A DNA stretch of 55,383 nucleotides from Deltaproteobacteria bacterium (GTDB lineage Bacteria; Desulfobacterota; Desulfobulbia; Desulfobulbales; SURF-16): positions 1 through 55,383 of the forward strand of contig JACRCD010000015.1 of NCBI GenBank assembly GCA_016219175.1. Direction: 5' to 3'. The notes under the pieces are model-generated. The model searched no databases. It was not told where the DNA came from and saw only the letters and a program-made list of their open reading frames with translations. Below, one piece after another: positions 1 to 55,383 of the stretch; the first letter of the stretch is position 1; every line of letters starts with the position of its first letter. Both the position numbers and the translations under genes were made by a program.

Positions 1-340
1 GGTTTGTGGTGGGGTCACACAGGGAACACAGAATTTCGACGGTCTCCCGTGAAAGCACGGGAATGGACAAATGCCCGCGACCGGAAGAGTAGAGACAAAA
101 CTACTGCGTCGCTTCGCTCCGACAGGGTGACCGGAATCACTGAAACAGGTGGCCGTCTTCACGTGGATTGCGTGGTCGACTTGACTGAAATAGCCAACAC
201 ATCAAAACTCCAGGGTTTTCTCTTTGACGTTAAAATAACCGGTTTATCCGGTGCATTTTATTGTTGGAATTTAGCATGGTGCTCCCGGAGCGTGTCACAG
301 CAGTTGTCATAGTAATGTCACAGCTCCGTGTCGCAGCTTG
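1..340. other. Left edge, no gene supported
   Basis: No convincing coding region. An open frame runs over 4-312 on the plus strand but has no recognisable domain and no ribosome binding site. Bases about 126-192 hold three loosely repeated blocks (ggtgaccggaatcactgaaac, ggtggccgtcttcacgtgga, tggtcgacttgactgaaa) spaced about 23 bp apart. The wording resembles the repeated terminal sequences of IS21-type insertion sequences, but no transposase is visible, so this is a weak suggestion of an old element end. Confidence 0.25.
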
Positions 341-1393
341 TCATAGCTCCAATAACCCATAGTGACGGGTTGGATCGGTCGGTCCTGCTCCGATTTCTTT
401 AATCAGTTCCTTGTCCGACATTCCTTTTAGATCACGTTGCAGACTACGTCGATTTACATCAGGGCAAAGGCCCTCAAAATCCTGAATGGTTAATTTCCCG
501 TGGCCCAGCAAGAATTCAATGGCCTTCCCTTGCCGCTCATTCAGTCCATGCTTCTGTACCAGTACATCTCTCCGTATGATTTGCTCTCCTCGTTTTTTGA
601 CCTCGATCATCTGGGTTTCCAAACCTGTGATAAAATAATCGAGCCAGACGGTCATATCCATGCCGTTTTCACGCACGCTTTGGATTGATTTATAAAAGGC
701 CGGCCTGTCTCGGTCATAATATTCACTGATGGTAAAAAGACGTTTAAAGTCGTATCCCGCCTTGTAGAGACAAAGCGTTGACAGCAGGCGGGATGTACGG
801 CCGTTGCCGTCAAGGAACGGATGAATATGTACTAACTGGAACTGGGCGATACCGCTGATAAAAACAGGATGTATCTCGAGGTCAGCGTTGAGCCACTTTA
901 CCATTTCCGACATCATAATCGGCACCTCCACAGCGGATGGCGGTGTATAGATCACTTCGCCGGTCGAAGCGTTGGCAACATAATTCTGAATACGTCGGTA
1001 ATTGCCCGGATCAGCTTTACCGCCTCGAACTCCTTCAACCAGTTTCCGATGAATCTCCCGGATCAGTCCTTCCGTGATCGGGTCACCACTGTCCAGGCAT
1101 TCGGAAACGAATTCAAAGGCCGAACGATAATTCAGAAGTTCCCGGGTGTCTTCCGGGTCGGCTTCCGGCACTTCCTCTCCATTCCACAGGCGTTCTGCTT
1201 GATCCAGAGTCAACTGAGCACCTTCAATATGGGTCGTATGATGCGCCTCTTTGATAAGGGCTTTGTTACCCATATCCCGAACCCAATCATCAGAGAGCCG
1301 GGCTGCTTCGAGAAAACCTCGTGCCCGTTCAATCTGCGTGATGGCTGCGGTCATACGGTTGGTAATGGTGAATTTTGGATTAAATGCTCTCAT
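341..1393 (-). CDS. Fic family protein AMP-transferase
   Basis: A 350-residue Fic protein, expected to transfer AMP (or another nucleotide moiety) from ATP onto a hydroxyl side chain of a target protein in the cytoplasm. The catalytic motif [12 protein letters not shown] is intact at residues 191-202. The N-terminal helix carries T53-x3-E57-G58, which fits the (S/T)xxxE(G/N) inhibitory motif of class II self-inhibited Fic enzymes. The last ~70 residues look like a winged-helix DNA-binding domain, a common architecture for Fic/DUF4172-like proteins. A GAGGAAG ribosome site lies before the ATG. The gene stands alone, so no antitoxin partner is needed or seen. The target is unknown. It sits in an accessory stretch with the AT-rich gene at 1838-2860. 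Confidence 0.9.
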
Positions 1394-1837
1394 TTGTCAC
1401 ACTTCCTCTTCACCTGTCGTTTGCCCTCCTCTCGAACTGTCAAACATTTTATGACAGTTGCCTCCTATTGCATAGCCCCATATGCTGCTTGACTGCATAA
1501 TGGTGGTTTGGTTCACGCTCTTAAGAGCTTTTTTTGGCGCTGAAAAACGCAATATTGCCCTATTTTAAGGGGGAAAATCAAACCTATTGTCAATATTAAT
1601 AACCAGTTAGCTTGGTCCGTCCCCAGATCCCTCACACTCTTACCAGCACCACCTAAAACGCGCGTTTTCCCCCCAAAAAAAACCATTATACCCCTGAAAT
1701 TGATCGTTTTTTATACATGATATCGTTACATATCAAGTTGTTATCTTGGTCCGACCCCCTCGGGCGCGGGCGGGGGAGCGGAGCCCCGGAACCAGCCCCG
1801 GAACCCCCTCGGAGCCCCGGACTTGTTATGAACAATT
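1394..1837. other. Intergenic stretch with GC-rich repeat island
   Basis: No gene is seen. The region contains ttggtccgtcccc (1612-1624) and ttggtccgacccc (1746-1758), two near-identical 13-mers in direct orientation. These are followed by a very GC-rich island (about 1755-1821) in which ggagccccgga occurs twice (1780-1790 and 1811-1821). The flanks are AT-rich, so the base composition changes abruptly at the island. Confidence 0.5.
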
Positions 1838-2991
1838 TTATTTATTTTTTAATGTTAGGAAGATATTGTAAGGGCTCTGTTTTATTTTTTTCCGGGTTTC
1901 ATTGAAATATTTAAACAAGCCTTCCACAACTGTTGCTGTTATTCCTGAAATTGCAATTTCCTTGGTGTAAGCCGGAAAGCAGTTAGAAAAACCAAAAGCC
2001 AACCCAAAATTTTTCAATGGATCGTATATGTTTTTTACGATTCTGCTCGGTGAAAAGGATATACTTTTAAAGAGGTTGTCAATTTCTGGCTGTATTCTAT
2101 TGACAACCAATCTGTTTACTTCTTCATCAAACCCCTCATCATATGGTGATCTCTCAATTTTTTCTGTAAGGTCATCTAAGTGGTTGTCGAGGGCTAGCAG
2201 TTCGTCTTTATGTTTTTCTTTGATTTCGAAAACATCATCAAATGTTTGAAATTCAAATGATGGCAAATTTAAGGAAAGAACCTTGTATGCCAATATGTTT
2301 CTTTTTAACTCTCTAAATTGTGAACATGTTTCTTTGATATTCTCGCTAGCAAGTTGCATTGCCCCTTTAAGCCCTAAATTCATTGCATCATGAATTATGA
2401 GGTTGTCGTTGCAGCATACTCGTTGATGAGCGCTAAACTCCATAAGGCAAATTGCAGCTATAAATGTCGTAACTTCATTAATTATTAAAAGAAACTCAGG
2501 ATGTTTTGGATCTAAATGTAAATAGTTACCAACTTGATGTATTTGCTCTTTGGAATAATTACGATTTCTACCAAGCCTATTAACACCTTCTACGATGGCG
2601 TCATAGTATTTTGATATTTTTTCATACTCGCCACCGTCAAACTTATGAATATTTACATAATTATGTTTATCTAAATACTCAATTTCGTCATATACGGTTT
2701 CTGGAACTAGTTGTAAATAATGTGGGTAAGGATGTTTGTTACCAAATTGGCAGGCATAATAGTCTAATGGGATGGTTACCTTGTTGAAATAAAGAATTGA
2801 ATGCTTAAGGCTTTTTAGATCACTTTCATTGTAAAGTGAATGAAATACTATATCATCCATTGCATGCCTTTAAATTCACAGGGTAGGTCCGTGAGGCCTT
2901 TCAGCCCCTTTTCCCCCTTGGAACCGTTGACAGTTTCCCGTCACACGGCTCAAGTATTTCCGGGCATTCGGGGCATTCGGGGTCGGACCAA
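1746..2991. repeat. 13-bp inverted repeat framing the AT-rich gene
   Basis: TTGGTCCGACCCC at 1746-1758 and its exact reverse complement at 2979-2991 flank the unknown gene 1838-2860. A further one-mismatch copy lies outside at 1612-1624. The right copy is preceded by the tandem 9-mer cattcgggg-cattcgggg. This could mark a gene cassette or REP-like element. No transposase or integrase is present. Confidence 0.5.
1838..2860 (-). CDS. Hypothetical protein, AT-rich gene
   Basis: A 340-residue protein that I do not recognise with confidence. The gene is markedly AT-rich compared with its neighbours and uses many AAT/AAA/ATA codons, which suggests recent acquisition. The protein is soluble-looking, with a largely helical charged central part (about residues 195-255) and no signal peptide. 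The N-terminal pattern (a short lead, then an FNKVTIPLDY segment) is reminiscent of DUF6236-like proteins of defence or accessory regions, but this is only an impression. The start is the ATG at 2860, with a weak AAAGG site before it; there is another ATG 6 nt upstream out of frame. It is framed by an exact 13-bp inverted repeat. Confidence 0.6.
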   Translation of the reverse strand: MDDIVFHSLYNESDLKSLKHSILYFNKVTIPLDYYACQFGNKHPYPHYLQLVPETVYDEIEYLDKHNYVNIHKFDGGEYEKISKYYDAIVEGVNRLGRNRNYSKEQIHQVGNYLHLDPKHPEFLLIINEVTTFIAAICLMEFSAHQRVCCNDNLIIHDAMNLGLKGAMQLASENIKETCSQFRELKRNILAYKVLSLNLPSFEFQTFDDVFEIKEKHKDELLALDNHLDDLTEKIERSPYDEGFDEEVNRLVVNRIQPEIDNLFKSISFSPSRIVKNIYDPLKNFGLAFGFSNCFPAYTKEIAISGITATVVEGLFKYFNETRKKIKQSPYNIFLTLKNK

Positions 2992-3460
2992 ACTATCCAT
3001 TCAATATTTCAGGATAATTGTTCCAATAAACACCATTATCAAGCCCTATATCTTCATTTTCAGGCTCAAAAAGCGAAATATACGGCGCTCCGGGCTCGCG
3101 AAGTACAAAATCATCAATTTCGCCAACCACCTTTCTTCAACTTACCCCACTTTCTCTATTCGTGCCGATTAGAAAAAGTGGCTCAGATTTTATCTCGGTT
3201 TTTGCGCCACATATCAACTTTTGCCAGACAGACTGCAACTTCATATTCTCCTGTATACATAACATCTGACAGGAGGAAGGTCAACCAAGATAAAACAACA
3301 ATAAGATGGAGGGGAGATATTTTTTTAAATACTTGAAATCGAAAAATTGGCAAATGATAAACCAGTATTCATGGCAACCATGGTGATAGATTTTGCCATT
3401 GGGGCAAAGGAAATGGCGGGTTCCTGAAGAAACCATCGGGAATGGATGAGAAACGGAAAT
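2861..3460. other. Intergenic stretch without a gene
   Basis: About 600 bp with no supported gene. It contains the right copy of the 13-bp inverted repeat (2979-2991), the tandem 9-mer next to it, and a small imperfect hairpin around 3252-3276 (ctcctgt ... acaggag). Short open frames here lack ribosome sites and recognisable sequence. Confidence 0.5.
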
Positions 3461-3492
3461 AAAAAAAGGGGTTAGCATGTTATGCCAACCCC
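3461..3492 (-). terminator. Rho-independent terminator of tRNA-Pro
   Basis: Read on the minus strand, an 11-bp stem (ggggttggcat / atgctaacccc with one G-U pair) with a 3-nt loop is followed by a run of seven T. It lies 9 bases past the 3' end of tRNA-Pro. Confidence 0.8.
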
Positions 3493-3501
3493 CTGTAAAA
3501 C

Positions 3502-3578
3502 TGGTCGGGATGAGAGGATTCGAACCTCCGGCCCCTTGAACCCCATTCAAGTGCGCTACCAGACTGCGCTACATCCCG
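3502..3578 (-). tRNA. tRNA-Pro (anticodon GGG)
   Basis: A 77-nt cloverleaf on the minus strand with encoded CCA. Acceptor CGGGATG pairs with the 3' side. The anticodon arm is CTTGA-ATGGGGT-TCAAG, giving anticodon GGG, and the T arm contains GGTTCGAATCC. It decodes CCC/CCU proline codons. It follows the merR-like gene and has its own terminator. Confidence 0.95.
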
Positions 3579-3668
3579 ATATATGTCTCAAAACAATGTA
3601 ATGTAATTTTGAATCCCCTATGTAGCATGGCTTCTTATCAACTGTCAAGCTGCATTACGCAAAACGTG

Positions 3669-4061
3669 TCAATCTTTGTGCAACAATTGCTGGATGGTAA
3701 GCAGTTCAGCTTTGAGTTCCGCCAGCAAATCCGTCACGCTGCCTCTTTTGGGAACAATCTTTTCCGTATTTTCGGTTTTTTCACTGCTGCGGGCCAGGTG
3801 TTTTTTCGCGCCGGGAATGGTAAAGCCCTCTTCCCGGAGCAGTTTTTTAATCCTGAGAATATTTTCCACATCCACGCGCCGGTAAAGCCGTTGCTTGGAG
3901 GTGGCGCGTTGGGGCCGGATCAGCTGCTTGAATTCCGATTCCCAATAACGCAGCACGTGCTGCTTAACTCCTGCAATCTCGCAAACCTCGCCGATCTTGA
4001 AGTATCTTTTATCAGGAATCACACCGAAGTGTTCTTCTTCCTCACTGTTTTGCTTGTCCAT
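3669..4061 (-). CDS. MerR-family transcriptional regulator
   Basis: A 130-residue MerR-like DNA-binding protein. Residues about 20-90 form the winged helix-turn-helix ([22 protein letters not shown], then the YRRVDVENI wing), followed by a helix for dimerisation. The acidic N-terminus and the short, hydrophilic C-terminus (ending [11 protein letters not shown]) contain no cysteine cluster, so a metal-sensing role is unlikely. It is the last gene of the thrS-to-ihfA cluster. A MerR gene after ihfA is a usual arrangement in Desulfobacterota and Geobacterales. Its target and ligand are unknown. Confidence 0.85.
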
Positions 4062-4210
4062 AGGGGTGTGAGGTGTGCCGGCCGAGTGTTGTTTATGTTG
4101 AAATTTTCCTCTCGCTTCCTACTCCGCTTTGCATAGTATCATCATAAAGCAAAAAGGCACACGGACAAAAGGGTTTTTTCCCGAACAGCCCGGAGTTTCA
4201 GGCGGAACAC

Positions 4211-4498
4211 CTATGAATTAATCTTTTCCCGCAGGGTTTTGCTCGCCTTGAAGGAAACCATGCTGCGTTCGGCGATTTCCATGTCCTCGCCGGTGCGGGG
4301 GTTGCGGCCCATGCGCGGCGCCTTATTGCGGACCGTGAAGGTGCCGAACTGGACAAGCTTCACCGACTCTTCGTTCAGCAGCGTCCTCCGTAACGAGGAA
4401 AAGACATGATCGACCAGCTCGCCCGCGCTGCGCTGGGAAATCCCCAGCTTATCATTGATAATCTGAGCCAGTTCCTTTCTGGTGAGATTGGCTTTCAT
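4211..4498 (-). CDS. ihfA: Integration host factor alpha subunit
   Basis: A 95-residue HU/IHF-family DNA-bending protein. The N-terminal helices (LTRKELAQIINDKLGIS) and the beta-arm signature GRNPRTGEDMEI match the family, and the length is typical. The call IhfA rather than HU rests mainly on position: it follows pheT by 5 bp, as in the pheST-ihfA operons of many Proteobacteria. It is expected to bend DNA in promoters, origins and recombination sites, with a beta subunit encoded elsewhere. Confidence 0.9.
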   Translation of the reverse strand: MKANLTRKELAQIINDKLGISQRSAGELVDHVFSSLRRTLLNEESVKLVQFGTFTVRNKAPRMGRNPRTGEDMEIAERSMVSFKASKTLREKINS

Positions 4499-4503
4499 TT
4501 CCC

Positions 4504-6927
4504 CTATACCTCGCGTAACTGCCCATCAAAACGGGCCAGAATCATATCGATAATTTTCTGGTGCGCCTTGCTCACTGTTTCGTCATCCAGGGTCTGATCA
4601 GCAGCCCGATAGGTAACGGTGATGGCCACACTCTTCATGCCCTGGCTGATCGCCCCGCCGCGGAAGACATCAAAGAGTTCCGCCTGTTCAATAAGCGCTT
4701 CCCCCGATCCCTTGATCGCCTCGACAATTTCCCCGGCGCCGGCCCTTTCCGGCACCACCACGGCGATGTCCCATTTGACCGAAGGGAACTTGGGCAACGG
4801 GCTAAATTGTTTCTTGTCCTTTGCTTGGGCCAGCAGGGAGTCAAGCAGAATGGTCAGAAAGTAGACATCCTGTTTGATGCCGAAGTTGCCCAGCACCTTG
4901 CGGGTAACCAGCCCGAAGGAACCCACGGGCTCGCCATGGACCGTGACCAGGGCAAAACTGTCCGGCTCGCAGTACGCTTCCAGCCGGTCCGGTTTGCGCT
5001 CAGCGGAGACGCCGGAGAAGCCAAGCCCCTCAAGCAGCGAGGCGGCGGCACCCTTGACATCGTAAATATCACATTTCTCTTCACCCATATGCAACAGGGG
5101 GGCACCCGGCAATCTGCGGCCGCTTAACACAGCGGTAAGATAGGTCTTTTCCTCCGGTTGCTCAAATTCCGCACCCGGCATGAAGCATTTGCCGATTTCA
5201 AAAAGGCGGATATCGGTCACCTGGTAATTGACATTGCGGCGCACGTTTTCAAGCAGGCCGGGCAGCAGCATGGAGCGCATGACACTCTGATCTTCCGCCA
5301 GGGGATTCAAGAGATGCACGGTCCGCCGCCGGGGATCGTCTTCCCCGAGGGTAAGCAGATCAAAATGTCGGGGGGTGACAAAGCTGTAGTTGATCGCCTC
5401 ATAAAAACCAAGGGCTGTCATGGCGGAGGCGATATCCTGGCGCAGTTTGCGGGCCGGGTCCTGCCAGGCCGCGGCCATGGGCACCAGGGGCATGGTCTGG
5501 GGAAATTCGTTATACCCTTTGAGCCGGGCAATCTCTTCAATCAGATCGATCTCACGCTCCAGATCAACCCGGAAGCTAGGAGGGGTAACGAGCAGCGTAT
5601 CAGCGTCAAGCAACCTGACCTCGATTTCAATGGCCGTGAGCAGGTCCGTCACATCAGCGGCGGTAAAGTCATAACCGAGCAGATCGATTGTCTTGCTCAG
5701 CCGGAGGGTGATGGCTTCATTTTTCTTGACGCCGGGGCTCAGGTCAAAGCCGTTTTCGACCACCTCCGCGCCGGCCACCTGGCAGAGCAGACGCACCGCC
5801 CGCTCCATGGCGATTGGGGCGAGTTGCGGGTCAACACCGCGTTCAAAACGGTAGGACGCTTCCGTGGCCAGATTCAAGCGCCTGGCCGTGCGCCGGACAC
5901 TGATGGGATTAAAGCAGGCCGATTCGAGCAGGACCTCGGTGGTGGTTTCATCCACTTCGGAATTTGCGCCGCCCATGACCCCGGCCACCGCCACCGGCTT
6001 GACCGCGTCACAGATCATCAGCATATCCGGCTCAAGACTCCGCTCCGTTCCGTCAAGAGTGGTCAGTGTTTCTCCGTCCCTGGCCTGGCGCACGACAATA
6101 CCATTGCCCGCAAGCTTCTTGAAATCAAAGGCATGGAGTGGCTGACCGTATTCAAGCATGACATAATTGGTGATATCAACCACATTATTGATAGGCCGGG
6201 AGCCCAGGGAGAGCAGCCTTTTTTTCAGCCACCACGGCGAGGGGGCGATGCGGACATTCTTCAGCAGCCTGGCGGCATAACGGGGGCAATCTCCGTGCTG
6301 CACCGTTACGGAGAACTCCCCGGTTGCCCCGGTCAGTTCGGGGATGTCCGCCGCCGTTACCGGAGGCGTCAAGGAAGTCCGGCAAAACGCCGCGGCTTCC
6401 CGGCCGATGCCGATGACGCTGGTGCAGTCCGGCCGGTTGGGGGTGAGATCCACCTCGATTACGGTATCATGCAGTTCCAGCACCTGGGCCAGATCGCCAC
6501 CCGATTCCCGCAGCCAAGTCAGTTCCATGATGCCGCTGTGACTTTCGCTGATGCCCAGGTCCTTTTCCGAGCAGAGCATGCCGCTGGAAACCTGGCCGCG
6601 TATTTTACTCTGCTTGATGGCCAGTCCTGAAGGCAGGGTTGTTCCCGGCAGGGCTATGGCGGTGAAAAGTCCGGCCCTGGCATTGGGCGCTCCGCACACC
6701 ACCTGCATCGTCTCACCGCCCACCGCCACCTGACATACGACAAGCCTGTCCGCATCAGGATGGGGAGTGACGGAAAGAATCTCGGCAACCTTAACCCCTG
6801 CCAGACCGGCGAAGATTTCCTCCACAGAGTCAACCTCCAGGCCGGCCATGGTAAGACGGTCAGCCAGTTCACCGGGGGTTATGTTCACATCGACAAATTG
6901 TTTCAGCCAGGCAAAAGTGAATTTCAT
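4504..6927 (-). CDS. pheT: Phenylalanyl-tRNA synthetase beta chain
   Basis: An 807-residue beta subunit of the (alpha-beta)2 phenylalanyl-tRNA synthetase, which with PheS charges tRNA-Phe. In order: N-terminal EMAP/tRNA-binding fold (residues ~40-150, containing VCGAPNAR), the B3/B4 editing domain, the B5 domain (~400-480), the catalytic-like core (~490-690) and the C-terminal ferredoxin-fold anticodon-binding domain (~710-805). The length is close to the family norm of about 800. It lies 26 bp downstream of pheS and 5 bp upstream of ihfA in one apparent operon. Confidence 0.97.
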   Translation of the reverse strand: MKFTFAWLKQFVDVNITPGELADRLTMAGLEVDSVEEIFAGLAGVKVAEILSVTPHPDADRLVVCQVAVGGETMQVVCGAPNARAGLFTAIALPGTTLPSGLAIKQSKIRGQVSSGMLCSEKDLGISESHSGIMELTWLRESGGDLAQVLELHDTVIEVDLTPNRPDCTSVIGIGREAAAFCRTSLTPPVTAADIPELTGATGEFSVTVQHGDCPRYAARLLKNVRIAPSPWWLKKRLLSLGSRPINNVVDITNYVMLEYGQPLHAFDFKKLAGNGIVVRQARDGETLTTLDGTERSLEPDMLMICDAVKPVAVAGVMGGANSEVDETTTEVLLESACFNPISVRRTARRLNLATEASYRFERGVDPQLAPIAMERAVRLLCQVAGAEVVENGFDLSPGVKKNEAITLRLSKTIDLLGYDFTAADVTDLLTAIEIEVRLLDADTLLVTPPSFRVDLEREIDLIEEIARLKGYNEFPQTMPLVPMAAAWQDPARKLRQDIASAMTALGFYEAINYSFVTPRHFDLLTLGEDDPRRRTVHLLNPLAEDQSVMRSMLLPGLLENVRRNVNYQVTDIRLFEIGKCFMPGAEFEQPEEKTYLTAVLSGRRLPGAPLLHMGEEKCDIYDVKGAAASLLEGLGFSGVSAERKPDRLEAYCEPDSFALVTVHGEPVGSFGLVTRKVLGNFGIKQDVYFLTILLDSLLAQAKDKKQFSPLPKFPSVKWDIAVVVPERAGAGEIVEAIKGSGEALIEQAELFDVFRGGAISQGMKSVAITVTYRAADQTLDDETVSKAHQKIIDMILARFDGQLREV

Positions 6928-6953
6928 GGGCGGTTTGCTAGTGTTTCGTTGGG

Positions 6954-7970
6954 TTAGAACTGGGCAAGAAAACGCAGATCGTTTTCATAGTAGAGACGGA
7001 TGTCGTTGATGCCGTACTTGAGCATGGCGATACGCTCCACCCCCAGACCAAAGGCAAAGCCGCTGTACTCTTCCGGATCGTAGCCCACCTGTTTGAATAC
7101 CTCGGGGTCGATCATGCCGGCGCCGAGAAATTCCAGCCAGCCGGTCTGCTTGCAGACACGGCACCCCTGGCCGCGGCAGATGACGCAGGCAATATCGATT
7201 TCGGCGCTTGGTTCGGTAAAGGGAAAAAAACTCGGTCTGGCGCGCATGGCCGTCTTGTCATCAAACATCTTGGCGATAAAGACGCCCAAAATGCCGCGCA
7301 GATCCCCAAAGGAAACCTTCCTGTCCACCAGAAACCCCTCTACCTGATGAAACATCGGGGTATGGGTGATATCGGAATCACAGCGGTAAACCTTACCAGG
7401 GGCAATCATCCGCAGGGGTGGTCTCTGCTTTTCCATGATACGGGCCTGCATGGGGGAGGTATGGGTGCGCAGCAGGAGACTCTCATTGACATAGAAGGTA
7501 TCATGCATGTCACGGGCAGGGTGATGCTTGGGAATGTTCAGGGCTTCAAAATTATAGAAATCCGTCTCAACGTCGGGCCCTTCGGCCACGCCGAAGCCCA
7601 TGCCTTCAAAAATGGCGCAGATCTCTTCCATGACCTGGGTCACGGGGTGCAGTTTGCCGAAAGGGGCCGTCCTGCCGGGTAATGACAGATCAAGGGCCGG
7701 TGCGCCGGTCAAGCCTAACCGGGCTGCCTCTTCCAGTTCGGTCTTTTTAGCGGCAAAGAGCTTTTCAAGATCAATCTTGATCTCGTTGGCCAGTTTGCCG
7801 AGCCGGGGCCGGTCTGCCTCGGCTGCCTGACCAAGCTGGCGCATCAATCCGGTAAATTCACTTTTTCGTCCGAGATATTGAACCCGAAACGGTTCAAGAT
7901 CATTTAAGTCATGAAGAGCCGCCAGATCCCGGCATGCCTCTTGTTGCAGGCGAAGTAATTCTTCTTCCAT
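6954..7970 (-). CDS. pheS: Phenylalanyl-tRNA synthetase alpha chain
   Basis: A 338-residue catalytic alpha subunit. The N-terminal coiled coil (residues ~1-85) is followed by the class II synthetase core. Motif 2 is seen around VYRCDSDITHTPMFHQVEG, and motif 3 around GFAFGLGVERIAMLKYGI near the C-terminus. A CxxCxGxGC-like cluster (VICRGQGCRVC) occurs in the catalytic domain, as in many bacterial PheS proteins. The ATG start gives the normal N-terminus. The gene is preceded by a 187-bp gap with hairpins that could regulate pheST. Confidence 0.97.
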   Translation of the reverse strand: MEEELLRLQQEACRDLAALHDLNDLEPFRVQYLGRKSEFTGLMRQLGQAAEADRPRLGKLANEIKIDLEKLFAAKKTELEEAARLGLTGAPALDLSLPGRTAPFGKLHPVTQVMEEICAIFEGMGFGVAEGPDVETDFYNFEALNIPKHHPARDMHDTFYVNESLLLRTHTSPMQARIMEKQRPPLRMIAPGKVYRCDSDITHTPMFHQVEGFLVDRKVSFGDLRGILGVFIAKMFDDKTAMRARPSFFPFTEPSAEIDIACVICRGQGCRVCKQTGWLEFLGAGMIDPEVFKQVGYDPEEYSGFAFGLGVERIAMLKYGINDIRLYYENDLRFLAQF

Positions 7971-8030
7971 AAATTTACCAGAAAGGGCTCTCCGTACAAA
8001 TTATGACAGATAGGACCCTCATGCATGACA

Positions 8031-8050
8031 ATGGCCCTCTGCAGGGCCAT
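8031..8050. promoter_or_regulatory. Perfect hairpin in the rplT-pheS gap
   Basis: atggccct-ctgc-agggccat: an 8-bp perfect stem with a 4-nt loop, about 60 bp before pheS. A second small hairpin (ggctc-caac-gagcc on the minus strand) lies near 8120. There is no T-run, so this is not a simple terminator. A regulatory role for pheST is possible but unproven. Confidence 0.35.
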
Positions 8051-8157
8051 ATGGTAATGTAGAAAGTCCTCTCTCCGATCTTCCCCGCGACACATCACCA
8101 TCGCAGGGATACGGCTCGTTGGAGCCTTAGGGATGGTAACGAAGGTTCTCGTCCCGA

Positions 8158-8502
8158 TCAGGAAGCAAGCTTCGCAACAGCGGTAAAGGCGTTAGGATCG
8201 AGAATGGCCAGATTGGAGAGAACCTTACGGTCAAGCTCCACATTGGCTTTTTTCAGACCACCGATCAAACGGCTGTAAGAAGTGCCGTTTTGCTCGGCGC
8301 CGGCGCCGATACGGACAATCCACAGACGGCGGAAATCGCGTTTTTTGGCGCGGCGGTGGCTGTATGCATAGCAGAGCGCGTGATCAACCGCTTCCGTGGC
8401 AGTACGGTACAGACGGGAACGGGCGCCGCGGAAACCCTTGGCCTGTTTAAGAACTCTATTTCTTCTGCGGCGTGCTTTAAAGCCGCGTGTTACTCTTGGC
8501 AT
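8158..8502 (-). CDS. rplT: 50S ribosomal protein L20
   Basis: A 114-residue, strongly basic protein with the L20 start PRVTRGFKARRRR and the conserved KRDFRRLWIVRI segment, of normal length. It binds 23S rRNA early in 50S assembly. In other bacteria it also represses its own operon by binding the rpmI leader. It lies 16 bp downstream of rpmI. Confidence 0.98.
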   Translation of the reverse strand: MPRVTRGFKARRRRNRVLKQAKGFRGARSRLYRTATEAVDHALCYAYSHRRAKKRDFRRLWIVRIGAGAEQNGTSYSRLIGGLKKANVELDRKVLSNLAILDPNAFTAVAKLAS

Positions 8503-8518
8503 GTTAAATCTCCTTGCT

Positions 8519-8716
8519 CTACATATATGGCAGAATACGTTTGATTCCCTTCAGATTGGCGGAGTCAACCACTGCTGATTTGCGCAAATTTCTTTTGCGC
8601 TTCGTGCTTTTCTTGGTCAAGATATGGCTGGTAAAGGCCTTACTGCGAATAACCTTGCCGGAGGCGCTCATCTTGAAACGTTTGGCCGCCCCCCTATTGG
8701 TTTTCATTTTTGGCAT
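8519..8716 (-). CDS. rpmI: 50S ribosomal protein L35
   Basis: A 65-residue L35 with the classic N-terminus [14 protein letters not shown] and a basic C-terminus ending in RILPYM. It is the second gene of the infC-rpmI-rplT operon. The gap to infC is unusually long (about 294 bp) because a family A repeat has been inserted there. Confidence 0.98.
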
Positions 8717-8860
8717 AACATATACTCCTGATTATAATAAAGTTACAAGTTTTAAGTCGTAAGCACATAAATTTTACGGTGTCTCCCAACAGCGTAAAAT
8801 TTCATACTCAAACTTAAACTGATGAATTCGGGGAATGTTACGAACGCATCAATCAACTTT

Positions 8861-9012
8861 GATGGCGTCGCAAAAAAATCGATCTACTGCGTTGCGGCGG
8901 GATCGCGAAATGCTCGCCGTACCATATGTACGCCTCCGCTTTCGCGACACCATCGCGCCTTGTCTATCGAACTTTTGTGCTTAGCCATCCAGATACTTTT
9001 TACAAGTTCATC
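8861..9012 (+). repeat. Family A dispersed hairpin repeat, copy A1
   Basis: A 152-bp copy running from gatggcgtcg to acaagttcatc, the most diverged of three copies (others at 18545-18705 and 24002-24162). Its ends form an imperfect inverted repeat and the interior is a long imperfect palindrome. Its right end touches the infC stop codon, so it fills the infC-rpmI spacer of a translation operon. Confidence 0.8.
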
Positions 9013-9553
9013 AACTTTTCGGGCCGACAAACATTACCATCTGCCGTCCTTCCATGGTTGGCGGCTGGACGATGACCGCAACGTCTTCAAGGGATACGGC
9101 AATCTGGTTCAACAGCTCCATGCCGTGGGTGTCGGCATAGACTATTTCCCTTCCTCTGAAGCGCAGGGTCACTTTAACCTTATTCTTTTGCGCTAAAAAC
9201 TTACGGATATTGCGCACCTTGAAATCAAGATCATGTTTTTCGGTCTTCGGCCGGAGCTTAATTTCCTTAATCTCGACCACGGCCTGTTTTTTCTTGGCAT
9301 CGGCCTGCTTTTTGCTCAGCTCATACCGGTATTTGCCATAATCCATGATCCTGCAGACCGGCGGTTCAGCCGATGCGGAAACCTCAACCAGGTCGAGTCC
9401 TGCCGCCTCCGCCTTCCGCAAGGCTTCGTCCGTGGGGATAACACCGAGCTGCTCGCCATTCTCGTCGATGACCCGCAACTCTTTTTCTTTTATTTGTTCA
9501 TTTACTCTGGCCTTTAACTCACGCCCAGATTTAACAGTTTTTTTTCTTTTAAT
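9011..9553 (-). CDS. infC: Translation initiation factor IF-3 (AUU start)
   Basis: A 180-residue IF-3. The C-terminal rRNA-binding domain and the RIMDYGKYRYE signature are clear. I place the start at an ATT codon (9553-9551), preceded at 6 nt by a perfect GGAGGT (9565-9560). This gives the expected basic N-terminus (KRKKTVKSGRELK...). The next alternative is a TTG at 9478, which would lose 25 residues of the N-terminal domain and has no good ribosome site. An AUU start is the known basis of IF-3 autoregulation in enterobacteria and many other bacteria. The stop codon TGA is followed directly by another TGA inside repeat A1. Confidence 0.95.
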   Translation of the reverse strand: MKRKKTVKSGRELKARVNEQIKEKELRVIDENGEQLGVIPTDEALRKAEAAGLDLVEVSASAEPPVCRIMDYGKYRYELSKKQADAKKKQAVVEIKEIKLRPKTEKHDLDFKVRNIRKFLAQKNKVKVTLRFRGREIVYADTHGMELLNQIAVSLEDVAVIVQPPTMEGRQMVMFVGPKS

Positions 9554-9559
9554 ACGATT

Positions 9560-9565
9560 ACCTCC
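9560..9565 (-). promoter_or_regulatory. Shine-Dalgarno site that fixes the infC AUU start
   Basis: GGAGGT, 6 nt before ATT on the minus strand. It is the only strong ribosome site near the infC 5' end and is the reason for preferring the AUU start over the downstream TTG. Confidence 0.85.
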
Positions 9566-9618
9566 ACATTTTCCGTACTAAAATATCCACAGAGCCGCTT
9601 GTTCCCGCAGAAGGTGTC

Positions 9619-11538
9619 TCAGCGGATCCGGCTCTGTTCCCGGATCATCTCTGCAAAAGCCGCAACGGACATAGGCTCAAGGTTCTTGCCGTCGCGCTGC
9701 CGAACCGTTACCGTATCCGTATCCTTTTCCTTATCCCCGACAATTACCATATAGGGAATTTTTGCCAGCTGCGCTTCCCGTATCTTGTAATTCAACTTCT
9801 CATTGCGGGTATCATTTTCCACCCGCACACCGGCCATGCGCAACTGCTGAAACACCTTTTCGGCGTAATCAAGCTGGGCATCGGTGATGTTCAGCACCTT
9901 GGCCTGCACTGGCGTCATCCACAGGGGAAAGGCCCCGGCATAGTGTTCAATGAGAACACCGAAAAATCTTTCCAGGGAACCCATGAGCGCCCTATGGATC
10001 ATGATGGGCTGGTGTTCCTTGCTGTCTTCCGCCGTATAGCCAAGCTGAAAGCGCTCAGGCAGGTTAAAATCCACCTGGATGGTGGAGCACTGCCAGGCGC
10101 GGCCCAGCACATCCTTGATTTTAATATCAATTTTCGGCCCGTAGAATACCCCTTCACCGGGGTCAACCTGATAGGGCAACCCCTTCTTTTCCAGGGCCAT
10201 CTTCAGCGCTTCCGTCGCCTTTTGCCAGTTCTCATCCGAGCCGACATATTTCTCGGGACGGGTCGACAGATAAACATCGTATTCAGTAAAACCGAATGTC
10301 TTTAAAATGTGAAGATTTAAATCAATAATATTAAAAATTTCTTCTTCGAGCTGTTCCGGCAGACAGAATATATGGGCATCATCCTGGGTGAAGCCGCGGA
10401 CACGCATCAAACCCTGCAAGGCCCCGGTCCGTTCAAAACGATAGACCGTACCCAGCTCGCACCAGCGGATGGGAAACTCCCGGTAGCTCCTCTTTCTGGT
10501 CTTGTAAATGCCGATATGGAAGGGGCAGTTCATCGGCTTGAGCTGATAGCTCACATCCTCGACTTCCATGGGGGAGAACATGTCATTGACATAAAAGTCA
10601 AGGTGGCCGCTGGTCGCCCACATATCGCGCTTGGCAATGTGCGGGGTGTAAAGCAGCTCATAGCCGTTACGGTAATGCTCGTCCTTCCAGTAGTCTTCAA
10701 TCAGCCTTCTGGCCAGGGCGCCCTTGGGCTGCCAGAGGATAAGACCGGGACCGACCAGATCACTGATGGTAAAAAGCTCCAGTTCCTTGCCGAGCTTACG
10801 GTGATCCCTCTTTTTGGCCTCTTCAAGCTGATCCAGATACTTTTTCAGTTCCTTGGCATCATAAAAAGCGGTGCCGTAAAGCCGCTGCAGCATGGGCCGC
10901 TTTTCGTCGCCGCGCCAGTAGGCGCCGGCAATACGAATCAGCTTGAAGGCCTGCAGCAGAGAGGTGTTGACGATGTGCGGTCCCCGGCAGAGATCAACAA
11001 AGTCCCCTTGCCGGTAGATACTGACCGTCTCCGCCTCGATATCATTTAACAGCTCGACCTTATAGGACTCGCCTTTTTCCTGAAAAAACTTGATCGCCTC
11101 TGCCCGGGACAACGTCTCCCGGCTGAAAGGGAGGGCCGCGGCCACAATTTCCCGCACCCTGGACTCTACCGCCTCAAAGTCATCCGGCGTAAAAGGCTCT
11201 TTCCGGTCAAAATCATAATAAAAGCCGTCTTCCGTGGCCGGTCCGATGGCCACCTTAATATCCGGCCCGTACAGTTCAACCACCGCCTGGGCCATGATAT
11301 GAGAAGCACTGTGACGCAGGATGTTCAAGCCCTCACGGGAATCCTTTGTCACCAGTTCAAGCACACCACCTTCGGTCAGGGGCTCTGACATGTCAAGCAG
11401 CCTTTCTCCCGCCCGGACAGCGACAACCTTCTTGCGTTCCTTGCTGGAACAGAGCGCCTTTACCGCCTCGGCCACGGTGATGCCGGCCGGCAGAGTTTTG
11501 CTCTCTTCCCCTGCTGTGCTTAACTGAATGTCTGCCAT
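9619..11538 (-). CDS. thrS: Threonyl-tRNA synthetase
   Basis: A 639-residue class II synthetase of full length. In order: TGS domain (residues ~1-62), the editing/second additional domain with HSASH and the C-x3-H region (~70-240), the catalytic core (~245-535, with MNCPFHIGIY and FTQDDAHIFC), and the anticodon-binding domain (~540-639). It charges tRNA-Thr and edits Ser-tRNA-Thr. It is the first gene of the large translation operon. A strong hairpin between tRNA-Val and thrS (11588-11627) may end the tRNA transcript or act in the thrS leader. Confidence 0.98.
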   Translation of the reverse strand: MADIQLSTAGEESKTLPAGITVAEAVKALCSSKERKKVVAVRAGERLLDMSEPLTEGGVLELVTKDSREGLNILRHSASHIMAQAVVELYGPDIKVAIGPATEDGFYYDFDRKEPFTPDDFEAVESRVREIVAAALPFSRETLSRAEAIKFFQEKGESYKVELLNDIEAETVSIYRQGDFVDLCRGPHIVNTSLLQAFKLIRIAGAYWRGDEKRPMLQRLYGTAFYDAKELKKYLDQLEEAKKRDHRKLGKELELFTISDLVGPGLILWQPKGALARRLIEDYWKDEHYRNGYELLYTPHIAKRDMWATSGHLDFYVNDMFSPMEVEDVSYQLKPMNCPFHIGIYKTRKRSYREFPIRWCELGTVYRFERTGALQGLMRVRGFTQDDAHIFCLPEQLEEEIFNIIDLNLHILKTFGFTEYDVYLSTRPEKYVGSDENWQKATEALKMALEKKGLPYQVDPGEGVFYGPKIDIKIKDVLGRAWQCSTIQVDFNLPERFQLGYTAEDSKEHQPIMIHRALMGSLERFFGVLIEHYAGAFPLWMTPVQAKVLNITDAQLDYAEKVFQQLRMAGVRVENDTRNEKLNYKIREAQLAKIPYMVIVGDKEKDTDTVTVRQRDGKNLEPMSVAAFAEMIREQSRIR

Positions 11539-11587
11539 ATCGTACTGATAATGTTATTCTTTTATGTAAATTTTCCGTGGCATGAAC

Positions 11588-11627
11588 AAATAAACTTCGC
11601 AACAAACAAGTATTGCGAAGTTTATTT
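11588..11627 (-). terminator. 15-bp perfect hairpin between tRNA-Val and thrS
   Basis: AAATAAACTTCGCAA pairs perfectly with TTGCGAAGTTTATTT across a 10-nt loop. On the minus strand the descending arm is U-rich (TTTATTTGTT), so it can act as a terminator after tRNA-Val or as a thrS leader structure. Confidence 0.6.
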
Positions 11628-11653
11628 ATCAGATCACGGCAATGTGAAAAATC

Positions 11654-11728
11654 TGGTAGGCACGGGCGGGATTGAACCGCCGACTTCTACCATGTCAAGG
11701 TAGCACTCTCCCACTGAGTTACGCGCCT
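11654..11728 (-). tRNA. tRNA-Val (anticodon GAC)
   Basis: A 75-nt cloverleaf on the minus strand with encoded CCA. Acceptor AGGCGCG pairs with CGTGCCT. The anticodon arm CTACC-TTGACAT-GGTAG gives GAC, and the T arm contains GGTTCAATCC. It reads GUC/GUU codons. Confidence 0.95.
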
Positions 11729-11834
11729 GTATTTTTTCATTATTCTCTAAACGGGAAGGAAATACCAATAAAGAGCGTCTCTGTCAAGAACAATATGTAT
11801 CGCAAAACAGACTCTGTCTCATTATCGCAGTCCG

Positions 11835-13577
11835 CTATGCCATTCCCAAGGCAAACATCATTTTACGAAAGGCCCCCTCCAGATCAGACGTAAAACCTTG
11901 GGCATCGCAAAAAGGCGCCTCCTTTACTCTCGTGCGCATTCCGCTCCTGAGCAGATCAAGTCTGTCGGAATTTTCCGCCAACTCAACCGCCTTATTCACA
12001 TATTGCTCCCTGTTTTCGGCAATAAGCTCAGAGAGGCCGATACGAGTCAGCAGGTCCGCCCCCATTCTTGCGGCATAACGCTCCCCACGCAAGGAAATCA
12101 CCGGACAGCCCATCCAGAGAGCATCGCAGGAAACCGTATGGCCATTATGCGGGAAGGGGTCCAGACAAACATCAATATCCTGATAACTTTGCAGATACTG
12201 GGCGAAGCTTGAACCCGGAAGCAGGATGAGCCGATTTTCATCCAGCCCCTGATTAAAAAATCTCGCGCCGAAATACCGTTTCACATTTTCGTCGGCAAAG
12301 GCCTTACTCTTTAACATCAGACGTGATCGGGGCACCCTCTTAAGAATTTCAACCCATAGGGAAACGACAGAGTCATTAATCTTGCAAAGATTATTAAATG
12401 AACCAAAGGTGAAAAGGCCTGTTTGCCGGACTGGGGAATCCCCCACCTCCGGCGAATTTTCAGGAGGGGAAAAGCAGAAAAAACCATTTTTCAATCTGAT
12501 CAAAATTTCCGTGTAATGTCCTTCGGATTCCCCGACAGGATCAACAATATCATCAGTTATGCGGTAATCCATGACCGGGAGCCCCGTAGTGTTAACATAA
12601 CCCAGCCAGCTTACCTGAATGGAGGCGGGCCTGCCGGCAAACACCATAAGACGATTGCCCCCGCTGTGGCCGGCAAGATCCACCAGGATATCAATCCGGT
12701 CATCTTTTATTCTTCTTATCATGGCGCCGTCATTGAGTCCGTTTGTGACCAGCCAATGGTCGGCATGCTTCTTGATATTCCCTGTCACGGCATCAGGCCT
12801 CGGCGTCCCGGAGTAGCAGTACACCTCAAACTCATGCCGGTTATGACTCGCAAGCACCGGCAGGATAAAACGGCCTACCGGATGATGATAAAAATCCGGC
12901 GACACATAGCCGATCCTTATTTTTTTACAATGTCCCTCCTCTTGCCTGCTCTCATGCCCCACCCCCTCGCCAACAAGCTTCTTCGCATACCGTTCGCCCC
13001 ACCTGACCGATTCCTCACGAATTTCTTGCTGCGAAATATCAGGCAGATAATTCAAGGCAAAAAGCAAACTCGAGTGCGCCTCCGGATCGTCAGGGTTTAC
13101 CGACAATGCCTTCCGGTAGTTGGCAACGGCCTCATCAAGCCGCCCCTGGTCCTTAAGCACGTTGCCAAGGTTACTGTAGGCCTCTGTAAAATCCGGGTTG
13201 CTCGATAACGCATTTCTGTAAGAGGCGCTCGCCTCATCCAGTCTGCCGAGATCCCTCAACACAACGCCCAGGGTATTGTGGGCATTGGCGAGATGAGGGT
13301 TCAAATGCAGTGCCTTCTGAATAAAATTGACAGCCGTCTCTTGTTTGCCAACCTGATAGGCAAGAACGCCAAGATAGTGATGGGCCTCGGCATTGCCGGG
13401 ATCAAGCGCAAGCACGCGGTTGTAAAATTTTTCCGCCTGATGCAGATCACCGGCCTGATGATGCTGTACCGCGGTTTGCAGCGCTTGGCTTATAGAAACA
13501 TTGTGCTGGGCACTTTTTTTTGATTTTTTGGGCAACCCAGCGATATTCCCCTTTTTCTTCTTGAGCTTATAAGACAT
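11835..13577 (-). CDS. TPR protein with SPINDLY/OGT-type glycosyltransferase domain
   Basis: About 580 residues. After a lysine-rich N-terminus, residues ~40-175 are four tetratricopeptide repeats (for example AEAHHYLGVLAYQVGK and TEAYSNLGNVLKDQGR). The rest is a glycosyltransferase family 41 catalytic region, with IRIGYVSPDFYHHPVG, VDLAGHSGGNR, and near the C-terminus SCDALWMGCPVISLRGERYAAR, the UDP-sugar binding segment. The family adds GlcNAc or related sugars to Ser/Thr of proteins in the cytoplasm, or serves in polysaccharide and flagellin glycosylation. I chose the ATG at 13577 over the TTG at 13595. It follows recR on the same strand by about 100 bp. The acceptor is unknown. Confidence 0.88.
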   Translation of the reverse strand: MSYKLKKKKGNIAGLPKKSKKSAQHNVSISQALQTAVQHHQAGDLHQAEKFYNRVLALDPGNAEAHHYLGVLAYQVGKQETAVNFIQKALHLNPHLANAHNTLGVVLRDLGRLDEASASYRNALSSNPDFTEAYSNLGNVLKDQGRLDEAVANYRKALSVNPDDPEAHSSLLFALNYLPDISQQEIREESVRWGERYAKKLVGEGVGHESRQEEGHCKKIRIGYVSPDFYHHPVGRFILPVLASHNRHEFEVYCYSGTPRPDAVTGNIKKHADHWLVTNGLNDGAMIRRIKDDRIDILVDLAGHSGGNRLMVFAGRPASIQVSWLGYVNTTGLPVMDYRITDDIVDPVGESEGHYTEILIRLKNGFFCFSPPENSPEVGDSPVRQTGLFTFGSFNNLCKINDSVVSLWVEILKRVPRSRLMLKSKAFADENVKRYFGARFFNQGLDENRLILLPGSSFAQYLQSYQDIDVCLDPFPHNGHTVSCDALWMGCPVISLRGERYAARMGADLLTRIGLSELIAENREQYVNKAVELAENSDRLDLLRSGMRTRVKEAPFCDAQGFTSDLEGAFRKMMFALGMA

Positions 13578-13684
13578 TTTCTGACTATTCCTCAACGGGG
13601 AAGCTCTCCCTCACACATTCCTCTGCACGCTGGCATGATATGCATGTCGCAGCAAGGCAGGCCGCGACAAACGATTTTCACCGC

Positions 13685-14284
13685 CTAATACCTTTTCCGC
13701 GCCTCAATGGCCCGGACCAGGGTCAATTCATCCGCATACTTGATATCCATGCCCATGGGAATTCCGCAGGCAAGACGGGTAAGCTTGATGTCCTTGCCCC
13801 GGAGCGTGTCAAGCAGATAGGCAGCGGTCGCCTCTCCCGGCACGGTCGAGCTGGTGGCAATGAGCACCTCCGCCACCTGCTGCCGGCCAAGGCGATTGAC
13901 CAGTTCATGAATCTTAAGCTCTTCCGGCCCGATGCCGTCCATGGGGGCCAATACCCCATGCAGGATATGATACTGGCCCTTGAATGATCCCGTTTTCTCA
14001 ATGGCCATCAGATCGGCCGGATCCTCAACAACACAGATCAGACTGCTGTCCCGTTGCGGGTCAGCACAGATCGCGCAGGGTTCCGTCTCCGAAAAGGCGA
14101 AACAGTTGCTGCAGAGCCGGATCGTCTCATGCAGAGCCGCCAGATCACGGGCCAGGGCCTGAGCCTCCGCGGCAGGGCGCCGCAAAAGATACAGGGCAAG
14201 ACGGGTTGCGCTTTTTTTCCCCACTCCGGGGAGTCGGTGCAGATCAGCAATCAGCCTGCCAAGGGCGGGAGGCACCACGTTCAT
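13685..14284 (-). CDS. recR: Recombination protein RecR
   Basis: A 199-residue RecR of normal length. It shows the helix-hairpin-helix (LHRLPGVGKKSATRLA, residues ~16-31), a C4 zinc finger (C58, C61, C70, C73), the Toprim domain (LICVVEDPADLMAIE) and the C-terminal Walker B-like segment. It acts with RecF/RecO to load RecA at single-stranded gaps. It is 6 bp downstream of the ybaB homologue, in the conserved dnaX-ybaB-recR order. Confidence 0.98.
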   Translation of the reverse strand: MNVVPPALGRLIADLHRLPGVGKKSATRLALYLLRRPAAEAQALARDLAALHETIRLCSNCFAFSETEPCAICADPQRDSSLICVVEDPADLMAIEKTGSFKGQYHILHGVLAPMDGIGPEELKIHELVNRLGRQQVAEVLIATSSTVPGEATAAYLLDTLRGKDIKLTRLACGIPMGMDIKYADELTLVRAIEARKRY

Positions 14285-14290
14285 TGGCCA

Positions 14291-14611
14291 TCACCCGCCG
14301 AACATGCCCGGAATATTCAGGCCAAGACCGCCGGTCAGCCGTCCGATTTCAGACTGGGTCATCTCCTTGACCCGGCGCATGGCATCATTGACCGCTGCCG
14401 CAACCAGATCCTGCAACATCGCCTGCTCATTGGGATCAATGGCCTCTTTTTCAATGCGCAGGGACACAACCTCGAATTTGCCATTAACGGTAACGGCGAC
14501 CATGCCGCCGCCGACAGTTGACGTAACGGTTTTTCCGGCAAGCTCCTCCTGCTTCTTGCTCATCAGATGCTGAAATTCCTGCGCCCGCTTAAGAATCGAA
14601 TCCATATCCAT
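14291..14611 (-). CDS. YbaB/EbfC nucleoid-associated protein
   Basis: A 106-residue YbaB/EbfC-family DNA-binding protein with the usual TVGGGMVAVTVNGKFEV segment and a coiled N-terminal helix. The family forms dimers that bind DNA non-specifically. It lies between dnaX and recR as in most bacteria, but is separated from dnaX by a 9-bp tandem repeat array that is transcribed with the operon. Confidence 0.95.
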   Translation of the reverse strand: MDMDSILKRAQEFQHLMSKKQEELAGKTVTSTVGGGMVAVTVNGKFEVVSLRIEKEAIDPNEQAMLQDLVAAAVNDAMRRVKEMTQSEIGRLTGGLGLNIPGMFGG

Positions 14612-14615
14612 AAAA

Positions 14616-14764
14616 TTTGTCCTATTGGTCTTATTGGTCTTGCTGGTCCTGTTGGTCTTATTGGTCCTATTAGCCTTACTGGTCCTGTTGGTCGTACTGA
14701 ACCTACATACTCATCAGAGTACTTAGACCAGTCAGACCAGTCAGACCAGTCAGACCAGTCAGAC
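14616..14764. repeat. Paired 9-bp tandem arrays in inverted relation
   Basis: 14616-14705 is about ten 9-bp units of consensus yTGGTCyTr. 14726-14764 is four and a third perfect units of GACCAGTCA. The GGTC core of the first array is complementary to the GACC core of the second, and both have a 9-bp period, so the transcript can fold into a long stem with regular interruptions. It lies between the dnaX stop and the ybaB start. Confidence 0.85.
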
Positions 14765-14769
14765 TAAAC

Positions 14770-16551
14770 CTACCTGAACCTCGGCCCGGTGCGTATCGCC
14801 CCGACCTGCCCTCCGAAAATATCCATCGTCATCTGCACCAGCGGATCATTGGCCAGTGCTCTTCTCTCTTCCTTGGGCCCATCGTGCACGGCCTCTCCCT
14901 CCTTACCGCCATCACCCTTCCCGCCCCGGCTGCTGATCTTCACCCGCAGCTCCTTCTGGAAATAATCCAGGGCATACTCGGTTAGATCCTTCACATTTTC
15001 GGACTTCTGCAGCAGGGTGCAGTCAGAGGGGTTGTCAAACCTGAGGAGAAGATCCATCCCCTCTTCCCGAGGATTTTCACAGATCCGCAACACCTGGGCC
15101 ATCCAGGGCTTTCTTTCCTTGACATACCCCACAAAACCTTCCCAGTTTTTACGGACATCCTTTGTGTGTGCATGAAGGGCGACAGGATCGTTTTTCTTCT
15201 CGAGCGCCGTGGTTTCGGCAATTTTCCCAACCAGCTCCTCCAGCTTTTTCACCTTGCTGTCGAGCTCGGGCTCGGAATCCCCCGGCACGGCGGGAAAACT
15301 TTCCGGAGGAGGCGCGGCTGGGGCCTTGGCTACTTCCTCCTGCTGATTGGCCTTTTTCTCTCTCAGGACAAGACCGCCGCTTGTCTGGGCCGGATTCACG
15401 CCCCCACTCTTCAGCATGTCATCCAGGCGGGCCAGCAGGGCAGCGGCGGGCGTCACCTGCCCAACCTGCACGGCCCTGACAAAAACCATCTCCAAAACCA
15501 GACGGGGATGGGCCGAGTATTGCATCTCGCTGATTCCCTTAAAAAGCAGCTGAAAGAGCAGGGCCAGGGTTTCCCTGCTCTGCCCGGTGCCGAGCTCGCG
15601 CATCTCCGCCAGTTCCTGGTCGGAAACATCAAGCAGCGTTTCCGGCTGCGGACTGGTGCGACAGACCAGCAATGCCCTGAAATAGGCCAGCAGATCAGAG
15701 GCGAAGCGTTTCAGATCAATGCCGGCCCCATAGATTTTTTCCAGCAGTTCAAAACAGCGGGCCAGGTCTCCTGCCAACAGCGCCTGGGCCAGAGTGGCAA
15801 AAATCCGCTGATCCACCAAACCGAGAACCTGGACGACATCCTCTTCCGACACCTGATTGCCGCCAAAGGAAAAGACCTGATCCAGCAGACTCAGGCCGTC
15901 ACGTATGCTGCCATCGGCCTCCCGGGCGATCATCTCGATAGCCTTGTGGGGGATAGCCACCTCTTCCCGGGCGGCAATCTTTGCAAAAAAGCTGACGAGA
16001 TCAGCGGCGGCAACCCGCTTTAATTCATAACGCTGACAACGGGAAAGGATGGTAATGGGAACCTTATGCAGTTCCGTGGTGGCGAACATGAAATAGACAT
16101 GCTCAGGAGGCTCCTCCAGGGTTTTCAACAGGGCGTTGAAGGCCTCCGTGGTGAGCATGTGCACTTCATCGATGATGATGACCTTGAAACGGCTTTTGGT
16201 GGGAAAAAACCGGATATTCTCCTTCAGCTCGCGGATTTCCTGGATACCCCGGTTGGATGCCCCGTCGATTTCATGCAGATCCACCGCGGAACCCGCGGTG
16301 ATCTCCCGGCATGACTCACACAGGTTGCAGGGCTTATCCTCGCCCTCGCCCTCGCCCTGGCAGTTGATGGCCTTGGCCATGATGCGGGCCAGGGTGGTCT
16401 TGCCCACGCCGCGCACCCCGGAGAAAATCATGGCATGGGCAACCCGGTTGAGCCTGAGTCCGTTCCGCAGGGTGCGGACAATCGGCTCCTGCCCAACCAC
16501 ATCGGCAAAGGTCTGGGGCCGCCATTTACGGGCTAAGACGAGATAGGACAT
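14770..16551 (-). CDS. dnaX: DNA polymerase III subunit gamma/tau
   Basis: About 593 residues. The AAA+ clamp-loader core shows Walker A GVRGVGKTT near the N-terminus, a zinc-binding cysteine group (C66, C77, C80, C83 in the numbering of a frame starting two codons earlier), Walker B IIIDEVHML and sensor SRC (LSRCQRYEL). Domain III follows, then a less conserved tau-like tail rich in E/K and P. It loads the beta clamp and bridges the polymerase to the replisome. I prefer the ATG at 16551 to the TTG at 16557. Whether a short gamma form is made by frameshifting cannot be told from the sequence. The SRP RNA lies directly upstream. Confidence 0.97.
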   Translation of the reverse strand: MSYLVLARKWRPQTFADVVGQEPIVRTLRNGLRLNRVAHAMIFSGVRGVGKTTLARIMAKAINCQGEGEGEDKPCNLCESCREITAGSAVDLHEIDGASNRGIQEIRELKENIRFFPTKSRFKVIIIDEVHMLTTEAFNALLKTLEEPPEHVYFMFATTELHKVPITILSRCQRYELKRVAAADLVSFFAKIAAREEVAIPHKAIEMIAREADGSIRDGLSLLDQVFSFGGNQVSEEDVVQVLGLVDQRIFATLAQALLAGDLARCFELLEKIYGAGIDLKRFASDLLAYFRALLVCRTSPQPETLLDVSDQELAEMRELGTGQSRETLALLFQLLFKGISEMQYSAHPRLVLEMVFVRAVQVGQVTPAAALLARLDDMLKSGGVNPAQTSGGLVLREKKANQQEEVAKAPAAPPPESFPAVPGDSEPELDSKVKKLEELVGKIAETTALEKKNDPVALHAHTKDVRKNWEGFVGYVKERKPWMAQVLRICENPREEGMDLLLRFDNPSDCTLLQKSENVKDLTEYALDYFQKELRVKISSRGGKGDGGKEGEAVHDGPKEERRALANDPLVQMTMDIFGGQVGAIRTGPRFR

Positions 16552-16642
16552 GGGCAAGTGGCAAGGATGAAGGCTTGGTTAAAAGTCAATGTTCATGACG
16601 ATACAGGATGAGAACGTCAAAAAAAGAAGATAAAAAAATGAT

Positions 16643-16740
16643 AGCCAGGCACCCCCGCGGCACACAGAGGGGATTCACTACCGCTGCTTCCTCCCGGACC
16701 TGACGGGGTTCATGAGCCTCTGTTGCGCGGGACCCGGCTA
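16643..16740 (-). ncRNA. ffs: Signal recognition particle RNA, small bacterial type (4.5S)
   Basis: On the minus strand the sequence forms the long SRP hairpin with ends tagccgggt / gcctggcta. The conserved apical part is gtcaggtccggg-aggaagcagc, which includes the Ffh-binding GGAAGCA loop region. The T-rich tail (16621-16640 complement) acts as terminator. A position between tRNA-Ser and dnaX is common for ffs. Confidence 0.93.
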
Positions 16741-16849
16741 TCAAACTCTTGAAAATCATGAAACAGAGTTAAAGGTTACCCTGACAATATGTATTTTTTT
16801 TGCATTTTACACTTTTTTCCAGCCCTTGCAAGAGGGAAGAAAAAAATAG

Positions 16850-16937
16850 TGGCGGAGAAGGAGGGATTCGAACCCTCGGTACGTTGCCGTACACACGATT
16901 TCCAGTCGTGCACCTTCGGCCTCTCGGTCACCTCTCC
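16850..16937 (-). tRNA. tRNA-Ser (anticodon GGA)
   Basis: An 88-nt class II tRNA with a long variable arm and encoded CCA. Acceptor GGAGAGG pairs with the 3' side. The anticodon arm CACGA-CTGGAAA-TCGTG gives GGA, and the T arm contains GGTTCGAATCC. It reads UCC/UCU. Confidence 0.95.
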
Positions 16938-17012
16938 GCTGAAGAGGATTTGCAAAGAGAGACACTCTACAAACAAAGTGCGGATTTTGAAAGTGGAAAA
17001 ACAGATGATCCG

Positions 17013-17477
17013 CTATTTTTTTCTTTTGCGCTGAAAAAAATCCTTTAAAACCGCGGAGCATTCCCCGGCCAGCAAACCTCCCGCCACTTCCAGGGTATGA
17101 TTCAACCGGCCGTCCCGGCCCACGTGATAGAGAGACATCATGCCGCCGGCCTTGGGGTCATCCGCCCCGTACACCACGCGGCTGACCCTGGCATGAACCA
17201 GGGCTCCGGCGCACATGACACAGGGTTCGATGGTGACATAAAGGGTCGTGCCGCTCAGCCGGTAATTGGTCAGTTTCTGTCCGGCCTGGCGCATGACCAG
17301 CATCTCCGCATGGGCAGTGGGATCATTATATTCAATGGGCCGGTTGCCGTCACTGGCCACGACTGCGCCATCAGCGCCGACCAGCACCGCGCCCACGGGC
17401 ACCTCCCCCCGCTCCGCCGCCAGACGGGCCTGGACCAGGGCAAGCTCCATGTAGCGGCTCTCACGGCAATCCGCCAT
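17013..17477 (-). CDS. tadA: tRNA-specific adenosine deaminase
   Basis: A 154-residue deaminase that converts A34 to inosine in tRNA-Arg(ACG). The zinc and proton-shuttle motif HAE (TAHAEM) and the second zinc motif PCVMC are intact. The length is typical. The ATG at 17477 overlaps the TGA of the upstream flavoprotein gene (TGATG), so the two are probably translationally coupled; a GTG one codon earlier is the alternative start. The order tadA, tRNA-Ser, ffs, dnaX is conserved in related bacteria. Confidence 0.95.
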   Translation of the reverse strand: MADCRESRYMELALVQARLAAERGEVPVGAVLVGADGAVVASDGNRPIEYNDPTAHAEMLVMRQAGQKLTNYRLSGTTLYVTIEPCVMCAGALVHARVSRVVYGADDPKAGGMMSLYHVGRDGRLNHTLEVAGGLLAGECSAVLKDFFQRKRKK

Positions 17478-18394
17478 CACTCTCCGCTTTCCTGGCGCTT
17501 CTGCTTATTGGCATGGTTGGCCGCATGCCAGCCGGCCACGCATCCTTCACCCACCGCTTTGGCCATCTGCAGGGGCGGCCCGGCAATATCCCCGGCCGCA
17601 TACACCCCGGCCAGATTGGTTTCCTGGCGCTTGTTGGTGTCGATATAGGAGAAAGTTTCCATATCGAGCTGGACCCCCAGATTGGTGGCCAGCTCCATGG
17701 CCCCCTTGGCGCCAAGCTCAACAAAGACGCCTTCAACCTCCAGCAGTGCATCGTCTTCCAGCAGCAGTTTTTCCACCCCGTTTTCGCCGATGATCTCCTT
17801 GACCCAGCTGCCCTTGTGCACCTTTACCCCGCTCTCTTCCAGTTTTCTGGCCAGTTCTTCGGAAACGGACAGCTCCCTGGCGACCAGATGCACCTCGGCG
17901 GCATATTTCAGCAGGGTAAGAGCCCCGTCCACCGCCGCGCTTTCGTTGCCCACCACGGCCACCTTGGCGTTACGGAAGAAATTGGCGTCACAGTCAACGC
18001 AGTAGCTGACCCCCTTGCCCGTCAACTCCTTTTCCCCCTTGACCCGGAGCTTGGTCTTGTGGGTGCCGGTGGCCAGAATGACGGTGCGGCCACGGTACGC
18101 CCCGCTCTCGGTGCGAACCTCGAAATGGTCATCGTTCTGGGCAATGCCCAGCACGTCTTCCTCGACAAAACAGGCGCCAAACCGGGTGGCCTGATTCAAG
18201 CCCACCTTGAGCATCTCGTGACCGTCGGTGATCCCGTCGACACAGAGATAGTTTTCCACATGGGCCGAGGAGATGGCGCTTTTATGCGGACGGCCGAGAA
18301 TGAGCACCGTGGCCTTTTTGCGGACGGCATGCACGGCGGCCTGCAACCCGGCGGGTCCCGCCCCGACGATAATGACATCAATGAATTCAGACAT
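17477..18394 (-). CDS. Thioredoxin reductase-like FAD disulfide oxidoreductase
   Basis: A 305-residue, low-molecular-weight thioredoxin-reductase-fold flavoprotein. The FAD-binding GAGPAG is at residues 11-16, the redox pair C132-VD-C135 sits where TrxB has CATC, and the C-terminal FAD motif GVYAAGDIAG is present. The nucleotide-binding segment is unusual: VVGNESAAVDGA replaces the GGGxSA pattern, and the HRRxxxR motif that binds the NADPH 2'-phosphate is missing (VHLVAREL instead). It may therefore use NADH, ferredoxin or another donor, as seen in divergent TrxR-like enzymes of anaerobes. It is coupled to tadA, and a thioredoxin-like protein is encoded at 21996. The partner is not proven. 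Confidence 0.85.
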   Translation of the reverse strand: MSEFIDVIIVGAGPAGLQAAVHAVRKKATVLILGRPHKSAISSAHVENYLCVDGITDGHEMLKVGLNQATRFGACFVEEDVLGIAQNDDHFEVRTESGAYRGRTVILATGTHKTKLRVKGEKELTGKGVSYCVDCDANFFRNAKVAVVGNESAAVDGALTLLKYAAEVHLVARELSVSEELARKLEESGVKVHKGSWVKEIIGENGVEKLLLEDDALLEVEGVFVELGAKGAMELATNLGVQLDMETFSYIDTNKRQETNLAGVYAAGDIAGPPLQMAKAVGEGCVAGWHAANHANKQKRQESGE

Positions 18395-18719
18395 ATTTCA
18401 TCCCCTTTACGGTAAGGTTTCAGGTTCCCTTCAGGTTTGAAGGTCTTCCGCCGACAACCTCCGGAAAATACCTTTTTACGTAGCAGTCAATTTTGAGTAT
18501 GTTAGCGTCATACATTAATGTCCCTTTCCATGAATGTCAAAAAAGATGGCGTCGTAAAAAATCCGATCTACTGCGTTGCAGCGCATTTTTGTTCGTTCGG
18601 CATACCACATGTATTGCCTCACTCTCAAAAATACACTACGCCTTGTATATCGAATTTTATTACCTAGCCATCTGGGCTTTGTCGCCGACTTTTTACGGAT
18701 TTATCAAAAAAACAATGGT
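18395..18719. other. Divergent intergenic region carrying repeat A2
   Basis: 325 bp between the minus-strand flavoprotein gene and the plus-strand EndoQ-helicase gene. Half of it is the family A repeat copy A2 (18545-18705). The left half must hold the flavoprotein promoter, but no clear promoter boxes were identified. Confidence 0.6.
18545..18705 (+). repeat. Family A dispersed hairpin repeat, copy A2
   Basis: 161 bp, nearly identical to copy A3 over its whole length. It begins gatggcgtcgtaaaaaa and ends ctttttacggatttatc, giving an imperfect terminal inverted repeat. The interior is a long imperfect palindrome centred on ggcataccacatgtattgcc. Its right end lies 14 nt before the ATG of the EndoQ-helicase fusion. 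Confidence 0.85.
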
Positions 18720-21700
18720 ATGAAATTTCTCGCCGACCTGCACATCCACTCACCCTTTTCCCGCGCCACCAGTAAGGAAAGCGATCTGGCCGGACTCTTT
18801 GCCTGGGCGCGGGTGAAAGGCATCCATCTCATCGGCACCGGTGATTTTACCCATCCCGGCTGGTTTCAGCATTTAAAGGACAATCTTGTCCCGGCCGAGC
18901 CCGGTTTGTACCGGCTGAAAAACGAAAATCTTCCTCCTGCCTTCCCGCAGGGTGCGCCTGAAGCAATTGGGGTCCGCTTCATTCTGACCACGGAGATCAG
19001 CTCCATTTACAAGCGCCATGACAGGGTGCGCAAGGTCCACAATATCCTCTTTGCCCCTGATTTCGCCGCGGTTGAGAAAATAAACCGGAGGCTGGCCGCC
19101 ATCGGCAATATCGAGTCGGACGGCAGGCCCATCCTGGGCCTCGACTCCCACGATCTGCTTGAGATTGTTCTGGAAGAGGCGCCCCATGGCTTCCTGGTGC
19201 CCGCCCATATCTGGACCCCCTGGTTTTCCCTGTTCGGCTCCAAATCGGGTTTTGACTCCATCGAGGAATGTTTCGGCGATCTCGCCAGCCACGTGTTTGC
19301 CCTGGAAACCGGGCTCTCGTCGGATCCGGACATGAACCGTCTCGTTTCAGCCCTCGACCGCTTCACCCTGATTTCCAACTCCGACTGCCACTCCCCTGCC
19401 AAACTGGGACGGGAGGTCAATCTCTTTGACTGCGATTTCGATTTTTTCAGCATGAAAGAGGCCCTGAAAAATCCCGCTCAAGGTTTTGCCGGCACCATGG
19501 AATTTTTTCCGGAAGAAGGCAAGTATCACCTGGACGGACACCGCAACTGCAAGGTCTGCCTGGAGCCCCTGGAGACAAAGAAACACCATGGCATCTGCCC
19601 CGTCTGCGGCAAACCGCTGACCATCGGGGTCAGCCACCGGGTCATGGATCTGGCCGACCGGCAAACCCCTTTTTATCCGGAAAACAGCCCGGCCTTCAAC
19701 AGCCTGATCCCCCTGCAGGAAGTTCTGGGCGAGATCATGGGCAAAGGTCCGGCCACCAAAGGGGTTCTTGAACTGTACCGGAAGGTTGTCAACCGTTTCG
19801 GCTCGGAGTTCAACATCTTTCTCCATGCGCCCTTGGAAGAGATCGCCGCCTTTTCTCCCCTGCTTGGCGAGGCCATGGCCCGGATCAGGACAAACAAGGT
19901 TATTCGCCAGCCCGGTTTTGACGGGCAGTTCGGCGTTATCCACGCCTTTGGGGAGGGGGAAATAGACAGGCTGCGCGGCCAGGCCGATCTTTTTGCCGGT
20001 GCAGCCCGAAAAAGACCAGCCCCCGCAAAACCAACACCGGTGGCCGGGCAACTGCCGCTTTCCCTGCCCCGGCCGGCAGTGGAAAAGAAGACCAGGACCA
20101 GCAACCCCGATCAACAGGCGGCCATCGACAGCACCGCACCCCGGATTCTGGTCTCGGCGGGACCGGGGACCGGGAAAACCCACACCCTTGTTTCCCGGAT
20201 GGTTCACCTGTTGCGGGAGAAAAAAATCCCGGCCGGGCACCTGTTCGCCATCACCTTTACCAATCGGGCGGCCGCTGAGATGAAGGAACGGCTCGCCAGC
20301 CGGGTGGGGGAGCTGGCCGAGATGGTTTTTGCCGGCACCTTTCACCGCTTCTGCCTGGAATGGCTGAGGCAGGAGAGGCCGGAACTGGCAGTCATCGGCG
20401 AGGAAGAACGGGAACTGCTGCTGAAAAGGCTCTTCCCGGCTAAAACAGCAAATGAAATTAAAAAAACAGGAGGCGCCATCGCGGCACAGCTCGCCTCAGC
20501 CGAGCCAGACGTAGAACATGAAAACCGGGAAGATGCTGACCGTTATCTCCTGGAATTGCACAAACTTGGCGCAATCGACCTGGAGGCGATCATCCCCTCT
20601 TTCGTGGCCAGACTAAAAACCGGCGATACTTTCAGCCAAATGGTGCGCAGCCGGGTCAGATATCTCTTTGTGGACGAGTTCCAGGACGTGAACCGGGCGC
20701 AGTACGAGCTTGTCACTCTGCTTGCCGGCTCCGCCGCCATCTTTGCCATCGGTGACCCGAACCAGGCGATTTACGGGTTTCGCGGCAGCGACCTCAATTT
20801 CTTTTTCCGCTTTGCCGCGACAGACAATACCCAGTGCCTGGCCTTGACCCGCAGCTACCGCTCAGGGTCCGCCATTCTCGAAGCGGCGGGAGCGGTGATC
20901 GGTCACAACAGGATTAAAGGGGATGCCGCACTTGCGCCGCAGCAAAAGGAAACCGGCCAAGTCACGCTCTATCCGGCCCCGACCGGCAAGGGTGAGGCGG
21001 AACATGTCGTCATGGAGATCGAAAAAATCATGGGCGGCATTTCCAGTTTCTCCATGAACTCGGGACGTTCCCAGGGAGAAGAATCAGACTTCGGTTTCCG
21101 TGATATCGCTGTACTTTACCGCCTGGCCCGGCAGGCTGACCATCTGGTTGAGGCCCTGGCCCGCCGGGGCATCCCCTTTCAGATTACCGGCGCGCGTCCG
21201 TTTTTCATGGAAACAAGGCTGCGGCCTCTCTATTACTGGACCCTTGCCGCCGCGGGCCGAGCGACAATGGCCGATTATCTCGCCCTGTGCCGGGAGGTCC
21301 CCGGCCTCGGCCAGACGACTCTGTCCGCGCTGGAAAGAACCATACCGCTCAACACCCGTGATTTCCTCGGGGAGGCGCTGGCCCTTGATCTTGCGGCCAA
21401 ACAGCGCCACGGTCTGCACCAGCTCACGGAGCTGCTCCGTTGTTTCCCGGAGAACGCGGCGCAAGATCTGCCCCGCGCCTTGCTGCCGGTTTTTGCCTTT
21501 TTCAACATCGATCGCGACCCCGCCGACAGCAGACGTTTTTTTGAACTGGCCGGCGCCTTCGGTTCCCTGCCCTCCTTTGCCCTGCATCTTGCTGAAAACG
21601 CCAAGGCGACCATCCATGATGAGCGGGCCGAGGCGGTTTCGCTCATGACCTTGCACAGCGCAAAAGGGCTTGAATTCCCCGTGGTTTTTATCACCGGCCT

Positions 21701-21929
21701 GGAGGATGGTCATCTCCCCTGCCGGTTGCCCGGCTGTGATCCGGAAGAGGAACGCCGACTTTTTTACGTGGGCATGACACGGGCCCAAAGAATGCTTAAT
21801 CTATCATATTCGCGGCAGGGAGAACCTTCGCCTTTTCTGAGCGAGATACCTCCGCCCCTGCTGAAAATCATGGCCCCTGAAAATGTCAAACGGAGGAAAC
21901 CGGCGGCGAAACAGCTCAGGCTTTTTTGA
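18720..21929 (+). CDS. Endonuclease Q-like PHP domain fused to UvrD/Rep helicase
   Basis: A 1069-residue fusion. Residues 1-~415 match Endonuclease Q: a PHP-fold nuclease start (MKFLADLHIHSPFSRATSK; H8, H10), TGDFTHPGW, TTEISSIY, NSDCHSP, a C4 zinc finger (C277, C280, C293, C296), and a conserved distal EndoQ segment. EndoQ cuts 5' to deaminated bases (U, hypoxanthine, xanthine) and AP sites. After a Pro/Ala-rich linker (~435-460), residues ~465-1045 are an SF1A helicase: Q motif-like NPDQQAAI, Walker A GPGTGKT (481-487), motif II VDEFQD (D652, E653), motif III IGDPNQAIYGFRG, motif V LMTLHSAKGLEFPVVF and motif VI FYVGMTRAQ. The ATG at 18720 is required to keep DLHIHS and has no visible ribosome site; the 14 nt before it abut repeat A2. 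Inference: a self-contained enzyme that nicks damaged DNA and unwinds from the nick. Confidence 0.9.
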   Translation: MKFLADLHIHSPFSRATSKESDLAGLFAWARVKGIHLIGTGDFTHPGWFQHLKDNLVPAEPGLYRLKNENLPPAFPQGAPEAIGVRFILTTEISSIYKRHDRVRKVHNILFAPDFAAVEKINRRLAAIGNIESDGRPILGLDSHDLLEIVLEEAPHGFLVPAHIWTPWFSLFGSKSGFDSIEECFGDLASHVFALETGLSSDPDMNRLVSALDRFTLISNSDCHSPAKLGREVNLFDCDFDFFSMKEALKNPAQGFAGTMEFFPEEGKYHLDGHRNCKVCLEPLETKKHHGICPVCGKPLTIGVSHRVMDLADRQTPFYPENSPAFNSLIPLQEVLGEIMGKGPATKGVLELYRKVVNRFGSEFNIFLHAPLEEIAAFSPLLGEAMARIRTNKVIRQPGFDGQFGVIHAFGEGEIDRLRGQADLFAGAARKRPAPAKPTPVAGQLPLSLPRPAVEKKTRTSNPDQQAAIDSTAPRILVSAGPGTGKTHTLVSRMVHLLREKKIPAGHLFAITFTNRAAAEMKERLASRVGELAEMVFAGTFHRFCLEWLRQERPELAVIGEEERELLLKRLFPAKTANEIKKTGGAIAAQLASAEPDVEHENREDADRYLLELHKLGAIDLEAIIPSFVARLKTGDTFSQMVRSRVRYLFVDEFQDVNRAQYELVTLLAGSAAIFAIGDPNQAIYGFRGSDLNFFFRFAATDNTQCLALTRSYRSGSAILEAAGAVIGHNRIKGDAALAPQQKETGQVTLYPAPTGKGEAEHVVMEIEKIMGGISSFSMNSGRSQGEESDFGFRDIAVLYRLARQADHLVEALARRGIPFQITGARPFFMETRLRPLYYWTLAAAGRATMADYLALCREVPGLGQTTLSALERTIPLNTRDFLGEALALDLAAKQRHGLHQLTELLRCFPENAAQDLPRALLPVFAFFNIDRDPADSRRFFELAGAFGSLPSFALHLAENAKATIHDERAEAVSLMTLHSAKGLEFPVVFITGLEDGHLPCRLPGCDPEEERRLFYVGMTRAQRMLNLSYSRQGEPSPFLSEIPPPLLKIMAPENVKRRKPAAKQLRLF

Positions 21930-21995
21930 TACGGGCATTATGGATGAAGGTAGGCCGGGAAACCTTTGCCGGCGGAAGATAGCGGGAAGTAAATC

Positions 21996-22484
21996 ATGAG
22001 TGAAATCGGACAGAAAAAGATAAAAATCGGCACGGCTTCCGTGGGCCTGATAGGTCTTGACCAGGCCATGCGGCAGGCACTAGCCCGCGAGCTGGCCGCG
22101 GACGAGGCCGTGGATTTTCTTTACAACGCCGTCAGCCGGGAAAATTATATCCCCGCCACAGCCGCTGATCTGTACCGAAAGGCCCTGGGCCGGGAATACG
22201 AGCGGGCCAGAAGCGGCGGCGGCCAGAGCCATCAGCAGCTCACCATCAAGATACTGGGGCCCGGCTGCGTGAGCTGCAACAAACTCAACACCATGATCTT
22301 TGACATCATGCAGCGGCTCGATATTGCAGCCGACATCGAGCAGATCCACGATCTCGACGAAATCTGGCGTCACGGCGTCATCACCACGCCTGCGCTTATC
22401 ATCAACGGCCGGATCAAAAGCTCGGGCCGCATGCCTCCTCCGGCTGAAGTGGAACAGTGGCTGCTGGAGGCATCCGGCGCTTGA
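21996..22484 (+). CDS. Thioredoxin-like protein with N-terminal helical domain
   Basis: 162 residues. The C-terminal half (~80-162) is a small thioredoxin/glutaredoxin fold of the MTH895 / redox-active disulfide protein 2 type, with KILGPGCVSCNKL (C91, C94), a cis-proline segment TTPALIINGRI, and an end typical of that group. The first ~75 residues are a helical domain that I cannot name. The family is thought to act in thiol-disulfide exchange, often near membrane or arsenic-related proteins. It follows the EndoQ-helicase gene by 66 bp and precedes a Cys-rich membrane protein by 23 bp. A GGAAG site precedes the ATG. Confidence 0.8.
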   Translation: MSEIGQKKIKIGTASVGLIGLDQAMRQALARELAADEAVDFLYNAVSRENYIPATAADLYRKALGREYERARSGGGQSHQQLTIKILGPGCVSCNKLNTMIFDIMQRLDIAADIEQIHDLDEIWRHGVITTPALIINGRIKSSGRMPPPAEVEQWLLEASGA

Positions 22485-22507
22485 CCCGGATAAAGGAACG
22501 ATCAGCC

Positions 22508-22792
22508 ATGCCATTATTTGATTCAGCAAAAAATGCAGCCCAAGGCTTTATGTGGAAAATCCCGGTCATCGACTTGCCAAATGGCCTGGTCATCGTGGCC
22601 CTGCTGCTTGTCGTCTACTGGTGTTTGCGAAAAACCAAAAAAAAGGCCCCCTTCCCGCAATTCTGCAAAGATTGCCTCTCGCTGGGCAAAAGTCTGCTCA
22701 GCCGTTCCTGTTACTGCAGGATGCAATGCAACTACCATCCCGAGCACCGGCACTCGGCCTACAAGTCCTATTTCCAGAAGAAGTCCGGCTGA
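22508..22792 (+). CDS. Small Cys/His-rich single-pass membrane protein
   Basis: 94 residues, not recognised. A short N-terminal part is followed by one transmembrane segment (~residues 25-40, LVIVALLLVVYW) and a tail with many possible metal or disulfide ligands: C53, C56, C68, C70, C74, H77, H80, H82. The start ATG at 22508 is chosen over upstream in-frame codons because it lies just past the thioredoxin-like gene (23 bp gap). The pairing with a thioredoxin-like protein suggests a thiol or metal partner, but this is inference. Confidence 0.65.
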   Translation: MPLFDSAKNAAQGFMWKIPVIDLPNGLVIVALLLVVYWCLRKTKKKAPFPQFCKDCLSLGKSLLSRSCYCRMQCNYHPEHRHSAYKSYFQKKSG

Positions 22793-22806
22793 GGGGGGGC
22801 GGCCGC

Positions 22807-23982
22807 CTAGTCTCCGCGAAAAGCTCTCACCTGGTTACGCCCCATTTCCTTGGCCTCATAAAGGGCCTGATCCGCACCCTCGGCAAGCATGCAGGTCAGC
22901 TTGTACATGGGATCGTCGTCCGGCGGTTTGCAGAAAATGGCGTGCCTGTTAAGGTCCCCCGCCGCAATATCCTTCCAGGCAATATCAAGTTCGCAAACGC
23001 CGATGCTGACCTCAACGGTGATTGAAACATTGTGCGGGTCGCCATCCGTTTCCCGCTGCATGAAGGTCATCGGTTTTTTGGAAATTTCCATCCTGATCGT
23101 TTCGCCTTTTTTCAAACCGTTTTTTTCATTGGTGCCGATGAGAAACAGGGCAAACTCGTCACCGCCGAGCCTGATGGGGGAATCAATGCCGGCACGGCAG
23201 TTATTCTGCACGATAGCGGCGACTTTCTGCTGGGCCCTGTCGCCGATGAAATGACCGTGCGTGTCGTTAATCTCCTTAAACCTGTCAATATCAAGCAGCA
23301 TCAAGGAAAAAGGAACCCTGCCTTTCTTATCCAGATACGTCTGGACGATTTTGGGCAGCTCCTGGTCAAAGAAACGCCTGTTGAAAATGCCGGTCAGCTT
23401 GTCGATAATGGCGTTTGACTCCAGCACCAGCAGGCTTTCCATGGAAAGTTCCATCTTCTCCTGGGTTGTTTTCGCCTTTTCGTTGAGTTCCGTGAAACTT
23501 TCCTCGACAATATGCAGGATTTGGTTCCTGCTGGTTGCCGATTTAATCGATTTCAAGGTATCCGCCTTGATGGTGTCGATCATGCCACAGGCATCGGCCT
23601 TGCTGATAATGGCGGCGAGCTGATGCAGATTTTTGCCGATGGCGTCAAGGAGCTGGGCATTAAAGTCCTGCTCTTCCTTCAGGGCCCGGGCCGTCCCGCT
23701 TTTTTTCAGCTTGTCGACCTCATCAAGAAAATCCCTGCCAAGGCTTTCAACCTGGGCCTTGTCTTTGTTGCTTACGAGCTTGAGATATTCTTCAAAGGAC
23801 TCTTTCACCAGTGTTTGCTGTTCATGGGACAGGCAGCTGACTCCGTCGAGATTTCTGATAAAGTGCCCGATCTGCAGCCAGACCGAGTCATAAGGCAAGC
23901 CCCTTTCCTTCAAGGCGGCGCAGACGGAATTACAGGCTATGAGCGGAGAAGCGACCAGGATGGAATTTTTTTTGGCAGCCAT
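22807..23982 (-). CDS. Diguanylate cyclase (GGDEF domain)
   Basis: 391 residues. The N-terminal ~185 residues are mostly helical and cytoplasmic, with no membrane segment and no named sensor fold. The C-terminal domain has the intact active site RLGGDEF (GGDEF at 273-277) and the metal-binding DIDRFKEIND, so it should make c-di-GMP from two GTP. No clear RxxD inhibitory site lies five residues before GGDEF. The domain contains a longer than usual insertion after VSITVEVSIGVCE before the final helix (ALYEAKEMGRN). Family A repeat A3 lies 20 bp upstream of the ATG, and the ribosome site is poor. Confidence 0.9.
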   Translation of the reverse strand: MAAKKNSILVASPLIACNSVCAALKERGLPYDSVWLQIGHFIRNLDGVSCLSHEQQTLVKESFEEYLKLVSNKDKAQVESLGRDFLDEVDKLKKSGTARALKEEQDFNAQLLDAIGKNLHQLAAIISKADACGMIDTIKADTLKSIKSATSRNQILHIVEESFTELNEKAKTTQEKMELSMESLLVLESNAIIDKLTGIFNRRFFDQELPKIVQTYLDKKGRVPFSLMLLDIDRFKEINDTHGHFIGDRAQQKVAAIVQNNCRAGIDSPIRLGGDEFALFLIGTNEKNGLKKGETIRMEISKKPMTFMQRETDGDPHNVSITVEVSIGVCELDIAWKDIAAGDLNRHAIFCKPPDDDPMYKLTCMLAEGADQALYEAKEMGRNQVRAFRGD

Positions 23983-24001
23983 ATTTTTTCTTGTGATGTT
24001 T

Positions 24002-24162
24002 GATGAACTCGTAAAAAGTCGGCGACAAAGCCCAGATGGCTAAGTAACAAAATTCGATATACAAGGCGTAGTGTATTTTTGAGAGCGAGGCAATACATGT
24101 GGTATGCCGAACGAACAAAAATGCGCTACAACGCAGTAGATCGAATTTTTTACGACGCCATC
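24002..24162 (-). repeat. Family A dispersed hairpin repeat, copy A3
   Basis: 161 bp, the reverse complement of copy A2 with few differences. Relative to the diguanylate cyclase gene it has the same orientation and nearly the same distance (20 bp) as A2 has to the EndoQ-helicase gene. Confidence 0.85.
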
Positions 24163-24171
24163 ATGTTTAAG

Positions 24172-24239
24172 AGCCGTTACGAAATAACATGGCCATTTTT
24201 TCAATGCATTTCTCTGGCCATGTTTTTTTTACAACGGCT
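24172..24239 (+). repeat. Family B hairpin repeat, copy B1
   Basis: A 68-bp element with ends agccgttacgaaataacatggcca and tggccatgtttttt...acaacggct, which are imperfect inverted repeats, around a short centre. It is nearly identical to parts of copy B2 (48173-48270). It starts 9 bp after the end of repeat A3. Confidence 0.75.
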
Positions 24240-24323
24240 TATGTATGTTGATCGCTTGGAAAATGGGAAAAATTCAAGCTAGCACAGAGCAGAGAGGCCT
24301 GTAAAGCAAAACCTGCATTGCCT

Positions 24324-26474
24324 CTACACCTCGCGCAGCGACAGGGCGATGCGTTTTCTCTCCCGGTCCACCTCAACAACGCGGACCATCACCTGCTGTC
24401 TCACCTTGACCACCTCCGCCGGATCGCGGACAAAACGTCCGGCCAGCTGACTGATGTGGATCAGGCCGTCCTGGTGCACCCCGATATCCACAAAGGCGCC
24501 GAATCGCGTGACATTGGTGACGATGCCGGGCAGCTTCATGCCGGGCCGCAGATCATCCATCCCCCTGACCCCTTCGGCAAAGGAGAAAAGCGAAAAGCAG
24601 GGCCGGGGATCACGGCCCGGCCTGTCAAGCTCGGCCATGATATCGGTCAGGGTCGGCAAGCCGATTAAATCCGAGACATAGCGGGAAATATCGATCCGTT
24701 TTCTCATGGTTTCCTGCCGCAGCAGATCAAACACGGTGCAGCCCGCATCCCTGGCCATCTGTTTTACCGTACCATACCGTTCCGGATGCACGCCGCTGCC
24801 GTCCAGGGGATTTTCCGCCCCGTGGATGCGAAGAAAGCCGGCGCATTGTTCAAAGGCCCTGGCCCCGAGCCGGGGCACATCGAGCTGCTGCTTTCTGCCG
24901 GTGAAGGGACCGTGCCCGTCCCGCCAGGTGATGATGTTTCTGGCCAGGGCCGGACCCAGCCCGGAGACAAAGGTGAGCAGCTCCATGCTTGCCGTGTTGA
25001 TCTCCACCCCGACGCTGTTAACGCAGCTTACCACCACGTCCTCCAACCCTTTTTTAAGTTCACTCTGATTGACGTCATGCTGGTACTGGCCGACGCCGAT
25101 GGACTTGGGATCGATTTTTACCAGCTCAGCCAGCGGGTCCTGCAGCCGCCTGCCGATGGAAACCGCGCCGCGCACCGTCAGGTCGAGATCGGGAAACTCA
25201 GCCCTGGCCGCGTCGGAGGCCGAATAAACCGAGGCGCCGCTTTCATCCACCATGGTAATGATGATATGCGCGGGCAGGGCAAGGGCCCGGACAAAATCCT
25301 CGGTTTCCCGCCCCGCCGTGCCGTTGCCGATGGCGATGGCTTCGATGGTGTATTTCCCGCACAACTCAACCACGATCCTGCCCGCCTCCTCACTCTTCTG
25401 TTGGGAAAGGGCCGGATAGATGGTGGTAAAAAAAAGGAGCTTGCCCTGCCCGTCCAGACAGGCCAGTTTTGCCCCGGTGCGAAATCCGGGATCAAGGGCC
25501 ATGACGCGCTTCTGCCCCAGGGGCGGGGCCAGCAGCAGCTCTCTGAGATTGCCGGCAAAGACCTCTATCGCCTCCCGGTCCGCCCGTTCTTTCAAAGCGG
25601 CGCGCAAGTCGTTTTCCAGGGAGGGGGCGAGCAGCCTCCGGTATCCGTCTTCCACGGCCAGGGCCACCTGTCTGCCTGAAAAATCATCCCTTTTCACGTA
25701 GTGCCTGCGCAACAGGGGCAGCACCTCCGTTTCCGGGGGACGGCAGGAAAGGGAGAGCGCCTTCTCATGCTCGCCGCGGAACAGGGCGAGAATCCTGTGT
25801 CCCGGTGTTTTTGCCGCCGGTTCCCGCCAGTCGAAATAATCGCGAAACTTGGCCGCGCTTTCCTGGTTTTTCTTCACCACCGTGGAAACGATGATGCTTT
25901 TCCCGGCAAAAATGGCGCGCAGCCTGGCCCGGATGACCGCATCCTCACTGATCCACTCGGCAATGATGTCGCGGCTGCCGGCCAGGGCCTCGTCGGCTGT
26001 TTGGACTTCTTTTTCAGGGTTGATGAAGCTATCCGGCGGCAAAGGCTTGCCGGTCTGGAGAAAAATGGAGCGGGCCAGGGGCTCCAGCCCCTTCTCCCTG
26101 GCCATCATGCCGCGGGTTCTCCGCTTGGGCCGGAAAGGCAGGTAGATATCCTCAAGGATGACAAGAGATTGCGCGCCGGTAATCGCCGTGCGCAACTCAT
26201 CAGTCAACAGTCCGCGTTCGTCAAGGGAAGAGAGAACAGACTGCCTCCGTTTATCAAGCTCCGCCAGCCTGCCCAGCAGATCGCGGATCATTGCGATCTG
26301 CGTCTCATCAAGCGTCCCGGTAGCCTCCTTCCGGTATCTGGCGATAAAGGGGACAGTCCCCCCCTCGTCAAGCAGCTTGGCCGCGGCCGCCACCTGAGAG
26401 GCTTTTACCCGCAGCTCTCCGGCAATGATTTCATGGTGCTGTTTATCCTGTTCCATGGGTGTGATTTTTTCCAT
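24324..26474 (-). CDS. Tex-like RNA-binding transcription accessory protein
   Basis: A 716-residue Tex/YhgF family protein. It shows the N-terminal helical Tex region (GTVPFIARYRKEATGTLDE), the YqgF/RuvC-like fold (VMALDPGFRTGAKLA), helix-hairpin-helix elements (LLTFVSGLGPALARNII), and a C-terminal S1 domain (GIVTNVTRFGAFVDIGVHQDG). The family binds nucleic acid and associates with transcription and translation; its exact role is still unsettled. Two N-terminal Met codons are possible (26474 or 26456), neither with a strong ribosome site. It lies 28 bp downstream of the histidine kinase gene. Confidence 0.95.
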   Translation of the reverse strand: MEKITPMEQDKQHHEIIAGELRVKASQVAAAAKLLDEGGTVPFIARYRKEATGTLDETQIAMIRDLLGRLAELDKRRQSVLSSLDERGLLTDELRTAITGAQSLVILEDIYLPFRPKRRTRGMMAREKGLEPLARSIFLQTGKPLPPDSFINPEKEVQTADEALAGSRDIIAEWISEDAVIRARLRAIFAGKSIIVSTVVKKNQESAAKFRDYFDWREPAAKTPGHRILALFRGEHEKALSLSCRPPETEVLPLLRRHYVKRDDFSGRQVALAVEDGYRRLLAPSLENDLRAALKERADREAIEVFAGNLRELLLAPPLGQKRVMALDPGFRTGAKLACLDGQGKLLFFTTIYPALSQQKSEEAGRIVVELCGKYTIEAIAIGNGTAGRETEDFVRALALPAHIIITMVDESGASVYSASDAARAEFPDLDLTVRGAVSIGRRLQDPLAELVKIDPKSIGVGQYQHDVNQSELKKGLEDVVVSCVNSVGVEINTASMELLTFVSGLGPALARNIITWRDGHGPFTGRKQQLDVPRLGARAFEQCAGFLRIHGAENPLDGSGVHPERYGTVKQMARDAGCTVFDLLRQETMRKRIDISRYVSDLIGLPTLTDIMAELDRPGRDPRPCFSLFSFAEGVRGMDDLRPGMKLPGIVTNVTRFGAFVDIGVHQDGLIHISQLAGRFVRDPAEVVKVRQQVMVRVVEVDRERKRIALSLREV

Positions 26475-26502
26475 AAATGGGAAGGTTAAGAGTGAAGACG
26501 GC

Positions 26503-28890
26503 TTACGCCCATTGCCCCTCTTCGCTTTTCCCCCCGCCGTCGAGCACCGTTCGGACCTTGAAGGCCATGTCGTGCAGATTGAGGGGTTTCATCATATAGG
26601 CCCGCATGCCCAGGCCCATGGCCCGCTCCCTGCTCATCTGATCGCTGAAGCCGGTGCAGAGAATGACCGGGAGGGAGGGCCTGATCTCCATGAGCCGGAC
26701 CGCCAGTTCGCCGCCGGTCAGACCGGGCATGGTCTGGTCGGTTATGACCAGGTCATACTTGTCCGGACTTTCCGTAAACACCCGGAACGCCTCCTTGCTG
26801 TCCGTCAGCCCTTGCACCGTATAGCCAAGACGCCGGAGCATCTTGAGCGCCAGCTGCATGATCGACTCATCGTCGTCCACCACGAGAATGGTTTCCGTGC
26901 CCCGGGGCAGGGCAACAAAACTGCCGTCCTGCCGGTCTCCTGGCACACCGGCAGGAACAACCGGCAGACAGACCTTGAAAAGGGCGCCCTGCCCCTTCTC
27001 GCTGTGCACCTCTATCCGCCCGTGATGGGCCTTGACGATGCCATGCACCAGGGCCAGCCCCAGTCCGGTTCCCTTGCCCAGCTTCTTGGTGGTGAAGTAC
27101 GGTTCAAAGATCCGCTCCCGCGTCGTCCCGTCCATGCCATGGCCGCTATCCTTCACCGTCAGGCAGGCATAGCGTTCCGCGGCAAGCGGACCCTGCGGTA
27201 AATGCTGGTTGTCCATGGCCTCCTCCCGCAGCGTCACCTCAAGCACTCCCCCTGTTTGTTCCATGGCATGGAAGGCATTGGTGCAGAGATTCATGATCAC
27301 CTGATGAATCTCCGTCGGATCGGCGAGGACCGGCCCACAATGCGGATCGATATCATGATTGATGGTGATGGTGGCGGGCAGGGAGGCGCGCAAAAGCTTC
27401 ATGCTCTCCTTGATGATGGGCTGCAGGGAAAGAGTTGTGTACTCCTGTTCCCGCCGACGGCTGAAGGTAAGGATCTGCTGGACCAGTTCCTTGGCCCGCA
27501 GCGCCGCCTTCAAGACCTCGTCCACGTTCCAGCGGCTCCTTTCCTCTTCCGTCATTTCCTCCCGGGCGATCTCCATGTAGCCGATGATGGGCGTGAGGAT
27601 GTTGTTGAAATCATGGGCAATGCCGCCGGCCAGGGTGCCGATGGCCTCCATCTTCTGGGCCTGCCGGAGCATGACGGCCATCCGCTCCCGTTCTTCGTCC
27701 TCCTTGATGCGCTCCAGTTCGGCCACGGCCCTGGCCTGCAGGATGTGCATAATGTCTTGCGTCCGGGGCGGAGGATTTAGCCGGGAACGGGAGATGCCGC
27801 AGAGAATGCCCATCGGCTCCTTGTTTCTGCCGATGAGCGGGATAGCGGCATAGCCCTCGGCGCCCATCGTGGCGAGATCCCGGTCCTCCGGAAAAAGCTT
27901 GGTAACCTGCTCGGGGAAAACGCAGTAGCCCTTGCGGCTGACATCCGCGCAGGGCGTGCCCCGCAGGGCATAGGAAAAACCGGAGACGGGCTTGGTGTCC
28001 AGCACCATGGCGCAGGCGGTAACAGTATCCCCGGTCTCGCTCAGTCTGCCGAGGATGGCGCACTCGCAGCCGAGAAATTCGCAGAGGTTGCGGACGATGG
28101 TATCAAACAGCTCCTGGCCGGTGAGTCCGGCCGCGCTTTCCGACAGCATCAGCACGGTCTTCTCCGCCTGCCGGTTCACCTCCAATTCCTGCAGCAGGGT
28201 CTGCCGCATCCTGTTGATGGCGTCCACCACCAGGCCTATTTCATCCTGTTCCGCGGAGCGCGACCTGCGGGACAGGACAAGGGGGCTGCCGAGCCGGCCC
28301 AGGTTGAGGGAACCGGCATAGTCGGCCATGGCCGTGAGATAGCGGCCCACCATATAATAAAAAAGGGTGAAGATAAAGGCAGAGACAAAGAAGGTTTTGA
28401 CCGCCTGGGTAGCAAGGATGACCACCACCCGGTCCAGCAAACGGGCGTACACCCCGTCCAGCCCGGCGGCCACCGCCAGGGAGCCGAGCTCCATCTCCTG
28501 GCCACGGTGCGGATAGCGGAGGGGAAATTCCTTCCGCACCGCCTTCCCCGCTACCTGCGCGCCCGCGGTCAAAAATGGGGCGCCATCCTTGCGGATCTCC
28601 ACCTGACGGATATCGGGCAAATCAAGAATGCCATGAAGCTGGACGTCAAGCCCTCTTTCGTTAAAAGTCCAGAGCGCCTCGCTCAGGCTTTTCAAATAAC
28701 TTTTTTCGATCAGACCGAGGGTGGCGTGGATGTCATGCAGATCCCGCCGGTACTCGAAGAAAAGCTGCACGCCCGTGCTGAACAGGGTGACCAGCGAGCT
28801 GAACAGAACGATATAGATAATAAAACGGCGGCCGATGCTGTGCCAAAAGAAGGAGGACGGCGCATTTGTCTTTTTTTTCGGGAATACCAT
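26503..28890 (-). CDS. Hybrid sensor histidine kinase with GAF and receiver domains
   Basis: 795 residues. In order: transmembrane segment 1 (~22-45), a periplasmic part (~46-160), transmembrane segment 2 (~163-182), a HAMP-like linker, a GAF-type domain (~250-395), HisKA with H426 in the box [11 protein letters not shown], HATPase_c (N-box [11 protein letters not shown]-boxes DSGHGM and [11 protein letters not shown]), and a receiver domain with the phospho-acceptor D718. It should autophosphorylate on H426 and pass the phosphate to D718. No output domain is attached, so a further phosphotransfer protein must exist. It lies 35 bp downstream of a solute-binding-protein gene that probably helps it sense. 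Confidence 0.95.
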
Positions 28891-28925
28891 GGGAATAGAG
28901 GTAAAAATTATTTCTGGACAACAAG

Positions 28926-29669
28926 TTAACGGACAATCGCCTGCTCGTAGCGGTCAAGCACCTGGCGGTGGATGCGGCCGTAGCTCCCGTCCTGCTTCAT
29001 CTTCCGCAGTTCACCATCAATACGGGGAATAAGGGACTGGTGTTTTTTGTGCAGATAGAGAAACCAGTCCCCGGTGAGAAGGGGCGGCGAGAGGATGCGG
29101 ATGCCCTTGATCCCCAGCCGCTTGACGGCATCCAGGCCCACCAGACGGTCGATGAGGGCGATCTCTATCCGGCCCTGATCAAGCATCATGAAAAGCTGAT
29201 CGATGGTGTCCACGCTGATCCGGGCGGGATGCTCCCCGGTGGCGCGTTCCAGAATCTTCCAGCCGGTGACGATACCCAGTGCATAGGGGGCAAGACTTTC
29301 CGGGCCGGTCACCGGAAAATCCCGCTCCCTGCTGAAAACGACCATCTCGTAGCCCATGACGGCCTCGGTGGTGCGCACCAGATTGGTGTAAGTGTTGTCC
29401 AGACCGGCGATACGACAGGTATCGCCGTCATCAATACCGGCATTGGCGTTCTGCAGGCAGCGTTCCGCGGGCAGGATCTGGATCTCGAAGGCGATCCCCA
29501 GCCTGGCAAAAAGTTCCTGATAGAGAAGATCGAGAAAGCCGCTCTTGTCATAGGAGGTAACCGGGGGGAAAGCAGAGGTGTTGAGCACCAGGGGGGCATC
29601 CCCGGCAGAGACCCGGACCGGCAGACAGAGAAGAAGGAAGAGCAGCAGGAAGACACCGTTTTTGATCAT
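28926..29669 (-). CDS. Periplasmic substrate-binding protein, SBP_bac_3 type
   Basis: 247 residues with a clear signal peptide (FLLLFLLLCLPVRVSA, cut after ~22). The rest matches the type 2 periplasmic binding fold of amino-acid-type receptors (SYDKSGFLDLLYQELFARLGI, ERCLQNANAG). No ABC permease or ATPase genes are nearby. It lies directly upstream of a hybrid histidine kinase with a periplasmic domain, so it more likely delivers a ligand signal than feeds a transporter. The ligand is unknown. Confidence 0.88.
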   Translation of the reverse strand: MIKNGVFLLLFLLLCLPVRVSAGDAPLVLNTSAFPPVTSYDKSGFLDLLYQELFARLGIAFEIQILPAERCLQNANAGIDDGDTCRIAGLDNTYTNLVRTTEAVMGYEMVVFSRERDFPVTGPESLAPYALGIVTGWKILERATGEHPARISVDTIDQLFMMLDQGRIEIALIDRLVGLDAVKRLGIKGIRILSPPLLTGDWFLYLHKKHQSLIPRIDGELRKMKQDGSYGRIHRQVLDRYEQAIVR

Positions 29670-29838
29670 AACTCATCTCACTTAAGCTTGCTGGTTGTCA
29701 GACAAACGCTTCCCGGTCATTTTTTTGTTTGCTTAACTCTAACAGAAACGGCAAATGAAAGGCAATCGCCTTTTTTGGTCTTTCCCGGACAATCCCCCGG
29801 AGCGTCATGGCTGTTCCCGCCCCCCGGCTTTCATTAAC

Positions 29839-30342
29839 TCACTCCGAGGCCAGGGCTTTGCGGCGGGCCTCGGCAACCTTCTCCGTCTTGCCCAGCCTGG
29901 CGTATATCTTTTCCAGCGTCACCCAGTTCTTTCTTGTCAACTCACGGTCATCACCGGCCAGAGTGTTGGATTTCAGGCAGAACTGCTCGGCCTGCCCGTA
30001 GTCATCCTGTTTGAGTTTCAACAGGGCCATTTCCCGCCAGAGTTTGGCATCGCGCGGCGCAAGCCGCAAGGCGCGTTCGAGCGCCATCTCTGCCCGGCTG
30101 AACTGGCCTGCCTGTTCGGCCTGCCGGGCGGAGACCAGCAGGGCGCCTGCTGCCGCGCCGCTCTCCTTCTCCCGGCTGGCTGCCGCCTCTTCCTGCCTGG
30201 CGGGACTCTCCTCCTGCCTGGGGGTGGACACCCCCTCAACAGGAGCCCGCCTTGCGCAGCCGTGCAGAGGCAGGGTTATTGCTGACAGCAGAATCACCAG
30301 ACGGAAGATATGCCATAAACGTCCGACCTTGCCGCATTTCAT
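29839..30342 (-). CDS. TPR lipoprotein, candidate PBP1b activator
   Basis: 167 residues. The signal sequence ends in the lipobox LHGC (C29). A low-complexity linker (E/A/R-rich, ~35-75) leads to two TPR-like repeats (~80-165: AEMALERALRLAPRDAKLWREMALLKLKQ, then the next motif). I chose the ATG at 30342 because it gives the signal peptide. It lies 25 bp downstream of the PBP1b gene on the same strand. In Pseudomonas aeruginosa a TPR lipoprotein, LpoP, activates PBP1b and is encoded beside it; this gene fits the same plan. The function is inferred from architecture and position. Confidence 0.8.
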   Translation of the reverse strand: MKCGKVGRLWHIFRLVILLSAITLPLHGCARRAPVEGVSTPRQEESPARQEEAAASREKESGAAAGALLVSARQAEQAGQFSRAEMALERALRLAPRDAKLWREMALLKLKQDDYGQAEQFCLKSNTLAGDDRELTRKNWVTLEKIYARLGKTEKVAEARRKALASE

Positions 30343-30367
30343 ATCTTTGCTTTTCCCTCGTTTGCCA

Positions 30368-32713
30368 TCAACGGAACCAGCCGCGTATCGTATTGAAAAT
30401 GCTGGCGCCGGCATCTTCAATCTTTTCAACAAGCGGAGAGGCTGACGGTCTCTCAGCCCCCTGCGGCATGCTGCCGGCGATAAAGGGCAGGAGGAGCTCG
30501 GCCCTCCCCTCGCTGCCGGACTGAGCAAAACCACGCAAATCCGCTTTGCCCCATTCAATGCCCGGCGGTTCGGCCAGCTCCAGAACCTGGGGGTGCAGAG
30601 AGCGCATGATGTTGCCCCACGCCACCAGGGCGCCGGTCGCGCCGGTAAGCCCGGTGGGCTTGTTGTCGTCGCAACCTATCCAGACCACGCCCAGCCGGTC
30701 GCCGGTAAAGCCTACAAACCAACTGTCCCGCAGGTCATCGGAGGTTCCTGTTTTTCCGGCAGCCTGCAGGGAGTCCGGCAGATAAGCGCCAAGCCCCCGG
30801 CCTGTTCCCTCGCTCACCACCTTCTTTAAGGCGGTGTTGAGCAGGAAAACAAGTTCCGGTCCAAAACGCTGTTCCACGCTCAGCCCGTAACGTTTGACCA
30901 GTTTGTTGTCCGCGGTCAGCACCTCGCCGATCACCCGCTGCGGCAGATAGAAGCCCCCGGAGGCCAGGGTCTGATACATCTGGGACACCTCAAGGGGAGT
31001 CATGGGCGCGGCGCCGAGTAGAAAGGAGGGAAGCGGGGGGAAATCCCTGTCCACCCCCAGAAGCCTGACATTTGCTGCAACTTTTTCCACCCCGATATCC
31101 ATGCCGGTCCTGACCGTGGCCAGGTTATAGGAGTGGGCCAGGGCCTCGTAAAGCGGGACCCGGCCATGTTCTTTCTTGTCAAAATTGGCGGGCCGCCACT
31201 TTTTGCCTCCTTCATTATCCAGGGTCAAGGCCACATCCTGCACGGGGCTTGCCAGGGTATAGCCGTTTTGCAGAGCGGTCAGATAAACAGCCGGCTTGAT
31301 CAGCGAGCCGATGGGACGCATGGCGTCAAGAGCCCGGTTAAAGCCGGAGTCACGGGGCTTGCGCCCGCCGGCCACGGCCAGAATCTCCCCGCCCTCCCGG
31401 CTGCTGACAACGACCGCTCCCTCAAGATCCTGGCGCTTGCCCTGCTTTTCCAGAGCGGCCAGGGTTTTCGACAGCTCTCTCTCCACCTGCATCTGCACCT
31501 GGGGATCGAGGGTGGTGAGGATTTTCAGGCCGTCCGTGGTGAGATCCTCCTCGTGGTAATCCCGGTCCAGATGGCGGCGCACCAGTGCCAGAAAGGCGGG
31601 ATACCGATTAAACCCGCTCTGGAAGGTATCGCCTTCCTCAATCTTTACGGCCAGCGCTGTTTTATGTGCTTCCCGGTCAATGACCCCCTCAGCCAGCATC
31701 ATGTCCAGCACCGCCTGCCTTCTTTGCAGACAGCGGTCAACATGGCGGCGCGGATCATAGTAAGATGGCCCCTTGATCAGGCCGACCAGCAGGGCAATCT
31801 GGGCCGGCGAGATATCGGCCAGATCACGGCGGAAATAAAACTGACTCGCCAATCCGAAGCCATGCACCGCCCTGCCCCCGTCCTGGCCGAGAAAAATTTC
31901 ATTGGCATAGGCGGTGAGGATCTCGTCCTTGCTGTAATGCATCTCCAGCAGCACGGCCATGACGGCCTCGTTGATCTTGCGCCACAGGGTGCGCCGGTTG
32001 TCCAGAAAGAAATTCTTGACCAGCTGCTGAGTGAGGGTGCTGCCGCCCTGCACCGTTTCCCCGGCCCGGATATTGGCAAACATGGCGCGGATAACGGCCA
32101 GGGGATCAACGCCGAAATGGCGGTAAAAATGACGATCTTCAACGGCAATAAGGGTTTTAACCAGCAAATTGGGCAGATCCTTTCTCGCGAGCAGGATGCG
32201 GTCCTCATGTTCGCGGGGGTGGAAACTGCCGATGCGGGCCGGGTCAAGCCGGACCAAGGGCAACGTTTCTCCGGAATCCGTGCGTTTGATGCTTGCAATC
32301 CTCTGCCCGGAAAAGGAGACCGTGACAGCGGCCGATTTCTCCAGCCCGTCGGCAAAAGCGAAATCCCTGGTGACCAAACGGATAACATTGCCGCCACGCT
32401 CATAACCGCCCGGATCTTTTGCCGCTTGTTCCCGCCGATAGCCGCCAAGCTGCAGTTCCTCCTCAAGCGTCTCCGGAGTCAAAGCCAGATCAACATAAAG
32501 TTCCAGGGGCCGGGCATAGACCACGGCCGGGATCGACCAGCGTTTGCCGTCAAACTTCCGCCGGATCGTTTTGTCGAGATAACTGCCGTAGACGATGAAG
32601 CCAACCGTGCCGATCAGCAAGGCCAGGAGAGTCAGTTTCAAAAAAGCCGCGCGCAGGGGTCTGTATTTTTTCCTCGGCGCCTTTTTCGGACCGGTTTTTC
32701 TTTTTGTCGCCAA
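30368..32713 (-). CDS. mrcB: Penicillin-binding protein 1B, bifunctional
   Basis: A 781-residue class A PBP that polymerises and cross-links peptidoglycan. The basic N-terminus is followed by a single membrane anchor (~23-45), then a UB2H domain (~65-150), which is specific to the PBP1b group. Next come the transglycosylase domain with E192 (AVEDRHFYRHFGVD) and GGSTLTQQLVKN, and the transpeptidase with S470-LI-K473, an SxN-type motif and KTGTSDD. The start is TTG at 32713: a TGA stop lies five codons upstream in frame, no usable ATG follows, and GGGAAG stands 8 nt before it. A TPR lipoprotein gene follows. Confidence 0.95.
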   Translation of the reverse strand: MATKRKTGPKKAPRKKYRPLRAAFLKLTLLALLIGTVGFIVYGSYLDKTIRRKFDGKRWSIPAVVYARPLELYVDLALTPETLEEELQLGGYRREQAAKDPGGYERGGNVIRLVTRDFAFADGLEKSAAVTVSFSGQRIASIKRTDSGETLPLVRLDPARIGSFHPREHEDRILLARKDLPNLLVKTLIAVEDRHFYRHFGVDPLAVIRAMFANIRAGETVQGGSTLTQQLVKNFFLDNRRTLWRKINEAVMAVLLEMHYSKDEILTAYANEIFLGQDGGRAVHGFGLASQFYFRRDLADISPAQIALLVGLIKGPSYYDPRRHVDRCLQRRQAVLDMMLAEGVIDREAHKTALAVKIEEGDTFQSGFNRYPAFLALVRRHLDRDYHEEDLTTDGLKILTTLDPQVQMQVERELSKTLAALEKQGKRQDLEGAVVVSSREGGEILAVAGGRKPRDSGFNRALDAMRPIGSLIKPAVYLTALQNGYTLASPVQDVALTLDNEGGKKWRPANFDKKEHGRVPLYEALAHSYNLATVRTGMDIGVEKVAANVRLLGVDRDFPPLPSFLLGAAPMTPLEVSQMYQTLASGGFYLPQRVIGEVLTADNKLVKRYGLSVEQRFGPELVFLLNTALKKVVSEGTGRGLGAYLPDSLQAAGKTGTSDDLRDSWFVGFTGDRLGVVWIGCDDNKPTGLTGATGALVAWGNIMRSLHPQVLELAEPPGIEWGKADLRGFAQSGSEGRAELLLPFIAGSMPQGAERPSASPLVEKIEDAGASIFNTIRGWFR

Positions 32714-32840
32714 TATGGTATCTTCCCATCAATGAAAAAATGTTGCTATGGTCAATCACGAGAAAAAAGAATATCCCACTTTGCCCGCACAACTTCAACA
32801 GCAAAATTGCCTAAACCTGAAACCATAAAACGATAAATCC

Positions 32841-34358
32841 ATGCTGCTCATCTACCCTCCCATGGCAAAACCGTGCGAACCGCCGGCAGGCCTGGCCCAG
32901 CTGGCCGGGGCGCTGCGCGGCCATGGTCTCCCCCGCACCCTGCTGGACGGAAACCTGGAAGGGTTGCTCTTTTTACTCGCTTCCCCTGTCCCGGCTCGCG
33001 ACACATGGAGCCGCCGCGCCTGCCGCCATGCGGCCGAAAACCTCGCCGCCCTGCGCACCCCTGGGCTGTACCGCAATGTTGATCGCTACCAGCGGGCGGT
33101 GACTGATCTGAACAGGGTGGTGGAGCTGGCTGGCGGACCGGATCTGTTGCTTTCCCTTGCCAACTACCAGGACAAGAGTCTTTCGCCCATCAAGAGTGAA
33201 GATCTGCTCACCGCCGCCCGTCATCCCGAGGCAAACATCTTCTACCCCTGGTTTGCCGGGCGGCTCCCGCAGGTGCTGAGCGAGGAGAATCCGGCCATGG
33301 TGGGATTTTCACTCAACTATCTGAGCCAGGCGCTCTGCACCTTTGCCATGATCGGTTTTATCAAGAGTTGCTTTCCCCGGCTGGAGGTGGTGCTGGGGGG
33401 AGGACTGGTCACCTCCTGGCTCTCCAACCCCTCGTGGCGCAACCCCTTTGCAGGATTGGTGGATCACCTGGTAGCCGGGCCCGGCGAGGGACCACTACTT
33501 GCCTTGCTTGGCAAGCGGAGGGAAGCCGAACATCACTTGCCGGATTATACCACCCTGCCGCTTGCCGGCTACCTGGCCCCGGGCTTTATTCTGCCTTATG
33601 CCGCCTCATCCGGCTGCTACTGGAACAAATGTTCGTTCTGCCCGGAAAAGGCGGAAGGAAATCCCTACACAGCGCTGCCCGTCCCACAGGTTCTTGATGA
33701 CATTGCCCAGCTCATTGCCCGCACTAAACCGGCACTGCTTCATCTGCTGGACAACGCGGTCAGCCCGGCCCTGTTGCAGGGGCTGGCCGCCAACCCGCCG
33801 GGCATAAACTGGTACGGCTTTGCCCGGGTCAGCCCGCTGCTAACCGACGTCGATTTCTGCCGCTCCTTGCGCCGCTCCGGCTGTCTGATGCTTAAGCTGG
33901 GTCTTGAATCAGGCGACCAGGGCGTGCTGGATGCCATGGACAAGGGCATCTCCCTTGCCATGGTGTCCGCGGCGCTCACCGCCCTGAAGCAGGCGGGCAT
34001 CGCCACCTATGTCTATCTGCTCTTCGGCACCCCGGCCGAGACGATTACCGAGGCCCGGCACACCCTGGACTTTGTCGTGGCCCACCACGAGGCCATCACC
34101 TTTGTCAATCTCGCCGTCTTCAACATGCCGGTCCGCAGCCCGGATGCGCAAAGTCTGCAGGTCAGCGATTTTTACGAAGGCGACCTTTCCCTGTACACCG
34201 ATTTTAGCCACCCCTTGGGCTGGCAGCGCCAGAAGGTTCGCCATTTTCTGGACCGGGAATTCAAACGCCATCCCGTAATCAGCGCCATCATCCGCCGGGA
34301 TCCTTATCTGTTTACCTCAAACCATGCCCCTTTTTTCCGCGGAGGCAAAAGCGATTAA
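32841..34358 (+). CDS. B12-binding-type radical SAM protein
   Basis: 505 residues. The first ~230 have a cobalamin-binding-like layout (LLIYPPMAKPCEPPAGLAQLAGAL, then VGFSLNYLSQALCTFAMIGF and VLGGGLVTSW). The radical SAM core follows, with cysteines C259-x4-C264-x2-C267 (GCYWNKCSFC), one residue longer than the usual CxxxCxxC but common in this B12-associated group. The SPASM-free C-terminus includes LKLGLESGDQGVLDAMDKGI. It should bind a 4Fe-4S cluster and SAM. The substrate is unknown and no pathway genes are adjacent. It is divergent from mrcB. Confidence 0.85.
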   Translation: MLLIYPPMAKPCEPPAGLAQLAGALRGHGLPRTLLDGNLEGLLFLLASPVPARDTWSRRACRHAAENLAALRTPGLYRNVDRYQRAVTDLNRVVELAGGPDLLLSLANYQDKSLSPIKSEDLLTAARHPEANIFYPWFAGRLPQVLSEENPAMVGFSLNYLSQALCTFAMIGFIKSCFPRLEVVLGGGLVTSWLSNPSWRNPFAGLVDHLVAGPGEGPLLALLGKRREAEHHLPDYTTLPLAGYLAPGFILPYAASSGCYWNKCSFCPEKAEGNPYTALPVPQVLDDIAQLIARTKPALLHLLDNAVSPALLQGLAANPPGINWYGFARVSPLLTDVDFCRSLRRSGCLMLKLGLESGDQGVLDAMDKGISLAMVSAALTALKQAGIATYVYLLFGTPAETITEARHTLDFVVAHHEAITFVNLAVFNMPVRSPDAQSLQVSDFYEGDLSLYTDFSHPLGWQRQKVRHFLDREFKRHPVISAIIRRDPYLFTSNHAPFFRGGKSD

Positions 34359-34375
34359 GCGTAGCATCGTTTCAG

Positions 34376-34393
34376 CGTTCCAGCGCTGGAACG
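34376..34393. repeat. 18-bp perfect palindrome
   Basis: cgttccagcgctggaacg, between the radical SAM gene and the ABC-F gene, about 64 bp before the ABC-F start. It may be an operator or part of a terminator; there is no T-run. Confidence 0.5.
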
Positions 34394-34456
34394 TTAAATA
34401 CACTTGCGGTGGCGCAACAGCCGCGCTATAATCCGCGATTTTCCCCGGAGTCACCC

Positions 34457-36097
34457 ATGATACATCTGACCAACATAACCAGGCAGCACGGGTCGCAGAT
34501 CCTTTTCCAAAATGCCAGCTTCCAGATCCTTGCCGGCACCAGAACCGGCCTGGTCGGCCCCAATGGCGCCGGCAAAAGCACCATCTTCCGCCTGATCACC
34601 GGGGAAGAGGAGCCGGACAAGGGCGAGATTTCCTGCGCGAAAAAAACCGTGATCGGCTATTTTTCCCAGAATGTGGGAGACATGGCCGGCCGTTCGGCCC
34701 TTGAGGAGGTCATGGCCGCCTCATCCGGGGTTCTCCAGCTCGGCGAACAGATGCGGGAAATGGAGACGGCCATGGGCCAGGCCATGGAAGAGGACGAAAT
34801 GGCAGCCCTGCTCGAGCGCTACGGCAATGCGGTGGAGGAATTCGAGCACCGTGGCGGCTATGATCTGGAAACCAGGGCACAGGCGCTTCTCACCGGTCTC
34901 GGTATCGGGCCGGAGGACTTCCATCGGCCGGTGGAGACCTTCAGCGGCGGCTGGAAAATGCGCATCGAACTGGCCAAGATCCTGACCCTCAATCCCGATG
35001 TGCTGCTGCTGGATGAGCCGACCAACCACCTGGACGTGGAATCGATCATCTGGTTGGAAGAATGGCTGACCGGCCAATTCAAGGGCGCCCTGCTCATGAC
35101 CTGCCACGACCGGGATTTCATGAACCGCCTCGTCTCCCGCATCATCGAGGTGGGCAACCGCACCGTAACCACCTACAGCGGCAATTACGACTTTTATCTG
35201 CGTGAACGGGAGATCCGCCGCGAACAGCTGCTGGCCAGCTACCGCCGCCAGCAGGACATGCTGGCCAAGGAGGAGGAATTCATCGCCCGCTTTGCCGCCC
35301 GCCCGTCGCATTCGGCCCAGGTGCAGTCACGGGCCAAGAAAATCGAAAAAATCGAACGCATCGAACTCCCCCCGGAGCAGAAGGTTATCAAATTCGAATT
35401 TGGTGAGCCGCCGCGCAGCGGAGACGACGTGATGGCGGTTGACAACCTGGCTAAGATCTGGCCCCTGCCTGATGGGAAAAGCAAACCGGTCTTCTCGGGC
35501 ATCACGGGCCTTGTCAGACGTCAGGAAAAAATCGCCGTGGTGGGGGTAAACGGGGCGGGAAAATCAACCTTTCTCAAGGTGCTGGCCGACCAGACCGAGC
35601 CCTCCGCAGGCAGCGTCAAGGTGGGGGCCAATGTCGGCACCGGCTACTTCAGCCAGCACTCCATGGAGCTTCTCTCGCCTGAGAAAACCGTGTTCGAAAC
35701 CGTGCAGGATGCCATTCCCCAGGCCACCATCGGCGTAGTGCGCAACCTGTGCGCCGCTTTCCTCTTCCAGGGCGACGAGGTGGATAAACGCATCATTCAT
35801 CTCTCGGGAGGGGAAAAGAGCAGGGTGGTGCTCGCCACCCTGCTGGCCTGTCCATTAAACCTGCTCATCCTTGACGAGCCGACCAACCATCTTGACATCC
35901 AGTCCAGGGAAATCCTGCTTGAGGCCTTGCGCAAATTCACCGGCACGGTGCTGCTTGTCAGCCACGACCGCCACTTTCTGCGCTCACTGGTAACGCGGGT
36001 CTTTGAAATCGACCACGGTGAAATGCGGGTCTATGAGGGAGATTACCGGTATTACCTGCGTAAATCGGCGGAGTTGAAAAACGCGGCGTGCGCCTGA
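34457..36097 (+). CDS. ABC-F family ATPase
   Basis: About 546 residues with two ABC ATPase domains and no membrane part. Walker A sites are GPNGAGKST and GVNGAGKST, signature motifs TFSGGWKMR and HLSGGEKSR, and Walker B/EP motifs LLLDEPTNHLD and LILDEPTNHLD. The linker between the domains is charged and helical (YRRQQDMLAKEEEFIARF). The family acts on the ribosome E site. The start ATG at 34457 has CGGAG 7 nt upstream; longer forms lack conserved sequence. The subgroup (Uup, EttA or YheS-like) is not decided. It is convergent with the cytochrome locus. Confidence 0.93.
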   Translation: MIHLTNITRQHGSQILFQNASFQILAGTRTGLVGPNGAGKSTIFRLITGEEEPDKGEISCAKKTVIGYFSQNVGDMAGRSALEEVMAASSGVLQLGEQMREMETAMGQAMEEDEMAALLERYGNAVEEFEHRGGYDLETRAQALLTGLGIGPEDFHRPVETFSGGWKMRIELAKILTLNPDVLLLDEPTNHLDVESIIWLEEWLTGQFKGALLMTCHDRDFMNRLVSRIIEVGNRTVTTYSGNYDFYLREREIRREQLLASYRRQQDMLAKEEEFIARFAARPSHSAQVQSRAKKIEKIERIELPPEQKVIKFEFGEPPRSGDDVMAVDNLAKIWPLPDGKSKPVFSGITGLVRRQEKIAVVGVNGAGKSTFLKVLADQTEPSAGSVKVGANVGTGYFSQHSMELLSPEKTVFETVQDAIPQATIGVVRNLCAAFLFQGDEVDKRIIHLSGGEKSRVVLATLLACPLNLLILDEPTNHLDIQSREILLEALRKFTGTVLLVSHDRHFLRSLVTRVFEIDHGEMRVYEGDYRYYLRKSAELKNAACA

Positions 36098-36173
36098 GCA
36101 CGCAGGGACGGTACGCGAACCGCCCCTACAGACGAATTACCTTCCCGCTCCTGACTTCTGGCATCAGGGGCAC

Positions 36174-37265
36174 TTAGTCATCCTTGGTGGTATGGCAGAC
36201 AAAGCAGCCGCATTCAGCACTTTCCGTGCCCGCCACGCAGGTGTCATAATCCCAGCGCAGCATATCCGGATACGGCGAGCCATGGGGACGATGACAGGAG
36301 ATGCAGGTCACCACATCCTGGCCCAGATCCACTCCGGAATAATTCTTCCGGCCGGCCAGATCGGTTTTCGCCACCGGCGCCAGAGGATTGTAATCGGTAT
36401 AAGCCGCATACTCACCGCTGTCAGGGATGACGACATCCGAGGGATGGCGCAGCCAGGCCCCGGCATAGTCAACGGGCTGGTCGCTGTTCATCTCATGGTG
36501 GAAATTTCCATGACAGCCGCAGCAGAACTGCCCGATGCTATAACGGGTCATGAAAAGTTCTTTGTCGTAAACAGCCGAGGTGCCGAAATAACCATTATGT
36601 TTTCCAGCGGAAGGATTCTGCTCCCAATCTTCTTCTTCAATACCCTTGACGCCATACAATGCGGGGTTAGCCATCATGGCCGGCAGCGCCCCCAGAAAAC
36701 GGTACCAGCCGCCCGCGGCCTCGACAACCTCCGCGGTATCCCTGGCATGATGCCGAGGATAATGACACCCCTTACAACCGCTGCTTTCCGTGGCCAGGGT
36801 ATCATGACAGGGCGAACAGCTGGTGGAGTGCCCCGGCGCGAAAAACGTCCAGGCCGGGCCGGACAGGACGCTGTCAGCTTCAGAGATGCCGTAGACATTG
36901 TGCCCCATGGCATCCCCTCCGTTCTGGGCGACCCAGTAGAAATTACCGCCGGCCAGGACGGAGGAGGCCGAGCCGTTAGGCGGATAAGTCGGCTGCACGG
37001 TGTTAAAGACGATGGGCACGCGATCGCCGTTTCCCATGTCAACGATGGTGGCGGTGCCGTTGTTGGTGTGACAACCCACGCAGTCGTCATTCAGAAGCGT
37101 TTGCTGTACACCTTTTGCACCGGGCACCATGTCCGCCCCATCCTGGCTGTTGTGCATGGTATGGCAGTTAGAGCATGGCCCCTGCACACTGGCGGATACC
37201 GGTGGCGCAAAAAGCATTAAAGCCGTCATCAAAATGGAAGCAATGGAGGCGGATTGGCTTTTCAT
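36174..37265 (-). CDS. Heptahaem c-type cytochrome
   Basis: 363 residues with a signal peptide (residues ~1-26, ending APPVSAS) and seven CxxCH haem sites: CSNCH 31-35, CVGCH 62-66, CSPCH 150-154, CKGCH 164-168, CCGCH 249-253, CISCH 321-325 and CFVCH 354-358. The N-terminal GPCSNCHTMHNSQ is typical of multihaem cytochromes of sulfate- and iron-reducing Desulfobacterota. It should be exported and carry electrons in the periplasm or at the surface. It is the last gene of the cytochrome locus, 68 bp after the tetrahaem gene. The redox partner is unknown. Confidence 0.9.
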   Translation of the reverse strand: MKSQSASIASILMTALMLFAPPVSASVQGPCSNCHTMHNSQDGADMVPGAKGVQQTLLNDDCVGCHTNNGTATIVDMGNGDRVPIVFNTVQPTYPPNGSASSVLAGGNFYWVAQNGGDAMGHNVYGISEADSVLSGPAWTFFAPGHSTSCSPCHDTLATESSGCKGCHYPRHHARDTAEVVEAAGGWYRFLGALPAMMANPALYGVKGIEEEDWEQNPSAGKHNGYFGTSAVYDKELFMTRYSIGQFCCGCHGNFHHEMNSDQPVDYAGAWLRHPSDVVIPDSGEYAAYTDYNPLAPVAKTDLAGRKNYSGVDLGQDVVTCISCHRPHGSPYPDMLRWDYDTCVAGTESAECGCFVCHTTKDD

Positions 37266-37333
37266 AATTTTTTTATCATTTAATTTTTTATCATTTTTTT
37301 TTAAAAACTTATCATTTGGCTGTCTCGCGGACC

Positions 37334-37828
37334 TTATCTGCGGCTATCATGACAAACATCACAGTGATAACCAAGCTGGTGATGACGATTGCTTCCCCCC
37401 ATCCTGGGCGGCGCGGACACTGTTTCAACGGGATGGCATATCAGGCAATCCCGGTAGAGTGAAACCGTGTAGCCGGGAATATCCGCATCCCAAACCAACG
37501 GATGACAGAAGAGGCATTCATAGGTATCGGCAATAACCGCACCAGGGGGAGCGGTGGGCAGGATAATCTCCGTTCCCGTCAACAAATGATGCTTGTTCGT
37601 ATTGGCCTCTTCAAGAAGAGGAAACCTCACCAGATCATCATGGCAAGCGCGGCAATCCGCTTCGCCGGGCAAACCGTCTCCCCCGGTTGCTCCATTCCAG
37701 GCCGCCGCCTCGGGGGCAGGCAAGCATAACAACAGACCGGTCGCAAAGCAGATCCCGGTAAAAAAGGACTTGCTGCCAACAACTCGTTGCCTATATCTTT
37801 TTTTCCTACCCAGCAGCCACTTTTTCAT
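37334..37828 (-). CDS. Tetrahaem c-type cytochrome, short paralogue of the octahaem protein
   Basis: 164 residues with a basic N-terminus and a hydrophobic signal (~20-43), then four CxxCH sites at residues 59-63, 105-109, 128-132 and 156-160. It aligns with the first four haems of the octahaem protein at 40444-41886: both have a CxxCH, then (R/K)HHLL(V/T)G, then Y-ECL-x-CH-x-LVW, then RDCL-x-CH with matching spacing. It stops there, without the remaining four haems and without the C-terminal Ig-like part. A strong ribosome site (GAGGAGATGTT) precedes the ATG. It may be an electron partner or a terminal unit of the larger protein. Confidence 0.9.
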   Translation of the reverse strand: MKKWLLGRKKRYRQRVVGSKSFFTGICFATGLLLCLPAPEAAAWNGATGGDGLPGEADCRACHDDLVRFPLLEEANTNKHHLLTGTEIILPTAPPGAVIADTYECLFCHPLVWDADIPGYTVSLYRDCLICHPVETVSAPPRMGGSNRHHQLGYHCDVCHDSRR

Positions 37829-37958
37829 AACATCTCCTCAGGGAAAAAAGTCAGAGCATGTTCCGGTTGACGGAACACGCTATTTTTTTACTTAATCAAA
37901 CTCGTCAGTTAAACATGTGTATCCATAACTGCTCAGGGGTTACCCTTCAGTCTATTTA

Positions 37959-38957
37959 TCAATTCAGAAAAACCTGTATGTCCGCCTTCTTCCTCAGTTC
38001 CGCAATATGCAAGGCAATCTGTTTTGACATCTTCTCGCCCTGCAGATATTTGCTGATAAAATCACGGACATCTGCCAGGGGAACATAACCGCCGCCGGGT
38101 TGCCGGCCCGTTACCTGAATAATGTGGTAACCATATCGAGTCGCCACAACCCCGCTCAGCTCCCCTTCAGGGAGAACAAAGGCGACAGCATCAAATTCAG
38201 CGGGCATGAAACCTCTCTTGATAAAGCCGAGGTCGCCGCCTTTATCCTTTGTCCGGGCGCAATCGGAATGCAGCGCTGCCAACTGCGGGAATTGTCCGCC
38301 GTTTTCCTTGAGCTGGGCGAGAACCTGTTCCGCCTCCTGCCTGGCCTTGCTCTTCTCCTCCATGGAGGCATTATTGCCGACGGCAATCAGTATATGATTT
38401 GCCTTGACGGTTTCCTCTCTTTTGAAATTTTCTTTTGCCCGCTCATAGAAAGCGGCTATTTCCTCTTCCGATGGCTCAAGATTTGACAAGCCGTGGCCTG
38501 CCAGATAGGCATCCATCTGTATCTGCCCTCGGTACTCATCGAGAATCTTTTCAGGGGTAAGTTTTTTGGCATCAAGGTAGCGGGCGAAGGCTTCGGGCGA
38601 CTTGAATCCGGCCTGCCTTGCCGCCATTTTTTTTGAGGCCTGCTCTTCTCCATCTTTTATGGCCATGGTGCTGCTGGCCTGACGCAGCAATTCCTGATCA
38701 ATGATTTTATCCAGCACCTGTTTCCTCAGGGTCGCGTTCAGCTTGGCGGTTGCCTGGCGCATGCCGAAGCCGGCATATTTCCGAAGCTGCTTCTCCACCT
38801 CAGCCGTAAGTACACTCTCAACAACCGGAACACCGTTTACTGTCGCCACAACGGTTGCGGCGGCCTCGGTCTGGCTCATGCCGTCAGAGGCCGTGGCAGA
38901 CAATGGCAGCAGCAGCGCGGAGAAGAGATAAAAAAATATAAAAATAACCCGGGTCAT
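37959..38957 (-). CDS. Parvulin-type peptidyl-prolyl isomerase, exported
   Basis: 332 residues. A signal peptide (~1-24) is followed by a SurA/PrsA-like N-terminal helical chaperone part (~35-185) and one parvulin rotamase domain (~188-285). The rotamase shows ANHILIAV, DCARTKDKGGDLGF and GYHIIQVTGRQPGG. The C-terminal helix closes the chaperone part. It should assist folding of exported proteins in the periplasm. It lies 9 bp downstream of the subtilisin gene and is probably co-translated with it; a dedicated role in cytochrome maturation is inferred from the locus. Confidence 0.9.
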   Translation of the reverse strand: MTRVIFIFFYLFSALLLPLSATASDGMSQTEAAATVVATVNGVPVVESVLTAEVEKQLRKYAGFGMRQATAKLNATLRKQVLDKIIDQELLRQASSTMAIKDGEEQASKKMAARQAGFKSPEAFARYLDAKKLTPEKILDEYRGQIQMDAYLAGHGLSNLEPSEEEIAAFYERAKENFKREETVKANHILIAVGNNASMEEKSKARQEAEQVLAQLKENGGQFPQLAALHSDCARTKDKGGDLGFIKRGFMPAEFDAVAFVLPEGELSGVVATRYGYHIIQVTGRQPGGGYVPLADVRDFISKYLQGEKMSKQIALHIAELRKKADIQVFLN

Positions 38958-38966
38958 GATCGTCCC

Positions 38967-40250
38967 TTACGTATTGCCGCCAAAGTTTGTCGCGAAAGCC
39001 TCCAGACTGATGTCATTGGCGCCGGCCGCCAGCTGGTTGGCAAAAACAACAAGATCCAGACCGTCAACATCCCCATCCGCGGCTATTGCCGCTGCCGCAT
39101 CTACAAGGCCAAAGCCGTACAGCTCATCGCGGCCGGGATCACCCAGATCAATTGCGGTCTGCTGCAACAGCTGGCGGACATCCAGGTTGTTGATGACGCC
39201 ATCGAAGTTGACGTCAATCGCCCCGGCGGACATGATCAAGGCCGCGGCGGCCGTGACATGCGGAGCCGCCTGGGAGGTGCCGCTCAGCAATCCATAACCT
39301 CCGCCCGACACTGTTGACTGGATCTCCACCCCGGGAGCCATGAGTTCAATCTCCGTATCCATGGGGGAAAAATAGGCGGGCAGATCACTTTGATCCGATG
39401 CCGACACGGCAATAACCGAATCATAGGCAGCGGGATAGAGAACATCGCCTTGCCGGGTGTTGCCGGCGGCCGCCACCAACAGCAGTCCGGCAGCATAGGC
39501 TGCATCGCAGGCCTCCCGCAGGGCCGGCGAGTCCGGCCCGGCAATACTGAGATTAGCGATATCCATTTTGTTTTCAACCGCCCACTCAAGGCCGGAAATA
39601 ACAAAACTGAGCAGACCGAAGCCCGCCCCATCAAGGACCTTGACTGCGTATAACGAGGCGTCAGGAGCCCCGCCGATAACGCCATTGCCGTCCGCCGCCG
39701 CCGTTATGATGCCCGAGACATGGGTGCCATGGCTGTTCCAGCTGTCATCAAAGGGAACACTGTCATCAAAAACAAAATCATAGCCGCCCTGATAGCTGGG
39801 CAGAAACTCGGGATGGGTATAATCAATGCCGCTGTCAAGCACGGCAATCCTAACACCTGAACCCGTGACACCCTGTTCATGGACGGACTGGCAGCCTATA
39901 CGGGAAATTCCCCAGGAAGTGCTGTATTCGGCAGAAGATGGTTCCGGATCAACGGCGTAAACCTCCTCATCCTCCGCCACGTATTTAATGCGAGGATCGG
40001 CGCGCAGACGGAAAATTTCCTGTTCAGGAATGTTGGCGGCCCAGGCATTGATGAGCCGGAAAGCATGTTTCATCCTGCCCCGGTGATTATGAAGAAGCGC
40101 CTGTTCGGACTGAGACGGTTTTTTATGGAAACCGATAATGACCGCGCGCTCCTGGGAAGAGGCGGCGTCAGCTCTCTCTGCTGCTAGAAACAAAGCGATG
40201 AGGGTAGTAATAAAGAGCAGAGGATTGCAGCTGCCTTCCGGCTTTTTCAT
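38967..40250 (-). CDS. Subtilisin-like S8 serine protease, exported
   Basis: 427 residues. A signal peptide (~1-30), an I9-type propeptide (~35-100) and a peptidase S8 domain with the complete catalytic set D139 (AVLDSGID), H174 (NSHGTHVSG), N264 (AAAGNT) and S326 (GTSQAAP). A dockerin-like calcium loop (DVNFDGVINNLDVRQLL, ~347-362) is inserted in the C-terminal part of the catalytic domain, and a second one (DGDVDGLDLVVFANQLA) ends the protein. It precedes the parvulin gene by 9 bp and follows the octahaem cytochrome gene. By analogy with OzpA of Geobacter, it may trim the octahaem precursor. Confidence 0.92.
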   Translation of the reverse strand: MKKPEGSCNPLLFITTLIALFLAAERADAASSQERAVIIGFHKKPSQSEQALLHNHRGRMKHAFRLINAWAANIPEQEIFRLRADPRIKYVAEDEEVYAVDPEPSSAEYSTSWGISRIGCQSVHEQGVTGSGVRIAVLDSGIDYTHPEFLPSYQGGYDFVFDDSVPFDDSWNSHGTHVSGIITAAADGNGVIGGAPDASLYAVKVLDGAGFGLLSFVISGLEWAVENKMDIANLSIAGPDSPALREACDAAYAAGLLLVAAAGNTRQGDVLYPAAYDSVIAVSASDQSDLPAYFSPMDTEIELMAPGVEIQSTVSGGGYGLLSGTSQAAPHVTAAAALIMSAGAIDVNFDGVINNLDVRQLLQQTAIDLGDPGRDELYGFGLVDAAAAIAADGDVDGLDLVVFANQLAAGANDISLEAFATNFGGNT

Positions 40251-40388
40251 GAATCCACCTTCACAACAACTCAGGTATTACGGCTGAAGTCAGAAGGGTG
40301 CGGGGCTGCCGGCAATGACTTATGTCCTGTCAGTGTCCCGTCGCGCCTTCAGTCTATCCATCTACCCACTTCATATGAAAAGAAGAGC

Positions 40389-40421
40389 CGGCAGGGAGAT
40401 GCCTTCGGTATCTCCCTGCCG
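40389..40421 (-). terminator. Strong hairpin after the octahaem cytochrome gene
   Basis: A 12-bp perfect stem (cggcagggagat / atctccctgccg) with a 9-nt loop. On the minus strand it is followed by ggctcttctttt. It stands 23 bp past the octahaem stop and before the protease gene, so it would limit read-through from the cytochrome into the protease. Confidence 0.7.
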
Positions 40422-40443
40422 CGCACCGATAACAACGGTCGTT

Positions 40444-41886
40444 TTATTTTCTGACCGGTTTTTTGATGATAGCTTTTTTCACCGTGACTGCGCCTGTGGC
40501 TTCGCCATACACACTGTCAACCGTGATTGACGGATCACACTCACCGCAATTGGCCTCAATGCTGGTATCAGTCCAGGAGAGAACGGTGCAGCCAGCCACG
40601 GCATCAGGCAGGGAGACCCCGGTGCCTGAACCTGTCGCATTGACATACTGACTGAAACCGCTACCGGAAATGCTGACCACCCCGCTTGCACAGCTGGCCG
40701 AAGCAACCTTGACCTGGGGCATGATGGCGAGATTGACGCTGTTGCTGACAGAGGTGCCCTTCACAGCGGTCACCGCATAGCTGCCGGCAGACATGGTTGC
40801 CGGCACCATGACGACAATGGTGTTCTCGGAAACGGAATCCGGGGTCAGCACGGTTTCACTGCCGTCCGCGGCTTTCAGGCAAATGGTGCTGGTTAATTCA
40901 ATGGGGCCTGTCGGGGTTTGCACCATATTGGAAAAGGCAACACCCGTGATGGTGAGCTGGGTCGCAAAGCCTGCCGTGATGGTGGAATCGCTCAGGCTGG
41001 TAATGTCAGGAATGACGGGACCGGAATAAGGAGCTGAAAGCGCGGTAAAGCCATGGCAGCCCCAACAGTCGTCCTGCTTGCCGATATGCCCGAAATAGGC
41101 ATTTTCGGTTCCCGGATCAATGCCGTCACCATCGGAATCCACCTGGATATTGTGCAGGGATTTCACGCCGTGACACGCCTCGCATTGCCGGACTTTTGCA
41201 TCATCGTCGGCATTGGTGTCATGGCAGAGCACGCACTTGGTCGAATCAATACCCAAACCGGTGCTGTGGTGGGTGGTGGCATTTGAATAAACGGTGATTC
41301 CCGACACGGCGTCAACCCCGGCATTATGGCAGAAGGCGCAGCCGCCTTCACCATTGGCGCCGGTGCCGATACCGGTCTGGGGGGTCACCAGGGACGGGGC
41401 ATAGCTGGGAATGTAATGACCGTCTCCCGGATTATCGATCGGTCCATGGCAGGCCTTGCAGTCATTGGCCTGGGCCTTGGCCGTCAGATGGTGCACGGAT
41501 GCCTGGCCGGCTTGCTGCTCATGGCAGAGAAGACAATCCCTGAAGGAGACGAAACTGTAACTGTAGGTGACATCACTCCAGACCAGCTGGTGACAGGATA
41601 AGCATTCATAAGCCGCTCCGGGGACTCCATGGGGTGCCGCCGTCGGATCGGGGATGACCTTGCCAACCAGGAGATGGTGCCGGTTGGGGATTGTTTCCGG
41701 CTTGACAACTGTGGTGTCTTCATGGCAGCCACGGCAGTTTGCCTCAACAAGGTTGTTAAAAACTCCGTCAGGAATGCCCATGTTCTGGTTTACCGGAGGA
41801 GGTGGAACAGTGGCCCAGGAAGAAGCCGCGAAAGTGATTGTCAGAGTTGCTGGCAAGGCCAGGGAACACAAAAATTTTTTTAACAT
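40444..41886 (-). CDS. Octahaem c-type cytochrome with C-terminal Ig-like (IPT/TIG) region, OmcZ-like
   Basis: 480 residues from the ATG at 41886, chosen for its GAGGAG site 4 nt upstream and because it begins the signal peptide (MLKKFLCSLALP...SSWA). The N-terminal ~280 residues hold eight CxxCH sites (CRGCH, CLSCH, CLLCH, CKACH, CAFCH, CVLCH, CEACH, CWGCH) and at least eight further histidines, including three HH pairs, enough for bis-His ligation. The remaining ~190 residues have no haem and read as two IPT/TIG-like beta domains. The layout (eight haems plus a removable ~20 kDa tail, beside a subtilisin) resembles the OmcZ precursor of Geobacter. Sequence homology to OmcZ itself is not shown. 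Confidence 0.88.
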   Translation of the reverse strand: MLKKFLCSLALPATLTITFAASSWATVPPPPVNQNMGIPDGVFNNLVEANCRGCHEDTTVVKPETIPNRHHLLVGKVIPDPTAAPHGVPGAAYECLSCHQLVWSDVTYSYSFVSFRDCLLCHEQQAGQASVHHLTAKAQANDCKACHGPIDNPGDGHYIPSYAPSLVTPQTGIGTGANGEGGCAFCHNAGVDAVSGITVYSNATTHHSTGLGIDSTKCVLCHDTNADDDAKVRQCEACHGVKSLHNIQVDSDGDGIDPGTENAYFGHIGKQDDCWGCHGFTALSAPYSGPVIPDITSLSDSTITAGFATQLTITGVAFSNMVQTPTGPIELTSTICLKAADGSETVLTPDSVSENTIVVMVPATMSAGSYAVTAVKGTSVSNSVNLAIMPQVKVASASCASGVVSISGSGFSQYVNATGSGTGVSLPDAVAGCTVLSWTDTSIEANCGECDPSITVDSVYGEATGAVTVKKAIIKKPVRK

Positions 41887-42177
41887 TTTTCTCCTCATCT
41901 TCATTAATTCCTCTTCAAAAATCCTCAATTACCCTCAAAACCGCAGTTTCTTCAGTGCCGGGATATCACCCCCTTTACATGCCGGAGAAAAAATATTTTC
42001 TCTATTTTCTCTATTCTCTCCTTAATTGCCGGAAAATCCGCGCGAACAAAAAACCCCGGTTTGCCAAAACAAAAAAAGGCAGAATGCGGCAACCATGAGT
42101 ACTATGACCGCCTGAGATTTATAGTCTCGGAAAAATGAAATATGTAAATGGATCAGACGCTCCGTAGAAGACAGGAG
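41887..42177. other. Intergenic region upstream of the octahaem gene
   Basis: 291 bp, AT-rich near the cytochrome start. It contains the octahaem ribosome site (41891-41896 complement) and presumably its promoter, but no clear promoter boxes or conserved sites were recognised. Confidence 0.4.
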
Positions 42178-42804
42178 TTAATTCTGCTTTCTGCGGCGGC
42201 TCAGGCCAGCCAAAGCGGCCAGACCGGAACCGAGAAAAACGATGGCGCCCGGCAGCGGCACGGCGTCTGTCACAACGTCAACCCGGAAATCAAGCAAGGA
42301 GCCAAAGTCGCCTGTGGCGTTGTCGAACACGGCAAGACTCCAGATGCCGGCCGCCGCATCGCCATTGTAATCGGAAAGGAGATTGCTTTCGCCGGCTTCG
42401 GGATTGGATGTGGGCTTGAAGGAACCAGGACCGTAGGGTGGGATACCGTCATTGATATGGATCAGGGCCTGGTCGTCGAACAGCACGTCAGTCATGTTAT
42501 TGCGTGAATCACCGTCGATATCATTATACAGCTGAACCCATTTCCAGGCAGAGCTGCCCGGCTCCTGATGGGCCACATAGATATCCAGATCACCAATCCA
42601 GGTATGGGTGATGTCGAGAAAGACATTGACGTCGGCTATGTCGCCCAGATCTCCGCCGACATTAATGTCAGCATTGACCCAGCTACCATCGGTAATGGCC
42701 TGCGTCCCGCCTGTAAAATTAAATGAATACGTTGCTGCGGCCGCCGGTCCGGCCAAGGCAAGACAAAGCATTGCGACCGGTAGAACACCTGTTAGTTTTT
42801 TCAT
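42178..42804 (-). CDS. P-domain surface protein with PEP-CTERM-like anchor
   Basis: 208 residues. A signal peptide (~1-24) leads to a proprotein-convertase P-type domain (HTWIGDLDIYVAHQEP, and later GIWSLAVFDNATGDFGSL). The last 27 residues are VPLPGA, a hydrophobic segment with GSGLAALAGL, and the basic tail SRRRKQN. This is the VPLPGA variant of the PEP-CTERM sorting signal, normally processed by exosortase. It should be an exported, surface- or matrix-associated protein. A GAGGAG site lies before the ATG. No exosortase gene is in this window. Confidence 0.85.
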   Translation of the reverse strand: MKKLTGVLPVAMLCLALAGPAAAATYSFNFTGGTQAITDGSWVNADINVGGDLGDIADVNVFLDITHTWIGDLDIYVAHQEPGSSAWKWVQLYNDIDGDSRNNMTDVLFDDQALIHINDGIPPYGPGSFKPTSNPEAGESNLLSDYNGDAAAGIWSLAVFDNATGDFGSLLDFRVDVVTDAVPLPGAIVFLGSGLAALAGLSRRRKQN

Positions 42805-43012
42805 TTTTTCTCCTCACATTTTCTTTTGCGTTTTTCTGCTACAATTGATTACTCATAGACAGAGCTGAAAGCTGCATTCAAAATATGCAATTTGTCACTT
42901 TTTTGTCACTTTTTTTGAATGTTACTTAAACACCCTTCCCCTTCCGTGTCAACGTGCGCATGGTGCGGCAAATTGTCGCAGCACGGCGTGGTGCACCATA
43001 TTCAACAGGGGA

Positions 43013-43067
43013 AAAGGAAGAAGGCAGAAGGAAGAAGGCAGAAGGCAGAAGGCAGAAGGCAGAAAAG
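43013..43067. repeat. 7-bp tandem array (agaaggc)
   Basis: About seven imperfect units of agaaggc/agaagga in a purely purine-rich strand, apart from the single c per unit. It is a simple-sequence repeat with no coding value. Confidence 0.8.
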
Positions 43068-43132
43068 GTTAACCAAAGGGTGCGAGGGATGCACGTTGTT
43101 TTTTGCACAGCAGCCCGCATCCCTCAATTGAC

Positions 43133-43168
43133 AGTACGGACCGTGCGCTGGCGCTCACGATCCGTACT
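43133..43168. terminator. Hairpin 3' of slyD
   Basis: A 13-bp stem with a single mismatch lies about 50 bp past the slyD stop on the minus strand. No strong T-run follows, so a terminator function is only possible. Confidence 0.35.
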
Positions 43169-43220
43169 CTGATCGCCCCACATGAGGGGAGATGATTTAA
43201 CGGCCCCGGACCTAAGGGAA

Positions 43221-43769
43221 CTAACAACAGCCGCAGCCGCCTGACCCGCAGCTATCGCCGGGACCGCAACTGCCCTTTTCCGTTGACCCGCAGCCGCAGC
43301 CGCAGCCGGAGGTAAGCGCCGCCAGTTCTTCAGCGCTCGGCTCCCTGACTTCAACGATATTGACATCAAAAAGAAGCCGTTTGCCGGCCAGGGGATGATT
43401 AAGGTCAACGGTAACCGTGTTGTCAGCCTCATTTATCCTGGCCACACTGATCAGCACCGGGCCATGGGGGCCTTGGGCTTCAAAGGTCATGCCCGGCTCA
43501 AGCTCGGCGTCAGCGGGAAACTCTTCCCGGGCAACGTCCTGAAACAGCTCCTCGCTGACAGTACCATAGCCGTCCTCGGGTTCCACAATGATGCGGGAAC
43601 TGTCTCCGGCCTTCATGCCCATGAGTGCGGTCTCCAGACCAGGGATGACCTCGCCGGCCCCGGTGATAAACTCCAGGGGCTCTCCCTCGGGGGAGCTGTC
43701 CACCTCTTCCCCCGAGTCCAACGTCAGCCTGTAGTCAATAGCCACATACGATTTATCTGCAATATTCAC
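43221..43769 (-). CDS. slyD: FKBP-type peptidyl-prolyl isomerase SlyD-like
   Basis: 182 residues. It has the SlyD fold order: FKBP half (MNIADKSYVAIDYRLTLDSGEEVD), IF/insert-in-flap domain (GYGTVSEELFQDV ... GMTFEAQGPHG), then the second FKBP part (DLNHPLAGKRLLFDVNIVEV). The last ~35 residues are a Cys/Gly-rich tail with about ten cysteines and no histidines, suited to binding Ni, Zn or other soft metals. The start is GTG at 43769, 6 nt after GGAGGT. SlyD proteins act as a folding helper and metallochaperone for NiFe hydrogenase. A terminator-like unit upstream may control it. Confidence 0.93.
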   Translation of the reverse strand: MNIADKSYVAIDYRLTLDSGEEVDSSPEGEPLEFITGAGEVIPGLETALMGMKAGDSSRIIVEPEDGYGTVSEELFQDVAREEFPADAELEPGMTFEAQGPHGPVLISVARINEADNTVTVDLNHPLAGKRLLFDVNIVEVREPSAEELAALTSGCGCGCGSTEKGSCGPGDSCGSGGCGCC

Positions 43770-43806
43770 GAGTTACCTCCAGACAGGTATAGAGATCCTA
43801 CCACTT

Positions 43807-43855
43807 AAAAAAAAACAAAAATCCCGATGAGGCCTGGTGTCATGGCATCATCGGG
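43807..43855 (-). terminator. Terminator upstream of slyD
   Basis: On the minus strand the stem CCCGATGA / TCATCGGG with a 17-nt loop is followed by ATTTTTG and a run of nine T. It lies about 40 bp before the slyD start and faces slyD, with no gene in front of it. Confidence 0.75.
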
Positions 43856-44018
43856 CTCCATTATATTGAATTAAATTAAGGCATCCGGCGGGAAAGTCAA
43901 CTATTATGCTGAAAGCGCCGCTCTCTTTTTGCATGCCGGCGCGCGAGCCCGGGAACATCGGACTATCCGGCGGGATGAAAAGATAAAAGACCCTTTACAA
44001 ATTTCTTCCTGCCCCGGT
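43807..44018 (-). ncRNA. Candidate small RNA or slyD leader
   Basis: A perfect TATAAT (complement of 44025-44030) on the minus strand could start a transcript near 44018. It would end at the strong terminator 43807-43855, giving about 210 nt with no open frame. It contains atccggcggga twice (43883-43893 and 43965-43975) as a direct repeat. The -35 box is poor. Either a free small RNA or an attenuated leader of slyD is possible. Confidence 0.35.
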
Positions 44019-44091
44019 AAGATGATTATACATTGCCAAATTTAAAAAAAACCGAAGGGAACCACACAACGCAAAGGGACAAGAAAAAAAC

Positions 44092-44541
44092 ATGAATGCA
44101 CTCAAGATTCTTTATGTAACCAGCCTGCTGTTTCTTTTTACCAGCGTTGTTTCGGCCGAGGAAAAATTCGACTTCGGTGAACAGTGGACCAAGGCAGCCG
44201 TTTCTGAAAAGATGTTTTTCATGCAGGGATATCAAACCGGCTATATAGTCGGGGCCATGAATGCCACCAAACACTTCATGCCGACAAAGAGCGAAGAGGA
44301 AAAAGAGGCCGCTTTCAAAAAGGCATCCATGATCTATAATGAAAGACGATTCGGCAACGATATGATCGTCAATATCGTTCTCATGATGGACAAACTGTAT
44401 GCCGATCCGGCCAACCGTTACATTGACAAAGGCTTCATCATGGAACTGGCGATCGATAAACTGCGGGGAAAAAGTATCGAGGAAGATCTGGCTCTGCACC
44501 GGAAGGCCGCCGAGGAGGAGGAAACAAAACCAGCCAAGTAA
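44092..44541 (+). CDS. Exported hypothetical protein
   Basis: 149 residues, not recognised. A good signal peptide (ILYVTSLLFLFTSVVSA, cut near residue 21) is followed by a soluble, mostly helical domain with GYQTGYIVGAMNATKHF and a charged C-terminal tail. The GYxxGxxxGA pattern recalls small periplasmic Rap1a/Tai-type proteins, but the match is too weak to name it. It lies alone, 270 bp before the chemoreceptor gene, and is followed by a 43-bp palindrome. Confidence 0.75.
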   Translation: MNALKILYVTSLLFLFTSVVSAEEKFDFGEQWTKAAVSEKMFFMQGYQTGYIVGAMNATKHFMPTKSEEEKEAAFKKASMIYNERRFGNDMIVNIVLMMDKLYADPANRYIDKGFIMELAIDKLRGKSIEEDLALHRKAAEEEETKPAK

Positions 44542-44635
44542 ATTTATCTATTATGACAATCTTTCCGGCCGGCTCCGCCGGACTAACAATTTCCACCCGC
44601 ACTCTTGCAATTTTATGCCCACGGTCTGTTTTTTT

Positions 44636-44678
44636 AATGCAGCCAGGGTGCGACAAATTGTCGCACCCTGGCTGCATT
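44636..44678. repeat. 43-bp near-perfect palindrome
   Basis: A 21-bp arm (starting aatgcagccaggg) and its exact inverse, with a single central base. The T-run lies before it on the plus strand and A's follow on the minus strand, so it is not a normal terminator in either direction. Its core tgcgacaaattgtcgca recurs with one change at 42964-42980. It stands just before a promoter-like sequence for the chemoreceptor gene. Confidence 0.8.
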
Positions 44679-44683
44679 GACAA

Positions 44684-44711
44684 TTGAGAACTTTTGTTGT
44701 TGCAATAGTAT
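44684..44711 (+). promoter_or_regulatory. Possible promoter of the chemoreceptor gene
   Basis: TTGAGA, a 16-bp spacer, TAGTAT. This is a fair sigma-70 match, 100 bp before the ATG, and begins 6 bp after the 43-bp palindrome. Confidence 0.4.
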
Positions 44712-44812
44712 ATACCAACTAACTACTCCTCTCTTTTTAAAAGAGAATTATTACTAGATAAAAACGGTTAATTACTTCTATCTTTAAAAATTATGCGCGC
44801 GGGAGCCGAAAC

Positions 44813-47491
44813 ATGAATCTGTCCTTTAAAAATTTAAAGTTACGCTGGCAGCTGATCATTTCTAATTTCGGCGTTATCTTGCTGACCCTGCTGCTTGTTT
44901 CACTGGCTATCTTCATGTCCCTTACCAGGGACAGGGACAAGGAGATCCGGGAATACCGCAGCAGTGAAATGGCTGCCGTCAAGGCCGAACTCAAGGACTT
45001 TCTCGATATTGCCTATGCCACCCTGCAGTCAAATTACAATAGCGCCATGGATAAGGGTTATCTAGAAAAACGCTATGGCGGAGAGCTGAAAAATATCATC
45101 GATATTGCCGAAAACATTGCCAGAGACTCCATGCAGCAGGCAGAGAAGAACAATGGCGACATGGATGAGGCGAAACAGGCGGCGCTCAAACAGATTTCCC
45201 AGCTCCGTTTCAATGACGGCACCGGCTACGTATGGGTAAACAGCAACGAACTGCCTTTCCCCAGGATGATCATGCACCCCACGGCCCCGGCCTTAAACGG
45301 CAAGGTCATGGATGATCCCAAATACAACTGCGCCTTGGGCACGAAAGAAAACCTCTTTAAAGCCATGGTCGATGTGGTGCAAAAGGACAAGGCAGGGTTT
45401 GTCGATTACCTGTGGCCCAAACCGGCGGCAGACGGCCTGACCACGGAGCAGCCGAAACTGTCCTATGTCCGTCTTTTTCCACAATGGGGCTGGATCATCG
45501 GCACCGGGGTCTATGTTGATGACGCCCTGACCGATGCCATGGAGAAAAGCAAGAATGATATCGCCCAGATGCGCTATGCCGATGGAGCAGGCTATTTCTG
45601 GATCAATGACACGGGGACCCCTTTCCCGAAAATGATCATGCATCCCACCGCCCCGGCCTTAAACGGCAAGATCATGGATGATCCCAAATACAACTGCGCC
45701 CTCGGCAAAAAAGAGAACCTGTTCAAGGCCTTTGTTGATGTCACCGGCAAGGACGACAGCGGCTTCGTTGATTATTCCTGGCCAAAACCAACAACAGGCG
45801 GCCTGACGGAAGAACAGCCGAAACTTTCCTATGTCCGCCTTTTTAAACCGTTAAACTGGATTATCGGCACCGGGGTCTATATTGACGATATCGAAGCCAA
45901 GGTGAAGATGCGCGAGGCCCAGATACACGACCAGATCAGGGGGCTCTTTTTCAAAATTTTTGCGGTCATTGCTGTTCTTGGTTTCTTTATTTTTTTCGTC
46001 TTCTACTGGTTTTCCCTGCATTTTTCCATTCCCATCGGCAGATGCGCCGATCTTGCCTGTACCTTGGGCTCCGGCGATTTCACCAAAAATATTCCCGTGG
46101 ATTCCAGGGATGAAATCGGCCAGCTTTCCGGATCACTTAATGACATGCAGATCAATATCAGAACAACCCTCATGGATGTGGCAAGCGACAGCGTCCTGAC
46201 CTCCTTTACCGCCGACAAGGTGCTGAATGCCGCCAAAATCATGGAGAACAATGCCGCGGAGATGATGAAACAGGCCTCCATCGTGGCCAGCGCGGCGGAA
46301 GAGATTGCCACCAGCATCAAGGTGGTGTCGGATAAAACCGCAATCATTACCAAGGATGCCGAAGTCATCAATCAAAACAGCGGGGAGATGGCAAACAATA
46401 TCCGTTCCGTCGCCGTGGCCGCCGAAGAACTGACCAGCTCTTTCCAGGAGGTGGGGCACAGCTGCCAGCTTGGCCAGGAACTGGCCAACAAGGCCACGGA
46501 AAACAACAGGACGGCCAGGGAAAAAATGGATAACCTGAACAGGTCCGCCGCCAGCATCAATAATGTCATCAACATGATCACGGACATCACCGAGCAGACC
46601 AAACTGCTCGCCTTGAACGCCACGATTGAGGCGGCCCGCGCCGGCGAGGCCGGCAAGGGGTTTGCCGTGGTGGCCAATGAAGTAAAGGATCTGGCCAAAC
46701 AGACAGCCGACGCCACCGAGGAGATCGTCCTGCAGATCAAACAGATTCAGACGAACACGAAGGCCGTGTCGGATGCCATCACCCTGACCTATGATATTAA
46801 TCGCCAGGTTGACGAGGTCAATACCACGATTGCCGCGGCTGTCGAGGAACAGACGGCCACGGTCGGAGAAATCGCCCGTACGGTTGCCGCCACCTCGGAT
46901 CATGCCGCGGAAGTCGTGGAGAAGATCTCATCTTTTACCGACATCATCCGTGATGAAGTGGCCGGCTCGGTGCGGGAGGTTTCAATCGGCGTGGCGGAAA
47001 TAGCCGACAATATACGCAAGGTTGATAACGGCGTGAGGGAAAGCTGGTCTGAAGTCGCCGAGATAAGGATTTACTCGGACAACCTGGCCAGAGTGTCAAG
47101 GAAGTTAAACGAAAATATCGGCAGATTTTCTCTCGGCCCAAGCAGGTTTGACCTGGGGACGGTCAAGGCCGCTCATATCGGTTGGCGGGCGCGTCTTGAA
47201 GGTGTTCTCGTCGGCCGGCAGCTGAGCGTTGACGAGGTCGCCTCCCACAAACAATGCGCCTTCGGCAAGTGGCTCTATAGCCAGGAGGGAATCGCCGTCC
47301 GGGAACTTCCGCAATGCCGGGAGGTGGAATCGGAGCATGAAAAGGTGCACCAGCTGGCAAGACAGATCGTCCAGGCCCAATGTGTTGACGGTGACAAGAG
47401 TAAAGCCCTTGCCCTGGTCGGCGATTTCGAACGCACCAGTGAACGTCTCTTTGTCGCCCTGGATAAACTCTATCACTCAACAACGGCCTAA
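44813..47491 (+). CDS. Methyl-accepting chemotaxis protein, double Cache modules and CZB domain
   Basis: 892 residues. Transmembrane segment 1 (~12-35), a helical periplasmic part, then two nearly identical single-Cache modules in tandem (~126-240 and ~248-362; both contain MIMHPTAPALNGK, MDDPKYNCALG and EQPKLSYVRLF). Transmembrane segment 2 (~380-400), HAMP, and the signalling domain with the hairpin tip EQTKLLALNATIEAARAGEAGKGFAVVANEVKDLA follow. The C-terminal CZB domain (~780-890) carries the zinc ligands H, C (HKQCAFGKW), H and H. CZB domains sense zinc or oxidants. The modules differ only slightly, so the duplication looks recent. A methyltransferase gene follows by 9 bp. Confidence 0.93.
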   Translation: MNLSFKNLKLRWQLIISNFGVILLTLLLVSLAIFMSLTRDRDKEIREYRSSEMAAVKAELKDFLDIAYATLQSNYNSAMDKGYLEKRYGGELKNIIDIAENIARDSMQQAEKNNGDMDEAKQAALKQISQLRFNDGTGYVWVNSNELPFPRMIMHPTAPALNGKVMDDPKYNCALGTKENLFKAMVDVVQKDKAGFVDYLWPKPAADGLTTEQPKLSYVRLFPQWGWIIGTGVYVDDALTDAMEKSKNDIAQMRYADGAGYFWINDTGTPFPKMIMHPTAPALNGKIMDDPKYNCALGKKENLFKAFVDVTGKDDSGFVDYSWPKPTTGGLTEEQPKLSYVRLFKPLNWIIGTGVYIDDIEAKVKMREAQIHDQIRGLFFKIFAVIAVLGFFIFFVFYWFSLHFSIPIGRCADLACTLGSGDFTKNIPVDSRDEIGQLSGSLNDMQINIRTTLMDVASDSVLTSFTADKVLNAAKIMENNAAEMMKQASIVASAAEEIATSIKVVSDKTAIITKDAEVINQNSGEMANNIRSVAVAAEELTSSFQEVGHSCQLGQELANKATENNRTAREKMDNLNRSAASINNVINMITDITEQTKLLALNATIEAARAGEAGKGFAVVANEVKDLAKQTADATEEIVLQIKQIQTNTKAVSDAITLTYDINRQVDEVNTTIAAAVEEQTATVGEIARTVAATSDHAAEVVEKISSFTDIIRDEVAGSVREVSIGVAEIADNIRKVDNGVRESWSEVAEIRIYSDNLARVSRKLNENIGRFSLGPSRFDLGTVKAAHIGWRARLEGVLVGRQLSVDEVASHKQCAFGKWLYSQEGIAVRELPQCREVESEHEKVHQLARQIVQAQCVDGDKSKALALVGDFERTSERLFVALDKLYHSTTA

Positions 47492-47500
47492 AGGGAAGGG

Positions 47501-48157
47501 ATGACCAGGGAAATATTTGACAAAGCGGCGGCAGACTGGGACAAAAACGATTTGCGGGTTGAGCTTTCCCGGCAAGTCGCCGCTGCCATAAAACAAGGGG
47601 TTCCCCTCAACCGTGACATGGACAGCCTTGAGATAGGCTGCGGCACGGGACTTGTCACCACGGAACTGGCCAGGGATTTACACAGCATTATCGCCACGGA
47701 CACCTCCGAAGGCATGCTGCGATCGCTTACGGAAAAAATCGCCGGCCAGTCCCTGACAAACATCCACCCGCTGCATATTGACCTTGCCGGCGACCAATCT
47801 CCCCTTGCCGGCAAAACCTTCCAGCTGATATACAGCAGCATGACCCTGCATCATATCAAGGATACCGGCGCGGTCCTGCGGACCTGCCTTGAACTGCTCG
47901 CCCCTTGCGGTTTTCTGGCCATTGCCGACCTGGAGAAGGAAGACGGCACCTTCCATGGTGACATGCCCGGGGTGGAGCATCTCGGCTTTCATCCCCAGGA
48001 TCTGGCCGCTCTGGCGCTTGCCTGCGGATTTGCCCATGTCAACCTCACCACCGCGCATGTGATCAGCAAGGAAAACGCACAGGGCCAGCAACGGGACTAC
48101 CCGGTGTTCCTTCTGACCGCCCAGAAAGGGAATCACTCTCAGGTAACGGATTGGTAA
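47501..48157 (+). CDS. Class I SAM-dependent methyltransferase
   Basis: 218 residues. Motif I LEIGCGTGLVTTELA (~43-57), an acidic residue after strand 2 (ATDTSEGML) and the motif IV-like LIYSSMTLHHI fit a Rossmann-fold methyltransferase of the ubiquinone/menaquinone (UbiE/Ubi-like) group. No substrate-specific motif is visible. It begins 9 bp past the chemoreceptor stop with AGGGAAGGG as ribosome site, so it is probably co-transcribed. It is not a CheR. Confidence 0.85.
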   Translation: MTREIFDKAAADWDKNDLRVELSRQVAAAIKQGVPLNRDMDSLEIGCGTGLVTTELARDLHSIIATDTSEGMLRSLTEKIAGQSLTNIHPLHIDLAGDQSPLAGKTFQLIYSSMTLHHIKDTGAVLRTCLELLAPCGFLAIADLEKEDGTFHGDMPGVEHLGFHPQDLAALALACGFAHVNLTTAHVISKENAQGQQRDYPVFLLTAQKGNHSQVTDW

Positions 48158-48172
48158 ACTCATGTGTTTAGG

Positions 48173-48270
48173 AGCCGTTACGAAATAACATGGCCATCTT
48201 TTCAATTTCGTTACGGCTCCTTATGCCGTTCCGCGCATTTCTCTGGCCATGTTATTTTTTTACAACGGCT
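48173..48270 (+). repeat. Family B hairpin repeat, copy B2
   Basis: 98 bp. Its ends match B1 (agccgttacgaaataacatggcca and tggccatgttattttt...acaacggct). Relative to B1 it has an extra ~30 bp in the middle that includes atttcgttacggctcc (48205-48220), the exact inverse of ggagccgttacgaaat (48171-48186). So a second hairpin is nested inside. Confidence 0.75.
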
Positions 48271-48300
48271 TAGGCTGAAGGCCGGAGACGGTAGGACCGA

Positions 48301-49749
48301 ATGAAGCCTGATACGGAGGAAGACATCAGCCCGCCCCGGATCAAGAAAGATTTCGGGGAAGGCTCTTTACAGGCCCCGCTGCGCGACGGCATTTCCCATG
48401 CCGTTATGCTGGGAGCGGGAGAAACCTACCTGGGGGCCTTCGGTATTTTTCTCCAGGCCACCACCCTGCAGATAGGTCTGCTGGCCACCCTGCCCCAGGT
48501 TTTCGAGGCCATGGCCCAGTGGATCAGCGCCCTTTCCCTGGACCGTTTCAAAAGCCGCAGAAGGGTTATCCTCTTCTGGGTCATTATTCAGGCCCTGGTA
48601 TGGCTTCCCGTGGCCAGCCTCCCCTTTCTTCCCCTGCCGACCCCGATTCTGATCATGGCCCTTATCTGCCTGGCCTCGTTTTACAGTGTCGCCTCCGGCT
48701 TCATCAATCCCGTATGGAGCAGCCTCATGGGCGATCTGGTGCCCCTGGCCATGCGGGGCCGTTTTTTCGGCAACAGAAACCGTCTCACCGGCATGAGCAG
48801 TTTCATCAGTTTGCTGCTGGCGGGTATCTCCCTCCATTTTTTTAAAAACGGGGGATGGGCGGCGGCTGGTTTTCTCGCTATTTTCATAGTGGCCATGCTG
48901 GCGCGCCTCAATTCCGCCAAGTGGATGCACCGTTACGAAGACCCTCCCTATCACATGCCGCCGGAACAGGCCTTTTCCTTCTGGCAGTTTCTGCGGCGGT
49001 CGCCCTCCTCAAATTTCGCCAGATTCGTCTTTTTCTTTGCCGCCATCAACTTCGGCCTGGCCTTTTCCTCCCCTTATTTCGCCCTTTACATGCTGCGCGA
49101 TCTGCAGCTCTCCTATCTGGAATTCTCCTCGGTGTCGGCGGTGGCCACCATGAGCCAGTTCCTGACCTTCCGTTATTGGGGCGAAATCAGCGACCGGTTC
49201 GGCAACAAGAAGATTCTCAATGTCTGCAGCTGGGGAATCTGCCTGGCCCCGATGTTCTGGCTGATTTCAACCAATCTGCTCTATCTCTGTTTCATTCAGG
49301 TGTATGCCGGTTTTGTCTGGGCCGGCTTCAACCTGGCCTCCGCCAACTTCATCTATGACGCCTGCTCCCCGCCGAAACGGGCGCGCTGCGTGGCCTACCG
49401 CACCATCATCAACAGCCTTTTCACCCTCTGCGGCTCCGTGGCCGGCGGCCTGATGGCTGGCCTGCTGCCCCCCTCCCTGGTCCTTGGCCCGCTCACCTTC
49501 TCCCATTCCATTGTCCTGATCTTTCTGGTTTCAGGACTGCTCAGACTGGTCACCACCAGTCTGCTGCTCAGAAAATTCCATGAGGTGCGCGAGGTGGAAA
49601 GCATCCGCAGCCGGGACCTTGTTTTCCGCATCAGCCACATCAAGCCCATTGCCGGGGCCACCTTCCATCTGCTGACCTATTTTTTCCGGGAATCCCGCGA
49701 GGAAAAGAAGAAGAAAAAACAGAGCGGCAACGAGGGAAATGAAGAATAG
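48301..49749 (+). CDS. Major facilitator superfamily transporter
   Basis: 482 residues with about twelve hydrophobic segments. It has the MFS cytoplasmic loop pattern in the first half (DRFKSRRRVILFW) and in the second half (GEISDRFGNKKILN). The N-terminus is soluble and acidic, and the C-terminal tail is lysine-rich. The substrate is unknown. It is preceded by repeat B2 and runs convergent with srkA, with a 16-bp gap. Confidence 0.88.
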   Translation: MKPDTEEDISPPRIKKDFGEGSLQAPLRDGISHAVMLGAGETYLGAFGIFLQATTLQIGLLATLPQVFEAMAQWISALSLDRFKSRRRVILFWVIIQALVWLPVASLPFLPLPTPILIMALICLASFYSVASGFINPVWSSLMGDLVPLAMRGRFFGNRNRLTGMSSFISLLLAGISLHFFKNGGWAAAGFLAIFIVAMLARLNSAKWMHRYEDPPYHMPPEQAFSFWQFLRRSPSSNFARFVFFFAAINFGLAFSSPYFALYMLRDLQLSYLEFSSVSAVATMSQFLTFRYWGEISDRFGNKKILNVCSWGICLAPMFWLISTNLLYLCFIQVYAGFVWAGFNLASANFIYDACSPPKRARCVAYRTIINSLFTLCGSVAGGLMAGLLPPSLVLGPLTFSHSIVLIFLVSGLLRLVTTSLLLRKFHEVREVESIRSRDLVFRISHIKPIAGATFHLLTYFFRESREEKKKKKQSGNEGNEE

Positions 49750-49765
49750 AAGAATGCCGCGATTT

Positions 49766-50782
49766 TCAGGGGAAAAAATTGCCGGACGGCGGCGGCGCTG
49801 ATTGGATGCGCTCCAGCTGCTCGGCCAGATCGATTATCTCCCGCCGCCAGTAATGATCCGTGCCGAAATCAGGGGCCGTATGGGAGAAGCCGTCTTCCGC
49901 GACCTGATGGGCGCACCAGGCGATGTAATGGATATAGCGCATGGCCCTGAGAGGTTCGATCAGAGCCAGGGTTCGCCGGTCAAAATGGTGGAAGGTCTCA
50001 TAGCCCTCCAGAAAGATATCAATCTCCGCAAACGATTCCCGCATGTACCCTGGGAGCAGCATCCAGAAATCCTGCACCGGCGGCCCAACCGCCATATCGT
50101 CAAAATCCACGAGATAAAACGATTCGCCCGGCCGGTAGATGAGGTTGGCAAAATGACAGTCGCCATGGATGCGGATCATGTCAACCCCGGCAAAGAGCGG
50201 CTTGATCTCCTTGATGATTTGACCTGCTGTTTCCTCGAACTGCCAGGCCAGGCCGGAGGGCATAAAATCGCCGGTCAGAATATAGGTCAGCTGACTGGTT
50301 GTTGAGCGGTCCGGGGCCATGATGATCCGGTCCCGCGGTTGCCGCCGCGCCCCGACTGCATGGGTGCGTCCGAGCAGCCGCCCAAGCTCCAGCCACTGAT
50401 CCTCATTGTATTCATCATAACTGCGGCCGCCTTTTTTGGGGAACACGGCAAAAAACATATCCGCATGGCTGCCCAGGGTCCTTCCATCCAGCAGGGGCAG
50501 GGGCGGAACCACAGGGATCTCGTCGGCGGCCAGCTCCAGGAGGAAATCATGCTCATCCTGCAAGGCATCGCAAGACCATCTTCCAGGCCGGTAGAATTTG
50601 ACCACCAGACCCGCGCCGTCCTCCGCCTGCAGCTCATAGACCCGGTTGATATAGCTGTTTAACGGCCGGCAGAGGTTGGTGCAGCGCACAGGCAAAGCCG
50701 CTTCCACCAGGGAGATGACGACGTCAGGGGTCAGGGTGTGAAAAACTGTCTTTTTCGCCCTGGGCTTGTTTTGTCTATTCAT
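49766..50782 (-). CDS. srkA: Stress response Ser/Thr protein kinase SrkA-like
   Basis: 338 residues of the SrkA/RdoA (YihE) family, an aminoglycoside-phosphotransferase-fold kinase. ATP-binding residues sit in the N-lobe (LVVKFYRP). The catalytic loop IHGDCHFANLIY and metal motif VDFDDMA are intact. The family protects against stress-induced cell death and Cpx-type envelope stress. The ATG at 50782 has GGGGAG 7 nt upstream and overlaps the rlmN stop by 8 bp, so translation is coupled. It is the last gene of EamA-rlmN-srkA. Confidence 0.9.
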   Translation of the reverse strand: MNRQNKPRAKKTVFHTLTPDVVISLVEAALPVRCTNLCRPLNSYINRVYELQAEDGAGLVVKFYRPGRWSCDALQDEHDFLLELAADEIPVVPPLPLLDGRTLGSHADMFFAVFPKKGGRSYDEYNEDQWLELGRLLGRTHAVGARRQPRDRIIMAPDRSTTSQLTYILTGDFMPSGLAWQFEETAGQIIKEIKPLFAGVDMIRIHGDCHFANLIYRPGESFYLVDFDDMAVGPPVQDFWMLLPGYMRESFAEIDIFLEGYETFHHFDRRTLALIEPLRAMRYIHYIAWCAHQVAEDGFSHTAPDFGTDHYWRREIIDLAEQLERIQSAPPPSGNFFP

Positions 50783-51845
50783 CTTTTTTCTCCCCGGCAG
50801 CACCCGCCAGTTGCCCGCAGGCCGCCGAGATGTCCGACCCGCGGCTGCTCCTGATCAGCGTTCTGTAACCGGCATCACGCAGAATCTTCTGGAAGCGCAG
50901 GATATCTTCCTCAGCCGGGCGCTGGTAAGGAAGCGCCGGCGACTCATTGTATGGCAGCAGGTTGATCCGGCAGGGAATACCTTGCAGTTTAGCGGCCAGC
51001 AAACAGGCGGCCTCGGGTGAATCGTTGATTTTTTTGATGAGAATATACTCAAAGAGGATAACCTTCTTTTTGGTCAAGGGAAAACCGCGGCAGGCGCCCA
51101 GCAGCTCATCCACGCCGTAGGTTCGATTAACCGGCATGATGCTGCTGCGCGTCTGATCATCAGGGGCATGCAGGGAGACGGCGAGGTTGACCCGGATATC
51201 CCGGCCCAGATCCCTGATGCGCGGCACGATACCGCAGGTTGACACGGTAATGCGCCGCTCGGTGAATTCAAGGCCCCGCTCATCCATGAGGATGTTCAAG
51301 GCGACAAGGAGGTTGTCATAATTGGCCAGCGGCTCCCCCATGCCCATGAATACCAGGTTGTTAATCAGCTCTCTCGGGGTGGTGCGCATCACGCCGGCTT
51401 CGATCATATAGGCCATGACGGCCAGAACCTGGCTCACAATTTCCGCGGGACGCAGGTTGCGGGAAAATCCCATGGCGCCGGTGAGACAGAACCTGCAACC
51501 CATGGCGCAGCCGGCCTGGGATGAAACGCAGAGGGTGTGCCGGCCGTTTTCCGGGATGAGCACACTCTCGACCATGGCCCCATCTTCGAGGGCAAAGCCG
51601 AATTTGACCGTACCGTCCTCCGATTTTTCTATGGTGGCGGGGGCAAGGTTGCTGATCCGGGCCTGCTCTGATAATGTGGCGCGGATTTCCCTCTTGACGT
51701 CGACCATCAGGGAAAAATCGACGGCGCCGGGTTGCTGCAGCCAGGCAAAGACAAAGCGCGCCCGGGAAGCAGGCAGACCAAGCCCCTCCATGTAATCAGC
51801 CAGCTGGCCGCAGGTGAGATTGCGCAGATCGATTTTATTCTTCAT
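50775..51845 (-). CDS. rlmN: Dual-specificity 23S rRNA A2503 / tRNA A37 methyltransferase
   Basis: 356 residues, normal RlmN length. The radical SAM cysteines C113, C117 and C120 (GCAMGCRFC) are intact, and the C-terminal active-site cysteine lies in RGSDISAACGQL near residue 345. It methylates C2 of A2503 in 23S rRNA and of A37 in some tRNAs. The start ATG overlaps the TGA of the EamA gene (4 bp), and the end overlaps srkA. Confidence 0.97.
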   Translation of the reverse strand: MKNKIDLRNLTCGQLADYMEGLGLPASRARFVFAWLQQPGAVDFSLMVDVKREIRATLSEQARISNLAPATIEKSEDGTVKFGFALEDGAMVESVLIPENGRHTLCVSSQAGCAMGCRFCLTGAMGFSRNLRPAEIVSQVLAVMAYMIEAGVMRTTPRELINNLVFMGMGEPLANYDNLLVALNILMDERGLEFTERRITVSTCGIVPRIRDLGRDIRVNLAVSLHAPDDQTRSSIMPVNRTYGVDELLGACRGFPLTKKKVILFEYILIKKINDSPEAACLLAAKLQGIPCRINLLPYNESPALPYQRPAEEDILRFQKILRDAGYRTLIRSSRGSDISAACGQLAGAAGEKKDE

Positions 51846-52810
51846 CTCCCGGCAAGACCTCGATTCTCACTGTTAGGCGGCGCCATTTGACCGGCGGCGC
51901 CCCGTTGCAGAACCACGGTGGCCAGGGTGACAACCGCCACGCCCGGCAGCATCGCGGCCGGAGGCAGACCGTGCCCCAGGCTCCAATCAATAAACAAGAC
52001 AAAGGCCGGGTAGAAATAGCTGTAGGCCATCACCCGGGTGGGCCCCAGGTAAAGGGTGGAGATATGGGTCAGATAAAAGGTGACAATGGTTGAGAAAACA
52101 GCCAGGTAAATGATGCCGGTCCAGACCCGCAACTCAACCCCCTGCCAGTCGACCGTTGCCAGCCGCGGGGCGGAAAGGAAGAGCAGCCAGGCCACCCCGG
52201 TGCACAGCACCCAGAAGGTCATGACCACCATGGATTCCTGCCGGTGCAGACGTTTCACCAGCGGCGTATAGGCAGCCATGAGAAAGCAGCCGGCCAGAAA
52301 AATAGTATCCCCGTAATTCATGTCAAGGGCAAGCAAACGATGAATGTCACCCCGGAAAATGACCCACACGGCGCCTATCATGCCTAGAAAAAGGGCGACC
52401 AGACGAGGGCGCCCCAGCCTTTCCTTGAGAAAGACGAAACTGTAGATCCCGGAAATACCCGGCACCAGGGTAAAAATGACACTGGTATTCAAGGCGCTGG
52501 TATAGCGCAGCGACTCAAACATACACCAAAAAAAACCCACGGTCGCCCCGCTTATGGCGCCGTAGCCGCAAAGCTGCCGTACCGGCGGCAGGGTAAAGCC
52601 GTGTTTATAAAGCAAAATAGGGGCAAAAAAAAGCACGGCCAGCACATAACGCACCAGGAGGAGAACAGCCGGATCAAGGCCGCGGGTGATGGCGGCGCCG
52701 ACGGTAAAGGAGGTCGACACGATAACCGAGGCCAGCAGCATCAGACCGTGCACCCCCCACAAGGGCAGATTCCGGCGTCCGCCTTTTTCTTCATTATTTC
52801 TCTGCGTCAT
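51842..52810 (-). CDS. EamA-family drug/metabolite transporter
   Basis: 322 residues with about ten transmembrane segments in two EamA repeats. The first has PLWGVHGLMLLASVIVSTSFTVGAA, and the second ends LGHGLPPAAMLPGVAVVTLATVV. Family members export small metabolites or amino acids. The start was taken as the ATG at 52810; upstream in-frame sequence is basic and not membrane-like. The stop overlaps the rlmN start (ATGA). The substrate cannot be told. Confidence 0.88.
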   Translation of the reverse strand: MTQRNNEEKGGRRNLPLWGVHGLMLLASVIVSTSFTVGAAITRGLDPAVLLLVRYVLAVLFFAPILLYKHGFTLPPVRQLCGYGAISGATVGFFWCMFESLRYTSALNTSVIFTLVPGISGIYSFVFLKERLGRPRLVALFLGMIGAVWVIFRGDIHRLLALDMNYGDTIFLAGCFLMAAYTPLVKRLHRQESMVVMTFWVLCTGVAWLLFLSAPRLATVDWQGVELRVWTGIIYLAVFSTIVTFYLTHISTLYLGPTRVMAYSYFYPAFVLFIDWSLGHGLPPAAMLPGVAVVTLATVVLQRGAAGQMAPPNSENRGLAGR

Positions 52811-52985
52811 GGGGCACAAGATACCCGGCCCGCGCCGCTTGGCAAGGGAAATTTTCCGGATTGCCCCCGGCCTGCCTGAGCTTGCCCTGAAAACAAAAAA
52901 TATCCTTTGCTTTTTCAACAGCATCATGGTAAAGAAATGTATCTTGTGCAGTATCTGTTTGTAGTTAGTAAATTACGAAAAAGTT

Positions 52986-53026
52986 AACCGCGCAATCTCT
53001 GATGGAGGATGTGCGGTTTTTTTTTT
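52986..53026 (+). terminator. Orphan terminator upstream of cspA
   Basis: AACCGCGCA pairs with TGTGCGGTT (one G-U) around a loop that can itself pair (ctc/gag), followed by ten T. No gene precedes it on the plus strand, so it ends a short non-coding transcript or insulates the cspA promoter right after it. Confidence 0.75.
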
Positions 53027-53053
53027 CGACAAACATACTGCCAGCCGTATATC
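53026..53053 (+). promoter_or_regulatory. Candidate cspA promoter
   Basis: TCGACA, 16-bp spacer, TATATC. It begins at the end of the T-run of the upstream terminator and would give a leader of about 60 nt before the cspA ATG. Confidence 0.4.
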
Positions 53054-53120
53054 CCATGATACACGGCACTATTATTTAAAGGCTCCCCACACGGGAGCGA
53101 GTTTAGAAGGAGCAGCAAAA

Positions 53121-53321
53121 ATGGCAGAAGGTACAGTTAAATGGTTTAATGCTTCAAAGGGTTTCGGCTTTATCGCTCAGGACGGCGGCAAGGACGTCTT
53201 CGTTCATCATTCCGCAATCAATGCGGAAGGCTACAAAACCCTTGATGAGGGTGCCCGGGTAAAATTCGACGTTGTCGAAGGTCCCAAAGGCCCCGCTGCC
53301 GCGAATGTCCGTCAAATCTAA
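53121..53321 (+). CDS. Cold-shock protein, CspA family
   Basis: 66 residues, a complete cold-shock domain. RNP1 KGFGFI and RNP2 VFVHHSAI are intact, and the start [10 protein letters not shown] is typical. It binds single-stranded RNA/DNA and acts as an RNA chaperone. AAGGAG lies 8 nt before the ATG. A strong terminator follows. No cold-specific promoter can be inferred from sequence alone. Confidence 0.97.
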
Positions 53322-53342
53322 AACCCGAATCTGATCATGCGA

Positions 53343-53377
53343 AAAGCCCCGCGGTTTGCGGGGCTTTTTTTTTTTTT
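53343..53377 (+). terminator. Rho-independent terminator of cspA
   Basis: Stem GCCCCGC/GCGGGGC with a 5-nt loop, then thirteen T. It lies 22 bp past the stop codon. Confidence 0.95.
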
Positions 53378-53404
53378 GCGATAGCATAAGGAAAATCAAA
53401 AGAA

Positions 53405-55042
53405 ATGATACATGCTGTAAACATCGCCCTCTCCTACGGGAAGAGGGTTATCTTCAAAGACGTCGACATAAAATTCACCCCCGGTAACTGCTACGGGCTT
53501 ATCGGCGCCAACGGCACCGGCAAATCCACCTTCCTGAAAATACTGGCGGGGCTGAAGGATCCGGACAAGGGCGATGTCATCATCGGCCCCGGGGAACGAA
53601 TCGCCGTGCTGAGTCAGGATCAGTTCGCCTTTGACGAGGAGACGGTATTCAACACCGTCATCATGGGCCATGAAAGGCTTTACCAGCTGATGGCCGAACG
53701 CGAGGCAATCTATGCCAAGGCTGAATTTTCCGAGGAAGACGGCATCCGTTCCGGTGAGCTTGAGGCGGAATTCGGCGAGATGAACGGTTACGAGGCGGAA
53801 TCCGAAGCGGCGGTCCTGCTCAGCGGACTGGGCATTGCCGAGGAGCTCCGTCCGCGAAAGATGAAGGAACTGGAGGGCGGCGACAAGGTACGGGTGCTCC
53901 TGGCCCAGGCGCTGTTCGGCAACCCGGACATTCTGCTGCTGGACGAACCGACCAACCATCTGGACCTGAAGTCCATTTCCTGGCTGGAGGATTTCCTGGC
54001 CCGATTTCAGAATACGGTGATCATCGTCTCCCACGACCGGCACTTCCTGAATCAGGTCTGCACCCATGTGGCGGATATCGACTTCGGCAAGATCCAGGTC
54101 TATGCGGGCAACTATGATTTCTGGTACCAGGCCAGCCAGCTCGCCCTGAAACAGAAGCAGGACTTAAACAAGAAGGTCACGGCCAAGGCCAACGAACTGA
54201 AGGAATTCATCCAGCGCTTTTCCTCCAACGCCTCCAAGGCAAAACAGGCAACCTCCCGTAAAAAACTGCTGGAAAAACTCACCATCGACGACATGCCGAT
54301 TTCCTCACGGAAATACCCCTTCATTCTTTTCAAGCCGGACCGGCCCTGCGGCGATGTGATCCTGGAAATCAAGGATTTAAGCAAAAAAATTGAGGATGTT
54401 CCCGTCTTGAACAATGTCTCCTTTACGGTCAACAAAGGCGACAAGATAGCCTTTGTCGGCGGCAACGGTCCGGCCAAAACCGCCCTTTTCCAGATTCTGG
54501 CCGGGGAGATGAAACCGGACAGCGGCAGCTTCCGCTGGGGCATCACCATCAGCACCAGCTATTTCCCCAAGGAGAACAGCTCGTTTTTCAGCAATGAACT
54601 GAACCTGATCGAGTGGCTGCGCCAGTTCGCCCCAGCCAACGAGGGAGAGACCTTTGCCAGGGGTTTCCTCGGCAAAATGCTTTTTTCCGGGGAAGAGGCC
54701 CTGAAAAAAACCTCGGTCCTTTCCGGAGGTGAACGGGTGCGTTGCCTGCTGGCCCGGATGATGCTGAGCGGCGCCAACGTTCTCATGCTTGACGAACCGA
54801 CCAACCACCTGGACCTGGAATCAATCACCGCCTTAAACGACGGGCTTGCCGCCTACCCGGAGGTTGTCCTCTTCTCCTCCCACGACCACCAGCTCATCTC
54901 AACCGTGTCCAACAGGATTGTGGAAATCACACCCGGCGGGGTCATCGACAGAATGATGCCCTTTGACGACTATCTGGTCAATGAGGGGGTGGCCAGACTG
55001 AGGGCTGAACTCTACCAGGGACAAGCGGATTTAAAGCTCTGA
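53405..55042 (+). CDS. ABC-F family ATPase, YkpA/YbiT-like
   Basis: 545 residues with two ABC ATPase domains and no membrane part. Domain 1 has Walker A GANGTGKST, signature ELEGGDKVR (an E-G-G variant) and LLLDEPTNHLD. Domain 2 has GGNGPAKTA, where the glycine before the lysine is alanine and the usual second T/S is A; it keeps signature LSGGERVR and Walker B LMLDEPTNHLD. The alanine-lysine form is common in this subgroup, but the final A is not, so domain 2 could turn over ATP slowly. Family members act on the ribosome. A weak AAGGA site precedes the ATG. Confidence 0.92.
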   Translation: MIHAVNIALSYGKRVIFKDVDIKFTPGNCYGLIGANGTGKSTFLKILAGLKDPDKGDVIIGPGERIAVLSQDQFAFDEETVFNTVIMGHERLYQLMAEREAIYAKAEFSEEDGIRSGELEAEFGEMNGYEAESEAAVLLSGLGIAEELRPRKMKELEGGDKVRVLLAQALFGNPDILLLDEPTNHLDLKSISWLEDFLARFQNTVIIVSHDRHFLNQVCTHVADIDFGKIQVYAGNYDFWYQASQLALKQKQDLNKKVTAKANELKEFIQRFSSNASKAKQATSRKKLLEKLTIDDMPISSRKYPFILFKPDRPCGDVILEIKDLSKKIEDVPVLNNVSFTVNKGDKIAFVGGNGPAKTALFQILAGEMKPDSGSFRWGITISTSYFPKENSSFFSNELNLIEWLRQFAPANEGETFARGFLGKMLFSGEEALKKTSVLSGGERVRCLLARMMLSGANVLMLDEPTNHLDLESITALNDGLAAYPEVVLFSSHDHQLISTVSNRIVEITPGGVIDRMMPFDDYLVNEGVARLRAELYQGQADLKL

Positions 55043-55177
55043 CAGATGCTTAAAGGACAAGGCAATTTATAGGCAAGAGGCAGAAGTGAAGATATTTTTT
55101 CTTCTGCCTTTTGTTTTATACCTCTTGCCTGTCGCCTGTTGCCTTCACTCTTCAACCTAAAACACCCGAGCAGCTCC
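55043..55177. other. Downstream of the ABC-F gene
   Basis: It contains the hairpins listed separately and the agg/gcag-type wording seen also at 43013-43067. No gene is supported before 55178. Confidence 0.5.
55071..55130 (+). terminator. Nested hairpins after the ABC-F gene
   Basis: Inner stem GGCAGAAG/CTTCTGCC followed by TTTTGTTTT makes a terminator. A 10-bp outer pair (aggcaagagg 55071-55080 / cctcttgcct 55121-55130) encloses it. Confidence 0.7.
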
Positions 55178-55378
55178 TCAACCAGCCGCCTTTACCTCGC
55201 CCTGGAGCGGTATGGCAGGAACCTGCTGCGCTGCACTCCCCAGTCTGTCACCCACCAGCCGCAGGGTCCGCGGCACAGCCCAGTCCACCTGGGCCGGACA
55301 ACTGCAGTGGATCTGTTGCGGGCAATCGGACGCCTCCCAGCAGGGCACGAGCTGCAATAGCTTCTTGATGCCTGGCAT
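55178..55378 (-). CDS. Possible small protein with CWE-x4-C-type cysteines
   Basis: 66 residues from the ATG at 55378 to the TGA at 55178, near the window edge. The N-terminus (VPCWEASDCPQQIHCSCPAQV) has the spacing C-W-E ... C ... C-P-A of small two-cysteine-cluster proteins found next to signalling genes in anaerobes. The C-terminal half is not recognisable. Upstream sequence is cut off, so promoter and ribosome site cannot be judged. It may be real or a chance frame. Confidence 0.4.
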   Translation of the reverse strand: MPGIKKLLQLVPCWEASDCPQQIHCSCPAQVDWAVPRTLRLVGDRLGSAAQQVPAIPLQGEVKAAG

Positions 55379-55383
55379 GCTCA

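Follow-up and report, generated by a model that had tools for sequence, protein, structure and literature searches.

The window analysed here, a stretch of 55,383 nucleotides from a bacterium of the order Desulfobulbales (contig JACRCD010000015.1), holds a block of genes that probably (at about 0.8) represents an OmcZ-type cytochrome nanowire set, accompanied by a gene for a small tetrahaem cytochrome, termed HALF4, which judged from its alignments is a paralogue of one half of OmcZ but is itself not an OmcZ. Passages of PMC11208441 and PMC9473688 already describe OmcZ-protease-isomerase sets beyond Geobacter, and the set in the window is a further member of that group; the new element is HALF4. 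A first-pass annotation of this DNA had drawn the block as positions 37959-41886, and its three genes, encoding an octahaem cytochrome, an S8 protease and a parvulin, stand, but this boundary left outside the tetrahaem gene (37334-37828) and a heptahaem gene (36174-37265). All five genes lie on the minus strand in a single same-strand run, and their spacing and orientation suggest one operon; a promoter scan of the region gave 3 sites against 4.1 in shuffles, i.e. no excess.

The octahaem precursor and its neighbours

The octahaem gene is placed at 40444..41886 (minus strand) in an open frame of 40444-41928, where 41886 is one among several candidate start codons and the start is uncertain. 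With phmmer, residues 16-483 of its product align to the OmcZ precursor (8d9m_A, E 1.2e-73), which argues against a chance resemblance, and the filament chain 7lq5_A is matched at E 2.5e-46. The protein is, on these alignments, a full-length OmcZ homologue with both haem part and tail, and the kinship with Geobacter OmcZ suggested in the first-pass annotation thus extends over the whole precursor. Eight CXXCH motifs fall within residues 65-292, in agreement with the eight haems in some 230 residues noted earlier, and 16 histidines are invariant across 17 aligned sequences, the window protein included, with counterparts visible in the 8d9m alignment. By analogy with the Geobacter structure these histidines would be the haem ligands, enough for the eight bis-His haems that had been anticipated. 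The second haem motif is CXXCH in the window protein and in 16 of the 17 aligned rows (the exception, L062, has CX11CH at motif 2 and CX5CH at motif 1); the CX14CH loop, which according to passages of PMC9473688 contributes to the subunit interface in G. sulfurreducens OmcZ, is absent from the window protein in this alignment. The loop is not treated as family-defining because some Borg OmcZ copies also lack it (passages of PMC11208441).

The predicted mature octahaem part (41035..41808, minus strand; open-frame residues 41-298, 8 CXXCH) has ends set by alignment to 7lq5, which are predictions and not mapped cleavage sites. At 49.5 kDa for the precursor and, haems included, about 32 kDa for the stretch that matches the filament chain, the sizes fit the 50 and 30 kDa OmcZ forms reported in passages of PMC9473688 and PMC12307469. 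The last 196 residues (40447..41034, minus strand), whose removal is expected, contain neither CXXCH nor histidine, bearing out the proposed haem-free tail of about 190 residues. Within the tail AlphaFold2 predicts two Ig-like sandwiches (model residues 301-470, block means 68-95), the type of domain that had been supposed, in a model with an overall pTM of 0.40 in which pLDDT stays under 50 over most of the haem part, so that the tail alone is usable and the model says nothing on haem packing. Foldseek, run on the whole model and informative for the tail alone, gave Ig/IPT matches (best E 7.6e-6; TM-scores of the listed rows low, 0.12-0.21), and Pfam TIG scored 18.2 bits, under its cut-off of 20.9. 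A two-sandwich tail is described for G. sulfurreducens OmcZ in passages of PMC9473688, and tail and linker are conserved in the 17-sequence alignment.

The gap between omcZ and the protease gene contains an RNA hairpin (40387..40424, minus strand; z -4.68 against 200 shuffles), and a strong hairpin is found 3' of omcZ in 17 of 17 gaps scored. The terminator scan of the window did not list this hairpin, and a terminator is merely one reading of it.

The secreted protease (38967..40250, minus strand) matches Peptidase_S8 (E 2e-55) and inhibitor I9 (E 2e-4). Its residues D139, H174, N264 and S326 sit in DSG, HGTH, AAAGN and GTSQAAPH, which we take to be the catalytic-residue motifs of an S8 protease; the complete catalytic set reported earlier is therefore present, and the S8 domain, these residues and the position beside OmcZ mark the protein as OzpA-like. 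The parvulin (37959..38957, minus strand), likewise as first described, is a predicted exported prolyl isomerase of SurA/PpiC type (Rotamase_3 E 1.3e-25, SurA_N_3 E 6.6e-12; signal peptide by eye). Linkage was judged on fetched OmcZ loci of 24 genomes, in 20 of which subtilase and parvulin lie within the OmcZ locus, so that the association of OmcZ with OzpA and an isomerase named in the first-pass annotation recurs across relatives, where a lack of conserved linkage would have counted against it. The exceptions are G513, G434, G027 and G504, the last with protease and isomerase on a different contig from OmcZ; solitary OmcZ copies also occur (two of three in G357, one of two in G437). The OmcZ of G188 matches 8d9m at E 1.5e-156 and has the same three gene types in its locus, the isomerase one gene off; G004, of the same genus as the window genome, gave no OmcZ match.

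The nearest known system is the OmcZ-OzpA-isomerase set of G. sulfurreducens (GSU2076, GSU2075; 8D9M, 7LQ5), to which homology runs the length of the precursor and with which the window has in common eight haem motifs, 16 conserved histidines, the two-sandwich tail, the S8 protease and the parvulin. It differs in having CXXCH instead of CX14CH at motif 2 and in the additional HALF4 and heptahaem genes; identity of the window OmcZ to the nearest stand-ins for the G. sulfurreducens protein (L062, L065, L067) is 36-37%. The OmcZ-like sets of Methanoperedens, Borgs and ANME are archaeal and were compared by description, from passages of PMC11208441 and PMC9012536. In these, Borgs and Methanoperedens have OmcZ with protease and isomerase, as in the window, with which some Borg copies also share the missing long haem loop; no tetrahaem half-paralogue is described in the passages.

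A tetrahaem paralogue of the OmcZ N-terminal half

HALF4 (37334..37828, minus strand; signal peptide by eye) carries four haem motifs and lacks a tail, where an OmcZ has eight haems, an Ig tail and a cleavage site. It aligns with OmcZ residues 33-144 at 39% identity (E 2e-17), scores 189 against a profile of the OmcZ N-half and 54 against the C-half, and tracks the N-half in haem and distal-His register. In the tree it forms its own branch separate from OmcZ, and it has conserved stretches of its own, RFPxLxxxN and one like TVSGxP. With an apo mass of about 13 kDa, nine histidines (eight of them in register) and no lipobox by eye, it is alike to cytochrome c7/c3-type small carriers in size, haem number and a sub-threshold Cytochrome_C7 match (18.9 bits, cut-off 24.8), and unlike them in the OmcZ register and in its own conserved stretches. 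A HALF4-only profile searched against the PDB placed another cytochrome, 7tfs, first (E 0.0046) and found OmcZ 7lq5 at a non-significant E of 0.53; the homology of HALF4 to OmcZ rests on the nearer relatives of the window. The AlphaFold2 model has a mean pLDDT of 47.4 and a pTM of 0.29, too low to inform on packing or docking. Between the isomerase gene and HALF4 lies a terminator-like hairpin with a T run (37855..37881, minus strand), which the terminator scan did list and which scores z -3.27 in the shuffle comparison.

Among 257 genomes of the order, strong HALF4 is found in 13 of the 18 with full OmcZ and in 0 of the other 239; searched genomes without full OmcZ, in and outside the order, held no strong copy. 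Same-genome HALF4-OmcZ pairs gave no clear matched-pair signal of coevolution: the permutations, of 10000, that scored at least as high as the matched pairs numbered 658, 693, 4623 and 1129 for segments A, B, C and D and 212 for all columns, and with eight representatives 2568 (B), 8741 (C) and 1264 (all columns). By segment, identity between HALF4 and OmcZ peaks at 39% between HH1 and motif 2 (elsewhere 22, 29, 20 and 3%), a peak that holds in 10 of 13 pairs, five of these 13 coming from a single genus, and fails in L050, L138 and L141; it is suggestive only. The titles, abstract beginnings and passages searched mention no tetrahaem half-paralogue of OmcZ, and an earlier mention elsewhere is possible.

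Proposed assembly and alternative readings

In the mechanism we propose, an octahaem precursor of about 50 kDa would be exported and loaded with eight c-type haems, each ligated by two histidines from one and the same subunit, whilst the parvulin would aid the folding of exported proteins. The two-Ig tail would hinder polymerisation until the OzpA-like protease cleaves after the last haem and ahead of the first Ig domain, near FTALS/APYSGP, and the freed octahaem part could then stack into an extracellular conductive filament. Passages of PMC12307469 state that OmcZ wires in G. sulfurreducens require OzpA cleavage, and passages of PMC11208441 state that the OmcZ cluster is sufficient in a heterologous host. 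The omcZ hairpin may ensure that more cytochrome than protease is made. HALF4 would have arisen long ago by duplication of the subunit's N-terminal half and would serve as a dedicated partner, either docking on the filament or handing electrons to it. That the homologue is instead a monomeric extracellular or periplasmic cytochrome, which the protease just releases, is quite unlikely given the recurrence of all three genes together and the conserved tail and linker; in its favour, the interface loop of G. sulfurreducens is absent, the filament is deduced from the genes, and OmcZ-like proteins that lack the tail or are enlarged occur in relatives (L066 with ten motifs in 377 aa, L059 with 16 in 1056 aa), which indicates that the OmcZ fold has other uses. 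Whether cytochrome filaments are physiological conduits is disputed (PMC11077965, PMC11021709).

With respect to HALF4, we propose that it may dock on OmcZ filaments as a cap or connector. By analogy with G. sulfurreducens, HALF4 would retain the equivalent of the haem that there sits at the inter-subunit face on the N-terminal side, and docking at one filament end is conceivable because the N-half is kept and the half that would bind the next subunit is lost. That it is a dedicated end piece, capping growth or joining the wire to an outer-membrane conduit, is offered tentatively and is more doubtful than probable. A free periplasmic shuttle, loading OmcZ or the outer-membrane conduit and docking in no subunit-like manner, is quite plausible, if a little short of even odds: HALF4 has the size, histidines and missing lipobox of such a protein, shows no clear pairing with OmcZ, and is not linked to it in either of the two genomes from outside the order, G357 and G375; descent from one specific half and the lack of strong copies in searched genomes without full OmcZ speak against it. 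HALF4 might also be functionally unrelated and accompany OmcZ through neighbourhood alone, and a divergent HALF4-like subfamily away from OmcZ (G001, G003, G513) and weak HALF4-like frames in the OmcZ-less G514 and G026 point that way; this is unlikely, however, as every one of the 13 strong copies in the order is close to OmcZ or to the protease and isomerase genes, with gene order altered in some genomes (G018, G513, G504).

Significance and genome setting

The assembly, anchoring and membrane coupling of nanowires are called little known in passages of a 2025 review (PMC12307469), and HALF4, the strong form of which is found in the searched genomes solely with OmcZ, is a concrete and testable candidate for a part in them. 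If the end-piece reading is true, a conductive protein polymer would come with a terminator or adapter of its own. The heptahaem cytochrome (36174..37265, minus strand; Paired_CXXCH by Pfam) is a neighbour of uncertain relevance: it gave zero PDB matches at E up to 1, and its relatives occupy the corresponding position in L046, L048 and L049, with a six-motif version in L052, a range confined to the genus and L052, and it is not counted as a core member. The genome itself contains 928 CXXCH DNA motifs against 143 in a reversed control, an MtrB/PioB-type porin immediately after ten CXXCH motifs, and DsrA above its cut-off, all of which favours the nanowire reading. The complete putative set for making wires thus belongs to a genome that is rich in cytochromes and has both dsrA and a porin of this type.

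The five-gene block and its octahaem protein

The octahaem, S8 protease and parvulin genes singled out in the first-pass annotation were all found, as the first three of five minus-strand genes. In reading order these encode the octahaem cytochrome (40444-41928, from its reading frame), the protease (38967-40250, from domains and motifs), a SurA/PpiC-type parvulin (37959-38957, from domains), the tetrahaem protein HALF4 (37334-37828) and a heptahaem protein (36174-37265), the last two from reading frames and haem motifs, with the signal peptides of the block proteins judged by eye. The protease has the complete residue set claimed for it, as D139, H174, N264 and S326 were located in the usual subtilase motifs, which presumably keep their roles here. 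Directly upstream of the octahaem gene, 42178-42804 (minus strand) gives a proprotein-convertase P-domain match (24.5 bits, cut-off 21); we take the C-terminus of its product to resemble a PEP-CTERM sorting signal, and Pfam reported no such signal in it. An FKBP-type protein with a Cys/Gly-rich tail (43221-43769, minus strand, E 7.8e-17) adds another prolyl isomerase close to the block.

The octahaem protein was described as eight haems followed by a haem-free tail, and this layout holds: all eight CXXCH motifs lie within residues 65-292, and the last 196 residues contain neither CXXCH nor histidine. The supply of histidines thought sufficient for bis-His ligation is borne out by 16 invariant histidines, half of them in haem motifs and half distal, in an alignment of the window protein with 16 relatives. 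In phmmer searches of the PDB it matches the Geobacter sulfurreducens OmcZ precursor (8d9m_A, E 1.2e-73, query residues 16-483) and the OmcZ filament chain (7lq5_A, E 2.5e-46). The putative mature stretch, its ends set by alignment to 7lq5, has 258 residues and a computed mass of 32.1 kDa with eight haems, and the precursor from the 41886 start computes to 49.5 kDa; OmcZ forms are reported at 30 and 50 kDa in PMC9473688 and PMC12307469. The AlphaFold2 model is unusable for the haem part, but for the tail, at model residues 301-470, it shows confident strands (block means 68-95), and Foldseek matched domains of the Ig and IPT types (best E 7.6e-6), in keeping with the Ig-like tail proposed. G. 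sulfurreducens OmcZ carries a CX14CH motif, the loop of which contributes to the subunit interface according to PMC9473688, whereas the window protein and 16 of the 17 aligned rows have CXXCH; the exception, L062, has CX11CH at that position and CX5CH at motif 1.

By analogy with G. sulfurreducens, the gene set is compatible with a course in which the octahaem precursor would be exported and loaded with haem, the protease would remove its tail and the tail-free part would self-assemble, as reported for that organism in PMC12307469; PMC11208441 states that the cluster suffices in a heterologous host.

The window's own genome contains 928 CXXCH DNA motifs against 143 in a reversed control, and DsrA scores above its cut-off. 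In the same genome, at G000:C8:14056-17317, ten CXXCH motifs directly precede an MtrB/PioB-type porin, likely an MtrAB-type conduit. We infer a cytochrome-rich, sulphur-metabolising host in which one or more outer-membrane conduits are likely.

Linkage and a hairpin after omcZ

Full-length OmcZ occurs in 18 of 257 genomes searched in the window's order and in six inspected outside it (G061, G188, G320, G327, G357, G375); G401 was excluded, its match (L069) being a fragment located at the end of a contig. A search for the block elsewhere found an OzpA-like protease and a parvulin in the fetched OmcZ locus of 20 of the 24 genomes (14/18 in order, 6/6 outside), in varying gene order. The fetched OmcZ loci of G504, G513, G434 and G027 lack the pair, and in G504 protease and isomerase sit on a different contig from OmcZ. 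Two of three OmcZ copies in G357 and one of two in G437 are solitary, the G002 protease is spread over two frames that overlap, and the search gave no OmcZ match in G004, of the window's genus. The OmcZ proteins of G188 and G320 match 8d9m so strongly (E 1.5e-156 and 3.6e-120) that the set is present close to the Geobacter type.

In every one of the 17 scored gaps following omcZ a hairpin begins at most 48 bases past the omcZ stop; L059, L144, L146 and stand-alone copies were left out. These hairpins have 12-23 pairs and energies between -25.4 and -34.2 kcal/mol. In 16 of these gaps the protease gene follows, and in L051 an inserted gene does. For comparison, 22 other gaps were picked by hand from these loci: 17 fell short of -25, and five were just as strong as those after omcZ (the gap preceding HALF4 in L052, and in both L061 and L063 the gaps between isomerase and omcZ and after the protease). 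Against shuffles, each of 17 stretches folded, some covering less than the whole gap, gave z of -2.4 or lower; the window's hairpin was not among the terminators that the scan listed. The hairpin may end part of the transcripts or stabilise their 3' ends, favouring cytochrome over protease.

L066:8130-9263 encodes an OmcZ-like protein of 377 aa with ten CXXCH and no room for an Ig tail, and the 17 kb fetched around it held no OzpA-like match. L059 (G327) and L146 (G506) have OmcZ-like genes in tandem, and their products include one of 1056 aa with 16 CXXCH and one of 1054 aa with 12. In G011 (L051:8377-10800) genes for a dockerin protein and a PEP-CTERM protein, the latter with a cohesin match below threshold, separate OmcZ from the protease; the window protease also gives a dockerin match, again sub-threshold.

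HALF4, a tetrahaem half-paralogue of OmcZ

The OmcZ-protease-isomerase part is already known: PMC9473688, PMC9012536 and PMC11208441 describe OmcZ homologues and omcZ-ozpA or three-gene sets outside Geobacter, and Desulfurivibrionaceae were screened for OmcZ according to PMC12545173. The new element is HALF4, since no mention of a tetrahaem OmcZ half-paralogue was found in the available text of the literature searched.

HALF4 emerged from searching the own genome with the octahaem protein (39% identity, residues 33-144, E 2e-17). Its profile scores 189 against the N-terminal half of OmcZ and 54 against the C-terminal half (the two halves score 49 against each other), and its four haem motifs, like both HH pairs, are in register with the N-half. 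In a tree of 44 sequences, one branch separates 20 HALF4 proteins from 24 OmcZ N-halves (support 100/100): HALF4 split from the N-half long ago and is no recent broken copy.

Strong HALF4 matches (short frame, E < 1e-50) occur in 13 of the 18 full-OmcZ genomes in order and none of the 239 others (Fisher p 3.4e-18; by genus 7/10 against 0/59, p 1.1e-7), the p values being a guide since the genomes are related; G027, G434, G437, G501 and G506 have OmcZ and no strong copy. In a phylum sample of 395 the counts are 6/10 against 0/385, with G401 among the 385 and positives G000, G011, G371 and G389 shared between samples. Twelve of the 13 in-order copies lie within 5.5 kb of OmcZ, and the thirteenth (G504) is about 1.5 kb from the isomerase gene, one gene between; those of G357 and G375 are unlinked to OmcZ. 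Weaker HALF4-like frames stand remote from OmcZ in G001, G003 and G513, and are also present in two genomes lacking OmcZ, G514 and G026.

The favoured reading makes HALF4 a dedicated OmcZ partner. The stretch of HALF4 most like OmcZ leads into the haem that corresponds to the N-terminal interface haem (39% against 3-29% elsewhere), and the stretch adjoining the missing half diverges most. Because likeness lies on the interface-haem side and divergence next to the missing half, a cap or connector whose retained half bears that haem's counterpart would suit HALF4. The data fit a soluble electron carrier no less well than a cap or connector, and a coevolution test of HALF4 against OmcZ gave no clear signal. 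In G001 (L054:1-6597) TamB-like and Omp85 genes adjoin a divergent HALF4-like tetrahaem gene, and in G003 (L055:2-6727) genes similar in size to those stand next to it.
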